A stretch of DNA of 64,000 nucleotides from assembly GCA_021166845.1 (NCBI GenBank), contig JAJPEP010000097.1:1-64000 (forward strand), in the 5' to 3' direction. The DNA comes from Thiobacillus sp. (lineage in GTDB: Bacteria; Pseudomonadota; Gammaproteobacteria; Burkholderiales; Thiobacillaceae). Below, in pieces: positions 1-64,000 of this stretch (positions are counted from its first letter, which is position 1; every line of letters starts with the position of its first letter). The notes beneath the pieces were generated by a model, which ran no database searches, was not told the DNA's origin, and saw only the letters and a program-made list of their open reading frames with translations. Made by a program: the position numbers and the translations under genes.

Positions 1-11
1 AGGGCAGAAAG

Positions 12-40
12 CAAAAAGCCCAACCTTGTGAGTCGGGCTA
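12..40 (-). terminator. Rho-independent terminator downstream of tRNA-Phe
   Basis: Minus strand reads AGCCCgactcacaaggttGGGCTTTTTG: short stem followed by a T tract, just past the tRNA 3' end. Confidence 0.65.
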
Positions 41-65
41 AGTGCTTGGTTTTACAACCGAATTT

Positions 66-141
66 TGGTGGCCAGTCTCGGAATCGAACCAAGGACACGC
101 GGATTTTCAATCCGCTGCTCTACCAACTGAGCTAACTGGCC
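66..141 (-). tRNA. tRNA-Phe (GAA)
   Basis: Minus strand GGCCAGTTAGCTCAGTTGGTAGAGCAGCGGATTGAAAATCCGCGTGTCCTTGGTTCGATTCCGAGACTGGCCACCA: full cloverleaf, anticodon GAA, encoded CCA. Confidence 0.97.
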
Positions 142-485
142 TATCTGTGACTATACGCCGCCACATTAAAGAACAAGCGCTTGGGCGCAGGCATCCGCAA
201 CCCAACGCACTTGTCCCAGGGTTGCGAGCGTCAGAAAAACATCAGGAAACATTTTTCTGTGCTCACAAGCCGGGCGAGTATAAGCGAGACGTCCGCTTTT
301 GTGAAGCCGAAGCCGGTGCCGGAGCCTGCGCATCAAGGGTCGCACCGATCCTATGCGGTCAATCATCATGGCTGCATCGAATGACTGTTTATCGGTCTTA
401 AAATCTGTTTGCGTTGGGGCATCGGCAATGTTGACTTGCATATTCCTCCCCCGCTGTTTGCAAGCGCTTGTCAGAAAAACCAACG

Positions 486-509
486 CGTTATATATTTAAA
501 AATACAACG
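486..509. promoter_or_regulatory. ModE-box-like palindrome upstream of the modE-like gene
   Basis: CGTTATAT-N8-ATACAACG; resembles the known ModE operator form CGNTATAT-N-TAcATAACG. Confidence 0.6.
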
Positions 510-528
510 GGTCTGGCAAGGATCGATT

Positions 529-873
529 TTGGATAAACGGATCAAACCCAAACTGCGCATCTTGCTGGGAGCGGAAATTGCTATCGGTCCAGGCAAGGCG
601 GATCTGCTCGATGCTGTGGCCCGCACTGGATCCATTTCAGCGGCGGCGCGGGAGATGGGCATGTCCTACCGGCGCGCTTGGCTCTTGGTGGACACCATGA
701 ACCGCTGCTTCAAAAGGCCTCTGGTGGAAGCCAGCAAGGGGGGCTCAGGCGGTGGCGGGGCGCGTATCACCGAGCAGGGACTGGATGTTCTGGCCCGCTA
801 CAGGGCCATGGAATTGAAGGCGGCGGCCAGTGTGGCCGCCGAAATGCGCGAGTTCACCCAACTCTTGGCATAA
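529..873 (+). CDS. ModE-type winged-helix molybdate regulator (N-terminal DNA-binding domain only)
   Basis: GKADLLDAVARTGSISAAAREMGMSYRRAWLLVDTMN is typical of the ModE/LysR-like wHTH; TTG start inferred; lies next to modABC. Confidence 0.8.
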   Translation: MDKRIKPKLRILLGAEIAIGPGKADLLDAVARTGSISAAAREMGMSYRRAWLLVDTMNRCFKRPLVEASKGGSGGGGARITEQGLDVLARYRAMELKAAASVAAEMREFTQLLA

Positions 874-925
874 CAAGCAGGCTGATACATATCCGATTGG
901 ATTTCCAGCGCTGTTTTACGCTCAT

Positions 926-949
926 CGCTATATTCAATTGTACATATCG
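926..949. promoter_or_regulatory. ModE-box-like palindrome upstream of modA
   Basis: CGCTATATTCAATTGTACATATCG, 13 bp before the modA ATG. Confidence 0.65.
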
Positions 950-961
950 AAAGGTTATTCC

Positions 962-1756
962 ATGAAGCTGCTCAGGAAACTAAAACGCCTCGCCTTCGCG
1001 ATCTTGGTCATGGCCCCGATCCCGCCCGCCATGGCTGGCTCCCTCACCATCGCCGCTGCCGCTGATCTCAAGTTCGCCATGGCGGAGGTGGTGGACAAGT
1101 TTCGCGCTGCCCGACCCGACAACAAAATCGAGGTGATCTACGGTTCCTCAGGCAAGTTCTTCACCCAGATCAAGAATGGCGCGCCCTTCGACATGTATTT
1201 CTCCGCTGACATCGAGTACCCGCGCAAGCTGGAGAAAGATGGTCTGACGGCCGGTTTCACCCGGCCCTACGCGGTGGGGCGCATCGTTTTGTGGAGTCTG
1301 AAGCCTGAACTGGCGAAGATGGCACTTAAGGACTTGCCCAACAGCTCCATCCGCAAGTTCGCCATCGCCAACCCCCAGCACGCCCCCTATGGCCTGCGTG
1401 GCAAGGAGGCCTTGCAGCACCAGGGCGTCTGGACAGCCATGGAGACCAAGCTGGTGATGGGCGAGAACATCGCCCACACCGCCCAGTTCATCGACACCGG
1501 CGCGGCTGATGCCGGTATCGTCGCGCTGGCCCTGGTACTGTCGCCGACCATGCAGGGCAAGGGTGCCTGGACGTTGATCCCGGATGCCTGGCATGAGCCG
1601 CTGGAACAGGGCTTCGCCATCACCCAGCGTGCCGCCGGCAACCCCCTGGCCAAGGACTTCGCCAACTACATGGCGAGCGAGTCGGCCCGCGCGGTGATGC
1701 GCCGTTACGGATTCGCGCTGCCAGGCGAAGAAGGAAAAAACGCGGAAGGGAAATGA
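962..1756 (+). CDS. modA: Molybdate ABC transporter substrate-binding protein
   Basis: Signal peptide plus SLTIAAAADLKFAMAEVVDKF; followed by modB and modC. Confidence 0.95.
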   Translation: MKLLRKLKRLAFAILVMAPIPPAMAGSLTIAAAADLKFAMAEVVDKFRAARPDNKIEVIYGSSGKFFTQIKNGAPFDMYFSADIEYPRKLEKDGLTAGFTRPYAVGRIVLWSLKPELAKMALKDLPNSSIRKFAIANPQHAPYGLRGKEALQHQGVWTAMETKLVMGENIAHTAQFIDTGAADAGIVALALVLSPTMQGKGAWTLIPDAWHEPLEQGFAITQRAAGNPLAKDFANYMASESARAVMRRYGFALPGEEGKNAEGK

Positions 1757-1757
1757 C

Positions 1758-2435
1758 ATGTCGTCGGCTGATTGGATGGCGTTGACCACCACGCTCAAAT
1801 TGTCGGCCGTCACCACGATAGTGTTGCTGATTCTCGGCACCCCCATCGCCTGGTGGCTGGCGCGAACGAAAAGCAAGGTGTCGGTAGTGGTGGAAGCCGT
1901 GGTGGCGCTGCCGCTGGTGCTGCCGCCGACAGTGCTGGGCTTCTACATGCTGGTGGCGCTGGGGCCGAATGGACCCATCGGCGGCACGCTGGAATCCTTC
2001 GGCCTGCATCATCTGGCCTTCACCTTCACCGGCCTGGCGCTGGCCTCGACCTTATATTCCCTGCCGTTCATGGTGCAGCCACTCAAGGATGCCTTCGCTG
2101 CCGTTGGCGGCCGCATGACCGAGGTAGCCGCCACCCTCCGCGCCAGCCCTTGGGACCGCTTTTTCAGCGTCGTCGTGCCGCTCTCACGGCGAGGTTTCCT
2201 CACCGCCATCACCCTCACCTTCGCGCACACAGTGGGCGAATTCGGTGTGGTACTGATGGTGGGCGGCAATATCCCGGGCGAAACGCGGGTGCTGTCCATC
2301 GCCATCTACGATCATGCCGAGGCCATGGACTACGCCAGCGCACACCTTCTGGCCGGCGGCCTGCTGGTGGCCTCCTTCCTGTTGCTGCTCACGGTGTATT
2401 TACTCAACCGGCGTTACATGGTGGTGCATCCGTGA
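1758..2435 (+). CDS. modB: Molybdate ABC transporter permease
   Basis: 225 aa, PLVLPPTVLGFYML and HTVGEFGVVLMVGGNIPGETRVLSIAIYD. Confidence 0.96.
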   Translation: MSSADWMALTTTLKLSAVTTIVLLILGTPIAWWLARTKSKVSVVVEAVVALPLVLPPTVLGFYMLVALGPNGPIGGTLESFGLHHLAFTFTGLALASTLYSLPFMVQPLKDAFAAVGGRMTEVAATLRASPWDRFFSVVVPLSRRGFLTAITLTFAHTVGEFGVVLMVGGNIPGETRVLSIAIYDHAEAMDYASAHLLAGGLLVASFLLLLTVYLLNRRYMVVHP

Positions 2436-3502
2436 GCATCCGCGCCCGCTTCAAGCTCGACTACTCCGGCTTCTCGCTCGACGTCGACCTCGACCTGCCC
2501 GGGCGCGGCGTCACCGCCCTGTTCGGCCATTCCGGTTCCGGCAAGACCACGCTGCTGCGCGCCGTCGCCGGGCTGGAGCATGCGCCCGGCGGCACGCTGT
2601 CCGTCAACGGCGAGGTCTGGCAGGACGCCGCGACGTTCCGGCCGACCCACCGGCGCCCGCTGGGCTACGTGTTCCAGGAAGCCAGCCTGTTTCCGCATCT
2701 CGACGTGCGGGCCAATCTGGAATTCGGGCAGAAGCGCGTGCCGCAAGCGCAGCGCCGGGTCTCGCTCGACCAGGCGGTGGCCATGCTCGACATCGGCCAT
2801 CTGCTCGGCCGCAAGCCTGCGCGGCTGTCCGGCGGCGAATGCCAGCGCGTCGGCATCGCGCGCGCGCTCGCCACCAGCCCGCGGCTGCTGCTGATGGACG
2901 AGCCGCTGGCGGCGCTCGATTTCGCGCTGAAGCAGGAAATCCTGCCCTACCTGGAACGTCTGCACGACGGGCTCGACATCCCCGTGCTCTATGTCAGCCA
3001 CGCGCCCGACGAAGTGGCGCGCCTGGCCGATCACATCGTGGTGATGCAGGGCGGCCGTGCGGTGGCCGCCGGCCCGCTCACCGACACCCTCGCCCGCCTC
3101 GACCTGCCCATCAGGCTGGGCGAGGATGCCGGCGTGGTGCTGGATGCGGTGGTGGCGGCGCGCGACGAAGAATGGCATCTGGCGCACATGGAATTCGCCG
3201 GCGGCCGCCTGTGGGTGCGCGACCACGGCCTGCCGGTCGGCCGCCGCGCCCGCGTGCGCATCCTCGCCCGCGACGTCAGCCTGGCGCGCGCGCCGACGAC
3301 CGGCACCAGCATCCTCAACACCCTGCCCGCCGTCGTCGTGGACAGCGTCGACGACGCCCATCCGGCGCTCACCCTGGTCAAGCTGCGCGTCGGCGAATCG
3401 CCGCTGCTGGCGCGCCTGACCCGACGCTCCGCGCATGCGCTCGAACTCGCTCCCGGGCGGATGGTTTACGTTCAGATCAAGGCGGTGGCGCTGATTGGGT
3501 GA
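2432..3502 (+). CDS. modC: Molybdate ABC transporter ATP-binding protein
   Basis: GTG start overlapping the modB stop (GTGA); Walker A GHSGSGKTT, signature LSGGE, C-terminal MOP-like domain. Confidence 0.95.
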   Translation: MSIRARFKLDYSGFSLDVDLDLPGRGVTALFGHSGSGKTTLLRAVAGLEHAPGGTLSVNGEVWQDAATFRPTHRRPLGYVFQEASLFPHLDVRANLEFGQKRVPQAQRRVSLDQAVAMLDIGHLLGRKPARLSGGECQRVGIARALATSPRLLLMDEPLAALDFALKQEILPYLERLHDGLDIPVLYVSHAPDEVARLADHIVVMQGGRAVAAGPLTDTLARLDLPIRLGEDAGVVLDAVVAARDEEWHLAHMEFAGGRLWVRDHGLPVGRRARVRILARDVSLARAPTTGTSILNTLPAVVVDSVDDAHPALTLVKLRVGESPLLARLTRRSAHALELAPGRMVYVQIKAVALIG

Positions 3503-3527
3503 GCGCCGGGTTGAGCCAGGGGCCCAA

Positions 3528-4322
3528 CTACAATGATTTTTCCACTTCGACGTCGAGCCGATACCCCACCCCGACGACTGTTTTGAGCAGCGCCGGGAAC
3601 TTGACGTCGTCGCCGAGGCGGCGCCGCAAGCGCGTGATGGGGCGATCCAGCGTCCTGTTCTCGACGTCCGTGTCGGCGCCCCAGACGATGGCGATCAATT
3701 GCCGGCGGGTCAGCAACTGACGGGGAAAGGTTAAAAACGCCCTCAGCACCTCGAATTCCCGCTTGTCGAGCAGGATCGATTTTCCATCGCGCGACTCCAG
3801 TCGGCGCTCGTGACAATGGAGCGCCCATCCGGAAAAACGGTATACGCGGATGGACGCCTCGCGGGGATCGGCCGACTCGATTCGCGCCAGGCTCAAAACC
3901 CGCCTGATCGTGGCCACCAGTTTGCGCGGCTGGATGGGCAAGGCCAGCCGGGCATCGGGTTCGAAGCCGAGGGCGGCGGCACGGCCTGGAAACACATGCG
4001 ATCGGTCCAGAACGATCATGGGCATTTCCGGCTTTTCCGAAAGCCACTTCGGTCTGTTCGCGCGCTGACCCATGCCATCCAGGGCAAGGATCAGCACGTC
4101 GGCCGGCGGGGGCGAGGCCTCCATGTCCGTTGCCGCGACGACATCAAAGCCTTTGCCGCGCAAATAATCCACGAGCAGGGCCCGCGTCAGCGGATCGGGG
4201 TCGGACAAAAAAATTCGCGGGGAAAATATGGCCGTCGCTTCGGCTTCAGCGCCTGGCCGGAGCAAATCGGACTGTCCTGAATATCGCGGGCTCATCGGCG
4301 AACCCTGTTTTTCCTGCGGCAT
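3528..4322 (-). CDS. OmpR/PhoB-type response regulator with degenerate receiver
   Basis: C-terminal winged helix (LLDKREFEVLRAFLTFPRQLLTRRQLI...TLDRPITRLRRRLGDD...TVVGVGYRL); receiver has DVLILALDG and LALPIQP where DLVVLDLMLPG and YLSKPFNP are expected. Confidence 0.85.
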   Translation of the reverse strand: MPQEKQGSPMSPRYSGQSDLLRPGAEAEATAIFSPRIFLSDPDPLTRALLVDYLRGKGFDVVAATDMEASPPPADVLILALDGMGQRANRPKWLSEKPEMPMIVLDRSHVFPGRAAALGFEPDARLALPIQPRKLVATIRRVLSLARIESADPREASIRVYRFSGWALHCHERRLESRDGKSILLDKREFEVLRAFLTFPRQLLTRRQLIAIVWGADTDVENRTLDRPITRLRRRLGDDVKFPALLKTVVGVGYRLDVEVEKSL

Positions 4323-4386
4323 GGGAATGGCGGTGTTTTGCGGGTCGGGGGCCTGCCGTTACGGTTGCATGGTTCCCCGGTCGCGC

Positions 4387-5214
4387 TCAGCCGAAGCGGC
4401 CCGTTATGTAATCTTCGGTCTGCTTGACCGTGGGCGTGAGGAACACGTCGTTGGTGCGGCCCATTTCGATCAGCTCGCCCATGTACATGAATGCGGTGTA
4501 ATCGGAAACCCGCGCCGCCTGCTGCATGTTGTGGGTAACGATAATGATCGTGTAGCGATCTTTCATCTCGTTGACCAGTTCCTCGATCTTGGCGGTGGAA
4601 ATGGGATCGAGCGCGGACGCCGGCTCGTCGAGCAGCAGGACATCCGGCTCCAGGGCGATGGCGCGGGCGATCACCAGGCGCTGTTGCTGGCCGCCGGAAA
4701 GGCTCATGCCGTTCTCGTTGAGGCGATCCTTGACTTCGTTCCACAGCGCCGCGCCGCGCAGGGCCTTCTCGACCGCTTCATCCAGCGTGCTGCGATTGTT
4801 GACGCCCATGATGCGCAGGCCGTAGGCCACGTTTTCGTAGATGGACTTGGGGAACGGGTTGGGCTTCTGGAACACCATGCCGACGCGACGGCGCAGCAGC
4901 GCGACGTTGACGTCGCGGTCATAGATGTTCTTGCCTTCCATCAGAATCTTGCCGTCCACGCGACAGATGTCGACCAGGTCGTTCATGCGGTTGAAGCAGC
5001 GGAGCAGGGTCGACTTGCCGCAGCCGCTGGGGCCGATGAATGCGGTCACGCGGTTTTTCGGCAGGTTCATGCCGACGCTTTTCAGCGCTTGGGCTTCGCC
5101 GTAATAAAGATTCAGATTCTCGACACGGATCGCCACTTCGTCCGTGTCTTCCGTCTGCGTGCGCCCCAAGCCGGCTATCTTTATCGCGTGGGTTTTCGGG
5201 CTGGCTTCGCTCAT
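4387..5214 (-). CDS. pstB: Phosphate ABC transporter ATP-binding protein
   Basis: [28 protein letters not shown]; adjacent to pstA/pstC; ATG at 5214 chosen. Confidence 0.97.
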
Positions 5215-5257
5215 TTCTAAGTCCTTCGGATCTATCGTTGTATGGGGAGGCGGGCGA

Positions 5258-6913
5258 TCAAACGCCTTCGAGGCCGCGCATACGCTCGCGCAGGCGGTTG
5301 CGCAGCCGGATCGCGAACAGGTTGAGCACGACAATGGTGATTACCAGCAGGAGTGAAGTGGCATAAACCAGGGGGCGTGCCGCTTCGACGTTGGGACTCT
5401 GGAAGCCGACGTCGTAGATATGGAAGCCCAGGTGCATGAATTTCCGCTCCAGGTGCAGGAAGGGAAAGTTGCCGTCGAGCGGCAGGCTGGGAGCCAGCTT
5501 CACCACGCCGACCAGCATCAGAGGGGCCACTTCGCCGGCTGCGCGAGCGACCGCCAGGATCAGGCCGGTCATCATCGCCGGGCTGGCGATGGGCAGCACG
5601 GTACGCCACAGGGTTTCCGCCTTGGTCGCGCCCAGCGCCAGGCTTCCTTCACGGATTGAGCGAGGAACGCGCGCCAAGCCTTCCTCGGTCGCCACGATGA
5701 CGACCGGCAGGGTCAGCAACGCCAGTGTGAGCGAAGACCAGAGAATGCCGGGGCTGCCGAACACCGGGGCGGGATGCGCTTCGGGAAAGAACAACGCGTC
5801 GATATTGCCGCCGAGAAAATAGACGAAGAAACCCAGGCCGAACACCCCGTAAACAATCGACGGCACACCCGCGAGGTTGTTGACCGAGATGCGGATGATC
5901 CGGATCAGCGGACCCTGTTTGGCATATTCGCGCATATAGACGGCCGCCATGATGCCCAGCGGCGTCACCATGACCGACATCAGCAGCACCATCAGCACAG
6001 TGCCGAAGATGGCGGGGAAAATGCCGCCCTCGGTATTCGCCTCGCGCGGATCGTCGACGATGAATTCATACAGCTTCCGCAGGTAGTGGCCGGCCTTTTC
6101 CGGGAGGCTCATGTCATTGGGCTTGATGACGTCGGCGATCTTGGAAAACGGAATCTCGATCACCTGGCCATCCTGGATCTCGGCGGTCAGGCTGTCGCGC
6201 TGGTTTTGCGCCCGCAGTTCGTCCAGCCGCGCCTGCAGTCTGGCGAATGCAGCGTCGTGTATCTGCAGTTCCTGGCCGATCGCGGCCATCGCCTCGTCGC
6301 CGAGTTCGCCCAGCAGTTCGAGCTTGCGCTGCTTCAGGCGCAGACGCTCAAGGCTGTAGTTGATCTTGCCGATGTCGTGTTTCTCGATGCTCAGGATCTC
6401 GTCGAACAGGTCCTTGGAACGCGCCAGCCGCTTCTGCAATTCGGGCCACGCGGCTTCACCCTCGGCCACGACCTGGCCGTTTTCCTTGACCGATTTGAGA
6501 TGGCCGAAAAAACCGCCCCATTCATGCCGTTCGATCGAGATCACATCCTTCGGGTACTTGAACTCGCCCAGCAGGGGCGTGGGGATCCATTTGAAATCGA
6601 CCCCGTAGACGTCACGGTTGCCCTGCTTGAAGAGATAACGGCTGGTGAATTTGTCGTCGCTCTTGATGTCGTAGCCAGACTCCCGCAGCCGCAGCAGGGA
6701 AATTTCTTCCTTGTCGCGCAGTTCGCCGATCAGGCGCTGGACGCTGCCGTCGGATTCTGTGACCGTCGTTTCCACCAAGGGCTTCGGCCACCAGTGGCCA
6801 AGGCCCTGGGCCGCCGTCATCCAGACCACGGCGTACACCGACACGAGGGACAGGGCCACCGCCCCGGCCGTCATCCAAATCCAGGGCTCGCCGCCCTTGA
6901 ACCAGTCACGCAT
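5258..6913 (-). CDS. pstA: Phosphate ABC transporter permease PstA (long N-terminal extension)
   Basis: [41 protein letters not shown]. Confidence 0.95.
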
Positions 6914-6924
6914 CGCTTGGATCC

Positions 6925-9204
6925 TCAGATAGAGCTGTATTTATCGCGCAGGCGCTGGCGCACCAGTTCGGCGAGGGTGTTGATGAAGAAGGTGAAGGCG
7001 AACAGCACCAAGGCCGAGAAGAACAGCAGCAGATAATGGGTCGAACCCACCGCAGCCTCCGGCATTTCCACGCCGATATTGGCCGACAGGGTGCGGAAGC
7101 CGGTAAAAATCGACAGATCCATGACGGCCGTATTGCCGGTGGCCATCAGAACGATCATGGTCTCGCCGACAGCGCGGCCCATGCCCACCATGATGGCGGA
7201 GAAGATGCCCGGGCTGGCGGTCAACAGCACGACATTGAACAGGGTTTGCCAGGGGGTCGCGCCGAGGGCCAGCGATCCGCTGGTGAGGTGCTTGGGCACG
7301 CTGAAAATCGCGTCCTCGGCGATGGAAAAAATGTTGGGGATCACGGCGAAGCCCATGGCGATGCCGACCACCAGGGAGTTGCGCTGCTCGTAGGACCAGC
7401 CCAGTTCATTGCTCACCCAGCGCGGCATGTCACCGCCGAAGAACGTGGCTTCAAGAGGATGGCCCAGCAGGACCGCCGCCCAGATCACCAGGATGATGAC
7501 CGGCGCCAGCAGGGCGGCTTCCCACCCCGGGCCGACGTTATTGATCAACTGCCGCGGAAGCCGATGCCAAACCCACGCCGTGATCACGAAACTGAACGGC
7601 AGCATGAATATCGCCAGCAAGGTGCCAGCGAGGTTGTTGTCGACGAAGGGCGCCAGCCACAAACCTGCCAGAAAACCCAGAATCACGGTCGGCAGGGCTT
7701 CCATGATCTCGATTGACGGCTTGACCACGCTGCGCATCTTCGGCGACATGAAATAGGCCGCGAAAATGGCGCCCAGCACCGCCAGCGGAACCGCCACCAT
7801 CATTGCGTAGAAGGCCGCTTTCAAGGTGCCGAAAGTCAGCGGCGCGACGCTGAATTTCGGCTCGAAATCCGAGTTGGCGGCGGCCGACTGCCACACGTAG
7901 TCCGGCTCTTCATAGCTTTCGTACCAGACCTTGCCCCACAGCGAGCCGAAGGAGATTTCCGGATATTCGTTCTCGACATGGGCCGAACGAATTTCGCCCT
8001 GAGTCGTTTCCAGCAGCACGGCATTCGCACGCGGGGCGAAGGCCATCAGCCGCGCCGGCTCGGCGCCGGTGGCGCGCTCGACCAGCAGGCGCTCGGACGT
8101 GGCGTAATAGAGGCTTACGCCCCCCTTGTCGTCGGCCGCGACGAAGCCCTTGCGGGCATATTCCGGGGCGACCGAAGTGATTGCAGCGCCCATCGGCTTG
8201 AACTCACGAATTCGGGTGAGCGTATTCTTGTTGTTCGCATCCCGCACCTGGAACCACTGGACCAGATGCCCCTTGTCGGTGCCGAGAAGGAGGGAGAACC
8301 CTCCCGACAGTAATGCGGCCGCGGTGACGCGTTCTCCTTCCGGCACGACCGTAACGGTCTGCTTCAGGCTCGGCGCATCCTTGTTCTGGACGTCGAAATG
8401 GCTGACGAAACGGCCGCCGTGCACCACGTAGAGATCGCGCTGCTTGACCTCCAGCAGGATCTGGTCGATCTCGCCCTTGAGCCGGGGCAATTCATGGACA
8501 GCCGCACGCTCGGTCGTGACCGATTCGCCGGTGAAATCGCTCTCGCTGGAGAAGTAGGCCAGCAGCAGGCGATCGTCCCCGGTCTGCGCGACCGCGGTGG
8601 CGCCCTCCTCGTCATGCTGGATGGCCAGGCGCTTGAGCGGCTGGCCGGCGTCGTCCACCACCAGGGCGTCCGTGCCCAGCGGGTAAACCAGGCCTGGCGC
8701 AATGCTGCGAATATCCCTGGTTGGATCCTTCGGATCCTGGGTGAACGTAACCTTGTAATCGTCCTTCAGCAGCAGCAGTCGTCCGTCGGCAAGGCCGAAG
8801 GCCATGGCCCGCTTGCGAAGATCGCCCACCGAAAAACTGGTGGCCCGCACCGATCCGGGCAAGGCAACCCGCTCCTTTAGCAGAGGCTTGCCGTCGAGAA
8901 GGCTGAAGAACGTGACATCGCCCTGGTCGGCAATGCGAGCCCCGATCTCGACCTGCTCCTCCATCGCGAGGTGAACCGTCGACTGATCCGTCAGCGAAGG
9001 CACTGCCAGGGATTTCAGCTCGTCCATGTGGGAGGGCATGAACAGGGGCGCCACCACGCCGGCGAGATAGAAAAAGATCGTGCTGATCGCGATGATCACG
9101 CTCAGGCCGCCCAGGACCATGACGTACTTGAACAGCCTGTCCTTCGCCATCCGGCGGCCGGTGAAGCCCCCCGCGGAGGTAATGCTGGATTCAATCTTTT
9201 CCAT
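6925..9204 (-). CDS. pstC: Phosphate ABC transporter permease PstC with large periplasmic domain
   Basis: 759 aa; C-terminal permease domain ([40 protein letters not shown]). Confidence 0.94.
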   Translation of the reverse strand: MEKIESSITSAGGFTGRRMAKDRLFKYVMVLGGLSVIIAISTIFFYLAGVVAPLFMPSHMDELKSLAVPSLTDQSTVHLAMEEQVEIGARIADQGDVTFFSLLDGKPLLKERVALPGSVRATSFSVGDLRKRAMAFGLADGRLLLLKDDYKVTFTQDPKDPTRDIRSIAPGLVYPLGTDALVVDDAGQPLKRLAIQHDEEGATAVAQTGDDRLLLAYFSSESDFTGESVTTERAAVHELPRLKGEIDQILLEVKQRDLYVVHGGRFVSHFDVQNKDAPSLKQTVTVVPEGERVTAAALLSGGFSLLLGTDKGHLVQWFQVRDANNKNTLTRIREFKPMGAAITSVAPEYARKGFVAADDKGGVSLYYATSERLLVERATGAEPARLMAFAPRANAVLLETTQGEIRSAHVENEYPEISFGSLWGKVWYESYEEPDYVWQSAAANSDFEPKFSVAPLTFGTLKAAFYAMMVAVPLAVLGAIFAAYFMSPKMRSVVKPSIEIMEALPTVILGFLAGLWLAPFVDNNLAGTLLAIFMLPFSFVITAWVWHRLPRQLINNVGPGWEAALLAPVIILVIWAAVLLGHPLEATFFGGDMPRWVSNELGWSYEQRNSLVVGIAMGFAVIPNIFSIAEDAIFSVPKHLTSGSLALGATPWQTLFNVVLLTASPGIFSAIMVGMGRAVGETMIVLMATGNTAVMDLSIFTGFRTLSANIGVEMPEAAVGSTHYLLLFFSALVLFAFTFFINTLAELVRQRLRDKYSSI

Positions 9205-9309
9205 GATTTACCACGTAATCCATGCGCCCAGGCGCATAAACCTTGCAAAAATGGGGCCGAACCCGATGCAGGTTCGGCCCGGTTTTCGGCCATTCGACCG
9301 GATTGTTTT

Positions 9310-9924
9310 TTACTTGCGCAGCGCGCTGAACTGCTCGACGAGGGCGACGGGGCGTCCCTTTTTCTTGGTAACGCCGTTCAAGGCGTAGATCACGGTTTCG
9401 CCCTTGGGACCGGCGCCGATTTCCGTGTAGGTAAAGGTGATTTCCTTGTGGGCCAGATAGTCCTGGAAATCCTTCCATTCACCGAAGACATGGAAGCGGC
9501 CATTGCGCAGCACTTCACCGTAGAAGGCGCCGACATCCCTGGTGCGGCCGTCGAAAATGTCCTCGGCGGCGGTGGGCTTGTCCAGATGCTTGCCGTCCGC
9601 CTTGGTGATTCCGAAGATCACGGTTTCACCCTCGGGTCCGGCACCGATGCGGGTCCGGGTCAGCGGCACTTCATCGGTATTCAGAAAGCTGACGTAGATC
9701 TTGGGGTCGGTCATGGCGTAGATACGGCCATTCTCGTGGTACGCCATAAAATATGTCTGCTTCTGGGCCGGGGCTTCGGCTTTCGCCGCGACCGGGGCGC
9801 TTTCGGTCTTTGCGACAGGCATTGCCGCCTTGCTGTCGGTCGGGGCCTGGTGGGTGGCACACCCGCCCAGAATAAACAGGGCGGACAGTGCAACAACCGA
9901 TTTTCGCTGCAGGGTATTCAACAT
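9310..9924 (-). CDS. Two-repeat lipoprotein encoded inside the pst operon
   Basis: Lipobox LGGCA; two similar units containing TRIGAGPEGETVIFGI and TEIGAGPKGETVIYAL. Confidence 0.8.
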   Translation of the reverse strand: MLNTLQRKSVVALSALFILGGCATHQAPTDSKAAMPVAKTESAPVAAKAEAPAQKQTYFMAYHENGRIYAMTDPKIYVSFLNTDEVPLTRTRIGAGPEGETVIFGITKADGKHLDKPTAAEDIFDGRTRDVGAFYGEVLRNGRFHVFGEWKDFQDYLAHKEITFTYTEIGAGPKGETVIYALNGVTKKKGRPVALVEQFSALRK

Positions 9925-9991
9925 GTTTTCACTCCATTCTCGTTGTCCGCCGCGCCCCGTCAGGGGCGCGGCGGCAGGGTTGCATGCGGGA

Positions 9992-10975
9992 TCAGTTGAT
10001 TCCCAGGTCGCTCAGGGCCTTGTTGACCATGCCGGCCGGCATCGGCACGAAGCCGTCCTTGACCACCACTTCCTGGCCCTGCCTGGACAGAACCATCTTG
10101 AAGAACTCGCGCTCCAGGGGGGGCAGCGGCTGGTTCGGGCGCTTGTTCACATAGACGTACAGAACGCGCGACAGCGGGTAGGTCTTGTTGAGCGCATTCA
10201 CGGCATTCGCTTCCACGAAAGACTCGCCATCCTTCTTGGACAGCGCCACGGGACGCACGCCGGAAGTCCTGTATCCGATGCCGGAGTAGCCGATGGCGCC
10301 GATCTGGCCGGACACGCTCTGCACCACGGAGGCGGAACCGGGCTGCTCGGCGACGCGCTTGGAGAAATCACCCTTGCACAGGGCGTTCTTCTTGAAGTAG
10401 CCGTAGGTGCCCGACACCGAGTTGCGGCCATACAGGGCGACGGGACGGTTGGCCCAATCGCCGGTCATGCCGACGTCGCCCCACTTGGCGATTTCCTTGG
10501 CGCCGCCGCACTTGCGGGTCGAGGAAAAAATGGCATCGACCTGGGGAATGGACAGGCCGGGAACCGGGTTGTCCTTGTTGACGTACACGGCCAGGGCGTC
10601 GATCGCCACCGGCACGGCGGTGGGCTTGTAGCCATGCTTCTTCTCGAAGGCGACGATTTCCTCGTCCTTCATCGTCCGGCTCATGGGGCCGAAGTTGGAA
10701 GCGCCCTGGATCAGCGCGGGTGGCGCGGTCGAGGAACCGGCGCCCTGGATCTGGATGTTGACGTTGGGGTAGTTGCGCTTGTAGGTCTCGGCCCACAGCG
10801 TCATCAGGTTGTTCAGGGTGTCGGATCCGACGCTGGTGAAGTTGCCGGACACGCCGCTGGCCTTCTGGTAGGTCGGCAGCGCGGGGTCGACCTTGACGGC
10901 CTGGGCCAGCACGGCGGTTCCGACCAAAGAGCAGGCCAGGAAGCCGAGTGTGGCAACAATTTTTTTCTGAACCAT
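9992..10975 (-). CDS. pstS: Phosphate-binding protein PstS
   Basis: Signal peptide, [29 protein letters not shown]; first gene of the pst operon. Confidence 0.94.
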
Positions 10976-11082
10976 GAGCTTAATCTCCAATGAAGTAACG
11001 GGGGCTTGGACTTTTCTCCAAATGCAAAACTGCACGAACGATTAACTTCCGTCGTTCAGCGATCGCTACGATAGGGATCGAG

Positions 11083-11101
11083 TGTTACGGTTTCGTGACG
11101 G
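11083..11101 (-). promoter_or_regulatory. Putative Pho box upstream of pstS
   Basis: Minus strand CCGTCACGAAACCGTAACA compared with CTGTCATAAAACTGTCA: two direct half-sites 11 bp apart. Confidence 0.65.
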
Positions 11102-11351
11102 TTACGTTTCCCGGGGCCGGGTCTGGCCGTCTTGGCGTGGTCGAGGGTATGGGTTGGGGAGGCGGGCCGGCTGCAGCCGATGAACGGGCTGGCCTGGTAT
11201 GCGCTGGGGATGGCCTGGCAACATTGCAACGAGCCGGAACGGGTGGCGGCGGTGATCGAACACGCGCTGTCGCACGATCCGCAGACGGCGCAGCGGCTGA
11301 TCCGCGACACCGGCCGCGGCGACTTTATGCATCGGCTGGGCTCAACGCAGT

Positions 11352-11410
11352 TGTAGGGTTCGCTTTGCGCACGCGGCATTCCGACAAATGGTGCGCAGGC
11401 GCACCCTACA
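11352..11410. repeat. Intergenic inverted-repeat element (REP/MITE-like)
   Basis: TGTAGGGTTCGCTTTGCGCAC ... GTGCGCAGGCGCACCCTACA, about 20-bp near-perfect terminal arms. Confidence 0.7.
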
Positions 11411-11448
11411 GGAACAGGAAGCGGCCTAGGGCTGAAGAATTTGGACGT

Positions 11449-11477
11449 AAAAAGCCAGCCCCAAGGCTGGCTTTTTT
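11449..11477. terminator. Bidirectional Rho-independent terminator-like hairpin
   Basis: AAAAAGCCAGCCCCAAGGCTGGCTTTTTT. Confidence 0.8.
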
Positions 11478-11480
11478 GTT

Positions 11481-11963
11481 GCGCGCCCGGGCCTGCTGCA
11501 GTTCGACACCCAGTGGCTGGCGGTGAAGGAAGCCGCGATTCCCGCGCTGATCGGCGTGGCCGTGCTGGTTTCCACCCGCACCCGCTACCCGCTGGTGAAA
11601 GCCCTGCTCTACAAGCCGACGCTGATCGATGTGGCGCGGGTGCAGCAGCATCTCGACGCGCGCGGCACGGCGCGGGATTTCGAGGCGCGCCTGCAGAACG
11701 CCACCTACATGTTGGGCGGCGCCTTCTTTTTCTCCGCGGCGATGAATTTTTTCCTGGCCACCTGGATCGTCACCAGTCCGGCCGGCAGCGAGGCGTTCAA
11801 TGCCAAGCTCGGGCGCCTGACCCTGTTGAGCTATCCGATGATCGCCCTGCCTTCGATGCTGATGATGCTGGGCGCGCTCTACTACCTTGCGCGGGCGACG
11901 CGCGAGCTGGCCGGACTGAAGCTGACGGAAGCGTTGAAGGTTGGCGACACCCACCCGCAATAA
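11481..11963 (+). pseudogene. 5'-truncated VC0807-like membrane protein gene
   Basis: Frame ARPGLLQFDTQWLAVKEAAIPALIGVAVLVSTRTRYPLVKALLYKP... runs in from the terminator with no proper start; hydrophobic C-terminal half is intact. Confidence 0.6.
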
Positions 11964-12053
11964 TTCATTTCGGGCAGCGCCGCCACGTTTCCGGTCGCGC
12001 TGCGCGTGCCGCAAGCCGGCGCTCGGATTCGCGTCCGAAAAATCCACTCCGCC

Positions 12054-13454
12054 TCACTGCCAGCCGCCGCCCAGCACCTTGTACAGCGTCACCCGATTGG
12101 CGGCATCGGCCTGGCGCGCGCCGATCAGGTCAAGCTCGGCGGCATACAGCGTGCGCTGGGCGTCGAGCAGGCCCAGGTAGCTGTCCACCCCGCCCTTGTA
12201 GCGGGCTTCCGACAGGCGGAAGCCCGATTCGGTGGCCTCGACCAGCCGTCGGCGCGCATCGAGCTGTTCGGCTAGCGTGGCGCGTTCGGCGAGCGCATCG
12301 GCCACTTCGCGGAACGCGCTCTGGATCGCCTTCTCGTACTGCGCGACGTGGATGTCGCGCTGCACCTCGGCCACCTCAAGACTCGCCTGCAGGCGACCCG
12401 CCTCGAAGATCGGGATGCGGACCTGCGGAATGAAGCTCCAGGTCCCGGAGCCGCCATCGAACAGGCCGCCCAGCGTGCTGCTCGCGCTGCCGGCGGCGGC
12501 TGTCAGGCTGATGCTGGGGAAGAAGGCTGCGCGTGCGGCGCCGATGCTGGCGTTGGCGGCACGCAGGGCGCGTTCGGCCTGCAGGATGTCGGGGCGGCGG
12601 ACGAGCACCTCGGACGGCACGCCGGCCGGCAATTCGGCCACCGCGCTGATGCTGTCGGTGAGGGTGGCGGGCAGCAGTTCCGCGGGCACCGGGGCGCCGA
12701 CGATGAGTGCGAGCGCGTTCTCGTCCTGCGCAACGAAGCTGCGATAGCGGGCGGCGTCGGCGCGCGCATTGTGCAGCAGGGTCTCCGCCTGGTGCAGGTC
12801 GAGTGCAGAGACCGCACCGGCTTCGAAGCTGCGGCGCGTCAGGTCATGGGACTTCTGCCGCGTTTCGTACGTGCTGCGTGCCAGCGCCAGGCGCTCGCGA
12901 TCGGCGGCGAGCGTCAGCCAGGCGTTGGCGACTTCGGCCGCCAGGCTGATCTGCGCGCTGCGCCGTGCCTCCTCGGTGCCGAGATAGGTTTCCAGCGCCT
13001 GGGCGTTGAGGCTGCGGATGCGGCCGAAGAAATCCAGCTCGTAAGCGGAGAAGCCGATGGTGGCGCTGTAGCTGCGGTTGACCTCGGCCTCGCCGTTGCT
13101 GGTCAGATCCTCCGGCAGGCGCTGTGCATTCATGCCGCCGCTGGCGCCGACAGCGGGGAACAGGTCGGCGCGCTGGATGCGGTACTGCGCCCGCGCTTTC
13201 TCGATGTTAAGCGCGGCGACGCGCAGGTCGCGGTTGTTGGCGAGCGCCAGCGCGATCGCCTCGCGCAGCCGGGCGTCGGCGAAGTAGTCGCGCCAGGCGA
13301 TGGCGTCGGCCGGCGCCGCCTCTGCAGCAGCCGGGGCCGCATTCGGGAAACCGGTCGCTACCGGCGCCGCCGGGCGCTCGTAGCTCGGGATCATGGTGCA
13401 GCCGCTCGCCAGCGCGGCGGCCAGCGCAAGGGTCAGGGTGCGTAACGGGGTCAT
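12054..13454 (-). CDS. RND efflux outer-membrane lipoprotein (NodT/OprM family)
   Basis: [14 protein letters not shown] lipobox; [19 protein letters not shown]; stop-start overlap with the RND gene. Confidence 0.93.
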
Positions 13455-16400
13455 CGCTTGAGCTCCTGCGGGACAGCAGGAACCGCGGGTTCCGTCTGCC
13501 GTTTGTCCTTGAAAATGCGCTTGATCACCACGTAGAACAGCGGAATGAAGAAAATACCGATCACGGTGCCGGCGATGGTGCCGCCGAGCACGCCGGTGCC
13601 GACGGCGTTCTGGGCGCCGGAACCGGCGCCGGTGGCGATGGCCAGCGGCAGCACGCCGAAGCCGAAGGCGAGCGAGGTCATCAGGATGGGGCGCAAGCGC
13701 ATGCGCACCGCGGTCAGCGTGGCGGCGATCAGGTCACGGCCCTCCTGCTCCATCTGCGCCTTGGCGAATTCGACGATGAGGATCGCGTTCTTCGATGACA
13801 GACCGATGGTGGCGAGCAAGGCGACCTGGAAATAGACGTCGTTCGACAGCCCCCGCCCGCTGGCTGCAACCACCGCACCGAACACGCCAAGCGGCACCAC
13901 CAGCATCACCGCGAACGGCACCGACCAGCTCTCGTACAGCGCGGCGAGGCACAGGAACACCACCAGCAGCGACAGCGCATAGAGCGCCGGCGCCTGGGTC
14001 CCGGAGCGACGCTCCTCGAAGGAAGATCCGATCCATTCATGGCCGATGCCGGTCGGCAGTTTGGCGATGATCTCTTCCACTGCCGCCATGGCGTCGCCCG
14101 ACGACAGCCCCGGCGCCGCCTGGCCGAGCAGTTCGACCGAAGGCTGGCCGTTGTGGCGTTCCAGGCGCGGCGAGCCGTACGCCCAGTGCGCGGTGGTGAA
14201 CGCCGACAGCGGCACCATCTCGCCCTGTTTGTTGCGCACATACCACTTGGCCAGATCGTCCGGCTTCATGCGTGCGTCGGCGTCGGCCTGCAGATACACT
14301 TTCTTGATGCGCCCACGGTCGATGAAATCGTTGACGTAGGTGCCGCCCCAGGCTGTGGCCAGCGTCTCGTTGATGTCCTCCACCGAAACTCCGAGCGCCC
14401 CGGCCTTCGCGTGGTCGATGTCGAGCTGGTATTCGGGGACGTCCTCCTGCCCGTTGGGCCGCACACCGACCAGACGCTTGTCCTGCGCGGCCATGCCGAG
14501 GAACTGGTTGCGCGCGGCGATCAGGGCGTCGTGGCCGAGGCCTGCGCGGTCCTGCAACTGCACGCTGAAGCCGCTGGAGGTGCCGAGTTCGAGCACGGCC
14601 GGCGGCACGAAGGCGAACACCATCGCCTCCTTGATCTGCGAGAACGCGCCCATGGCCCGTCCGGCGATCGACTTCACGTCCTGCCCTGGCGCCTGGCGCT
14701 GGTCCCAGGGCTCGAGATTGACGAATCCGATGCCCATGTTCTGGCCCTGGCCGGCGAAGCTGAAGCCGGCGGCGGCGAAGATCGAGCGCACGTTGCCCTT
14801 CTCGTTCCCGAGATACTGGTGCTCGATCTTCTTCAGGACCTCGACGGTGCGCTCCTGGGTCGCGCCGGCCGGCAGGATGACCTGGGTGAACATCACGCCC
14901 TGGTCCTCCTCCGGCAGGAAGGAGGTCGGCATGCGCAGGAACAGCAGCGCCAGCACGCCGACGATGGCGATATAGATCGCCAGGAAGCGCAGGCTGCGGC
15001 CGAGAATCTTGCCGACTGCCGACTCGTAGCGCTGCGTGTTGCGGGCGAACATGCGGTTGAACCAGCCGAAGAAGCCGGACAGCCAGCCGCCCTCGCCGTG
15101 GCCGTGGCCCCTGGAGACGGGCTTCAGCATCGTCGCGCACAGCGCCGGGGTGAAGATGATCGCCACCAGCACCGACAGCGCCATCGCCGAGACGATGGTG
15201 ATCGAGAACTGGCGGTAGATGACGCCGGTCGAGCCGCCGAAGAAAGCCATCGGCACGAACACGGCGGACAGCACCAGGCCAATGCCGACCAGCGCCCCGG
15301 TGATCTGGCGCATCGACTTCTTGGTCGCCTCCTTGGGCGAGAGGCCCTCCTCGGTCATGATGCGCTCGACGTTCTCCACCACGACGATGGCGTCGTCGAC
15401 CAGCAGGCCGATCGCGAGCACCAGGCCGAACATGGTGAGCGTATTGATCGAGAAACCGAACGCGGCCATCACCCCGAAGGTGCCGAGCAGGACGACCGGC
15501 ACGGCGATGGTCGGGATCAGCGTCGCGCGGAAATTCTGCAGGAAGAGGTACATCACCAGGAACACCAGGATGACCGCCTCGACCAGGGTCTGCACCACGT
15601 TCATGATCGAGATCCTGACGAAGGGCGTGGTGTCGTACGGCACGACGGTCTCGACCCCGGGCGGGAAGTAGGCCTTCATCTGCTCGATCCTGGCCTTCAC
15701 GGCTTCCGCGGTGTCGAGCGCGTTGGCGCCCGCGGCGAGCTTGATGCCGATGCCCGAGGCGGGCTGGCCGTTGAAGCGGCCGACGATGCCGTAGTTCTCC
15801 GCGCCGATCTCGACGCGGGCGATGTCCTTCAGGCGCACCTCCCCGCCCTGCGCCGAGCTCCGCAACAGGATCCGCTCGAACTCCCCGACGGTCTGGAGCC
15901 GGCTCTGCGCGGTGATCGAGGCGGTGAAGCCCTGCCCCGCCACCGCCGGCGTGCCGCCAAGCTGGCCGGCCGCGACCTGGTTGTTCTGCGCGAGGATCGC
16001 GTCCTGCACGTCTTCGAGCGAGAGCCTGTAGTTGTTCAGCTTGGCCGGATCGAGCCAGATGCGCATGGCGTACTGGGCGCCGAACACCTGCACCTCGCCG
16101 ACGCCGGTGACGCGCGACAAGGGCTCCTGCACGGTCGAGTTGAGGAAGTCGGCGAGGTCGGTCCGGCTCATGGAACCGTCCGTGGAGACGAAGCCGACGA
16201 TCATGAGGACGTTGCGCGTCGACTTCACCACCTGCACGCCCTGCTGCTGCACCGCCAGCGGCAGCAGCGGCAGCGCGAGTTGAAGCTTGTTCTGCGTTTG
16301 CACCTGCGCGATGTCGGGATCGGTGCCGGCGTCGAAGGTGAGAGTCACCGTGGCGCGGCCGTAGGAATCGGACTGCGAGCTCATGTAGAGCAGGTTGTCG

Positions 16401-16615
16401 AGGCCGGTCAGCTTCTGCTCGATGACCTGGGTGACCGAATCCTCCACCGTCTTCGCCGAGGCGCCGGGATAGCTGGCGTTGATGGCGACGGTGGGCGGCG
16501 CGATGGCCGGGTATTGCGATACCGGCAGCGCCAGAATGGACAGCACGCCGGCGAGCATGATGACGATGGCGATGACCCACGCGAAGATGGGTCGGTCGAT
16601 GAAGAAACGGGCCAT
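13451..16615 (-). CDS. RND multidrug efflux transporter (HAE1, AcrB/MexB type)
   Basis: 1054 aa; [46 protein letters not shown]. Confidence 0.97.
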
Positions 16616-16626
16616 GGCGCGCTACC

Positions 16627-17823
16627 TCACTTCGCCACGGCGGCGGGTGCCGCGGGCGCGGCTGCCGCGGCCCCTGCCTCCTGCGCCTGCACCGGGCTGC
16701 CCGGGCGCGCCTTCTGCAGGCCTTCGACGATGACGCGGTCGCCCGGGGCGAGCCCTTCGCTCACCACCCACTTGTCGCCGATCGACTGCCCGGTCTTGAC
16801 GACGCGCGGCTCGACCGTGTTTTCGGCATTCACCAGCATCACCGTCGCATTGCCGTGCGGATCGCGGCTCACCGCCGCGTGCGGCAGCAGGATGGCATTA
16901 TCCTGCGTGCCCTGGGTCAGGCGCGCCCGCACGTACATGCCGGGCAGCAGTTCGCCCTTGGAGTTGGGGAACACCGCGCGCAACGTGACGCTGCCGGTGC
17001 CTTCATCGACCGTCACTTCGGAAAAAGCCAGCCTGCCCTCGACACCGTAGACGCTGCCATCTTCCAGCACCAACTGGACCGGCGCGGCATTGCCGGCGGC
17101 GCGCTGCAGCCGGCCGGATTCAAGATCGCGCCGCATGCGCAGCATGTCGGCGCTGGACTGGGTCAGGTCGACATAGATCGGGTCGAGCTTCTGCACGGTG
17201 GCCAGCGCGTCGGCCTGGTTGGCGGTGACCAGCGCCCCCGGCGTCACCGCCGAGCGGCTGATGCGGCCCGCGATCGGCGAGGTGACGCGGGTGTAGCCGA
17301 GATCGATCCGCGTCCGGTCGAGCGCGGCCCTTGCGGCGCCGACGTCGGCCTGCGCCTGCTTCAACGCGGCATCCGCTTCGTCGTTGGCCTGCTTGCTCAC
17401 CGCCTCGATTTTCACCAGCTCGGCGTAGCGCCCGGCCTTCAGCCGCGCCGCGTACAGATTCGCTTCGGCACGCGCCAGATTGGCCTGCGCACTGTCGAAG
17501 GCCGCCTGATACGTGGCGGGGTCGATCCGGTACAGCACTTGCCCCGCCTTGACCTCGCTGCCTTCCTTGAACAGGCGTTCCTTGACGATGCCGGTCACCT
17601 GCGGACGCAGTTCGGCAATCTGATAAGGTGAAGTGCGTCCGGGCAGTTCGGAGGCCACTGGAACGGATTCGGTCTGCACCGTCATCACCGTGACGGCCGG
17701 TGCGCCCGCCCCGCCCGCGCCCGGTCCGGGCGGCGCTTCCTTGCCCCCGCAGGCGGCAAGCAGGAAGGCACCCGCCAGCGCGAGGCCCAGCGGGATGAAA
17801 GGCAGGTTGCGAGGAGTCTGCAT
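16627..17823 (-). CDS. RND efflux periplasmic adaptor (AcrA/MexA type)
   Basis: Lipobox LAACGGKE; ELPGRTSPYQIAELRPQVTGIVKERLFKEGSEVKAGQVLY. Confidence 0.95.
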   Translation of the reverse strand: MQTPRNLPFIPLGLALAGAFLLAACGGKEAPPGPGAGGAGAPAVTVMTVQTESVPVASELPGRTSPYQIAELRPQVTGIVKERLFKEGSEVKAGQVLYRIDPATYQAAFDSAQANLARAEANLYAARLKAGRYAELVKIEAVSKQANDEADAALKQAQADVGAARAALDRTRIDLGYTRVTSPIAGRISRSAVTPGALVTANQADALATVQKLDPIYVDLTQSSADMLRMRRDLESGRLQRAAGNAAPVQLVLEDGSVYGVEGRLAFSEVTVDEGTGSVTLRAVFPNSKGELLPGMYVRARLTQGTQDNAILLPHAAVSRDPHGNATVMLVNAENTVEPRVVKTGQSIGDKWVVSEGLAPGDRVIVEGLQKARPGSPVQAQEAGAAAAAPAAPAAVAK

Positions 17824-17981
17824 GGTTGACCTTTTGAAATGGCACGGCCAGCAACCCGACGTGGGCGGCCGGCCGATCCAAACTAGAATGAATATTCAAT
17901 CTACATTATAATTTATTCAATTGCAAGATTGGCCCACTGCACGATTCAACATTCGCTTGGGCACCCAGACCGGAGATCCAC

Positions 17982-18599
17982 ATGTCAGCCGCCATTAACC
18001 AAAACACGGAAGCGCCGCGTGCCGAAGCACGCCGCACGCAAATTCGCGCCGCCGCCGAGGAATGCTTCCGCATGCACGGTTTCCACGGCACCAGCATCGC
18101 GCAAATATCGAAAGCGGCCGGCATGAGCACCGGGCACATCTACCATTATTTCGAGAACAAGGAAGCGATCATTGCCGACATCGTCGCCCAGGATCTGGAG
18201 CGCCTGCTGACGCTGACCGCCGAACTGCGCGCGGCGAGCGACGTCAAGGCAGCCATGATCGAGCGCGCGGTCGAGGGCGTGCAAGCCAACCTTGATCCCG
18301 ACACGGCCGGATTGCAGCTTGAAATCGTCGCCGAGGCGGCGCGCAACCCGCATATTGCCGGCATCGTTCAGGCGGCGGACCGGCAGTGCATCGGCAGCCT
18401 GATCGAAACGATCCGGACCCTGCGTCAGGCCGCCGGCCACCGTGACAGCAAGGCAACGCTCGCGGGCATGGCCGAGGCCATCGCGGCCATGTTCGAGGGC
18501 CTGCGCATTCGCGCCATCCGCAACCCGGACATTGACCGCGATGAAGTGGTAAGGATGTTTCGTCGCATGGTCAACGACCTGCTCTCACAAACCACATAG
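17982..18599 (+). CDS. TetR/AcrR-family regulator divergent from the RND operon
   Basis: RRTQIRAAAEECFRMHGFHGTSIAQISKAAGMSTGHIYHYFENKEAII. Confidence 0.93.
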   Translation: MSAAINQNTEAPRAEARRTQIRAAAEECFRMHGFHGTSIAQISKAAGMSTGHIYHYFENKEAIIADIVAQDLERLLTLTAELRAASDVKAAMIERAVEGVQANLDPDTAGLQLEIVAEAARNPHIAGIVQAADRQCIGSLIETIRTLRQAAGHRDSKATLAGMAEAIAAMFEGLRIRAIRNPDIDRDEVVRMFRRMVNDLLSQTT

Positions 18600-18721
18600 C
18601 GCAGACGCGTATGCCGCCCCGACAGGCCACGAGAGGCAGTTTCCACGCTGGATTCCAGCAAACCCCAATAAAAAATTGCCTGGCGCGCCGCGTGGATGGA
18701 TTGCGGCAGAAACGGGTTTCC

Positions 18722-19405
18722 CTATTTGAACAGGAAGAGCAACTTCTCGTCGCCTACTTCGATCGTGTCGTTGGGCGACAGGGGGCGGGGCTCATGGCCG
18801 ATGGATTTCCCGTTCAGGCGCGCTGGGGTTTTCCCCTCGACATGGGTGATGAAATAGCCGTGCGGGCGGGAGTTGATCACCGCAAGCTGCTTGCCGGGTA
18901 TGCCGAAGACATGCAGCACTTCGGACAATTCGATTTCCCGGCTTGACCGGGTGCCATCGAACGCGCGGACCAGTCCCAGCCGCCCCCCTTTCTTGAGGCG
19001 GAACGCCTTCTTTGCCGTCGCCAGCGAATAGGCGCCGACCGGCTGGGCGGGCGCGTTGCGCTCCAGGACCGAGGCCTGAATGATCATCGTCCTGTCGAAG
19101 CTGGGGCCATCGATCGCCTTGTGGTTCCGGTAGCGAATCTGCACGCCGGCAATCTCGATGACGTCGTCGTTTTGAAGGATGTGCCGGGTAACGGGCTGGC
19201 CATTCACCACGGTGCCATTGGTGCTGCCCAGATCTTCCAGGAAGTCATCGTTGCCGATCGAGGTGATGCGGGCATGCGAGCGGCTGACGCCATCGATGGC
19301 CAGGCACAGGTCGCTGTCGGGCAGGCTGCCGATCGTGAAGCTGGCATCGTTGAGAAACCGGTTTTCGGTGACCGTTCCGTTTTGACTGACGATGAGTTTT
19401 GCCAT
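18722..19405 (-). CDS. FHA-domain protein (two FHA-like halves)
   Basis: MAKLIVSQNGTVTENRFLNDASFTIGSLPDSDLCLAIDGVSRSHARITSIGNDDFLEDLGSTNGTVVNGQPV; second half ITHVEGKTPARLNGKSIGHEPRPLSPNDTIEVGDEKLLF. Confidence 0.9.
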   Translation of the reverse strand: MAKLIVSQNGTVTENRFLNDASFTIGSLPDSDLCLAIDGVSRSHARITSIGNDDFLEDLGSTNGTVVNGQPVTRHILQNDDVIEIAGVQIRYRNHKAIDGPSFDRTMIIQASVLERNAPAQPVGAYSLATAKKAFRLKKGGRLGLVRAFDGTRSSREIELSEVLHVFGIPGKQLAVINSRPHGYFITHVEGKTPARLNGKSIGHEPRPLSPNDTIEVGDEKLLFLFK

Positions 19406-19410
19406 GGGCT

Positions 19411-20247
19411 TTAGTGTCCAAAGAGCCAGCCGAAAAAGCCGTGCTTTTTCGCGGCGGAGGTTTGCGTTCCGACCTTCGCCAAAATGACGGAGATGTTGTC
19501 TTCGCCGCCGTTGTCGTTGGCGATCATGACCAGCTGGCTGGCGGCAAGCGGCAGGTTGGCCTGGAGCGAATTGAGCACCAGTTCGATGTCCGCATTGTCG
19601 ACCATGTCGTTCAGGCCGTCCGAGCAGAGCAGGTAGAGGTCGCCCGGCAGGGCTTCGCACACGTCCAGCGCAACGTCCACCTCGGCCTGCAGGCCCAGTC
19701 CGCGCGTCACCAGATGGCGGTTGTGTGAGGTGGCCGCGGCCTCCGCGCTGAGGATTCCCTGGTCGATCTGCTCCTGCAGCAAGGAATGGTCATGCGTCAA
19801 CAATTCCAGCCGGTTCGCGCGCAGCCGATAGATGCGGGAATCGCCGATGTGCGCCAGGGTGACGTGGTTGTTTTTAAACAGCAGCAGCGCCAGGGTTGAG
19901 CCCATGGCCTGTTCCCGGCTAGTGTGCTCGCGCTGCGCGCGGCTTTCGCCTTCCAGGTAGATCGCGCGGTTGGCTCGCTTGACGACCTCTTCCAGGACGT
20001 CGGCCACCCCGCCGTCCTGGTGCGTTTTGTCCTTCAGGGCCCGGGTCAATCCCTCGACGATGACCTGGGTGGTGATGTGGCTGGCCACGTCGCCCGACTG
20101 GTAGCCGCCCATGCCATCCGACAACACCAGCAGGCCCAGTTCGCCGACGGTGGCGATGCTGTCTTCGTTCAGGCTTCGCAGCCTGCCCGGATCCGTCCTG
20201 GCGGCGATCTCGAGCGAAAGCGGGGTATTGGGTGCGGTGGTTGACAA
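19411..20247 (-). CDS. PP2C-family Ser/Thr phosphatase (Stp/PppA-like)
   Basis: RTDPGRLRSLNEDSIA, VLSDGMGGYQSGDVAS, LAHIGDSRIYRLR, LLCSDGLNDMV; TTG start at 20247 inferred because the ORF ATG lies inside the divergent gene. Confidence 0.88.
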   Translation of the reverse strand: MSTTAPNTPLSLEIAARTDPGRLRSLNEDSIATVGELGLLVLSDGMGGYQSGDVASHITTQVIVEGLTRALKDKTHQDGGVADVLEEVVKRANRAIYLEGESRAQREHTSREQAMGSTLALLLFKNNHVTLAHIGDSRIYRLRANRLELLTHDHSLLQEQIDQGILSAEAAATSHNRHLVTRGLGLQAEVDVALDVCEALPGDLYLLCSDGLNDMVDNADIELVLNSLQANLPLAASQLVMIANDNGGEDNISVILAKVGTQTSAAKKHGFFGWLFGH

Positions 20248-20342
20248 AGCGAGAGTCCCTTTTGTGTTTGTTATACTTTCTTCAACGAAGATTCTCTCAC
20301 CCTGAATCGCACAGAAGCAAGCCGCCCACCACGCCTTACCAC

Positions 20343-21785
20343 ATGACAAGTCAAACAATAATCGGTCGTTACGAAGTGGTCGCCACCCTGGGGCAGGGCG
20401 CGATGGGGACGGTCTACAAGGCGGTAGACCCGTTGATCGAGCGCACTGTCGCCATCAAGACGATCAACCTCAATCTCTCGAAAGAGGAACGTGCCGAGTT
20501 CGAGGAGCGTTTCTACCGCGAAGCCAAATCGGCGGGCCGCCTGAACCATTCCAACATCGTTACCATTTATGACGTGGGCGAGACCGACGATATCGCCTAT
20601 ATCGCGATGGAATACCTGGACGGGGAATCGCTACGCGAGATGCTCGACTCCGGCGTGGTGCTGCCGGTGGACATGATCGGGAAAATCGCGGCGCGCATCG
20701 CCGGGGCGCTGGACTACGCGCACGAAAACCATGTGGTGCACCGCGACATCAAGCCGGCGAACATCATGATCACGCCCGGCCGCGACGTCAAAATCATGGA
20801 TTTCGGCATTGCCCAGATTCCCACGGGTTCGCGCACGCAGCTCGGCACCGTGCTGGGTTCGCCCAAATACATGGCGCCGGAGCAGGTGGCAGGCCAGGCT
20901 ACGGATGGCAGGACCGATATTTTTGCGCTGGGCGTGGTGCTGTACGAAATGCTGACCGGGACGGCGCCTTTCAATGGCGACAACCTCAGCGCCATCATGT
21001 ACAAGATTCTGAACGAGGACCCCGCGCCGCCCAGCACGGTCAACCCCCGCGTGCCGCCGTTTTTCGACCGGATCGTCAGCCGTGCGCTGGCCAAGCGGCC
21101 GCAGGATCGCTATCAGACTGCCGGCGAGTTCGCCCGCGATTTGAGAATCCGGGATGGCGCTCCGCCCGAAGCCGAACGCCTGCCCGCCGCCGGCGGCACG
21201 CCGGGCAATCCGGGGAAGGCCGGCAGGACGCAGGCGGGGCCGCACGACGCGACGGTTCTCCTGCCGCCTGACAAGGCCCGGGGCGTGATTGCAGCCGCGT
21301 CGGCGGCAAGCGGGCCGGGGACCCGGGACAAGCCTGCGCCGCGGGATGGGCTGCCGCGCCGCAAGCCGGCGCTGCTTGCGCTTTCGCTGCTGGCCGCGGC
21401 CGCGTTTGCGGTGTATGTACTGGCCCCCAATCCCGCGCCCGGCAGGATGCCTGCCTCGGCTGTTCCGGTGTTTGAAGGCGTCGGTCCGCCGCACGCGGCG
21501 GTCGAGTCGGCCCTGCCGGCAGCGCCCGCTGCGGCGCCGTCCAAGCCTGCAACAGCGCCCGCTGCCGTCGCGCAGGCGAAAGCCACCGTGTCGTTTGCGA
21601 TTTCGCCCTGGGGCGAGATCTTCGTCGATGGCAAGCGCGTCGGCGTGTCGCCGCCGTTCACCTCGCTGCAGCTGGAGGCCGGGAAGCACCAGGTGGAAGT
21701 GCGCAATCAGGCGTTTGCGCCCTATCGTGATACCGTGAACCTGAAACCGGGGCAGTCGCTCAAGATCAGGCACAAATTCAGGTAA
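20343..21785 (+). CDS. Ser/Thr protein kinase with C-terminal TM and PEGA-like domain
   Basis: YEVVATLGQGAMGTVYKA, HRDIKPANIMI, DFG, MAPEQ; C-terminal ISPWGEIFVDGKRVGVSPPFTSLQLEAGKHQVEVRN. Confidence 0.94.
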   Translation: MTSQTIIGRYEVVATLGQGAMGTVYKAVDPLIERTVAIKTINLNLSKEERAEFEERFYREAKSAGRLNHSNIVTIYDVGETDDIAYIAMEYLDGESLREMLDSGVVLPVDMIGKIAARIAGALDYAHENHVVHRDIKPANIMITPGRDVKIMDFGIAQIPTGSRTQLGTVLGSPKYMAPEQVAGQATDGRTDIFALGVVLYEMLTGTAPFNGDNLSAIMYKILNEDPAPPSTVNPRVPPFFDRIVSRALAKRPQDRYQTAGEFARDLRIRDGAPPEAERLPAAGGTPGNPGKAGRTQAGPHDATVLLPPDKARGVIAAASAASGPGTRDKPAPRDGLPRRKPALLALSLLAAAAFAVYVLAPNPAPGRMPASAVPVFEGVGPPHAAVESALPAAPAAAPSKPATAPAAVAQAKATVSFAISPWGEIFVDGKRVGVSPPFTSLQLEAGKHQVEVRNQAFAPYRDTVNLKPGQSLKIRHKFR

Positions 21786-21793
21786 GCAAGGAC

Positions 21794-22180
21794 ATGACCA
21801 TGAAGCAGATAAGCGCGCTGCTCTGCGCTGCGCTACTCGTGACAGGCTGCGCTGCGCCCATCGTGCGGGACACGGGCCTGGACCGGCTCGCCCTCCGCAA
21901 GGCCGAAAAGGACTTGTCGCTGGGGATTCGCGCCTACGAGGATGGAAACTACAGAAGCTCGACGCGGCTGCTGCAGAGCGCGCTCGCCTCGGGTCTGTTC
22001 CTGGATTCCGACAAGGTGGCGGCGCACAAGTACCTGGCTTTCATGCATTGTTCCCAGTCCCGGGAAAAGGCCTGTCGCGATTCATTCCGCAAGGCGCTGG
22101 AGCTCGATCCGAAATTCGAATTGACCCCCGCGGAATCGGGCCACCCTGCGTGGGGGCCTGTCTTCAGATCACTCAAGTAA
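21794..22180 (+). CDS. TPR-like lipoprotein (TssQ-like)
   Basis: Lipobox LVTGCAAP; TPR-like helices LGIRAYEDGNYRSSTRLLQSAL and ACRDSFRKALELDPKFEL; 8 bp after the kinase gene. Confidence 0.7.
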   Translation: MTMKQISALLCAALLVTGCAAPIVRDTGLDRLALRKAEKDLSLGIRAYEDGNYRSSTRLLQSALASGLFLDSDKVAAHKYLAFMHCSQSREKACRDSFRKALELDPKFELTPAESGHPAWGPVFRSLK

Positions 22181-22362
22181 AGGGCGAAAGCCCGGCCAGG
22201 TTCAAGCCGGTACGACATGGCCTTCCCAGAAGACCATGCCAGACATAACATCTTGCATAACAGGGTATGTTGGTTGGATGGGGATGGTTTGGCGGCTGCC
22301 AATTTACCAACCTCTACTCCGTCAACCCAGCCTTTCCCCGAAAGACGCGAAGAACCATAAAT

Positions 22363-22387
22363 AAAGCCCCGCGCGAGGCGGGGCTTT
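22363..22387 (-). terminator. Rho-independent terminator of groEL
   Basis: AAAGCCCCGC-GCGAG-GCGGGGCTTT inverted repeat. Confidence 0.8.
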
Positions 22388-22417
22388 TAATTGGCGGGAA
22401 CAGCCGGGTCAGGGTTT

Positions 22418-24121
<1,704 letters not shown>

Positions 24122-24412
24122 TTAAGCCTCGACCACGCCCATGATGTCTTCTTCGCGCATCACCAGCAGCTCGTCGCCTTCAACCTTGACGGTCTGGCCG
24201 GCATACTTGCCGAACAGCACACGGTCGCCGACTTTCACGTCGAGCGGAATCAGCTTGCCCTGGTCGTCTTTCTTGCCCGTGCCGACGGCGATGATTTCGC
24301 CCTGATCGGGCTTTTCGGTGGCGGTGTCGGGGATCACGATGCCGGAAGCGGTCTTGCGCTCTTCTTCCATGCGTTTGACAATCACTCGGTCGTGCAGAGG
24401 ACGGATTTTCAT
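24122..24412 (-). CDS. groS: 10-kDa co-chaperonin GroES
   Basis: [47 protein letters not shown]. Confidence 0.99.
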
Positions 24413-24489
24413 TGCAAAGTCTCCATTGCGTCAGCGTTGATAAAGGCAGCCCAAGGCTGCCCGAAAATAAGGAAGCGGCGAAGATGTGG

Positions 24490-24516
24490 TTAGCACTCGC
24501 CGCCATAGAGTGCTAA
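24490..24516. promoter_or_regulatory. CIRCE element (HrcA operator) upstream of groES
   Basis: TTAGCACTC-N9-GAGTGCTAA, exact match to the canonical element. Confidence 0.95.
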
Positions 24517-24547
24517 TAGTAGGGGCGCACTGTGACAATTTCAAGCC

Positions 24548-25888
24548 ATGAATGATCTTTTAAGTCGTACCCGCGCCGCGGTTTGGCACCCCTGCACCCA
24601 GATGAAACAGCTGGAGGCCGCCCCGCCGCTGGCGATTGCGCGCGGCGAGGGGGCCTGGCTGATCGACACGGATGGCCGCCGCTATCTCGACGCGATTTCC
24701 AGCTGGTGGGTCAACCTGTTCGGCCACTGCAACCCGCGCATCAACGCGGCCATCACCGACCAGCTCGGCAAGATCGAGCACGTGATGCTGGCAGGCGCCA
24801 CCCATGCCCCGGTGGTGGAGCTGTCGGAGCGGCTGGCTGCGCTTACCGGGCTGGGCCATGCGTTTTACGGCTCCGACGGCGCCTCGGCCACCGAAATCGC
24901 CCTGAAAATGAGCGCGCACTATTGGCGCAACTCAGGCCAGCCGGAGAAAAACGGCTTCATCAGCCTGCAAAACGGCTACCACGGCGAAACCGTCGGCGCG
25001 CTGTCGGTGACCGACATTCCGCTGTTCAAGGACACCTACGCGCCCCTGCTGCGGCACACGGTGCAGGCGCCCACGCCGGACGCACGGCTGGCCGAACCGG
25101 GCGAAACGGCTGAAACCTATGCGCTACGCTGCGCCGACGCGCTGGAAGCCCATCTTGCCGGACACGCCGCCACCACCGCCGCCCTCATCGTCGAACCGCT
25201 GGTGCAGGGCGCGGCGGGCATGGCGATGTATCACCCGGCGTATCTCACCCGCGCGCGCGAACTGTGCGGCCAATATAAAGTGCACCTGATCGCCGACGAG
25301 ATCGCCGTCGGCTTCGGCCGAACCGGCACGATGTTCGCCTGCGAGCAGGCGACCGCCCCCCCTCTCGCCGCTCCCCTCTCGCCTCACGCGATCCGCCCCG
25401 ACTTCATCTGCCTCTCCAAGGGCATCACCGGCGGCTACCTGCCCTTGTCCGCGGTGCTGACGACCGACGATGTCTATGCCGCGTTCTACGGCGACGCCAC
25501 CGCGCGCGGCTTCCTGCACTCGCATTCCTACACCGGCAACCCGCTCGCCTGCCGCGCCGCGCTGGCGGTGCTGGACATCTTCGAGCACGACCAGGTGATC
25601 GCCGCCAACCGGGCCAAGTCCATCGAGTTTACGAAGGCGCTGGCGGAAGTGGCCGCTCACCCACGGGTGCGCCATTTCCGCCATCTCGGGATGATCTGGG
25701 CGTTCGACGCGGCGGACGCCATGCCCGGATTTTCAACCCGCTTCCATCGGGCGGCACTGGCGCTGGGCGCGTTCATCCGCCCGATCGGCAACACGGTCTA
25801 TGTCATGCCGCCCTATGTGACGAACACCGACGACATGCGCGGCCTGGCGGGCGCGATGCTGCGCTGCCTCGATAACCCGGCAATCTGA
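24548..25888 (+). CDS. bioA: Adenosylmethionine-8-amino-7-oxononanoate aminotransferase
   Basis: WHPCTQM, DAISSWWVNLFGHCNPRIN, FYGSDGASATEIALKMS, class III aminotransferase fold. Confidence 0.95.
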   Translation: MNDLLSRTRAAVWHPCTQMKQLEAAPPLAIARGEGAWLIDTDGRRYLDAISSWWVNLFGHCNPRINAAITDQLGKIEHVMLAGATHAPVVELSERLAALTGLGHAFYGSDGASATEIALKMSAHYWRNSGQPEKNGFISLQNGYHGETVGALSVTDIPLFKDTYAPLLRHTVQAPTPDARLAEPGETAETYALRCADALEAHLAGHAATTAALIVEPLVQGAAGMAMYHPAYLTRARELCGQYKVHLIADEIAVGFGRTGTMFACEQATAPPLAAPLSPHAIRPDFICLSKGITGGYLPLSAVLTTDDVYAAFYGDATARGFLHSHSYTGNPLACRAALAVLDIFEHDQVIAANRAKSIEFTKALAEVAAHPRVRHFRHLGMIWAFDAADAMPGFSTRFHRAALALGAFIRPIGNTVYVMPPYVTNTDDMRGLAGAMLRCLDNPAI

Positions 25889-25931
25889 ACGGGCCCAGCC
25901 GGCTTGACAGCCAATCCCGGCGCCATTAAGG

Positions 25932-25947
25932 TAGCAATCAATTACTA
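25932..25947. promoter_or_regulatory. Operator-like palindrome upstream of the TetR gene (site A)
   Basis: TAGCAATCAATTACTA; shares ATCAATTACT (complement AGTAATTGAT) with site B at 26966. Confidence 0.5.
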
Positions 25948-25965
25948 TCTAACCGGAGCCGAACC

Positions 25966-26628
25966 ATGTCTGGCGAAGCCGAGTCCAACCTACCCCAGCG
26001 CAAACGGCTGGGCGCCGATGAGCGGCGCGAGGAGATCATCCGCGTGACGCTGGAACTCGCCGCCAAACAGGGCGTCGACGACGTCACCACGCAGGACATG
26101 GCGCAGGCGATGGGGGTGACGCAGGGCGCGGTGTTTCGCCACTTTCTCAGCAAGGACGCGATCTGGCTGGCGGTCATGCAGTGGGCGCGCGACCGCCTGA
26201 TGAGCGTGCTGGGCCGTGCCGCCGAACAGGGGCGCGATCCGCTGGACGCGCTGCAGCGCATGTTTTTCGCGCAAATTGGCTTCATTGCCAGCCATCCCGC
26301 GATTCCGCGCGTGCTGATGTCCGAGCACCTGCACGGCCGCAGCGCCGCACTGCGGCGGCTGGTGACGGAAATCATGCTGGGCTACGAAGCGAAGATCACC
26401 GGACTGTTGGCCGACGCCCAGGCGCAAGGGTTGGCGCGCGCCGACCTCGACGTCCACGCCGCCGCCACGCTGTATATCGGCATGATCCAGGGGCTGGTGA
26501 TGCAAACCTCGATCCTGCGCGGCCAGCGCACCCTCACGGCGCGCACCCTGACGGCGGAAGCTGCGCGTACCTTCCCGGTTTTCATGCAAGCGATCCGTCC
26601 GGCCCCGACACAAGGAACCCCTCCATGA
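25966..26628 (+). CDS. TetR-family regulator
   Basis: RREEIIRVTLELAAKQGVDDVTTQDMAQAMGVTQGAVFRHFLSKDAIW. Confidence 0.93.
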   Translation: MSGEAESNLPQRKRLGADERREEIIRVTLELAAKQGVDDVTTQDMAQAMGVTQGAVFRHFLSKDAIWLAVMQWARDRLMSVLGRAAEQGRDPLDALQRMFFAQIGFIASHPAIPRVLMSEHLHGRSAALRRLVTEIMLGYEAKITGLLADAQAQGLARADLDVHAAATLYIGMIQGLVMQTSILRGQRTLTARTLTAEAARTFPVFMQAIRPAPTQGTPP

Positions 26629-26709
26629 AAACACGCCGCGTTCCATCCGCAGCCGTGCCGAACCCGAGCATGGCGGAGCCCTTCGCGCCACGTCAAACAC
26701 TGCCCCGTC

Positions 26710-26847
26710 ATGAAGCTCAGCGCCTTGAAACTCACCAAGCGCACCCTGCTTCCGATTACCGGGGCGATGACCCTCATCGTCGTCTTTGTCTGGCTGCTCG
26801 CCACAAGCGCAAGCCTGCCAGCAAGCACGGCTCAAATTAGTGAGTGA
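26710..26847 (+). pseudogene. Truncated HlyD/MFP-like N-terminus (45 aa)
   Basis: MKLSALKLTKRTLLPITGAMTLIVVFVWLLATSASLPASTAQISE*: adaptor-like N-terminal TM, then stops; sits between tetR and the exporter operon. Confidence 0.4.
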
Positions 26848-26856
26848 TCAAATGCT
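26839..26856. promoter_or_regulatory. Operator-like site C
   Basis: AGTGAGTGATCAAATGCT, TGATCA-centred, similar to site B. Confidence 0.4.
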
Positions 26857-26965
26857 AGCCAACTTGCATGCCACCCTAAGATCATGACATTGAAATAACA
26901 GAGCAATAACAGACAAGCCGCCAATTTCAAATTGTTGACAAATGTAACTTGCTGGCATATAAATT

Positions 26966-26983
26966 AGTAATTGATCACTTACT
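26966..26983. promoter_or_regulatory. Operator-like near-perfect palindrome upstream of the exporter operon (site B)
   Basis: AGTAATTGATCACTTACT equals its reverse complement at 16 of 18 positions. Confidence 0.65.
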
Positions 26984-27009
26984 TAGTTCAGCGGAAAGCA
27001 AAACTCAGG

Positions 27010-28530
27010 ATGGATACGATTATGAAACCCTTGTCACGGTTGCTGCTATGCGTCTTCCTTCTTTCCATCGGGAAGGCGGTTCTTGCCGCGGATTCACTGC
27101 CCCTGTGGGAGGCAATGGAACGGGCCGCGCAATCCAACCCGGCAATCAAAAGCCAGCAGGTCGAAGTCGGCAAGCAAACCTTGGAGCAGGACATCGCCCG
27201 CAGCCAGCATTTGCCCAAAGTCGACCTGAACGCGGCTTACACCCGCTATGCCTATCCCACCTTCGTTACACCGATCCGCGATACGAACGTTTTCCCGCCG
27301 ATGGACCGGGATATCGCCAATATTGGCCTGGCGATGACCCTGCCTCTTTACCACGGCGGCAAGTTGGTGGCTGGCGAGGCGCTGGCCGCGCACAACCGTG
27401 AGGCATCCATCCAGACGCTGCGCGCCGGCGGGCAGGACCTGCTGTTCAATGTCGCCGCCACCTACACCAAGGCGCTGCATTTCCGCCAACTCGTCGCAGC
27501 GCTGGATGTCCGCATCAAGGCGTTGCTGCAGGAGGAAAAGGACATCGGCTTGCGCCTCCGGGAAGGACGTGCCGCCCGGCTCGAACTGATCCGCCTCCAG
27601 ACCCAGTTGTCCCAGGCGCGCTACGACAGGATTTCGGTTTCCCAAGGCGAGAAAGACGCACTGTCGCTGCTGGCCTCCTTGCTGGGCGAGAGCGGACCCG
27701 TACCGGTTCTGTCCGAACTTGGCGCGACCGCCCCGGCACTGCCGGTTTCGGCTGATGAGGCAATGCGCCGCGCCCTGCAGCAGCATCCCGATATTCTCAG
27801 GCTTGATGCCATGGGCCGCGCGGCAAAGGAAAAAACCGCCATTGCCCGCGGCGACCGGCTGCCGCAAATCGATCTGGTGGCCAATGCGCAGGAAACCGCC
27901 GGGGGCGACTGGAAAGGCTACGACGACTCGCAGATAGGCGTGCAACTGTCCCTGCCGCTGTTCGACGGCGCTATCCGCAAGCGCCGGATGGAACAGGCGG
28001 GGCTCGATCAGCGGCAAAACGCCTTGCAACTGGAAGACGCCCGCAATCGCCTCGCCAGCGAGGTTGAACAGGCATTCGGCGCCTTGTCCGAATCCCGCGC
28101 CCGGCTGGAAGCGGCCACTCAGGGCGAAACCGAGGCCGCTGAGGCGCTACGCATCGAAACCCTGCGCTACCACAGCGGTGAGAACACCATCACCGACCTG
28201 CTCGGCGCCGAATCCGCCCTCTGGTCCGCCACCGCGAGCCGCCTTCAGGCAGGCTACGACATCACCGTGAGCCAGGCGCGGCTGCTGCGCGTCATTGGCG
28301 AGCTTGCGGCGGACAGCTTCCGGCCTGCGGATACCGGCAAAAAATCCGCCGTGGAGCATTCCTCTTCTGGCATCGATCCGCGCACGCTCGCGCAATACCT
28401 CGCATGGCACCACTGCGGCATGAGTTGCGACGGCGAGGCGGCCGCCCGGAAAGCGGATACCAGAACCCATCAACAGCTCGCCACAACGGGCCTTCCGGGG
28501 CAATCCATTCAGCAAGGAACAAGACTATGA
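27010..28530 (+). CDS. TolC-family outer-membrane efflux protein
   Basis: SLPLWEAMERAAQSNPAIKSQQVEVGKQTLEQDIARSQHLPKVDLNAAYTRY; repeated TolC helical architecture. Confidence 0.92.
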   Translation: MDTIMKPLSRLLLCVFLLSIGKAVLAADSLPLWEAMERAAQSNPAIKSQQVEVGKQTLEQDIARSQHLPKVDLNAAYTRYAYPTFVTPIRDTNVFPPMDRDIANIGLAMTLPLYHGGKLVAGEALAAHNREASIQTLRAGGQDLLFNVAATYTKALHFRQLVAALDVRIKALLQEEKDIGLRLREGRAARLELIRLQTQLSQARYDRISVSQGEKDALSLLASLLGESGPVPVLSELGATAPALPVSADEAMRRALQQHPDILRLDAMGRAAKEKTAIARGDRLPQIDLVANAQETAGGDWKGYDDSQIGVQLSLPLFDGAIRKRRMEQAGLDQRQNALQLEDARNRLASEVEQAFGALSESRARLEAATQGETEAAEALRIETLRYHSGENTITDLLGAESALWSATASRLQAGYDITVSQARLLRVIGELAADSFRPADTGKKSAVEHSSSGIDPRTLAQYLAWHHCGMSCDGEAAARKADTRTHQQLATTGLPGQSIQQGTRL

Positions 28531-29534
28531 ACAAAAAGATCGTAATCATCGGCATCCTCGCCGCAGGCATCGGCGCTGTCATGCTGTGGAAGTTTGCGCC
28601 CTGGACAGCACAACCGGAGGACGGCACGGTATTCGCCTCGGGCACGGTGGATGCGACCGAAGTCGCAGTCTCCTTCCGCGTACCCGGCATCCTGCTCAGC
28701 CGGCCGGTAGATGAAGGCAGCCGCGTCAAGCCGGGCGAACTGCTGGCCGCGCTCGACGAACGCGAGACCGTCGCCCGGCTGCACCAGGCGGAAGCCGCGC
28801 AACAGGCCGCCCAGGCGCGCCTGAAAGACCTGGAACAGGGCTACCGCCCGCAGGAAATCGCCGAGGCCCGTGCCCAGGCCGAACAGGCGCGCGCCAACCG
28901 GACCAATCTGGAAGAAGAAGCCCGGCGTTCCGAAGCGCTCTTCCACGGTGGCGCCACCAGCCAGCAGCGGCGCGACAAGGACCGCACCGCTGCCGCCGTG
29001 GCGGACCAGCAGTTGAACGCTGCGCAGGCGCGACTCAAATTGCTGCAAAGCGGCTATCGCCCCGAGACCATCAATGCCGCGCGTGCGCAACTCGATGAAA
29101 CGCAGGCCGCGGTCGCCGCCGCCCGCGTCGCCCTGGAGGACTTGCGGGTAAGCAGTCCGGTGGAAGGGATAGTCACCCGCAAGCACGCCGAAGTGGGCGA
29201 AACCCTGGGCGCCGGGCGTCCGGTGGTGACCGTCACCGACATTTCCAGGCCCTGGGTACGGGTCTACATTCCGGAAAACCAGATCGGCAAGGTGCGCCTG
29301 GGCGCTGCCGCCAAGATCAAGATCGATACCTTCCCCGACCGGGAATTCGATGGCCGCGTGAGCTATGTCTCGTCGCAGGCGGAGTTCACCCCCAAGAACG
29401 TGCAGACCCAGGAAGAACGGGTGAAGCTGGTATTCGCGGTGAACGTGACCCTGGACAACCGCGACGGCACGCTCAAGCCCGGCATGCCGGCTGACGCTTA
29501 CATCGCCTCGACTGCGGATGGGACTGCACGGTGA
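28527..29534 (+). CDS. HlyD/YbhG-family periplasmic adaptor
   Basis: ASGTVDATEVAVSFRVPGILLSRPVDEGSRVKPGELLAALD; ATGA overlap with tolC-like gene. Confidence 0.94.
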   Translation: MNKKIVIIGILAAGIGAVMLWKFAPWTAQPEDGTVFASGTVDATEVAVSFRVPGILLSRPVDEGSRVKPGELLAALDERETVARLHQAEAAQQAAQARLKDLEQGYRPQEIAEARAQAEQARANRTNLEEEARRSEALFHGGATSQQRRDKDRTAAAVADQQLNAAQARLKLLQSGYRPETINAARAQLDETQAAVAAARVALEDLRVSSPVEGIVTRKHAEVGETLGAGRPVVTVTDISRPWVRVYIPENQIGKVRLGAAAKIKIDTFPDREFDGRVSYVSSQAEFTPKNVQTQEERVKLVFAVNVTLDNRDGTLKPGMPADAYIASTADGTAR

Positions 29535-29752
29535 TCCCTTCAGTCAGCCTCTACGATCATGACCGGCAAATACTGCAGCGTCTGCAGCGGTGCGGCCGCC
29601 AAGCCCTGTTGCTCTATATATTTCCCGGTACGGCAATCGTGGTGGCGGGCGCCCAGGCCGCAGGCAGCCGTTTCGACCCCGGGGTCGTCGCCACGATTGC
29701 CCGCAAGCCTCTCCGCGAAGCCCTGCTCGCCGCACGCGGAGAAATACCATGA
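29531..29752 (+). CDS. 73-aa ORF translationally coupled within the exporter operon
   Basis: GTGA overlap with the upstream stop and ATGA overlap with the downstream ATPase start. Confidence 0.55.
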   Translation: MIPSVSLYDHDRQILQRLQRCGRQALLLYIFPGTAIVVAGAQAAGSRFDPGVVATIARKPLREALLAARGEIP

Positions 29753-30687
29753 ACGATATTGCCATTCAGGTCAGCGGCCTTGGCCGCGCCTTCGGTGACA
29801 TGTGGGCGGTGCGCGGGCTCGATCTGGAAGTGAGGCGCGGCGAAATCTTCGGCCTGGTCGGCCCGGACGGCGCCGGCAAGACCACCACCATGCGCATGCT
29901 GACGGGCATTCTCGCCGCCAGCGAAGGCAGTGCGACCGTGGCGGGATTTTCCATCCAGGGCGGCGAAGAGGAAATCAAGTCCCGCATCAGCTACATGTCG
30001 CAGCGCTTCGGCCTGTACGGCGATCTCTCGGTGGAAGAGAACCTGCGCTTCTACGCCGACCTGTACGAAGTGCCGCGGCGCGAGCGCGAGCCGCTGGAAG
30101 AGCGGCTGCTCGGCTTCTCCAACCTCACTCCGTTCAGAAAGCGCCTGGCGCGCGACCTCTCCGGCGGCATGAAACAGAAACTCGGCCTGGCCTGCGCCCT
30201 GGTCCACAAGCCGGAAATCCTGTTCCTCGACGAGCCCACCAACGGCGTCGATCCGGTGTCGCGCCGCGATTTCTGGCGCATTCTCTACGCCATGCTCAAG
30301 GAAGGGGTGACGATCTTCGTTTCCACCGCCTACCTCGACGAGGCGGAGCGCTGCACCCGTGTCGGCCTGATGCACCGGGGTCGCCTGATCCAGTGCGACA
30401 CGCCGCAAAAACTCAAGGAAGGCATCCCCGGCCTGCTGCTGGAACTGGAAACCGCGCAACCACGCGTCGCGCGGGAGGCGCTCGTCACTCGGCTGGGGTC
30501 CAATCGCGTGAGCCTGTTCGGCGGCAAACTGCACCTCTACGCCGCAGACAATGAGGAGGCGGAGCAGGCCCGCACCGTGTTGCGCGAGGCCAACATCTCA
30601 ATACGGGGCGAAAACACGATCACCCCTTCGCTGGAGGACGTGTTCATTTATCAGCTTACGCGAAACCAGGTGGAGACGACGGCATGA
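29749..30687 (+). CDS. ABC-2-type transporter ATPase 1
   Basis: GLVGPDGAGKTTTMRMLTG, DLSGGMKQKLGLACALVHKPEILFLDEPTNGVDP. Confidence 0.96.
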   Translation: MNDIAIQVSGLGRAFGDMWAVRGLDLEVRRGEIFGLVGPDGAGKTTTMRMLTGILAASEGSATVAGFSIQGGEEEIKSRISYMSQRFGLYGDLSVEENLRFYADLYEVPRREREPLEERLLGFSNLTPFRKRLARDLSGGMKQKLGLACALVHKPEILFLDEPTNGVDPVSRRDFWRILYAMLKEGVTIFVSTAYLDEAERCTRVGLMHRGRLIQCDTPQKLKEGIPGLLLELETAQPRVAREALVTRLGSNRVSLFGGKLHLYAADNEEAEQARTVLREANISIRGENTITPSLEDVFIYQLTRNQVETTA

Positions 30688-31640
30688 GCGCGGACTCCGC
30701 CGTGGAAGTGCGCGACCTGACCCGGGTGTTCGGCGATTTCGTCGCCGTCGATCGTATCTCGCTCTCTGTGGAAAAAGGTCAGGTATTCGGCTTTCTCGGT
30801 CCCAATGGCGCGGGCAAATCCACCACCATCCGCATGTTGTGCGGCCTGCTTTTGCCCAGTTCCGGCGAGGGCCGGGTGGCGGGCTTCGATGTCATGACCG
30901 AGTCCGAGACCATCAAGCGGCACATCGGCTACATGTCACAGAAATTCTCCCTCTACGACGATCTCAGCGTGGAGGAAAACATCGACTTCTACACCGGCAT
31001 CTACAACGTGCCCAGAGCCAAGCGCCGGACGCGCAAGGACTGGGTGCTGGAGATGGCGGGGCTCACCGACAAGCACAACCACCTTACCGGTTCGCTGGCC
31101 GGTGGCTGGAAGCAAAGGCTGGCGCTGGGCTGCGCGGTGCTGCACGAGCCGCAGATCCTGTTTCTCGACGAGCCGACCTCGGGCGTGGACCCGCTCTCGC
31201 GGCGTCAGTTCTGGGACCTGATCGCGCAGATGTCGCACCGCGGCACTACCGTTTTCGTCACCACCCATTACATGGAGGAGGCTGAATACTGCGATGAGCT
31301 GGCGCTGATCTACCACGGCAAGATGATCGCCAAGGGCAAACCCGCCGAGCTCAAGACCCTGATACCCGAGGACATTCTGGAAATCCACGTCGAACGCCCC
31401 TTCGAGGCGCTGGAACAACTGGAAGCCTCGAAGCTGGCACAGGAGGTCGCGCTGTTCGGCGACGCCCTGCACGCAGTGGTCAGCGATGCGGCCACGGCCA
31501 CCGCAGCGCTGAGAGGCTTCCTCGCGCAGCAAGGCTTCGCCGTGCAGTCCATCAAGCAGGTTACCCCCTCGATGGAGGACGTGTTCGTCTCCCTGATCGA
31601 ACTCGAAGACCGGCAGCGCGAGCAAGGAGGAAAAACATGA
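30684..31640 (+). CDS. ABC-2-type transporter ATPase 2
   Basis: FGFLGPNGAGKSTTIRMLCGLL, LAGGWKQRLALGCAVLHEPQILFLDEPTSGVDP; ATGA overlap. Confidence 0.96.
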   Translation: MSADSAVEVRDLTRVFGDFVAVDRISLSVEKGQVFGFLGPNGAGKSTTIRMLCGLLLPSSGEGRVAGFDVMTESETIKRHIGYMSQKFSLYDDLSVEENIDFYTGIYNVPRAKRRTRKDWVLEMAGLTDKHNHLTGSLAGGWKQRLALGCAVLHEPQILFLDEPTSGVDPLSRRQFWDLIAQMSHRGTTVFVTTHYMEEAEYCDELALIYHGKMIAKGKPAELKTLIPEDILEIHVERPFEALEQLEASKLAQEVALFGDALHAVVSDAATATAALRGFLAQQGFAVQSIKQVTPSMEDVFVSLIELEDRQREQGGKT

Positions 31641-32761
31641 GAAAGCCCGGTTTCTCCTGGATCCGGTTGTGGGCGCTGGTGAAAAAGGAATTCATCCATA
31701 TCATCCGCGACCCGCGTTCCCTGGCGATGGCGTTCCTGATGCCGCTGATCCTGCTGATCCTGTTCGGCTATGCCATCACCATGGACATCAAGACGCTCAA
31801 TCTTGTCGTCTACGACCAGGACAAGAGTTCTGCCAGCCGCCATTACGTGGAAGGATTTCCGGCTTCCAGCTATTTCGACGTGGTCGCGGACGTGGAAAAT
31901 TACACCGATGCGCGCGCGCTGATCGACCAGGGCAAGGCGCACCTGGCGCTGGTGATCCCACGCCACTTCGCGCGCGACCTGGAGCGGGGGCGGACGACAA
32001 AGGTGCAGCTGCTCGCCGACGGCTCGGACGCCAACACCGCGACCATTGCCATGGGCTACGTCGAGGCCGTCACCGACCGCTTCAGTGCGGCGCAGCTGGG
32101 AGGCGAGATCGAGCTCGCCGTGGATAATCGCCTGCGGGTCTGGTACAACGCCGAGCTGAAAAGCCGCTGGTTCATCATCCCCGGCCTGATCGCGGTGATC
32201 ATGACGGTGATCACCGCCCTCCTCACCTCGCTCACCGTCTCGCGCGAGTGGGAGAGCGGCACCATGGAACAGCTGATCGCCACGCCGGTGCAGCCGGTCG
32301 AACTGTTCCTCGGCAAGATGGCGCCGTATTTCGTGATTGGCGTTCTGGACGTGCTGTTCTCGGTGGCGATGGGGGTATGGGTGTTCGACGTGCCGCTCAG
32401 GGGCAGCTTCCTCTTCCTGCTCGGCGTCACCGCGATGTTCCTGGTGGGCGGCCTGAGCCTCGGCATCATGGTTTCCACCATCGCAAAATCGCAGCTGGTT
32501 GCGAGCCAGCTGGCGATGGTGGTCACTTTCCTGCCGGCCTTCCTGCTTTCCGGCTTTCTTTATTCCATCGACAACATGCCGCGCTTTTTGCAGGTGGTCA
32601 CCCACGTGGTGCAGGCGCGCTATTTCGTCGAGGTGCTGAAGAACATTTTTCTCAAGGCCAGCCCGCCTTCCTTCGTGGCGGGAGACCTGATCTTCCTTGG
32701 ACTGTTCGCAGTGGTGGTGTTTGCCGTCGCCCTCGGCAAGTTCCGTAAAAAACTGGCCTGA
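31637..32761 (+). CDS. ABC-2 transporter permease 1 (YbhS/YhhJ-like)
   Basis: LVKKEFIHIIRDPRSLAMAFLMPLILLILFGYAI; EWESGTMEQLIATPVQPVELFLGK. Confidence 0.95.
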   Translation: MRKPGFSWIRLWALVKKEFIHIIRDPRSLAMAFLMPLILLILFGYAITMDIKTLNLVVYDQDKSSASRHYVEGFPASSYFDVVADVENYTDARALIDQGKAHLALVIPRHFARDLERGRTTKVQLLADGSDANTATIAMGYVEAVTDRFSAAQLGGEIELAVDNRLRVWYNAELKSRWFIIPGLIAVIMTVITALLTSLTVSREWESGTMEQLIATPVQPVELFLGKMAPYFVIGVLDVLFSVAMGVWVFDVPLRGSFLFLLGVTAMFLVGGLSLGIMVSTIAKSQLVASQLAMVVTFLPAFLLSGFLYSIDNMPRFLQVVTHVVQARYFVEVLKNIFLKASPPSFVAGDLIFLGLFAVVVFAVALGKFRKKLA

Positions 32762-32772
32762 CGGGGAACATT

Positions 32773-33900
32773 ATGTGGGAAAGAATCTATCGCATGCTGG
32801 TGAAGGAATTCATCCAGGTGCTGCGCGACCCGCGCATGAAGGCGCTGATCTTCGTCATGCCGGTGATCCAGCTGATCATGTTCGGTTACGCCGTGACCAC
32901 TGACGTGGACCACATCAAGACCGCGGTGTGCGACCTCGACAAGAGCCCGCAGAGCCGTGCGCTGATCGAGCGCTTCACGGCCTCCGGCTATTTCACCGTG
33001 GTGGACAACACCGACCGGCCCGAACGGCTGGGTGAATTGCTTGATCGCGGCAAGGTGATCATGGGCATCCAGATCAACCGCGGCTTCGCCGACGACCTGA
33101 AATCGGGGCGTCCGGCAGCGATCCAGACGATTATCGACGGCACCGATTCGAATACCGGAACGGTGGCGATGGACTACGCCCAGCGCATCACCCAGGAGTT
33201 TTCACGGGCACGCGCCGCGCCGATCGAACTGACCCAGCTGGCGCAGGAGCAAGCCGACCCTATCGAGTTGCGTTCGCGCGCCTGGTTCAACCCCGACCTG
33301 AAGAGCCGCTACTACAACGTTCCCGGCGTGATCGCCGTGGTGGTGCTGCTGATCTCCCTGCTGCTCACCGCGATGGCGATCGTGCGCGAGCGCGAGATCG
33401 GCACCATGGAGCAACTGATGGTGACGCCAATCCAGCCCTTCGAACTGATACTCGGCAAGACCCTGCCGTTCGTGCTGATCAGCTTCATCGACGTGCTGGT
33501 GGTCACTTTTATCGGAATCAACTGGTTCAACGTGCCGATCCAGGGCAGCCTGTGGCTGCTGCTGTTCGGCGCCGGGCTGTACCTGATGTCCACCATCGGC
33601 ATCGGCCTGTTCATTTCCACCATCTCCCAGACCCAGCAGCAGGCGCTGATGTCGTCGTTCTTCTTCTACCTGCCCGCGGTGCTGCTGTCCGGCTTCATGT
33701 TCCCGATTTCGAACATGCCGGAGCCGGCGCAGTGGCTCACCTATCTCAACCCGCTGCGTTATTTCCTGGTCATCATCCGGGACATCTTCCTCAAGGGCAG
33801 CGGCCTGGAAACCCTGTGGCCCCAGTTCGCCGCCCTGGCGGTGCTCGGCACGGCACTTTTGCTCATCAGCTCGCTTCGCTTCAAGAAAAGGATGATCTGA
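32773..33900 (+). CDS. ABC-2 transporter permease 2 (YbhR-like)
   Basis: MLVKEFIQVLRDPRMKALIFVMPVIQLIMFGYAV; EREIGTMEQLMVTPIQPFELILGK. Confidence 0.95.
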   Translation: MWERIYRMLVKEFIQVLRDPRMKALIFVMPVIQLIMFGYAVTTDVDHIKTAVCDLDKSPQSRALIERFTASGYFTVVDNTDRPERLGELLDRGKVIMGIQINRGFADDLKSGRPAAIQTIIDGTDSNTGTVAMDYAQRITQEFSRARAAPIELTQLAQEQADPIELRSRAWFNPDLKSRYYNVPGVIAVVVLLISLLLTAMAIVREREIGTMEQLMVTPIQPFELILGKTLPFVLISFIDVLVVTFIGINWFNVPIQGSLWLLLFGAGLYLMSTIGIGLFISTISQTQQQALMSSFFFYLPAVLLSGFMFPISNMPEPAQWLTYLNPLRYFLVIIRDIFLKGSGLETLWPQFAALAVLGTALLLISSLRFKKRMI

Positions 33901-34011
33901 CATGAAAAACCCACGCAATGTCGTCTTCATTTTTTGGACAATGAAGAAGCCGTTCAGTGAGCCATTGCCATGCGGATATCTTCTTTACCCCGGCAGAGCA
34001 GGAGATCAATC

Positions 34012-34599
34012 GTGAATACTGGCGACATCGATACATTCGGACACGCGCATTTGGATCAATGGCTGGAAACCACGCGTCGTTACTTGTTTGCCGACTGGGA
34101 AAGCCTCGCCGGTGCGGCGGGGAAAGCGCTGCCCGAGCCGAGGCTGGACAGCCACGGCGCTCAGGACCGCTATCTTTCCCGGGCGCGCGGAAGCTTGCTG
34201 CGTCTTGTAAAACGCACTGCACGGCATGCTCGAAGCCCGCTGCAGGAACTGGAATGCGCCTTCTACTCTCAGGCTTCGTTCATCGCGCGGCATCCCGACG
34301 TTCCCGGGCGTCTTCTGGGATGGTTGTCGCAAGCTGGCGATAGCCGTATTCGCCGGCGTATCCAGAAGATCATCGGCCACTACGAATCACGCATTTGCCG
34401 AACGATCGATCGGGCCAGGCGCCAGGGATGCATCAGGGCCGACATCGACCCGCATGCAGCGGCGGGCATTTTCATCGGCATGATCCAGAGTCTGGCTCTC
34501 AGGATGAATGTCAATCTGCGTCAGCGAGAACTGCTGCTGCGTGAAGCATTCGAGAATTTTTCCCTGTATCGGGCAGGCATGGCCTCTGCATCGAAATGA
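34012..34599 (+). CDS. TetR-like C-terminal-domain protein lacking a recognisable HTH
   Basis: FYSQASFIARHPDVPGRLL...IIGHYESRICRTIDRARRQGCIRADIDPHAAAGIFIGMIQSLALRMN parallels the TetR at 25966 (FFAQIGFIASHPAIPRVLM...ARADLDVHAAATLYIGMIQGLVMQTS); GTG start with AGGAG upstream. Confidence 0.65.
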   Translation: MNTGDIDTFGHAHLDQWLETTRRYLFADWESLAGAAGKALPEPRLDSHGAQDRYLSRARGSLLRLVKRTARHARSPLQELECAFYSQASFIARHPDVPGRLLGWLSQAGDSRIRRRIQKIIGHYESRICRTIDRARRQGCIRADIDPHAAAGIFIGMIQSLALRMNVNLRQRELLLREAFENFSLYRAGMASASK

Positions 34600-34649
34600 C
34601 ATCAGGCGAAGAGGATTCTTTATCAAAACCAGTGAAGAGGAGGTTCACC

Positions 34650-35078
34650 ATGTCCCCATCCGAACACCGACGCGGGTTCAGTATCTGGGCGATTTCGCTG
34701 GTCGCAGTCGGATTCGGCCTGCTGACCGTCAAGGAAGGCGGCACGATCCTGTTCGGCGACGCGGCGGCACTCGCTGCGGCCGGCAACTACGTGCCGTTCG
34801 TGCTCTGGTTCAACTTCCTCGCGGGCTTCGCCTATGTCGCAGCCGGCGCCGGGCTGTGGCTGATGCAGCGCTGGGCGGTGCGGCTGGCCGTCGCCATCGC
34901 CGCGGCAACGGCATTCACTTTTACGGCTTTCGGCGTGCACGTCTATGCCGGCGGCGCCTTCGAGCCACGCACGGTGATCGCCATGAGCCTGCGAACGCTG
35001 GTGTGGGTGACGATCGCGGCCATCGCCTGGCGTGGGCTGTTGCGCGTGCAGGCCAGACGACAAGGAATCGAGCCATGA
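34650..35078 (+). CDS. Small integral membrane protein (paralogue 1)
   Basis: Hydrophobic helices; GFGLLTVKEGGTILFGDAAALAAAGNYVPFVLWFNFLAGFAYV nearly repeated in 47894-48298. Confidence 0.85.
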   Translation: MSPSEHRRGFSIWAISLVAVGFGLLTVKEGGTILFGDAAALAAAGNYVPFVLWFNFLAGFAYVAAGAGLWLMQRWAVRLAVAIAAATAFTFTAFGVHVYAGGAFEPRTVIAMSLRTLVWVTIAAIAWRGLLRVQARRQGIEP

Positions 35079-35824
35079 ATAGGCATGCGCGCCTCACCGC
35101 CGCCCTCTGGACGTGTCTGGCATTGGCCGCCAGCGCCAGTCCGTCGCTGGCGGCGCCCGATGCCGACCCGGCGCAAGCTCATGCCGGCGGCAGTGCAACG
35201 GGTTCGATCACCGACGTGTCCGCCTCCCCGCCGACGCCTGTTGTGAAACCGCAATCCAGGCCGGATTTTTCCGGTCATTGGACCCTCGATGCCAAGGCCA
35301 GCGATGACCCGCAGGAAAGGATCAAGCAAGCGATGAAGCAAGCCAGGAGCGGCGGGCAGGGGATGCGGGGCGGTGGCGGCATGGGCGGTGGCGGCATGGG
35401 CGGCAAACGCCAGGGGCGCGGATCGCAAGAGGGAATGGGCGGGCGCGGCGAAATACCATTCGATGACCGGGCCGCACTGGTCGCCACTGCGAAAACACTC
35501 GACATCACCCATGAGGACCCGATGCTGCTTGTCGTCGACGAGAACGATCGGCATCAGCGCCTTTTCACCGACTTCCGCGGCGTCAGCGTTTCCGCCAGCG
35601 GCGGCGCCCAGCCGCAGGCGGCCGTTGCGGGCTGGGAAGGTGACGTGCTGGTGGTCGAATCAAGAATGAACCATGGCGCAAGGCTGGTTCGGCAATACCG
35701 GATCGACGCCGGAACAGGACGGCTCATGATTTCATCGACGGCCGAGCTTCCGAATCGGCAGGAAGTCACATTTCTTCTGGTATACGGCCGCCTTACGCCC
35801 GGGACGGATACCGGAAACCGCTGA
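35075..35824 (+). CDS. Exported protein with Gly/Met-rich linker
   Basis: Signal peptide; GGQGMRGGGGMGGGGMGGKRQGRG; ATGA overlap with upstream gene. Confidence 0.75.
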   Translation: MNRHARLTAALWTCLALAASASPSLAAPDADPAQAHAGGSATGSITDVSASPPTPVVKPQSRPDFSGHWTLDAKASDDPQERIKQAMKQARSGGQGMRGGGGMGGGGMGGKRQGRGSQEGMGGRGEIPFDDRAALVATAKTLDITHEDPMLLVVDENDRHQRLFTDFRGVSVSASGGAQPQAAVAGWEGDVLVVESRMNHGARLVRQYRIDAGTGRLMISSTAELPNRQEVTFLLVYGRLTPGTDTGNR

Positions 35825-36019
35825 ACGGCCGATCCGGCATGACTTGTTGCGAGAACAGGAGACATGGTGAACATGGACGATTTGCAGCCCATACTGTTTG
35901 AAGGTATTGGGGAACATCGAAGACCGGGTTCGATGCGGCGGGCACACGCCTGCCGAGGCAACCCTTTGCCGGCGATCGAAACGAACCGTTCATTTTGTTT
36001 TCAAAAAAGATGGCGTGAT

Positions 36020-36454
36020 ATGCGCTACGCAGGATATCGGCTCATGGCCTTCACGATGATGTTCATCGTTATTCAACCATCGGTTTCCGCCGCTGAGGAA
36101 ATGGTGCTCGAGAAGGTGATGAAGGAGCAGGCGAAAAATATGCGGCGTATCGCCGGCGGCATCGCGCGCGAAGACTACGAACAAGTGGTGAGGGCATCTC
36201 TGGCCGTGATCGACCCTCCACATCCATCATCGACACTGGGCGAAAAGCTCAAATTGATGGGGTTTCTGGGCACCGACATCGGCCGCTTCAAGGAACTGGA
36301 CGGAAATACCAAGGAGCGGGCGGCCGCCCTGGCCAAAACCGCCAGAAGTCAGAACGGCGAGGCGACCATTGCTGCTTTCCAGCGGCTGCAAATGAGCTGC
36401 CTGGCCTGCCACAGCGAGTTTCGTAAGTCATTTCAAGATTATTTCAACCACTGA
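36020..36454 (+). CDS. Cytochrome c'-like protein, C-terminal CXXCH
   Basis: Signal peptide, helical body, LQMSCLACHSEFRKSF. Confidence 0.8.
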   Translation: MRYAGYRLMAFTMMFIVIQPSVSAAEEMVLEKVMKEQAKNMRRIAGGIAREDYEQVVRASLAVIDPPHPSSTLGEKLKLMGFLGTDIGRFKELDGNTKERAAALAKTARSQNGEATIAAFQRLQMSCLACHSEFRKSFQDYFNH

Positions 36455-36467
36455 GAAGGAGCGCACC

Positions 36468-36965
36468 ATGCAACACCGCAAGCAAACCCTGATTACCCTT
36501 TTGTTCGCCGGCATTCTGTCGTTGGCCACGGCGCAGGCCATGGCCAAGGATGATGCGCATCACCATCACGACGGCGGCGCCTCAGCCGGACTGTCGCTCA
36601 ACAATGGCGCCAAATGGAAGACTGATGCGCCTTTGCGCGAGGGCATGAAAAACATCCGGAACGTGCTCGAACCGCAACTGCCGGCAATTCACAATAACAA
36701 ACTGAAGCCCGCGCAGTACCAGACCCTGGCCGGGGAGATCAACGCCGAATTGTCCGCCATCGTGAAGAGTTGTAAATTGGATAAGGAGGCCGACGCCATG
36801 CTGCATCTGGTGCTGGCCGACATCATTGAGGGCGTCGACGCGCTGGCGGGTGAGAACAAGCAAGTCGGCCGCCACGAGGGTGCGGTGAAGATTTACAAGG
36901 GGCTGGAAAATTACGGCGCTTACTTTGCCCATCCGAATTGGCAGCCGATGACTCACGGAGAATAA
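36468..36965 (+). CDS. Periplasmic helical protein with His-rich N-terminus
   Basis: Signal peptide then KDDAHHHHDGG; four-helix-like body with no CXXCH. Confidence 0.75.
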   Translation: MQHRKQTLITLLFAGILSLATAQAMAKDDAHHHHDGGASAGLSLNNGAKWKTDAPLREGMKNIRNVLEPQLPAIHNNKLKPAQYQTLAGEINAELSAIVKSCKLDKEADAMLHLVLADIIEGVDALAGENKQVGRHEGAVKIYKGLENYGAYFAHPNWQPMTHGE

Positions 36966-37132
36966 GGCAATGGCGGAACCCGGATGCAAACTGCGCGCCG
37001 AAACGCGGGAGGGGAAGATCGTGCGCGCAGCTGGTGGCTGGAAGAAATCCTTGTTTGACGAAGGGAGGGGAATTTCTCCGATTTTTTGCGTGGAGTGAGT
37101 GCGTAAATCTGACCTTCCAGGGAGAGGAAAGT

Positions 37133-37906
37133 ATGAGTGCAGAACCCGATGTGCCCGATATGCGGACGGACCAACCGGTTTGCAGCATGGAGCGGCAATG
37201 TAGCGTGCTGATCGTGGATGACGATGCGGAATTGTGCGATCTGCTGGTGCGCTATCTGCAGGGCAACGGATTCGAGGTGTTTGCAGTCGGCGATGGTGCG
37301 GCAATGGAAAAGCACCTGCGCGGCCGGCCCGCAGATCTGGTTGTTCTCGACCTGATGCTACCCGGCAAGGATGGCTTGACCATCGCACGGGAACTGCGCG
37401 GCGGCGGCAACATGCCGGTGATCATACTGTCGGCACGCGCCGACGATATCGACCGCATCATCGGACTGGAAGTGGGCGCCGACGATTATTTGTCCAAACC
37501 ATTCAACCCGCGCGAACTGCTGGCACGCATCCGCGCCGTGTTGCGCCGCAGGATGGCGGAGACGGCAGGAGATGCGCCCTCGGCCGCGGGGCAGGTGCAC
37601 CGGTTCGGGCCTTTCCGTCTCGATATGAAGGCGCACCAGTTGGCCCGGGGTGACCAGGAGGTTCCGCTGACCACCGCGGAGTTCAAGCTGCTGAGCCTGT
37701 TTGTTGGGCTCCCCAACCAGTTGTTGAGCCGTGACACGCTGATGAACATGCTCAAGGGCTACGAGTGCGCCCCGTTCGACCGCAGCATCGATGTCGCGGT
37801 TACACGGCTGCGGCGCAAGATCGAGGACAACCCCGGCGCGCCACAATTCATCCGCACCGTGAGGGGCGAAGGTTATCTGTTTACGCCGAACCACAAACTC
37901 AAGTGA
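37133..37906 (+). CDS. OmpR-family response regulator
   Basis: LIVDDDAELCDLL, DLVVLDLMLPGKDG, DYLSKPFNPRELLARIRAVL; winged helix. Confidence 0.95.
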   Translation: MSAEPDVPDMRTDQPVCSMERQCSVLIVDDDAELCDLLVRYLQGNGFEVFAVGDGAAMEKHLRGRPADLVVLDLMLPGKDGLTIARELRGGGNMPVIILSARADDIDRIIGLEVGADDYLSKPFNPRELLARIRAVLRRRMAETAGDAPSAAGQVHRFGPFRLDMKAHQLARGDQEVPLTTAEFKLLSLFVGLPNQLLSRDTLMNMLKGYECAPFDRSIDVAVTRLRRKIEDNPGAPQFIRTVRGEGYLFTPNHKLK

Positions 37907-39219
37907 AGCTCCTTCGCTTACCCGCCACCCTGTTCGGCAAGACGGCGCTCACCATTGCCGTGGTGCTGGTGCTGTTCCAGGTACTCACCACCCTGGTGAT
38001 TGCCTATTACTTGCTGGTCCCCGTCGTCGTTCGCTCGGCGAATGATCTGGTGGATTTCATGCTGCTTTCCTCACGTGTCTGGGTTGCCTTGCCGGCTGAA
38101 GATCGAGCGGAATACCAGGAGGAATTGCGGCAGAAAACGGGCCTGATACTGGTGCCGGCGCATGACAGTTTGCCTGATTCCACGGTGTATCTGCCATATA
38201 TGCTATTTCTGGAGAAAGCGCTTGCCAGGCAGACCAGGCAGCCGGTGCAGGTTGGCACGGATCAGAGGGATGGCGTGGACTGGTACTGGTTTGATTTTGT
38301 GTCCGATGGCAACCGTCTGCGTATCGGTTTTTCCGGGCAGCGCATCAATATCCATGCACCGCTGGCTATTGTTCTGATCCTTGTGCTAGGCACCGCGCTT
38401 ACCCTGGCCACCACACTTGTCATAGTAAGGCGCCTGACCCAACCCCTATCGCAACTGGCGGCCGCGGCGGAGCGCTTCGGCCAGGGCGGGAGCCCGGAAC
38501 CTTTGCCGGAAGACGGGCCCAGCGAACTCGTTACTTTGGTGCGGACTTTCAATCAGGTAACGCACCAGGTCAAGGCGCTGCTTGCCAACCGCACCATCCT
38601 GCTAGCCGGTATTGCACATGATTTGCGCTCGCCTATCGCGCGCATGCGGCTGGCCCTGGAAATGCTGCCACCGTCAACCGACCCGGAATTGGTCGAGCGC
38701 ATGCTGCGCGCCGTGGACAATATGACGCATCTGGTGAACCAGTCGCTGGAATTTTGCCGCGGCGTCGGGCATAGCCCAAGCCAGGAAGTGGATGTGGATG
38801 AACTCATCGGGGAATTGGTCGGGGATGCGCGGCGCGGTGGCGCGGATATTCAATGGCAACCGTGCCGAACACGCGTGCACCTGCTGCCGCCGTTGGCGCT
38901 GCGTCGCATTTTGACCAACCTGCTTGATAATGCCGTGCGCTACGGAGAAGGCGGGACAATTGAGATTGCCTGCACATGCGAGGGCAGGCGCACGACCGTG
39001 AGTGTCGCTGACCGTGGCCCCGGTATTCCGGTTGATGAACTGGAAGCGGTATTTGAGCCTTTTTATCTGGTGGACAAGTCGCGTAGCGGCGTGACCGGCG
39101 GGAGCGGGCTGGGCTTGGCAATCGCCAAACAGTTGGCGGACAGCAACGAGTGGTTGCTATCCATCAGGCCACGCGCGGGCGGCGGGGTGGTGGCGAGCTT
39201 GACGATCTTACAAACCTAA
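37903..39219 (+). CDS. EnvZ-like sensor histidine kinase
   Basis: GTGA overlap with regulator; AGIAHDLRSPIARMRLALEML H-box, NLLDNAVRYG, DRGPGIP. Confidence 0.94.
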   Translation: MKLLRLPATLFGKTALTIAVVLVLFQVLTTLVIAYYLLVPVVVRSANDLVDFMLLSSRVWVALPAEDRAEYQEELRQKTGLILVPAHDSLPDSTVYLPYMLFLEKALARQTRQPVQVGTDQRDGVDWYWFDFVSDGNRLRIGFSGQRINIHAPLAIVLILVLGTALTLATTLVIVRRLTQPLSQLAAAAERFGQGGSPEPLPEDGPSELVTLVRTFNQVTHQVKALLANRTILLAGIAHDLRSPIARMRLALEMLPPSTDPELVERMLRAVDNMTHLVNQSLEFCRGVGHSPSQEVDVDELIGELVGDARRGGADIQWQPCRTRVHLLPPLALRRILTNLLDNAVRYGEGGTIEIACTCEGRRTTVSVADRGPGIPVDELEAVFEPFYLVDKSRSGVTGGSGLGLAIAKQLADSNEWLLSIRPRAGGGVVASLTILQT

Positions 39220-39250
39220 AAAAATGCGGCGGCCGGAAGTGCGCCGCCGC
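39219..39250 (-). terminator. Terminator hairpin for the OprB-like gene
   Basis: GCGGCGGC/GCCGCCGC stem; minus strand continues ATTTTTTTAGG. Confidence 0.65.
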
Positions 39251-39321
39251 CAGTTAGGAGACCTGGTGGTTGTACCGTGTTTCCAATCTCGCCTGAATAT
39301 CGAATAGCGCGCCGGTCGTTG

Positions 39322-40641
39322 TTATTTCTCCCCGGACATTTCGAAACGAACACCCAGCACCGTCGCATTCTTGATCCGTGCGTCGGCCCCCGGATTGATC
39401 ACATACTGGATATTCGGCTGCACGCTCAGCCAGGGCGCCATGCGCGCACGGTAGGTCGCTTCCCAAACCGATTCATGAGACGTAGCCTCCGCACCGGCAA
39501 TGGACGCGGCCAGGCGGTGCTTGTCTCCGGTGCGGGCAGTACTGTAGGACACGGCAAACTGGTCTTCGCCGCGGCCGGCAACCATTCCGCTGAGAACCAG
39601 CCCGGTCTGGAAATAACTGGAAAACTGGTTGAAATCGGCATTGGCCCGGCCATAGCGGATGAAACCGTCGGCATGACTGTCGGGATTGCGCGTTCCGCGA
39701 TGAAGCGTCCGCTCGGCCAGCACATAAAAACCCTTGTTGCCCTTCCGCATCAGCGGGTCGCCCGTCCCGTCGACGTCCACCAAATCTGCAAACCGGGTGG
39801 TATAGGACCAGGCGCCGACGGCATACTTGTCAGCCAGGGCCTGTTCCCCATCTTTGGCCTTTCCCGGGATATAGCCCGCCTCGACGACACGTAATGCGCC
39901 ATCGCCATCGTTAAACTGAATGTGGGTGCCGCGCGGGTTGTCGGGGTCGCCCGGAACGCCATCCAGAACGACCGCTTGCACATAGGTTTCGGGGGTGAGG
40001 AGATAGCCCACGCGCAACCCCACGGAACTGGTGGGAAAGACCGAGGGCCCGTTCAGCCCGGTTTGGGCAAGTTCGGAGCCGATGCCGGGAGACGGGTGCA
40101 GGAAGATCCCCGTGCTATGGCTGACGTAAAACTCGGAATTGAGGTCGTACAGGCCGAAAAGCGCGGACAGCTTCTCATTTAGAAACCGCTTCTGAATCCA
40201 TGCCTGGAAAAGCTTCGCGGCATTGGTATCGACCTCGATGTTGTCGACGCCCTGGCTGCTCCCGACGAGATTGGCGTTGGGTTTTCCGCCATGGCTCGCA
40301 ATGCCGTGCAAGCCCACCGAAACCCCATCCCAGCCAATCAGTGCGCCCAGGTTGAAATCGAATTTGACATCGAGATTGCCCAGCGCGGTCGTTCCCTCCT
40401 TCAAGCCACCCGAGACATTGGAAATAACATCGGCCCTGTACAGAAATCCGAAAGCGATGCCGTTGTCGGCGGCAGACGTTCGTTGTGCCTCGATTGCGGC
40501 TTCGGCGCCCATCGCGCAAGCGGGAACCACGAGCAGCGCGCCGGCAAAAAGAACAGCGGTTCTGCTGTCGGCTAACGCCTTGGCGGCGGCACCGCTCCTG
40601 AATTGACGGAGCCACATGTGGCCAGTTTTCATATGCATTTC
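39322..40641 (-). CDS. Carbohydrate-selective porin OprB family
   Basis: NLDVKFDFNLGALIGWDGVSVGLHGIASHGGKPN; KLFQAWIQKRFLNEKLSALFGLYDLNSEFYVSHSTGIF; start approximate. Confidence 0.85.
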   Translation of the reverse strand, partial: EMHMKTGHMWLRQFRSGAAAKALADSRTAVLFAGALLVVPACAMGAEAAIEAQRTSAADNGIAFGFLYRADVISNVSGGLKEGTTALGNLDVKFDFNLGALIGWDGVSVGLHGIASHGGKPNANLVGSSQGVDNIEVDTNAAKLFQAWIQKRFLNEKLSALFGLYDLNSEFYVSHSTGIFLHPSPGIGSELAQTGLNGPSVFPTSSVGLRVGYLLTPETYVQAVVLDGVPGDPDNPRGTHIQFNDGDGALRVVEAGYIPGKAKDGEQALADKYAVGAWSYTTRFADLVDVDGTGDPLMRKGNKGFYVLAERTLHRGTRNPDSHADGFIRYGRANADFNQFSSYFQTGLVLSGMVAGRGEDQFAVSYSTARTGDKHRLAASIAGAEATSHESVWEATYRARMAPWLSVQPNIQYVINPGADARIKNATVLGVRFEMSGEK

Positions 40642-40752
40642 TGGGTCTCGGCCTTCTTGGCCTCCACGGAAAATGGATATGCCATGATTTGCGTCAAGGC
40701 TCGACGTCTGCCGATCACCGTCAAGCATGAACGGTGGCGGCAGACGGGCTCG

Positions 40753-40956
40753 TTATTGGTTGCAGCCCCCCTCCTTGAAGCCCAGCTTGCGTAGTGTGAA
40801 GCTCAGGGGGCAGACGTTGGTAAAGCCGCTTTGAGCCAGGCTCAGCCCTGCAATTCCGGCTACCCATCCCCAGGCGGGGTTTGAATACTGCATCAGTAGT
40901 ACGCTGATCGTTACTACAAGTCCCACGACAACGCGTACGATTTTGTCAACGGTCAT
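40753..40956 (-). CDS. DUF2892/YgaP-like inner-membrane protein
   Basis: MTVDKIVRVVVGLVVTISVLLMQYSNPAWGWVAGIAGLSLAQSGFTNVCPLSFTLRKLG. Confidence 0.8.
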   Translation of the reverse strand: MTVDKIVRVVVGLVVTISVLLMQYSNPAWGWVAGIAGLSLAQSGFTNVCPLSFTLRKLGFKEGGCNQ

Positions 40957-40975
40957 GTTCAGTATCCTTTTTGAC

Positions 40976-41482
40976 TCAATGTGAATGGCCTTCCGGCTGG
41001 GCGCCGGAAAAGGCCGGGAACTTATCCGTGGCGTACTGGCTGTGGCAGGCCTGGCAGCTATCCACCAGACGGGCGTAGTAGAAGCGCTGCAGTTCATAAT
41101 CCTTCTGCAATGCCGCGTTGGCCAGCTTTTTCGCAGTCAGGTGGAATGCGCCATCCAGCACGAGGAATTCCGGCGGCGCTGCCTTCATCAGGTCTTTCTT
41201 GTCCTGCTCGGTCAAGCCACGTTCCAGAATGAAGCTGTCGTGAATCTGTTGCGACTGGGTGGCCACCAAAGAGTGGTCACCGACGATCAGGCCATCGAGG
41301 ATCTGCTTGGCGGCCTGCCTCACCGACAACATTTCATCGGAAAGCATCTGTTTCAGGCGGGGTGTCAGCTTCGGTCCGATTGGCTGGGGACCTTCCGCGG
41401 CCACGACCTCGATTGCGGCGCCCGCCATGATGGCCATGGCTGCGGCATATACAGCCATGCGTTTACTGTTCCTGATTTTCAT
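40976..41482 (-). CDS. Periplasmic c-type cytochrome, C-terminal CXXCH
   Basis: Signal peptide, helical body, LVDSCQACHSQYATDKFPAF. Confidence 0.8.
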   Translation of the reverse strand: MKIRNSKRMAVYAAAMAIMAGAAIEVVAAEGPQPIGPKLTPRLKQMLSDEMLSVRQAAKQILDGLIVGDHSLVATQSQQIHDSFILERGLTEQDKKDLMKAAPPEFLVLDGAFHLTAKKLANAALQKDYELQRFYYARLVDSCQACHSQYATDKFPAFSGAQPEGHSH

Positions 41483-41502
41483 TAATTACCTTTCTAGCTT
41501 GG

Positions 41503-42063
41503 TTAATCCAGCTTGACCTTTACAGACAGTGCACCGCGCAAGTCGCCCACTTGGTAGCCGCGGGCGATATCGTGCGGATATTTTTCGGACAGCTTCTGCA
41601 CGACGTTCGATGGCACTTCGTTGCCACCATGACAGGTCAGGCACAACGGTTCGATTCGAATGGCTTTCATGAAGCGCGCGTATCGCACCCCTCCCTCACG
41701 GACCACTTCGTAGCGGCTGGCGTCTTCCTTGCCACGAGCGAGTTCTTTCTCGAATCCATTGAGCACTTCCTGCTCGTAAGCATCCGGCATGGCCAGGGGA
41801 TTCCTGGCCTTGGAGGACACCCGCTTGATCGACCAACCCGTTTGCGCCGAAGTTTCGGCGCCCAGCTGGGCTGCCGTGGCTGAACAGGCAACGATGCCGC
41901 CTTCGGGACCATTCTTGCTCATCTGTGCCAACAGGCCGGATTTCAACTGCTTGGCATAGCCGCCAGCGACAGCCTTGATGCTGTCCAGGGGCGGGGCTTC
42001 AGCACTCCAGGCGGGGGTATGAAACAACACTGCCACAATCGCTGTCAGTGCAAAGGGTTTCAT
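41503..42063 (-). CDS. DUF3365/Tll0287-like haem protein
   Basis: MKPFALTAIVAVL signal; GIVACSATAAQLGAETSAQTGWSIKRVSSKARNP; IEPLCLTCHGG. Confidence 0.82.
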   Translation of the reverse strand: MKPFALTAIVAVLFHTPAWSAEAPPLDSIKAVAGGYAKQLKSGLLAQMSKNGPEGGIVACSATAAQLGAETSAQTGWSIKRVSSKARNPLAMPDAYEQEVLNGFEKELARGKEDASRYEVVREGGVRYARFMKAIRIEPLCLTCHGGNEVPSNVVQKLSEKYPHDIARGYQVGDLRGALSVKVKLD

Positions 42064-42136
42064 AATGCGTCTCCTTGATTTCAGGTTTGCAGGCCGCCCC
42101 GGATGGGGCGGCCCAACTTCGCGGCCCAACTTCACA

Positions 42137-43336
42137 TTAATAAGCGGTCGGGTAGTTGCGCGCGATATGCCAGTCCATCATGCCATCCGCCATGTAGCCG
42201 ACTTTGTAACCTGCTTCAGCCAGCGCCTTCGCCGGTGCCAGACCCTGCGAGCCGAACATGTCGATGACGATAATCTCCTTGTCCTTCGGCAGCTGCTTCA
42301 TCTTTGCGTCGATTTCCTCCGGACGGATATGCGTGGCGCCCGGGATGTGGCCCATGATGCGGAAGGCGATGTCGCTCTGCAGGTCCAGCAGGAGAACATC
42401 AGGTTTCTTGGCTTCCCATATCGATCTGATTTCGGGCGTACTGTAGAACTTCACGCCGGCGGACCGGGCCTCAACCTCGCCGCGGCGTATGTTCTTGGGA
42501 TCTGCCCATACTTTTTCCCAGGTGCGCAGGTATTGAACGATCGACCAAATCTGGTCTTTGCTGAGCTTGTCTTCGAAGGTCGGCATCACGATGGGGGCGC
42601 CGGGTTTTTGTGGCGGTCCGCCCTTGACGATCTCGAAGTGCTCATGATCGCTGTGCAGCGACAGGTAGGACTTCATCACGACGGGAGGAAAGCGCCCCTG
42701 GCCATCCATGCCGTGGCACGCGGCGCAAACGCCCTCGAACAGTTTCTTGCCATCACCAGGATTCTTGCCACTGATGCTCTTTAAGCTGCTGGCGATGAAA
42801 TAATCCGGCTTGTCCTTTGCCGCAATCGTATTCGGCGGAGCGATTTGCTCATGAAAATCGTTCACGACAAATTCAAGCAAGGCGAAAGTGGGCGTCTTTT
42901 TCCAGTCCACGCCAAACAGCCCGCCATGCTTTTGCAGATAGCTTTCCATGTCCCTGTGAGTAAGGTTCATTTTATCGATGCGCTTGACAAGATCCGGGCC
43001 GAGCGTTTTCTTGATCCGGTCCATATATGTCGTCTCGATGTTCGAGTCGTCACCGCTCCTCACCATAGCCGGATTGGGATCGTACACACGACGCAGCGGA
43101 CGGAAATAGAGTGCCAGGCGGAACACCTGCTGCATTTCGAGCTGGTCGCGTTCATTGGCGAGCAACATCGCCGCACCCAGCGCCAGATTTTCCACCGGGG
43201 ATAGCGCTTCGGCGTGGGATGCCGTCTTCGCGGCGCTTGCCATTTTTATCGGCGCCGGTTGCTGTGCATCCGCCGCCCAGGCCGGAGCCTGCAACAGGAT
43301 TGCGGCAAGAGTGGTAAGAACATAGGTTTTTTTCAT
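42137..43336 (-). CDS. Cytochrome c-rhodanese fusion with Cys-less rhodanese active loop
   Basis: GKKLFEGVCAACHGMDGQG, then PDVLLLDLQSDIAFRIMGHIPGATHIRPEEID...IIVIDMFGSQGLAPAKALAEAGYKVGYMADGMMDW. Confidence 0.85.
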   Translation of the reverse strand: MKKTYVLTTLAAILLQAPAWAADAQQPAPIKMASAAKTASHAEALSPVENLALGAAMLLANERDQLEMQQVFRLALYFRPLRRVYDPNPAMVRSGDDSNIETTYMDRIKKTLGPDLVKRIDKMNLTHRDMESYLQKHGGLFGVDWKKTPTFALLEFVVNDFHEQIAPPNTIAAKDKPDYFIASSLKSISGKNPGDGKKLFEGVCAACHGMDGQGRFPPVVMKSYLSLHSDHEHFEIVKGGPPQKPGAPIVMPTFEDKLSKDQIWSIVQYLRTWEKVWADPKNIRRGEVEARSAGVKFYSTPEIRSIWEAKKPDVLLLDLQSDIAFRIMGHIPGATHIRPEEIDAKMKQLPKDKEIIVIDMFGSQGLAPAKALAEAGYKVGYMADGMMDWHIARNYPTAY

Positions 43337-43421
43337 TTCGGTCTCCTTGATTGAGTGACTATTCGATTGGTTTGGGTTGAACGGTTCGAGTAAGCGGCTT
43401 TGCGCACGCTACAGACCGATA

Positions 43422-43934
43422 TTATTTAATGACTGTTTTATTCAGCGCCTCCACTGCCTTTAGTGCGGCAACATGGTCCGGATTGAGGTTCTTCATGCCC
43501 CCTTTTGGAACCCGTGTGCCGCTCGACATCATGAATCCCATCAGGTCGCCTGTAGTCGGTTTCTCGGTCTTGATCATGGCGACCAATTCACGGCCAAGCG
43601 CGTTTTCCACCTCGCGCCGGGCGCTATTGATTTCCGCGGGCGGCGCCTTGGCCCCGATCAGGTCTGCAAGCTTCCGCCAGCGGCGTGCGGTCTCGGCGCG
43701 ACTCCCGGGAGGCACCAATTCAGGCGTCTCCTTCAGCGCCTTCATTACACCCAGCGCCAGTTGTGTATGGGGACTCAAGGCGTCGTAATATTCAGTTTCC
43801 CAGCCCGTATCGGGCACGGCCGGCCCCATGGCCGGCCCCATGCAGCCCGTCGCCGTGAGCGTAATCGCGCTGCCCAGCGCCACGGTCAAAAAAGCCTTGC
43901 CTAAGAATCCGCGATGTTTCATTTCGATCTCCAT
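43422..43934 (-). CDS. Hypothetical lipoprotein
   Basis: TATGCMGPAMGPAVPDTGWETEYYDALSPHTQLALGVM; good start and stop, same strand as neighbours. Confidence 0.7.
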   Translation of the reverse strand: MEIEMKHRGFLGKAFLTVALGSAITLTATGCMGPAMGPAVPDTGWETEYYDALSPHTQLALGVMKALKETPELVPPGSRAETARRWRKLADLIGAKAPPAEINSARREVENALGRELVAMIKTEKPTTGDLMGFMMSSGTRVPKGGMKNLNPDHVAALKAVEALNKTVIK

Positions 43935-43965
43935 CCTCTGACGATAAATACGATTGGTTCTGGCT

Positions 43966-45168
43966 TTAATGCTGGTAGGTAAACTGCAGGGTCGCCAGGT
44001 TGGTTTCGAAGCTCACCGTGGTCGGCGCTCCTACACTGGCGGTCATTTCGCTCTGGAAGCCGTGGATGACAGAAAAGCTTAGCGATGAATGCCTGGTTAC
44101 ATTGGCCGTCACACCCGCCGACAGATGATGTTCAATGATGGCGGTGACGCCGGTATTGTTGTTGATGTCCGCTTCATCGAGCGGCGAGTTGCCGAAGTTG
44201 TAACCGGCCATCAGGATGAACCTGTCGGACAACCGGTATTTGGCCCCCAGACCCAGCACGTATTGGTCGTCCCAGCCGTAGGCAATGTTTATGTTTTGCG
44301 CCGCCGTCGGGCCATACAGCACGGAGGAAGTTCGTACGCCGCTGTAATCGACCCACTTCAGGTCGGCTTCCAGTTGCAGTTTGTCGGTTGGCCGGTGGGA
44401 AATGCCGATCGCGACAGTCTGAGGATCCTCAAACGAAAGCCCCCATTTGCCGTCATCCATGTTCCACTGCAGATCCTCTGTGTAGGACCGACTGGTGTAC
44501 GCGGCGCCGAAGTTCGTGCGGTCGTTGATCTTGTAGGTCGTTCCCAGTACGAAAGATCCGCCATAAGCGACATCGGTCGGGAAGTTCAGGGACTTGGGCG
44601 GCGTGGTCGGTGTCGCAGTGGTTTTATCGAAACCCTTGGCGGACATTTGATTCACCACCAGGCTCAGGCCGGCGCCGACCGAAAGCTTGTCGCTGGCTTT
44701 ATAGGCAATGCTGGGGCCGATGCGCATAGACATCCGGCTGGACACGATTGCGGCATAGGTATTGCCTAACTTGAAAGCCTCGGCCGGGAAGTCCACTCCG
44801 CCGCCGGATATCGGATAGGCGCCGACGCTGATGGTGTAATCCGGGCCAAGCAATTCACTTTGAAAGGCAAATCCACCAGTTGCCATGACATAGGCCTCGC
44901 TGTCGCTATCCACCCCATTCATGCTTCGCATCGGGTTAAGAACCGACAGGTTCATATCGAAACGGGACTTCTGGTCACCCATGTTGAGGAAGGACAAACC
45001 AGCCGGATTGGTAAGCGCGGTAGTCACGTCCTGCGGCGTGGCGACAACCGCGCCACCCATGGCATTGGACAAGGCGCTTAACCCCACCACCTGATCCGCG
45101 TTGTTTGCAAAAACGGCTCCCGAAACCAGCATGCCGGCGAAGATTGCGATTGATATATTGGTCTTCAT
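43966..45168 (-). CDS. FadL/OmpP1-family outer-membrane transport protein
   Basis: ALSNAMGGAVVATPQDVTTALTNPAGLSFL; aromatic beta-strand C-terminus NLATLQFTYQH. Confidence 0.88.
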   Translation of the reverse strand: MKTNISIAIFAGMLVSGAVFANNADQVVGLSALSNAMGGAVVATPQDVTTALTNPAGLSFLNMGDQKSRFDMNLSVLNPMRSMNGVDSDSEAYVMATGGFAFQSELLGPDYTISVGAYPISGGGVDFPAEAFKLGNTYAAIVSSRMSMRIGPSIAYKASDKLSVGAGLSLVVNQMSAKGFDKTTATPTTPPKSLNFPTDVAYGGSFVLGTTYKINDRTNFGAAYTSRSYTEDLQWNMDDGKWGLSFEDPQTVAIGISHRPTDKLQLEADLKWVDYSGVRTSSVLYGPTAAQNINIAYGWDDQYVLGLGAKYRLSDRFILMAGYNFGNSPLDEADINNNTGVTAIIEHHLSAGVTANVTRHSSLSFSVIHGFQSEMTASVGAPTTVSFETNLATLQFTYQH

Positions 45169-45570
45169 TGCTCCATCCTCCTTATTATTGGGTAAGTAAA
45201 GCTGGGGGCCTTATTAGGACAACCGGCGATTTCTCGGCTCTTGTTTGAACGTGTTGCAAAGATACGGCATGGCCGTTACCCGGAAAATTTCCCGGGCGAA
45301 ACGGTTTGGTGACAGTTTGTTACAGCATGCGGAAGAAGAAAGAAGGGACGGACTTTCTCTGAACCGGCGACCTTGCCCAGTGTCATATCGCGCGTGCGAT
45401 GTCGCATGATGTAGCGCTAGACTCGCAATCTTTTTCAGGCTGCGTGATGGATTTCCAGTGACGCTGAAAGCGAGGAATTGGTGGTCGTTGCGCGTAAAGG
45501 CTCGCACCCGCCCCGGAAGTCCCAGTAGAAGATGAGATCAGTGCACCGATTTGCATGGGTGAACCAGAAA

Positions 45571-46980
45571 ATGACCAAGCAGCCATCAAAATCCGAACTG
45601 GCAGGACGCTTCGTCCAGTTGCTGGCTCTGGCAGCCGTCCTGTTGTCCGCAGGCTGCGCGCATTACCCGCCGAACATGCCGCTGGATCGGCATGACCCGG
45701 CCTATGGCTATCGTTTCACGAATCTCGCCAGCCCCGACAAGGCCGACGACATGCTGGTTGTCGTGACCTTCTCGGGCGGCGGCACCCGTGCCGCCGCCAT
45801 GGCCTATGGCGTCCTTGAGCACCTCGCCAACACTGAAGTCACCCGAAAAGGAAAGCCCAGGCGCCTGCTCGATGAAGTCGACATTATTTCCTCCGTGTCC
45901 GGCGGCAGTTTCACTTCCGCCTACTACGCCCTCTACGGCGACCGAATTTTCAGCGATTTCGAGAGCCGGTTTCTGAAACGGGATGTTCAGGGAGAACTCA
46001 CCCGCAAGATGCTCGCCCCGGTCAACCTGGCGCGCGCCTCGTCGCCGAAATTCGGCAGGATCGATCTGGTGGCCGAATATCTCGACGACGAGATTTTTCA
46101 TCATGGCGCCTATGGCGATCTGGTCACGCGGGGGCGGCGTCCCTTTGTGACGATCAATGCCAGCGATATGTCGCTGGGCACGCGTTTCGAATTCACCCAG
46201 GATCAGTTCGATCTGCTCTGCTCCGATCTTTCGTCGTTTCCTCTGGCGCGCGCCGTGGCGGCTTCCAGCGCTGTGCCCATCGTATTCAGCCCGCTTACCG
46301 TCCGGAACTACAGCGGCAAATGCGGCTACCAGGAACCCGCTGCGCAGCACGTTGGCGAAGAAAACCGCGGCGCATCGTCCCGGCAGGTCTACAAGGCCGC
46401 CGAGGTGCGCTCCTATCTCGATTCCGGAGCCAGGCCATACATTCACCTGCTGGATGGTGGAATCACCGACAATATCGGCCTGCGCGGGATGCTGGACCAG
46501 GTAGCTGCTCACGACAATCCCCTGAATCTCGCCCGCGCCATGCGACTCGAACGGTTTCACAAGGCGGTGCTGATCATCGTCAATGCCGAGACGGCCCCGG
46601 ATCTGTCTCTCGATCGCAGGGAGGAGGTGCCGACGGTCACCCAGGTATTCAGGGCCATCAAGGACATCCCCATCAACCGCTATTCGTTTGAAACCATCGA
46701 ACTCCTCAAGGCAAACTTCGAGGGCTGGGCCAGGCAGATGCGCAGCCAAAAATCCGGGGGGGAACAGGCCGATGGGGCGGAAGAAGAATTTGATTTCTAC
46801 CTGGTCGAAGTGACATTCGACGCGATCAAGGATCCTGCCGAGCGCAATTCATTTCGCAGGATCCCGACATCGTACACATTGTCCGCGGACACCGTGGACC
46901 GGTTGCGCGCGCTGGGGCCCAGATTGATCAAGGAGTCGAATGATTACCAAAGGTTGCTGCTTGATCTGCGGCGTAACTGA
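45571..46980 (+). CDS. Patatin-like phospholipase lipoprotein
   Basis: LLSAGCAHYPPN lipobox; FSGGGTRAAAMAYGVLEHL, SSVSGGSFTSAYYALYG, HLLDGGITDNIG. Confidence 0.9.
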   Translation: MTKQPSKSELAGRFVQLLALAAVLLSAGCAHYPPNMPLDRHDPAYGYRFTNLASPDKADDMLVVVTFSGGGTRAAAMAYGVLEHLANTEVTRKGKPRRLLDEVDIISSVSGGSFTSAYYALYGDRIFSDFESRFLKRDVQGELTRKMLAPVNLARASSPKFGRIDLVAEYLDDEIFHHGAYGDLVTRGRRPFVTINASDMSLGTRFEFTQDQFDLLCSDLSSFPLARAVAASSAVPIVFSPLTVRNYSGKCGYQEPAAQHVGEENRGASSRQVYKAAEVRSYLDSGARPYIHLLDGGITDNIGLRGMLDQVAAHDNPLNLARAMRLERFHKAVLIIVNAETAPDLSLDRREEVPTVTQVFRAIKDIPINRYSFETIELLKANFEGWARQMRSQKSGGEQADGAEEEFDFYLVEVTFDAIKDPAERNSFRRIPTSYTLSADTVDRLRALGPRLIKESNDYQRLLLDLRRN

Positions 46981-47110
46981 CAACTCGTCACCTCATGGAA
47001 ATGTGCCTGCGGCACGCGCAACGAAAAGCATTACCGGCCCGCCAGTGCCGTCATGGCATCCGCGCCCGGAGATTTTGAAATCACGTGAAACACGGACAAG
47101 GAAAACAGCG

Positions 47111-47740
47111 ATGAACGAACACAGACAACGACTGTCGGCGGAAGAGCGCCAGGAAGAAATCATCAAAGCCGCCGTGGAACTTGCCGGCGAGCAGGGCGTG
47201 GATGACGTGACGACGCAGGACATGGCAAACGCCGTGGGCATCACGCAGGGTGCGATTTTCCGCCATTTCCCCACCAAGGACATGATCTGGCTGGCGGTTG
47301 TCCACTGGGTGCGGGGGCGGCTGATGAGCGTGGTGGATACGGCGGCCGATCAGGGCAGCGATCCGCTCGATTCCCTGGAGAAGATGTTTTTCGCCCACCT
47401 GGGTTTCGTCGACAAGGTGCCGGCGATCCCCAAGCTGATATTTACCGATCAACTGCTGAAGAAAAACCCGAAGATCAAGGAACTGATTCGCAGCATTCTG
47501 GCGGATTACGAGGCCAAGGTGGCCGGTCTCATTACCCAGGCCAAGTCGCAGAACCTTGTTCGCCCGGATCTGGACGAACACGGCGCCGCCATCATGTTCA
47601 CCGGCATCATTCAAGGTCTGGTGATACGCGTTTCCATTATAGGAGCACGAAAATCACTGATTGCCGAGGGAAAGCTGGCTTTCCCCATTTTTCTTCACGG
47701 TATCGGCAGCGCGCGCATGTGCGGTGCGAAACAGGATTAA
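47111..47740 (+). CDS. TetR-family regulator, paralogue of 25966-26628
   Basis: RQEEIIKAAVELAGEQGVDDVTTQDMANAVGITQGAIFRHFPTKDMIWLAVVHWVRGRLMSVV. Confidence 0.93.
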   Translation: MNEHRQRLSAEERQEEIIKAAVELAGEQGVDDVTTQDMANAVGITQGAIFRHFPTKDMIWLAVVHWVRGRLMSVVDTAADQGSDPLDSLEKMFFAHLGFVDKVPAIPKLIFTDQLLKKNPKIKELIRSILADYEAKVAGLITQAKSQNLVRPDLDEHGAAIMFTGIIQGLVIRVSIIGARKSLIAEGKLAFPIFLHGIGSARMCGAKQD

Positions 47741-47893
47741 ACGTCTGGGATTTCCAGCCGGTGAAATCGATGCGGACCGTGAAGCCCGCAGGGGGCGGCC
47801 CGAAGTTGCTCCGGGGTAAAATCAACGGCAAGGTGCGTCCGACAGGCATTTTCTCAAACCGGATCCAGAATAACTGCAATCACATCAATAAAT

Positions 47894-48298
47894 ATGCCAT
47901 CGCATACACCACGCGGCGTCTCGATCTGGGTGATTTCCCTCATCGCAATCGGGTTCGGCCTGCTGACCATCAAGGAAGGCGGCACGATCCTGTTCGGCGA
48001 CGCGGCAGCGCGCGCCGCGGCCGGGAATTACGTGCCGTTCGTGCTGTGGTTCAACTTTTTGGCGGGCTTCGCCTATGTCATCGCCGGCATCGGGCTGTGG
48101 CGGCAGCAGCGCTGGGCCGCGTGGCTGACCGTTGCCATAGCCGCGGCGACGGCGCTCGCGTTCGCGGCCTTCGGCGCGCACATTTTTTCCGCTGGCGCCT
48201 ACGAGCAGCGCACGGTGATCGCCATGAGCCTGCGCACGCTGGTGTGGGCGGCGATCGCAGGACTTGCCTTCCGCAGACTGTTGCGAAACCCGGTGTGA
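47894..48298 (+). CDS. Small integral membrane protein (paralogue 2)
   Basis: GFGLLTIKEGGTILFGDAAARAAAGNYVPFVLWFNFLAGFAYV. Confidence 0.85.
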   Translation: MPSHTPRGVSIWVISLIAIGFGLLTIKEGGTILFGDAAARAAAGNYVPFVLWFNFLAGFAYVIAGIGLWRQQRWAAWLTVAIAAATALAFAAFGAHIFSAGAYEQRTVIAMSLRTLVWAAIAGLAFRRLLRNPV

Positions 48299-48302
48299 CA
48301 TC

Positions 48303-49733
48303 ATGAAACTGACTTTTCTCGGCGCGGCGCGCGAAGTGACTGGCTCCAGCTATCTGGTGGAGGCCGACGGCGTGCGCTTCCTGGTCGATTGCGGCATGTT
48401 CCAGGGCGGCCGCGAGACGCGTGCCAAGAACCAGCGCGCCTTTGCCTTCGATCCGCGCACGATCGATTTCGTCATCCTCACCCACGCCCACATCGACCAT
48501 TCCGGCCTGCTGCCGCGCCTGGTCGCACTCGGCTTCAAGGGCAGGATCCACACGACCCGCGCCACCTGCGACCTGCTTGCGGTGATGCTGCCGGACTCCG
48601 CGCACATCCAGGAAAAGGAAGCCGAGTACGCCAACCTCAACCGCTTCCGCAAGGACATGGACCGACGCGACAAGAAATCCGGCTTACCGCCGCGCGACAT
48701 TGCGCCGTTGTACACGGTGGCGCAGGCGCATGCCTCGCTGAAACAACTGAATCCGGTCGACTACGACCTGGAAATCGCGCCGCACCCGCAGGTACGCTGC
48801 ACCTTCCGCGATGCCGGCCACATCCTCGGCTCGGCGATCGTCGAGGTGTGGGTGGGCGAAGGCGAGCGTCGCCGCAAGATCGTTTTTTCCGGCGACCTCG
48901 GACAGCCCGCGCGACCGCTGCTGCAGGACCCCACGCACATCCACGACGCCGACTACATGGTGGTCGAATCGACCTACGGCAACCGCGACCACAAGAGCAT
49001 GGAAGCGACCCAGGACGAACTGGTTGAGGCGATCAACGACACCATCGAAAGAAAGGGCGGCAACGTCATCATTCCCGCCTTCGCGGTGGGCCGCACCCAG
49101 GACATGCTCTACCTGCTGGCCGACCTCACCCGGCAGGGCCGCATTCCCAAGCTGACGGTGTTCGTCGATTCGCCGATGGCCACCGCCGCCACCGAAATCA
49201 CCTACCGGCACATGGCGCTGCTCGATGACGAGACCCATGAACTGATGGGTCGCCACGGCGGTGCGGCGCATTTCCGCAAGCTCGATTTCGTCGAGGACGT
49301 CGAAGAGTCGAAATCGCTCGACCGCATCAAGGGCGGCGCCGTGATCATTTCGGCCAGCGGCATGTGCGAAGCCGGGCGCATCAAGTTCCACCTGCGCGCC
49401 AACCTGCCGCGTCGTGAATCGACCATCCTCATCACCGGCTTCCAGGCCGCCGGCACCTTCGGCCGCCGCCTGGTCGACGGCGCCAAACGCGTTCGCCTCC
49501 TGGGCGAGGACATCCCGGTGCGCGCCGACCTCTACACGCTGGGCGGACTGTCGGCACATGCCGACCGCGCGGCGCTGCTCGCCTGGCTGGGGCACTTCCG
49601 CAGCAAGCCGCGCCAGGTTTTCGTGGTGCACGGCGAGGAAACGGTGGCGACCGGGTTCGCCGCCGACCTGCACAAACAGTTCGGTTGGGACGCGATGGCG
49701 CCGGAGCCCGGCCTCAGCGTCACCCTGGACTAG
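48303..49733 (+). CDS. MBL-fold RNA-processing exonuclease (beta-CASP type)
   Basis: LTHAHIDHSGLLPRLV, FSGDLGQPARPLLQDPT, GFQAAGTFGRRLVDGAKRVRLLGE, GLSAHADR. Confidence 0.93.
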   Translation: MKLTFLGAAREVTGSSYLVEADGVRFLVDCGMFQGGRETRAKNQRAFAFDPRTIDFVILTHAHIDHSGLLPRLVALGFKGRIHTTRATCDLLAVMLPDSAHIQEKEAEYANLNRFRKDMDRRDKKSGLPPRDIAPLYTVAQAHASLKQLNPVDYDLEIAPHPQVRCTFRDAGHILGSAIVEVWVGEGERRRKIVFSGDLGQPARPLLQDPTHIHDADYMVVESTYGNRDHKSMEATQDELVEAINDTIERKGGNVIIPAFAVGRTQDMLYLLADLTRQGRIPKLTVFVDSPMATAATEITYRHMALLDDETHELMGRHGGAAHFRKLDFVEDVEESKSLDRIKGGAVIISASGMCEAGRIKFHLRANLPRRESTILITGFQAAGTFGRRLVDGAKRVRLLGEDIPVRADLYTLGGLSAHADRAALLAWLGHFRSKPRQVFVVHGEETVATGFAADLHKQFGWDAMAPEPGLSVTLD

Positions 49734-49746
49734 TTAGCAGACAGCA

Positions 49747-50814
49747 ATGGCTAACAGATACGATATGTCCGGACGCATCCTGCTGGCCCTGCTGGGCGCC
49801 GGCCTGCTGGGCCATGCGCAGGCCGCCTCGATCGTCGAATGGGAAGGCTGCAGTTCGATTACGGCGGATGTCGATCGCCTCGCGTGCTACGACCGCGTGT
49901 CCGGACGCTCGCAACCCGAAGCCGGCCCCGTCCCCGCCGGCGACACCATTGTCATGGAGCCCGCGCCGCCACCCGTCGCAGCAGCCCCCGCGCCGGAAGA
50001 ACCGCAGCTGCTGTCGGCGCTGTCGCGCCACTGGGAGCTCGACGACGAAGCCAAGCAGGGCGCTTTCCTGTTCAGGCCGCACCGCCCGAATTATTTCCTG
50101 CCGATCAAATACAGCAACTCGCCCAACAACACCCCCTTCCAGGGCACGCTTATCCAGCCCGACCTGGGGCTCGACAAACTCGAGACCGAACTGCAGCTGA
50201 GCTTCAAGGTCAAGGGAATGGAAGGCGTGTTCGGTCACGACAACGCCGACCTGTGGTTCGGCTACACCATCACCTCGTTCTGGCAGGCCTACAACGACAC
50301 CATTTCCTCGCCGTTTCGCGAGACCAACTACGAGCCGGAAATGATCCTGGCGTACCGCACGGATTACGAGATTGCCGGTTTTCGCGGCCGCTTCATCAAC
50401 CTGGGAATGGTGCACCAGTCGAACGGCCGCAGCGAAGAGCTGTCGCGCAGCTGGAACCGGGTTTACGCGCAGTTCGGGTTCGAGCGCGACAATCTGGCGC
50501 TGCTGATCCGCCCCTGGTATCGCATCCCCGAGGGCGCCGATGACGACGACAACCCCGACATCGAGGACTACCTGGGGCACGGCGACCTGCAGCTGGTTTA
50601 TCGCAAGGGCCGCAACGCCTACTCGCTGCTGCTGCGCAACAACTTCAAGTCCCCGGATAACCGCGGCGCAGTAAAGCTCAACTGGAGCTTTCCTCTTTAC
50701 GGGCGGCTGAAGGGCTACGTGCAGTATTTCAGCGGCTACGGCGAATCGCTGATCGACTACAACCACAGCCAGCAGTCATTCGGCCTCGGCGTCAGCCTGA
50801 CCGAGGGCATGTAG
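49747..50814 (+). CDS. pldA: Outer-membrane phospholipase A
   Basis: WFGYTITSFWQAYN, SSPFRETNYEPE, NLGMVHQSNGRSEELSRSWNRVY. Confidence 0.92.
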   Translation: MANRYDMSGRILLALLGAGLLGHAQAASIVEWEGCSSITADVDRLACYDRVSGRSQPEAGPVPAGDTIVMEPAPPPVAAAPAPEEPQLLSALSRHWELDDEAKQGAFLFRPHRPNYFLPIKYSNSPNNTPFQGTLIQPDLGLDKLETELQLSFKVKGMEGVFGHDNADLWFGYTITSFWQAYNDTISSPFRETNYEPEMILAYRTDYEIAGFRGRFINLGMVHQSNGRSEELSRSWNRVYAQFGFERDNLALLIRPWYRIPEGADDDDNPDIEDYLGHGDLQLVYRKGRNAYSLLLRNNFKSPDNRGAVKLNWSFPLYGRLKGYVQYFSGYGESLIDYNHSQQSFGLGVSLTEGM

Positions 50815-51019
50815 GCCACGTTTATTGGGTTTCCGGAGTTCAGTGTGGAAACTGCCACTCGTGCTTCCCGCTTGGTCAAACTGCATGATGTTGAAAGCGG
50901 ATGTTAATAACCGCATTGACCTGTTGCAGGCATACGAACCTCGGCCTGACCTACGTCTGAAATCAGCGGTAGAGCCGCCATCCAAATATTGGAGGCGGAT
51001 GCCGGGTCATCGGCCCCCA

Positions 51020-52426
51020 TCACCCCACCAACCCCGCCAGCTTCACCAGCGCCCGTTCCAGCCTGTCGTCCCACACCCGCGCGCACGACAGGCGGATGAA
51101 GTTGCGAAATTTTCCGCGCGCTGAAAACAGGGGCCCCGGGGCGATGCTCACGCCCTGCTTCAGCGCGCGGCGGGCGAGTTCGAAGCTGTCGACCTTGCCG
51201 GGCAGTTCCACCCACAGCACGAAGCCGCCCAGCGGTTGCGATATGCGCGTGCCTTCGGGGAAATATTTCATGACGGCATCGCCCATGCGTGCGACGGCGC
51301 TGGCGTATTTGCCGCGCACTTCGCGCAGGTAGCGTTCGTAGCGTCCGCTTTCCAGCAGGTCGGCCACGGCCAGCTGGGGCGCGGTGGGGCTGGCGATGCT
51401 GCTCACGTATTTGAGGTATTCGATGCGTTCGCGGTGTTTTCCGGCGGCTATCCAGCCCACGCGCAGGCCGGGTGCCAGGGTTTTGGAAAATGAGCTGCAG
51501 TGGATGATATCGGCGCGCGGGGCCAGGGCCATGCAGGTGGTGGGCCGACGGTGGTCAAATCCCAGGTCGCCGTAGACGTCGTCTTCGATGAGGGGGATGC
51601 CGTGCTTGCCCAAGAGGCTGACGAGGGCGCGCTTGTTGGCGTCGGGCATCAGAAAGCCGAGCGGGTTGCTGTAGTTGGGCACGACAACGCAGGCTTTCAC
51701 CGACCAGCGCTCCAGGGCAAAGCCCAGCGCATCCAGCGCCATGCCTTCGCGCGGGTGCGAGGGAATTTCCAGCGCTTCCAGTCCCAGTGATTCCATCACG
51801 TGCAGCAGGCCGTAGAAGGCGGGCGATTCCACTGCGACGACGTCGCCGGGCCGGGTAACGGCGCGCAGGGCCAGGCTCAGGGCTTCCTGGCAGCCGGTGG
51901 TGATGACTATGTCATCGGGCGGGATGCGGCCGCCTGATTCGCTCATGCGGCGAGCAATCTGCTGGCGCAGTTCGGGTGCGCCGGGCGGCATCATGTAGCC
52001 GGCCGAGCGGGTGCGTTGCAGACGCGCCACTTGGGCCAGGGCGCGCGCCACGGCCTGGGTGGGCAGGTAGTCGGGATCGGGCACGGCGGCACCCAGCTGA
52101 ACGATGTGTGTGTCGTTGGACGCCTTGATGAGCGCCATGGCCATGTCCTGTCCGCTCACCAGTCTCGGCCGCAGGGCGGCGAGCCTGCGTTGGGGTTCGA
52201 TGGTGTGCAGAGGGAGGCGCGCACGAACGTAGAAGCCGGAACGGGCGCGTGCCTCGATGTGGCCTTCGTATTCCAGCTTGCGGTAAGCCGCCACCACGGT
52301 GGCCACGCTCACGCCGCGCTGGCGCGCCACGCTGCGCACTCCGGGCAGGCGGGTTCCAGGTGCGTAGTGGCCTTCGGTAATGCGTTGCGCCAGTTCGGCG
52401 GCGACGTTCTGGTAAAGCGGCGTCAT
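51020..52426 (-). CDS. MocR/PdxR-type GntR regulator with aminotransferase domain
   Basis: GHYAPGTRLPGVRSVARQRGVSVATVVAAYRKLEYEGHIEARARSGFYV plus class I aminotransferase domain; start at MTPLYQ inferred. Confidence 0.93.
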   Translation of the reverse strand: MTPLYQNVAAELAQRITEGHYAPGTRLPGVRSVARQRGVSVATVVAAYRKLEYEGHIEARARSGFYVRARLPLHTIEPQRRLAALRPRLVSGQDMAMALIKASNDTHIVQLGAAVPDPDYLPTQAVARALAQVARLQRTRSAGYMMPPGAPELRQQIARRMSESGGRIPPDDIVITTGCQEALSLALRAVTRPGDVVAVESPAFYGLLHVMESLGLEALEIPSHPREGMALDALGFALERWSVKACVVVPNYSNPLGFLMPDANKRALVSLLGKHGIPLIEDDVYGDLGFDHRRPTTCMALAPRADIIHCSSFSKTLAPGLRVGWIAAGKHRERIEYLKYVSSIASPTAPQLAVADLLESGRYERYLREVRGKYASAVARMGDAVMKYFPEGTRISQPLGGFVLWVELPGKVDSFELARRALKQGVSIAPGPLFSARGKFRNFIRLSCARVWDDRLERALVKLAGLVG

Positions 52427-52600
52427 AGCGGTTCCTGTCGATACAGTCGGTGCGATTTTTGAGCGGTACAGATTTCCACTTGCCAAATCTGTACTGTATC
52501 AATTTATCAATTCTGGATCTGTACTGATAGCACTGCGATGACTACAGTGGCAAAAGGAAGCCCCCTTCCCGATGTTATTGCCATCCAGACAGGAGCGCCC

Positions 52601-52975
52601 ATGCCGAACCCGATACCCGACGCCGCCCGTGCCTTTGCCCAAGACTGGATCGCCGCCTGGAATGCGCGCGATCTCGATGCGGTGCTTGCGCACTACAGCG
52701 AAGACTGCACGTTCGCTTCGCCTTTTGTAGCCCACTTCGCAGACGAGCCCGGCGGTAGGCTTGCAGGCAAGACCAGTCTGCGGGCCTACTGGGCGGCTGC
52801 GCTGGCCGCCCTGCCTGCATTGCGTTCCGAACTGGTCGACGTACTGACGGACGTGGGCTGCATCACGATTCTGTATCGCGGCCGCCGTGGACTGACGGCG
52901 GAGGTGTTCGAGCTTGGCGCGGGCGGCAAGGTAGTGCACGGACTCGCGCTTTACGCACAGGCGGCGCAATCATGA
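52601..52975 (+). CDS. SnoaL/NTF2-like protein
   Basis: ARAFAQDWIAAWNARDLDAVLAHYSEDCTFASP. Confidence 0.85.
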   Translation: MPNPIPDAARAFAQDWIAAWNARDLDAVLAHYSEDCTFASPFVAHFADEPGGRLAGKTSLRAYWAAALAALPALRSELVDVLTDVGCITILYRGRRGLTAEVFELGAGGKVVHGLALYAQAAQS

Positions 52976-53598
52976 AAACCACGCTGACCACATCCCTGGA
53001 CGCGCCGCTTGCCAGCGGCTCGCTGGTTGCCCTGGTTGCCTACACTGTGGCGATGTCTGTCACGCCTGGACCGAACACGCTGCTGGTGCTCTCGTCCAGC
53101 ATGAAATTCGGCCTGTACCGCAGCGGCTGGCATCTGCTCGGGATATTGTGGGGCATTTATCTCATGATCTGTCTCGCAGGCGTGATTCTGGGTGGACTGT
53201 ACGCTGCTGCGCCTGGCGTACAGGCTGTGCTCCGGTATGCCGCCGGGTTCTACATGTTGTGGCTGGCTGCGCGACTCTGGCGCGACGGCGCACCGCCCGT
53301 GGTGCAGGTATTGCGCCCACTCCGTTTTGGCGAGGCGGTGCTGCTCCAGCTGGGTAGTCCCAATGGCTGGCTGCTGGCCATTGCGATGATTGCAGGCTTT
53401 GTGCCCGCAGGCGGGCAGTATCTCGAACGCATGCTGACAGCGGCGCTGGTGTTCTGCCTGGCAAGCATACCGGGGCTCGTTCTGTGGGCAACCCGCGGGG
53501 CCATGCTGCAGAGCGGGATGCACAACCGCTCGTCCCAGCGCCTGCGGCGCTGCATGGCAGCGATTACGGCTGCCACGGCCCTGTTGTTCTGGACATGA
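52972..53598 (+). CDS. LysE/RhtB-family amino-acid exporter
   Basis: AYTVAMSVTPGPNTLLVLSSSMKFGLYRSGWHLLGI; ATGA overlap with upstream gene. Confidence 0.92.
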   Translation: MKTTLTTSLDAPLASGSLVALVAYTVAMSVTPGPNTLLVLSSSMKFGLYRSGWHLLGILWGIYLMICLAGVILGGLYAAAPGVQAVLRYAAGFYMLWLAARLWRDGAPPVVQVLRPLRFGEAVLLQLGSPNGWLLAIAMIAGFVPAGGQYLERMLTAALVFCLASIPGLVLWATRGAMLQSGMHNRSSQRLRRCMAAITAATALLFWT

Positions 53599-53732
53599 AC
53601 ACAGCTGCGCGCCGGGATGCAGAAGCTTACGAGTAAAGCGCTGGGGTCACCCATTAGCTCCCTCCGTCAATAGGGGCGAACAAAAATCTGCGCCGACAGG
53701 CGCATTCGTTTTTACTGCTTTTCCCGTACCAA

Positions 53733-54125
53733 CCGCGAAGCGGCACACTTGAGCGGCTGCGTACCTCAGATCCTCCATGGACGGGTCAAGAAGCATGAGA
53801 TCGACACCGGTCTGCGCGCTGGCGTGACCAGCGAGGAACGCGAGCGTATCAAGGGGCTGGAGAGCGAAGTCAAGGAACTGAGCCGCGCCAACGAGATATT
53901 GAAACTGGCCAGCGCGTTTTTCGCCCAGGCGGAGCTCAACCGCCACACCAAGAAGTAATGGCCTTCATCGACGGCGCCGGGCCATCTTCGGGGTCGAGCC
54001 AATCTGCAAAGCATTGCAGATTGCCCCGTCGGGCTATCACCTTTATGCGACGCGACAGAAGAGCCCAGCGCTGCGCAGTGCACGCGCCCAGCGAGACGAC
54101 GCCTGACGCAGCACATCCCCTTGGG
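53733..54125 (+). mobile_element. IS3-family insertion sequence remnant (orfA 3' part plus frameshifted orfB 5' part)
   Basis: [57 protein letters not shown]; then orfB-like FGVEPICKALQIAPSGYHLYATRQKSPALRSARAQRDD readable only across frames. Confidence 0.85.
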
Positions 54126-54141
54126 CATGGCAATGCCAAGT

Positions 54142-55020
54142 CTAATTTCGCGAGATCTCTTTGAGCATTCCATCCAACCAATCGAGAACTGCACGAATCC
54201 TGGCCAAATTCCGAATATCCCGATGAACCACTAGCCAGATCGGCCTCGGCGGTATGGCCACCGATATCGCGATAGGCCGCAACCGTGCCCCCCGCGCCAG
54301 GAAATGGGGTAAGACGGTCAGCCCCAACCCTGCCACGGCAGCGGCCAACCTGGCATGCGTATCGTCGCTACGGAGAAGAAAGCGGCCGCCAGTTGCCGCT
54401 TCATCCAGCCATCGGCTTTCGTCGACGTGGCGAAGCCGCGCACCATAGCCGATAAAGCGGTGCTGCCTCAGTTCCATCATTTCATGAGGCATTCCGAGGC
54501 TTTCGAAGTAGGTCCGGGCACCATAGAGGCCGAGTCCCATTCCGCCGATTTTTCGCGCAGCCAGATCACCTTCGACTGGCCGGAACAAGCGCACCGCAAC
54601 ATCCGCCTCGCCGTGAATCAGATCGGCGCTAGCTGAAGATGGCAACAGCGTCACATCTAGCAGAGGGAAATCCTCGTGGAGTTTCAGCAACCCTGGAGCG
54701 ATCACATGGATCGCCAGCCCTTCCGGAGACGCGATGCTCACATTGCCCCGAATTTCATTCTCTTCGCCACTGCGACGCAGGCCTCGCGCAGCATCTTCCA
54801 TGGATTCCGCCGCGCCCAGGATGCCCCGCCCCTCGTCGGTTAGCGTCAGCCCCTGAGCGTGCCGATGAAACAGGCGTACGCCCAACGATTGTTCCAGGGC
54901 ATCGATTCGCCTTCCCACCGTCGGTTGATGACAGCTGAGAAGTCGGCTCGCTGCGGTGAGGCTGCCGCCTCGAACCGCCGCTAGAAAATAGCGAATGTCA
55001 TTCCAGTCCATGATATTCAT
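54142..55020 (-). CDS. LysR-family transcriptional regulator
   Basis: MDWNDIRYFLAAVRGGSLTAASRLLSCHQPTVGRRIDALEQSLGVRLFHR. Confidence 0.94.
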   Translation of the reverse strand: MNIMDWNDIRYFLAAVRGGSLTAASRLLSCHQPTVGRRIDALEQSLGVRLFHRHAQGLTLTDEGRGILGAAESMEDAARGLRRSGEENEIRGNVSIASPEGLAIHVIAPGLLKLHEDFPLLDVTLLPSSASADLIHGEADVAVRLFRPVEGDLAARKIGGMGLGLYGARTYFESLGMPHEMMELRQHRFIGYGARLRHVDESRWLDEAATGGRFLLRSDDTHARLAAAVAGLGLTVLPHFLARGARLRPIAISVAIPPRPIWLVVHRDIRNLARIRAVLDWLDGMLKEISRN

Positions 55021-55118
55021 TCTCGCATATTGGCCATGCATTTGCGGGTATGGCCATGCGCAATTGGTTTCTATAACGTTCGTGCCATTCTCTCCTAACA
55101 ACTTCCCGGAGCCCAAGG

Positions 55119-55607
55119 ATGTTACCGCTGCAAACTGTGGATCACGCTGCCATCAAGACAGGGCAGCTTCTTGCTATCGTCACGCTGACGGGAGCCTTCA
55201 TATTCAACCGTTGGGAGCCCGTCGCCGCGTTGGCGGCCGTTTTCCTCATCACTGCCATCACATGGCGCTATGGCCCATTCTTCCTGGTCTATCGGCTGAT
55301 TCTTCTTCCGCTCAAACTGGTGCGCCCCGACATGCGTCACGACAACACCCAGCCGCACCGATTCGGCCAGGCCGTCGGCGCAGTCAGTGCACTAGTTGCC
55401 GCAGCAGCGCTCTATTCAGGCCATCACACGGCGGGGTGGGCGCTGGTTGGGGTACTAATCGCCCTGACAGGTCTCTCCTTCATGGGGTGGTGCATAGGGT
55501 GCTTCATCTACTATCAGTTGAACCGCCTGGGGATCGGAGGTTTTTTTGCGCGTTCACCGACCGACGGCGGTGTACCGCTCGGAAGCCGTCCGCGCAAAGA
55601 CTCATAA
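55119..55607 (+). CDS. DUF4395-like membrane protein
   Basis: Hydrophobic helices, MGWCIGCFIYYQLNRLGIGGF. Confidence 0.75.
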   Translation: MLPLQTVDHAAIKTGQLLAIVTLTGAFIFNRWEPVAALAAVFLITAITWRYGPFFLVYRLILLPLKLVRPDMRHDNTQPHRFGQAVGAVSALVAAAALYSGHHTAGWALVGVLIALTGLSFMGWCIGCFIYYQLNRLGIGGFFARSPTDGGVPLGSRPRKDS

Positions 55608-55617
55608 CGACCCAGCC

Positions 55618-56022
55618 ATGATAGAGCGGCTGCTTGGCATCCTGGGCCTGCTACTTACACTTTGGTTCGTAGCCACCTGGTTCCGTATTCGTCAACGTGC
55701 AATTATGGATCGGCAGGCGCCGCCGATGCACGACGGCATTCCATTGTTGCTCACGGTAGTTTCCAGGCATTGTGCCGTTTGTCCCGCCCAGAAACGCATC
55801 GTTGCCGAACTGGGCGCTCGCTACTCGGCTACAAGGCTCAAGGTGATACTGTTGGACGCGGAAGCGGAGCCCGAGCGCGTCCGGGCGCTGAGTGTCATGA
55901 CCGTACCGACTACCCTGTTGTTTACAGCTGGAGGGACGGTGGCCCATGTCAATAATGGACTTGTTGGGCTGGAGGCATTGATGCGCCAGATCGACGGACT
56001 GCCACTAACCCAAGGAAAATGA
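55618..56022 (+). CDS. Thioredoxin-fold protein, N-terminal TM
   Basis: LLTVVSRHCAVCPAQKRIVAEL, MTVPTTLLFTAGGTVAHVNNGLV. Confidence 0.85.
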   Translation: MIERLLGILGLLLTLWFVATWFRIRQRAIMDRQAPPMHDGIPLLLTVVSRHCAVCPAQKRIVAELGARYSATRLKVILLDAEAEPERVRALSVMTVPTTLLFTAGGTVAHVNNGLVGLEALMRQIDGLPLTQGK

Positions 56023-56029
56023 GAAAAGC

Positions 56030-56737
56030 ATGACGTCCCACGACAGATTCGAGGTCTCCCAGCATTTCGATGCCGCGCTTGCCGAACGTTACGAGCGGAG
56101 AATCCGCATGTTCTGTCCGAGCTACGATGCGCTGCACGAAATGATCGGCGCCTTGTTCAGCCGCTTGCCAAAGGATGCCAGCATTTTGTCGGCTGGGGCC
56201 GGTACCGGTGCTGAGGTGATTCGCCTGGGAATGCGTTCTCCATCCTGGCGTTTTGTAGCGGCAGATATTTCGCCGGACATGCTTCACGTATGCCGAGAGC
56301 GGGTGGAAGGTCAGCGCATGTCCGGACGGGTTGAGTATTTCCACGGCCGCCTGCGGGACTACTGCCCCCCATTGCCATTTGACGCGGCAACGTCGATATT
56401 CGTTTCCCATTTCATCCTGTCGCGGGAAGAGCGCATGGCTCATTTCCAGGCCATCGCCGACAGCCTCAAACCGGGCGGCCTCCTGGTCTTTGGGGACTTA
56501 TACGGCGACAGGCACTCCGTTAACTTTGCTCATCTGCTCGCATCATGGCTGGATGGGTATGCGGCGCATGGGGTCTTAGAGATGGAACTCAATAAGGACC
56601 GCGAACACATCGAACACGACATCGCATTCATCCCGGAAAGCGAATTGCTCGACCTCCTTGAGAGATCCGGTTTCTCAAGGCCCATCCGTTTCTATCAAAC
56701 GTTTCTGTTTGGTGCTTGGGTGGGATACAAACTCTAA
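56030..56737 (+). CDS. SAM-dependent methyltransferase
   Basis: ILSAGAGTGAEVIRLG, DISPDMLHVCRERV, LKPGGLLVFGDLYG. Confidence 0.9.
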   Translation: MTSHDRFEVSQHFDAALAERYERRIRMFCPSYDALHEMIGALFSRLPKDASILSAGAGTGAEVIRLGMRSPSWRFVAADISPDMLHVCRERVEGQRMSGRVEYFHGRLRDYCPPLPFDAATSIFVSHFILSREERMAHFQAIADSLKPGGLLVFGDLYGDRHSVNFAHLLASWLDGYAAHGVLEMELNKDREHIEHDIAFIPESELLDLLERSGFSRPIRFYQTFLFGAWVGYKL

Positions 56738-56886
56738 ATTAGGATGGCCGTGTGCAAACGATAGGAGTCTAGGCCACTTGAACATGGAAATATTACGCCA
56801 AATGCAAGCCGCCGCATGATTATCATGCATGCGACTTGCTCATGAAAATTGGGGCTTCTTCAAACCTTCCTTAGAGCGCACACCCT

Positions 56887-57360
56887 ATGGCCGCCCACAT
56901 CGCAGAAGTACTCTGGTCTCGTGCTGAGCAGAAATTCATCGACGGCCTCTACAGCAGAAAACATATTCTTCGTTTCGATGGTGGGATTGAAGTACCTGGC
57001 TCCGCATCGCCTCATCTTGTCACTTTGCCCTACTCTGCGGCCGATGCCATTGATCCTGAGGAAGCCTTTGTTTCGTCGCTCTCAAGTTGCCACATGCTTT
57101 GGTTTCTATCCATCGCTGCAAAGCAAGGATTCGTTATCGACCATTACCACGACATCGCCGAAGGGATAATGGAAAAGAACTCAAACGGAAAACTTATGGT
57201 GTCAGTCGTTACACTGCATCCCGCCGTGAAGTTCTCAGGCGAAAAGCAACCAACCTCTGTCGAACTTGAGCAACTTCATCATCAGGCGCATGACGAATGC
57301 TTCATTGCAAATTCTGTAAAAACCGAGGTTCGCTGTGAGCCAAGACAAAGTGCGCTCTGA
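56887..57360 (+). CDS. OsmC-family protein
   Basis: DPEEAFVSSLSSCHMLWFLSIAAKQGFVIDHY. Confidence 0.9.
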   Translation: MAAHIAEVLWSRAEQKFIDGLYSRKHILRFDGGIEVPGSASPHLVTLPYSAADAIDPEEAFVSSLSSCHMLWFLSIAAKQGFVIDHYHDIAEGIMEKNSNGKLMVSVVTLHPAVKFSGEKQPTSVELEQLHHQAHDECFIANSVKTEVRCEPRQSAL

Positions 57361-57426
57361 CTCGGCAGTCGAGCGGATCTGCGCGAAAAACCGCGCAAGC
57401 CGCTCGCTTCTATGTTAGCCAGCATC

Positions 57427-58020
57427 ATGAATATCCTCGTAGTTATCGCTCACCCGAATACCGACAGCTTGTGTCATGCGATGGCTCAGTCTGCCATCTC
57501 CGCTTTGACCGCGAGAGGTCATGAGGTGGTGATTGAAAACCTCTACCTTTCCGGTTTTTCGCCCGCTCTCACGCTCGATGAACGCAGAAGCTACTACAGC
57601 CCGTCGTTTGAGTCAGTCGCCGTTAGAGATCAAATCGACCGCCTGGTCTCCGCTGAAGCCATGGTGCTTGTTTTTCCCACTTGGTGGTTTAGCTTTCCGG
57701 CCACATTGAAAGGGTGGTTTGACCGTGTCTGGGCTCCTGGAATCGCCTACGATCACGCCACCGATTTCGGCCCAATTAAGCCAAGACTCGAAAATCTCAG
57801 AAAAACATTGGCGGTTACTTCTCTTGGTTCGCCATGGTGGGTTGATCGCTTGGTGCTGCGGCAACCAGTGAAGCGGGTACTGAAGACTGCCTTATTGGGT
57901 ACCTGTGCGCCAAACTGTCGGTTTGAGATGCTGTCGCTTTACAAAGCGGAATCTCTTACGCAACCTCAAGTTCAATTATTCTGTTCGCGTATAGAGCGCG
58001 TCCTTTCGAAATGGCTATGA
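57427..58020 (+). CDS. NAD(P)H-dependent quinone oxidoreductase, flavodoxin-like fold
   Basis: MNILVVIAHPNTDSLCHAMAQSAISALTARGHEVVIENLY; FPTWWFSFPATLKGWFDRVWAPGIAYD. Confidence 0.92.
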   Translation: MNILVVIAHPNTDSLCHAMAQSAISALTARGHEVVIENLYLSGFSPALTLDERRSYYSPSFESVAVRDQIDRLVSAEAMVLVFPTWWFSFPATLKGWFDRVWAPGIAYDHATDFGPIKPRLENLRKTLAVTSLGSPWWVDRLVLRQPVKRVLKTALLGTCAPNCRFEMLSLYKAESLTQPQVQLFCSRIERVLSKWL

Positions 58021-58184
58021 CTGTCAACCGGACCGCCCGCAAGCTGCGCTTGCGGGTTCCCTCCGCGCTTCGCGGCAAACACCTGTCATATGGAGCGGTT
58101 AGCCTGACCGGCAGAACGGCCGATAAAGAGCCGATCGCCGATACCCGCGTGAACGTCCGCGGCCCAGCAGATCCTCCCCCTCCC

Positions 58185-59039
58185 TTATTTCCCTTTCGGC
58201 AGCGCCTGTTCCAGCAGCGCACGCACGTACTTCACCGGAATGGCGTAGCTGATCCCGCTCGGCGCAGTGAGCGCGGCCTCCTTGGCGCCTTTCACATACA
58301 CTGAATTGAGCACGCCCAGCACTTCGCCGGTGTCGGGATGCCATACGGGGCTGCCGCTGTTGCCGGGGTAGGCGATGGCGTCGAGTTCGAACACCTCATA
58401 CGCATCTTTTGCCTGTTTCAGGGTGCGCACGGTCAGCTGCGCGGCGCTGGAGAGCGGGGTGAAAATGGGAATGATGGCGGCCAGTCCGGCGCGGTGGGTG
58501 GACGGGTTGAGCCCGAGCACCGAGCCGATGGGATAGCCGGTGAAATACAGCTGCCAGCCTTCGCGCGCGCGGCTCGAGTCGCCCAGCGTCAGCGCGGGAA
58601 GCGGGTCGCCCTCGATTTTCAGCAGCGCCAGGTCGCGCGCTTTATCGGTGGCGACCAGCTTGGCGCGTCGCACGGTCATCTGGCGGTCGCGCCCGACGAA
58701 GACGGCATGGGTTTCCTTTTTTTCGCTGTCCAGCAGTTTGGCAAAGATGTGCGCGCACGACACGACGTAGGTGCCGTCCAGCACGGCGAAGCCGGTGCCT
58801 TGCAGGTTGGCGCGCGGGCGGCCGCTGGGATTGAAGACGCCGACGCCGACCACGCCCGGCTTCACCGATTGCAGCGTGTCGGCGATGTCGGCGTGGGCAG
58901 GCAGGGCTGCCACGAGGAGAATCAGCGTCCAGCGGGTACGCCGCTTGCTGAACCATGGCACGGCCAGCCGCAGGACACGATCGGGAAGCGTCACGCAAAT
59001 TCGATACAATCCGGGCCGGAGCAAAGACTTTCTATTCAT
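58185..59039 (-). CDS. Trypsin-like serine protease (S1C/DegP-like)
   Basis: GTGFAVLDGTYVVSCAHIFAKLL, ARDLALLKIEGDPLPALTLGDSSRAREG, YPGNSGSPVWHPDTGEVLGVLNSV. Confidence 0.88.
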   Translation of the reverse strand: MNRKSLLRPGLYRICVTLPDRVLRLAVPWFSKRRTRWTLILLVAALPAHADIADTLQSVKPGVVGVGVFNPSGRPRANLQGTGFAVLDGTYVVSCAHIFAKLLDSEKKETHAVFVGRDRQMTVRRAKLVATDKARDLALLKIEGDPLPALTLGDSSRAREGWQLYFTGYPIGSVLGLNPSTHRAGLAAIIPIFTPLSSAAQLTVRTLKQAKDAYEVFELDAIAYPGNSGSPVWHPDTGEVLGVLNSVYVKGAKEAALTAPSGISYAIPVKYVRALLEQALPKGK

Positions 59040-59053
59040 AGGGGAATCCAGGT

Positions 59054-60333
<1,280 letters not shown>

Positions 60334-60334
<1 letters not shown>

Positions 60335-61374
60335 TGACCGCGTTCGACGCGCTGAAAAAGAAGCTTCAGGCGGACCCAAAAACCTGGCTCGTCACCGGCG
60401 CCGCCGGCTTCATTGGCTGCAATCTGGTCGAAGCCCTGCTGCTGCTCGACCAGCGCGTCGTCGGTCTCGACAACTTCGCCACCGGCCACGAGAAGAACCT
60501 GGCCCAGGTGCAGGCCAGCGTCGGCCCCGAATGCTGGGAGCATTTCAGCTTCAAGCGCGGCGACATCCGCGATCTCATCACCTGCCACACCGTGTGCAAG
60601 GACGTCGATTACGTGCTGCACCAGGCCGCGCTCGGTTCGGTGCCGCGCTCGCTGGAAGATCCGCTGGCGACCCACGCCGCCAACAACACCGGCTTCCTCA
60701 ACATGCTGGTGGCGGCGCGCGACGCCAGGGTGAAGCGCTTCGTCTACGCGGCGTCCTCCTCCACCTACGGCGACCATCCCGGCCTGCCCAAGGTCGAGGA
60801 CGTCATCGGCAAGCCGCTGTCGCCCTACGCCGTGACCAAGCTGGTGAACGAGCTGTATGCCGACGTGTTCGGCCGCTGCTACGGCATGGAGTCGATCGGC
60901 CTCAGGTACTTCAACATCTTCGGCCGCCGCCAGGACCCCAACGGCGCCTACGCCGCGGTGGTGCCGAAGTGGGTCGCCAGCATGATCCACAACGAGCCGG
61001 TCTACATCAACGGCGACGGCGAAACCAGCCGCGATTTCTGCTACATCGACAACGTCATCCAGGCCAACCTGCTCGCCGCCACCAGCCCGCACGCGGACGC
61101 CGCCAACCAGGTCTACAACGTCGCCGTCGGCGAGCGCACCACGCTCAACCAGCTGTTCGAGGCCATCCGCTCCCTGCTGGCGCCGAAATATCCCCATCTG
61201 GCCGGTTTCAAGCCGGTCTACCGCGACTTCCGCGCCGGCGACGTGCGCCATTCGCTGGCCGACATTTCCAAGGCCCGCACGCGGCTGGGGTACGAACCCA
61301 CCCAGCGCATCGGCGAAGGCCTGGCCGAGGCGATGGACTGGTACGTGCGGGATCTGGACGAGCAGCCTGCCTGA
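60334..61374 (+). CDS. tviC: UDP-GlcNAc/UDP-sugar 4-epimerase (TviC/WbpP-type SDR)
   Basis: [45 protein letters not shown] overlap with tviB. Confidence 0.94.
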
Positions 61375-61392
61375 CTTGAAGAATCGAAGCGA

Positions 61393-63039
61393 TTGCCGAA
61401 CGGACGAGGGCAGATTTTGAACGAACACACACCACTCGAGCCAACCGTCGAGACCAATCGGAGCGCGCTGGATGTCCTGCTGCGGCGCATGCGGACCGAG
61501 AGCGATTTTCCCGCCCTGTCCGAGGCCATCGGCGACATCAACCGCATCGCCTCCTCCGACCGCGAGGGGGTCAACGAGCTCTCCAACAACATCCTCAAGG
61601 ACTTCGCGCTGACCAACAAGCTGCTGAAGCTGGCCAACGTCGCGTTCTACAACCAGGTCGGCGGCGGCTCGATCAGCACCATTTCGCGCGCGGTGGTGAT
61701 TCTCGGCTTCGATGCGGTGCGGTCGATTGCCCTGAGCCTGATCCTGTTCGAAAACCTGGAAAACAAGGCGCACGCGCGCCACTTGAAGGAAGAATTCGTC
61801 AAGGTGCTGTACGCCGGGATGCTGGCGCGCGAGATGGCGGGCAAGACGCAGTTGAGGGATGTGGAGGAGGCGTTCATCGGCGCCATGCTGCACAACCTGG
61901 GGCGCATGCTGACCATGTTTTATTTCCCCGCCGATACCGAAGCGATCGGGCAGCTTATCGAAACCGAAGGGCTGAACGATGCCAGGGCGTCGGCCCGGAT
62001 ACTGGGGCTTTCGTACGAGAACCTGGGGATGGGCATCGCCCGGAATTGGGGATTCCCGGACCAGCTGGTGCTGAGCATGAAGCAACTGCCGGCCGGAAAA
62101 ATCAAAAAATGCGCGAGCAATGCTGAACGACTGTGCGCGCTGGCGGGGTTTTCCAACGAATTATGCGACATCGTTCTCGGCACGCCGGATGCGGATCGTG
62201 GCAAGGCGCTGGCCGCGCTCACGGTGCGTTACGGCGACAGCGTGCCGGTGACGGTGGAGCAGATCGCCGGCCTGTTGGAAAGATCGATGCGGGAAATCGC
62301 CCCGTTCGCCATGGCGGTGAATGTGAACCTGAAGCAAAGCGCCTTTGCGCAACTGGCGTCGAAATGGGCGGGCATGGCCGCGGCGCCGGGCACGGCGCCT
62401 GCGGCGGACGCATGGGCGGAAACGGATTCCGATGCCCCGGCCATACTGGAAGCGGCCGCGCTGCATGAGCACGCGGCCATCTTCGACGCGGAGCCCGGCG
62501 GCCCCTCGCAACGCACGACCGAGGCGGTCCAGTCCGTCCTCACTGCCGGACTGCAGGACGTCAGCAACTCGCTGATCGACGACAACATGTCCGTCAACGA
62601 TATCCTGCGCATGATCCTCGAAGCCATGTACACCGGCATGGGTTTCGCGCACGTGGTGCTATGCATCAAGGACGGCCGCCACAACACGATGTGCGGCAAA
62701 TTCGGCTTCGGCGACGGCGTGCAGGGCCTGATCAGGGCCTTTGATTTCTCGCTGGCGGCGCAGCCGGATGTGTTCCTGGTCGCGCTGCAGAACAACGCCG
62801 ACATCCTCATCACCGACATCGACGATCCGAAAATCGCGACGCGAATTCCGGCATGGTACCGGCAGCATGTTCCGGCGCGCACCTTCGTGCTGTTCCCGAT
62901 CATCGTCAAAGGCAAGCCGATCGGCCTGATCTACGCCGACCGCCCGCAGCCCGGCGACATCGCGATTCCCGAGAAAGAGCTTTCCCTGCTCAAGTCGCTG
63001 CGCAACCAGGCCGTGCTGGCAATCAGGCAATCTCTGTGA
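61393..63039 (+). CDS. HDOD-domain signalling protein with C-terminal GAF-like domain
   Basis: FPALSEAIGDINRIASSDREGVNELSNNILKDFALTNKLLKLANVAFYN; C-terminal VPARTFVLFPIIVKGKPIGLIYADR; start uncertain. Confidence 0.88.
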   Translation: MPNGRGQILNEHTPLEPTVETNRSALDVLLRRMRTESDFPALSEAIGDINRIASSDREGVNELSNNILKDFALTNKLLKLANVAFYNQVGGGSISTISRAVVILGFDAVRSIALSLILFENLENKAHARHLKEEFVKVLYAGMLAREMAGKTQLRDVEEAFIGAMLHNLGRMLTMFYFPADTEAIGQLIETEGLNDARASARILGLSYENLGMGIARNWGFPDQLVLSMKQLPAGKIKKCASNAERLCALAGFSNELCDIVLGTPDADRGKALAALTVRYGDSVPVTVEQIAGLLERSMREIAPFAMAVNVNLKQSAFAQLASKWAGMAAAPGTAPAADAWAETDSDAPAILEAAALHEHAAIFDAEPGGPSQRTTEAVQSVLTAGLQDVSNSLIDDNMSVNDILRMILEAMYTGMGFAHVVLCIKDGRHNTMCGKFGFGDGVQGLIRAFDFSLAAQPDVFLVALQNNADILITDIDDPKIATRIPAWYRQHVPARTFVLFPIIVKGKPIGLIYADRPQPGDIAIPEKELSLLKSLRNQAVLAIRQSL

Positions 63040-63093
63040 TCATCGGGCGCCGCTACGCGAAACCCGCGCAGCGGAATTCGGCATAATGACGCG

Positions 63094-64000
63094 ATGATGC
63101 CTTTCCGAATCACCCGCCATCTTCTCGCCGGCCTGTTGCTTGCGTGCCTTGTCGCGTCCGCCCATGCCGTCGGGCTTCCCGCGGCCTTCACCGATGCGCT
63201 GAAGCAGGCCGGCATCCCGCTCGATCATGTGGCGGTGGTGATGCAGCCGCTGGACGCGGCGGCGCCCGTGCTCAGCCACAATGCCGAAGCGGCGCTAAAT
63301 CCGGCCTCGGTGATGAAGCTGGCGACCAGCTTCGCGGCGCTGAACCAGCTCGGCCCCGGCTACGCGTGGTCGACCGATGTCTGGGCGGACGGCGTCATTG
63401 CGGACGGCGTGCTGAGCGGCGACCTCGTCATCAAGGGCCATGGCGATCCCACCCTGACGCTGGAGCGGATGTGGCTGTTGCAGCGCGAACTGCGCGCCCG
63501 CGGGGTGCGCCACATCCACGGCAATCTGGTGCTCGACCTCAGCCATTTCGAGCTGCCGGCGATCGACCCCGGCGCCTTCGACGGCGAGCCGCTGGCCCTG
63601 TACAACGCCGCGCCGGGGCCGCTGGTGGCCAACTTCAACGCGACGACGCTGCGCCTGAAGCCGGACGGAGAACAGGTGCTGATCGTGCCGGATATCGCGC
63701 TGCCGGGGGTGACGCTGACCTCGCGCCTGGTGCCGACCGACGGCGCGGAATGCAACGGCTGGAAGGATGCGCTCGCGCCCGCCATCCCCGACCCCGAACG
63801 CCTTGAACTGGTGGTGAGCGGGCGCTATCCGCGCAGCTGCGGCGAGCAGGCCTGGGCGCTTAACCTGTTCGAGCCGGCCGCGACCTTCGATTTCATTTTT
63901 CGCGGGCTGTGGGCGGAGTCGGGCGGCACGCTGACCGGCGCGACGCTGCCGGGGATGGCGCCCGGCACCGAGCCGTTGCTGAAATTCGCCTCGGAGCCGC
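63094..64000 (+). CDS. dacB: D-alanyl-D-alanine carboxypeptidase/endopeptidase (PBP4), truncated by window end
   Basis: Read directly, absent from the ORF track: MMPFRITRHLLAGLLLACLVASAHAVGLPAAFTDAL...LNPASVMKLATSFAALNQLG (SxxK motif). Confidence 0.88.
   Translation, partial: MMPFRITRHLLAGLLLACLVASAHAVGLPAAFTDALKQAGIPLDHVAVVMQPLDAAAPVLSHNAEAALNPASVMKLATSFAALNQLGPGYAWSTDVWADGVIADGVLSGDLVIKGHGDPTLTLERMWLLQRELRARGVRHIHGNLVLDLSHFELPAIDPGAFDGEPLALYNAAPGPLVANFNATTLRLKPDGEQVLIVPDIALPGVTLTSRLVPTDGAECNGWKDALAPAIPDPERLELVVSGRYPRSCGEQAWALNLFEPAATFDFIFRGLWAESGGTLTGATLPGMAPGTEPLLKFASEP

Follow-up and report, generated by a model that had tools for sequence, protein, structure and literature searches.

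A degenerate-receiver OmpR-family regulator encoded at the end of an accessory pst operon in Thiobacillus

How might a response regulator act when its receiver domain no longer carries the residues needed for phosphorylation, and what could such a protein be doing at the end of a phosphate-transport operon? These questions are raised by a locus in a 64,000-nucleotide stretch of DNA (referred to here as the window) from a Thiobacillus metagenome-assembled genome which is 86% complete with 6% contamination. A first-pass annotation had proposed that a pst operon ends here in an OmpR-type regulator gene, 64 bp downstream of pstB and on the same strand, and both statements were borne out: the gene order is pstS2–lipoprotein–pstC2–pstA2–pstB2–regulator (Table 1), and the last two genes are separated by a gap at 4323–4386 in which we sought a terminator-like site and found none. 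The regulator gene is an open reading frame of 264 codons running from the ATG at 4322 down to 3528, with no open frame on the plus strand there, and faces modC, a plus-strand gene ending at 3502, in a convergent arrangement. Its translation start is uncertain, as the first ~32 residues are weakly conserved and several orthologues lack the ATG.

Table 1. Features of the accessory pst (pst2) operon, its promoter and the terminal regulator gene in the window.
Feature	Position	Strand	Remarks
OmpR-family regulator gene, atypical	3528..4322	minus	receiver ~34-145 degenerate, winged-helix ~164-258
Ala80 codon (phospho-acceptor Asp position)	4083..4085	minus	numbering from ATG at 4322
pstB2, Pst transporter ATPase	4387..5220	minus	TIGR00972, 410 bits
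pstA2, long-form permease, 551 aa	5258..6913	minus	TIGR00974 over cut-off
pstC2, long-form permease, 759 aa	6925..9204	minus	type widespread in other gammaproteobacterial families
Lipoprotein-like protein	9310..9924	minus	conserved between pstS2 and pstC2; no Pfam/NCBIfam match
pstS2, phosphate-binding protein	9992..10975	minus	TIGR02136 over cut-off; start is a conserved ATG
Dyad GAACGA-N10-TCGTTC	11036..11057	minus	conserved; just downstream of inferred transcription start
-10-like hexamer TATCGT	11068..11073	minus	10 bp after PhoB-box-like repeat
PhoB-box-like 11-bp direct repeat GTCAC-N6-GTAAC	11084..11099	minus	conserved in 12 pst2 promoters

The receiver was originally compared with the intact regulator encoded at 37133–37906 in the window, and the three motif changes reported on that basis are exact, with VDDD replaced by SDPD, DLVVLDLM by DVLILALD and YLSKPF by RLALPI (the Ser of SDPD is peculiar to this genome, as most orthologues have Val there). 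Profile–profile alignment places Ala80, and not an acidic residue, at the phosphorylation site, with Pro42 in place of the second acidic residue (the Mg-ligand Asp) and Leu128 in place of the conserved Lys. It also identified two changes beyond those noted earlier, from the conserved Thr/Ser to Asp106 and from the switch Tyr to Arg125, which leaves Asp41, the first acidic residue, as the sole active-site residue remaining. A one-off mutation or sequencing error had been named as a possible source of the Asp loss, and this can be dismissed as 13 orthologues share it: the phospho-acceptor position is occupied by Ala in 11 of these and by Ser and Val in one each, and is never acidic. The second acidic position is Pro, Ala or Ser, the Lys position is Leu in 12 sequences and Met in the other, and all 12 orthologues that can be read at position 41 retain Asp there (the G026 sequence has undetermined bases at residues 41–43). 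The orthologues have also acquired a set of invariant receiver residues of their own (Asp106, Arg107, Arg125, Leu126 and Pro129), and each of the 13 has either Ile or Val at the K+2 position. The canonical residues, in contrast, are kept by the nearest OmpR-family relatives outside the group (27/27) and by the PhoB of the same genome. A canonical response regulator has the phospho-acceptor Asp, the acidic pair, the Thr/Ser and the Lys all present, and the Thiobacillus protein is not one of these; it belongs with the aspartate-less or atypical receivers, defined as having a receiver fold missing at least one of five active-site residues, the phospho-acceptor Asp included (PMC12632262).

Loss of the phosphorylation chemistry, judged here from sequence, makes Asp phosphorylation of the regulator very unlikely. 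A working, if odd, response regulator might still be imagined in which phosphate is taken by Asp82, Asp106 or Asp41, and the invariance of Asp106 and the retention of Asp41 in every readable sequence are what would be expected of it; however, G053 has Ala and G047 has Gly in place of Asp82, neither the catalytic Lys nor the direct Mg ligand nor the Thr/Ser has survived, and we regard such unusual phosphorylation as very improbable.

The winged helix, which the first-pass annotation thought intact, is recognised as such (PF00486, 69 bits), and the same domain is found in 13/13 orthologues with E-values down to 3.7e-21. The PF00072 receiver model matched none of the 13 orthologues even at an E-value of 1, and annotation by profile would therefore miss the receiver altogether. 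Alignment by hhalign with canonical OmpR-family regulators nevertheless spans the full length of the protein (probability 100, E 1.7e-42, columns 29–261), and the N-terminal receiver-type domain is in register with canonical OmpR/PhoB members, placing the regulator in this family. Full-length family scores were 93.5 bits for VirG, 80.3 for OmpR and 73.5 for PhoB (TIGR02154), all of them below the family cut-offs (296.2 bits for PhoB, and 331 and 344 for the other two). We considered whether the regulator could be a PhoB paralogue, and this was ruled out by the score of 73.5 against 296.2 bits together with the recognition helix, which reads DRPITRLR in the regulator and DVHIRRLR in the PhoB of this genome. 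With a recognition helix unlike that of PhoB, the regulator would be expected to differ from PhoB in how it reads PhoB boxes. In an AlphaFold model built from an alignment of five sequences, with a mean pLDDT of 67, confidence is good over the winged helix, moderate over residues 34–81 and poor over residues 108–128 (pLDDT <50); Ala80 is put at the end of a strand formed by residues 76–81. Foldseek searches with this model found full-length structures of the OmpR/PhoB family at low whole-chain TM-scores, RitR and CosR (both orphan regulators) among them. This supports the assigned fold but not a particular activity state, as the model is too weak in the later half of the receiver for an active-like conformation to be judged.

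Orthologues with 61–94% identity were found in 13 of 56 Thiobacillus genomes. None were found in 61 genomes from the other genera of the family, and none were recognised amongst genomes sampled from the order (399) and the class (369); the best matches outside Thiobacillus were canonical regulators with 33–38% identity. The 13 orthologues group together in a single clade with a long stem, and because of this the loss of receiver chemistry is most simply seen as ancestral, probably a single event before the group radiated. Median dN/dS was lowest in the DNA-binding domain (0.20), followed by the receiver (0.27), and reached 0.57 over the first 33 residues (Nei–Gojobori estimates from a custom script; silent sites approach saturation in distant pairs, but close pairs agree); for the close pair of the window regulator and that of G052, the receiver gave 0.029/0.105. 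We conclude from these comparisons that the receiver is under purifying selection and is being maintained. A gene that is decaying, or that is neutral and travels with the operon, would account for a regulator that evolves faster than PstB2, has been lost in one genome (G035, below) and has a weakly conserved N-terminus, but the frame is open in 13/13 orthologues, the receiver ratio is well below 1, and many residues are invariant in both domains. On the open frames and dN/dS values we reject decay as an explanation and consider it very improbable.

The operon carrying the regulator can be assigned as a second, accessory pst operon (pst2). Linkage to pstB, which the first-pass annotation had left to be checked, proved general, as the regulator lies downstream of the pst2 pstB in all 13 genomes, and the order pstS, lipoprotein-like gene, pstC, pstA, pstB and regulator is repeated at the 12 other loci as far as the contigs reach. 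PstB2 itself was found in 15 genomes; the two without a regulator are G036, where the contig stops ~280 bp after pstB2, and G035, in which pst2 lies between an apparent glmM end and the canonical pst operon, the latter following it immediately (locus L039, G035:C119:1-16000). G035 nests among regulator-bearing lineages in the PstA, PstC and PstS trees and is a natural case of regulator loss. It should be noted that a shared history of linkage could also reflect the inheritance of one operon, with no functional tie between regulator and transporter.

Two further observations concern the operon as a whole. Firstly, across 3528–11035, PstA, PstC and PstS group with those of G013, G029 and G035, and PstB and the regulator with those of G052 (PstB also with G053), which suggests that pst2 is a mosaic and that recombination may have occurred within it. 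Secondly, a strong terminator-like hairpin with 12 pairs and a T-rich tail is located at 9254–9280 on the minus strand, between the lipoprotein-like gene and pstC2, and could lower expression of the permeases relative to PstS2.

The absence of phoU, phoR and a canonical phoB beside the regulator, also remarked on in the first-pass annotation, is correct with respect to adjacency, but all three are present elsewhere in the genome, with phoB–phoR on contig C108 (PhoB scores 361 bits and PhoR is adjacent), phoU on C71, and a canonical pst operon carried by C90. Most Thiobacillus genomes encode a canonical PstB (~350 bits). Since canonical PhoBR is encoded elsewhere in the genome, the regulator is an addition to this system and not a replacement for it. 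Long-form PstC proteins occur in 119/369 of the sampled class genomes and are common in other gammaproteobacterial families, and we selected 20 long-form pst operons of other families from amongst the best matches, 19 of which have sequence past pstB. The next gene was phoU in 19/19 and a regulator in 0/19, and the Thiobacillus regulator thus occupies what is usually the phoU slot. In two genomes only, G015 and G026, a divergent second phoU is retained between pstB2 and the regulator (L020:8008-8628 and G026:C49:14680-15300).

Occupation of this slot raises the possibility that the degenerate receiver docks with or senses PstB2, PhoR or a small molecule, gating DNA binding and so coupling the activity of Pst2 to transcription. 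The invariant residues Asp106, Arg107, Arg125, Leu126 and Pro129 suggest a new conserved surface that could serve such a contact, and ligand control is known for the pseudo-receivers JadR1 and RedZ (PMC12632262). Gene position by itself, however, is no proof of contact, and the coexistence of phoU2 and the regulator in G015 and G026 means that neither simply substitutes for the other; we hold docking or sensing of this kind to be unlikely. That the pseudo-receiver took the phoU slot and reads the state of Pst2 by contact, making it a flux-controlled transcription factor working without a histidine kinase, we consider quite improbable.

The region upstream of pstS2 offers a further indication of how the regulator might be produced. 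In 12 pst2 promoters a repeat with the consensus GTCAY-N6-GTAAY, with small departures, is followed after 10 bp by TATCGT, and the repeat in the window is the only match to the pattern in this genome. A repeat and a −10 element separated by 10 bp is the geometry of PhoB-activated promoters. In this genome, GTCAT repeats spaced by 11 bp are present in the phoB promoter, and a related repeat, TGAAAT/TGTAAT, in that of the canonical pst operon. By resemblance, then, the pst2 promoter has the PhoB-box spacing that would place it in the Pho regulon.

Just downstream lies a dyad whose arms are 6 to 10 bp apart, with compensatory changes at two stem pairs among 12 species. We tried this as a genome-wide operator and rejected it, as exact matches across the genus number about one per genome (one in this genome), the same as for a reversed-pattern control; with matches no commoner than this, the dyad carries information at the pst2 promoter alone. 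RNA folding energies for the dyad were no better than those of shuffled sequences. Given the variable arm spacing and compensatory stem changes, an operator is no more likely than a leader hairpin. These data bear on the possibility that the regulator works in the Pho network as a repressor or anti-activator, forming a heterodimer with PhoB or binding the pst2 promoter (e.g. at the dyad) to damp the operon. A site just downstream of the inferred start is a classic position for a repressor, and in G035, where the pst2 upstream region differs, the dyad is absent along with the regulator. Against this, the dyad spacing and partly compensatory arm changes fit an RNA hairpin better than an operator, and the dyad is unlike the direct repeats that are the usual binding sites of OmpR-family proteins; the difference in recognition helix from PhoB likewise speaks against it, and we think a role in repression distinctly unlikely.

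The reading that we favour, and believe to be rather probable, is that the regulator is a genus-specific, aspartate-less OmpR-family factor that is co-transcribed with Pst2 under PhoB and acts independently of phosphorylation as a second-tier Pho regulator, with its activity set by its level. Under phosphate starvation, canonical PhoR–PhoB would activate the pst2 promoter through the PhoB-box-like repeat, and the regulator would be produced together with the Pst2 transporter, fold into a DNA-binding form without phosphorylation, and act on its own target sites according to the amount made; autoregulation of pst2 is one candidate. The description offered by the first-pass annotation, of a phosphorylation-independent and Pho-linked transcription factor, is consistent with this, the first part being strongly implied by the receiver residues and the second inferred from the intact winged helix, the promoter and synteny. 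It is likewise a prediction that the gene is co-transcribed with pst2 under PhoB control, that the protein binds DNA and is constitutively active, and that phosphate matters to its function. ChxR, HP1043 and GlnR dimerise without phosphorylation, as do many atypical regulators, and K+2 substitutions of the Ile/Val type shift the CheY receiver towards active conformations (PMC12632262). By analogy, constitutive activity set by supply would be the simplest mechanism for such proteins. The α4–β5–α5 face is the canonical dimer interface (PMC12632262), and profile–profile alignment indicates that its charges have been replaced in the regulator (Asp to Ala124, Glu to Lys134, Arg to Thr138 and Arg to Ser144). 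As these positions are now taken by other conserved residues, any dimer is probably not canonical, and the usual active dimer may not form.

Aspartate-less OmpR-family proteins are already known as a type, with ~2% of receivers joined to OmpR-type domains lacking the Asp (PMC4395418). We found nothing relevant in the open-licence literature on Thiobacillus pst or on a pst-linked atypical regulator, and an atypical regulator in the phoU slot of a pst operon, kept across part of a genus, was not found described. How pseudo-receivers switch has been described as unsolved (PMC12632262), and this locus provides a tractable case, with one regulator, one linked transporter, phosphate as the candidate signal and a natural loss in G035. 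The 13 sequences define a new conserved residue set at the former phosphorylation site, and the regulator may represent an extra, phosphate-responsive tier on top of PhoBR in a sulfur oxidiser from the environment.

The regulator can be placed by comparison with several known systems. PhoU shares the slot directly after pstB, but has no sequence relation to the regulator and is not a DNA-binding response regulator. PhoB (TIGR02154) belongs to the same OmpR/PhoB family and is likewise pst-linked, but the regulator differs from it in both recognition helix and receiver chemistry. OmpR and VirG give the best full-length scores, and the nearest relatives of the regulator outside the group share an OmpR-like recognition helix; the regulator is nonetheless far below the OmpR and VirG cut-offs, is only ~35% identical to these relatives, and has lost the receiver chemistry. 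The closest parallels are ChxR, HP1043/HsrA, CosR, CmrT, JadR1 and RitR, in which an OmpR-type winged helix also stands behind a receiver without the phosphorylation residues and which likewise have no kinase beside the gene, and by analogy with these the regulator would be expected to bind DNA without phosphorylation. For this group we found no link to phosphate transport described, whereas the Thiobacillus regulator is genus-specific, is encoded within a pst operon, and has a receiver that is invisible to PF00072.
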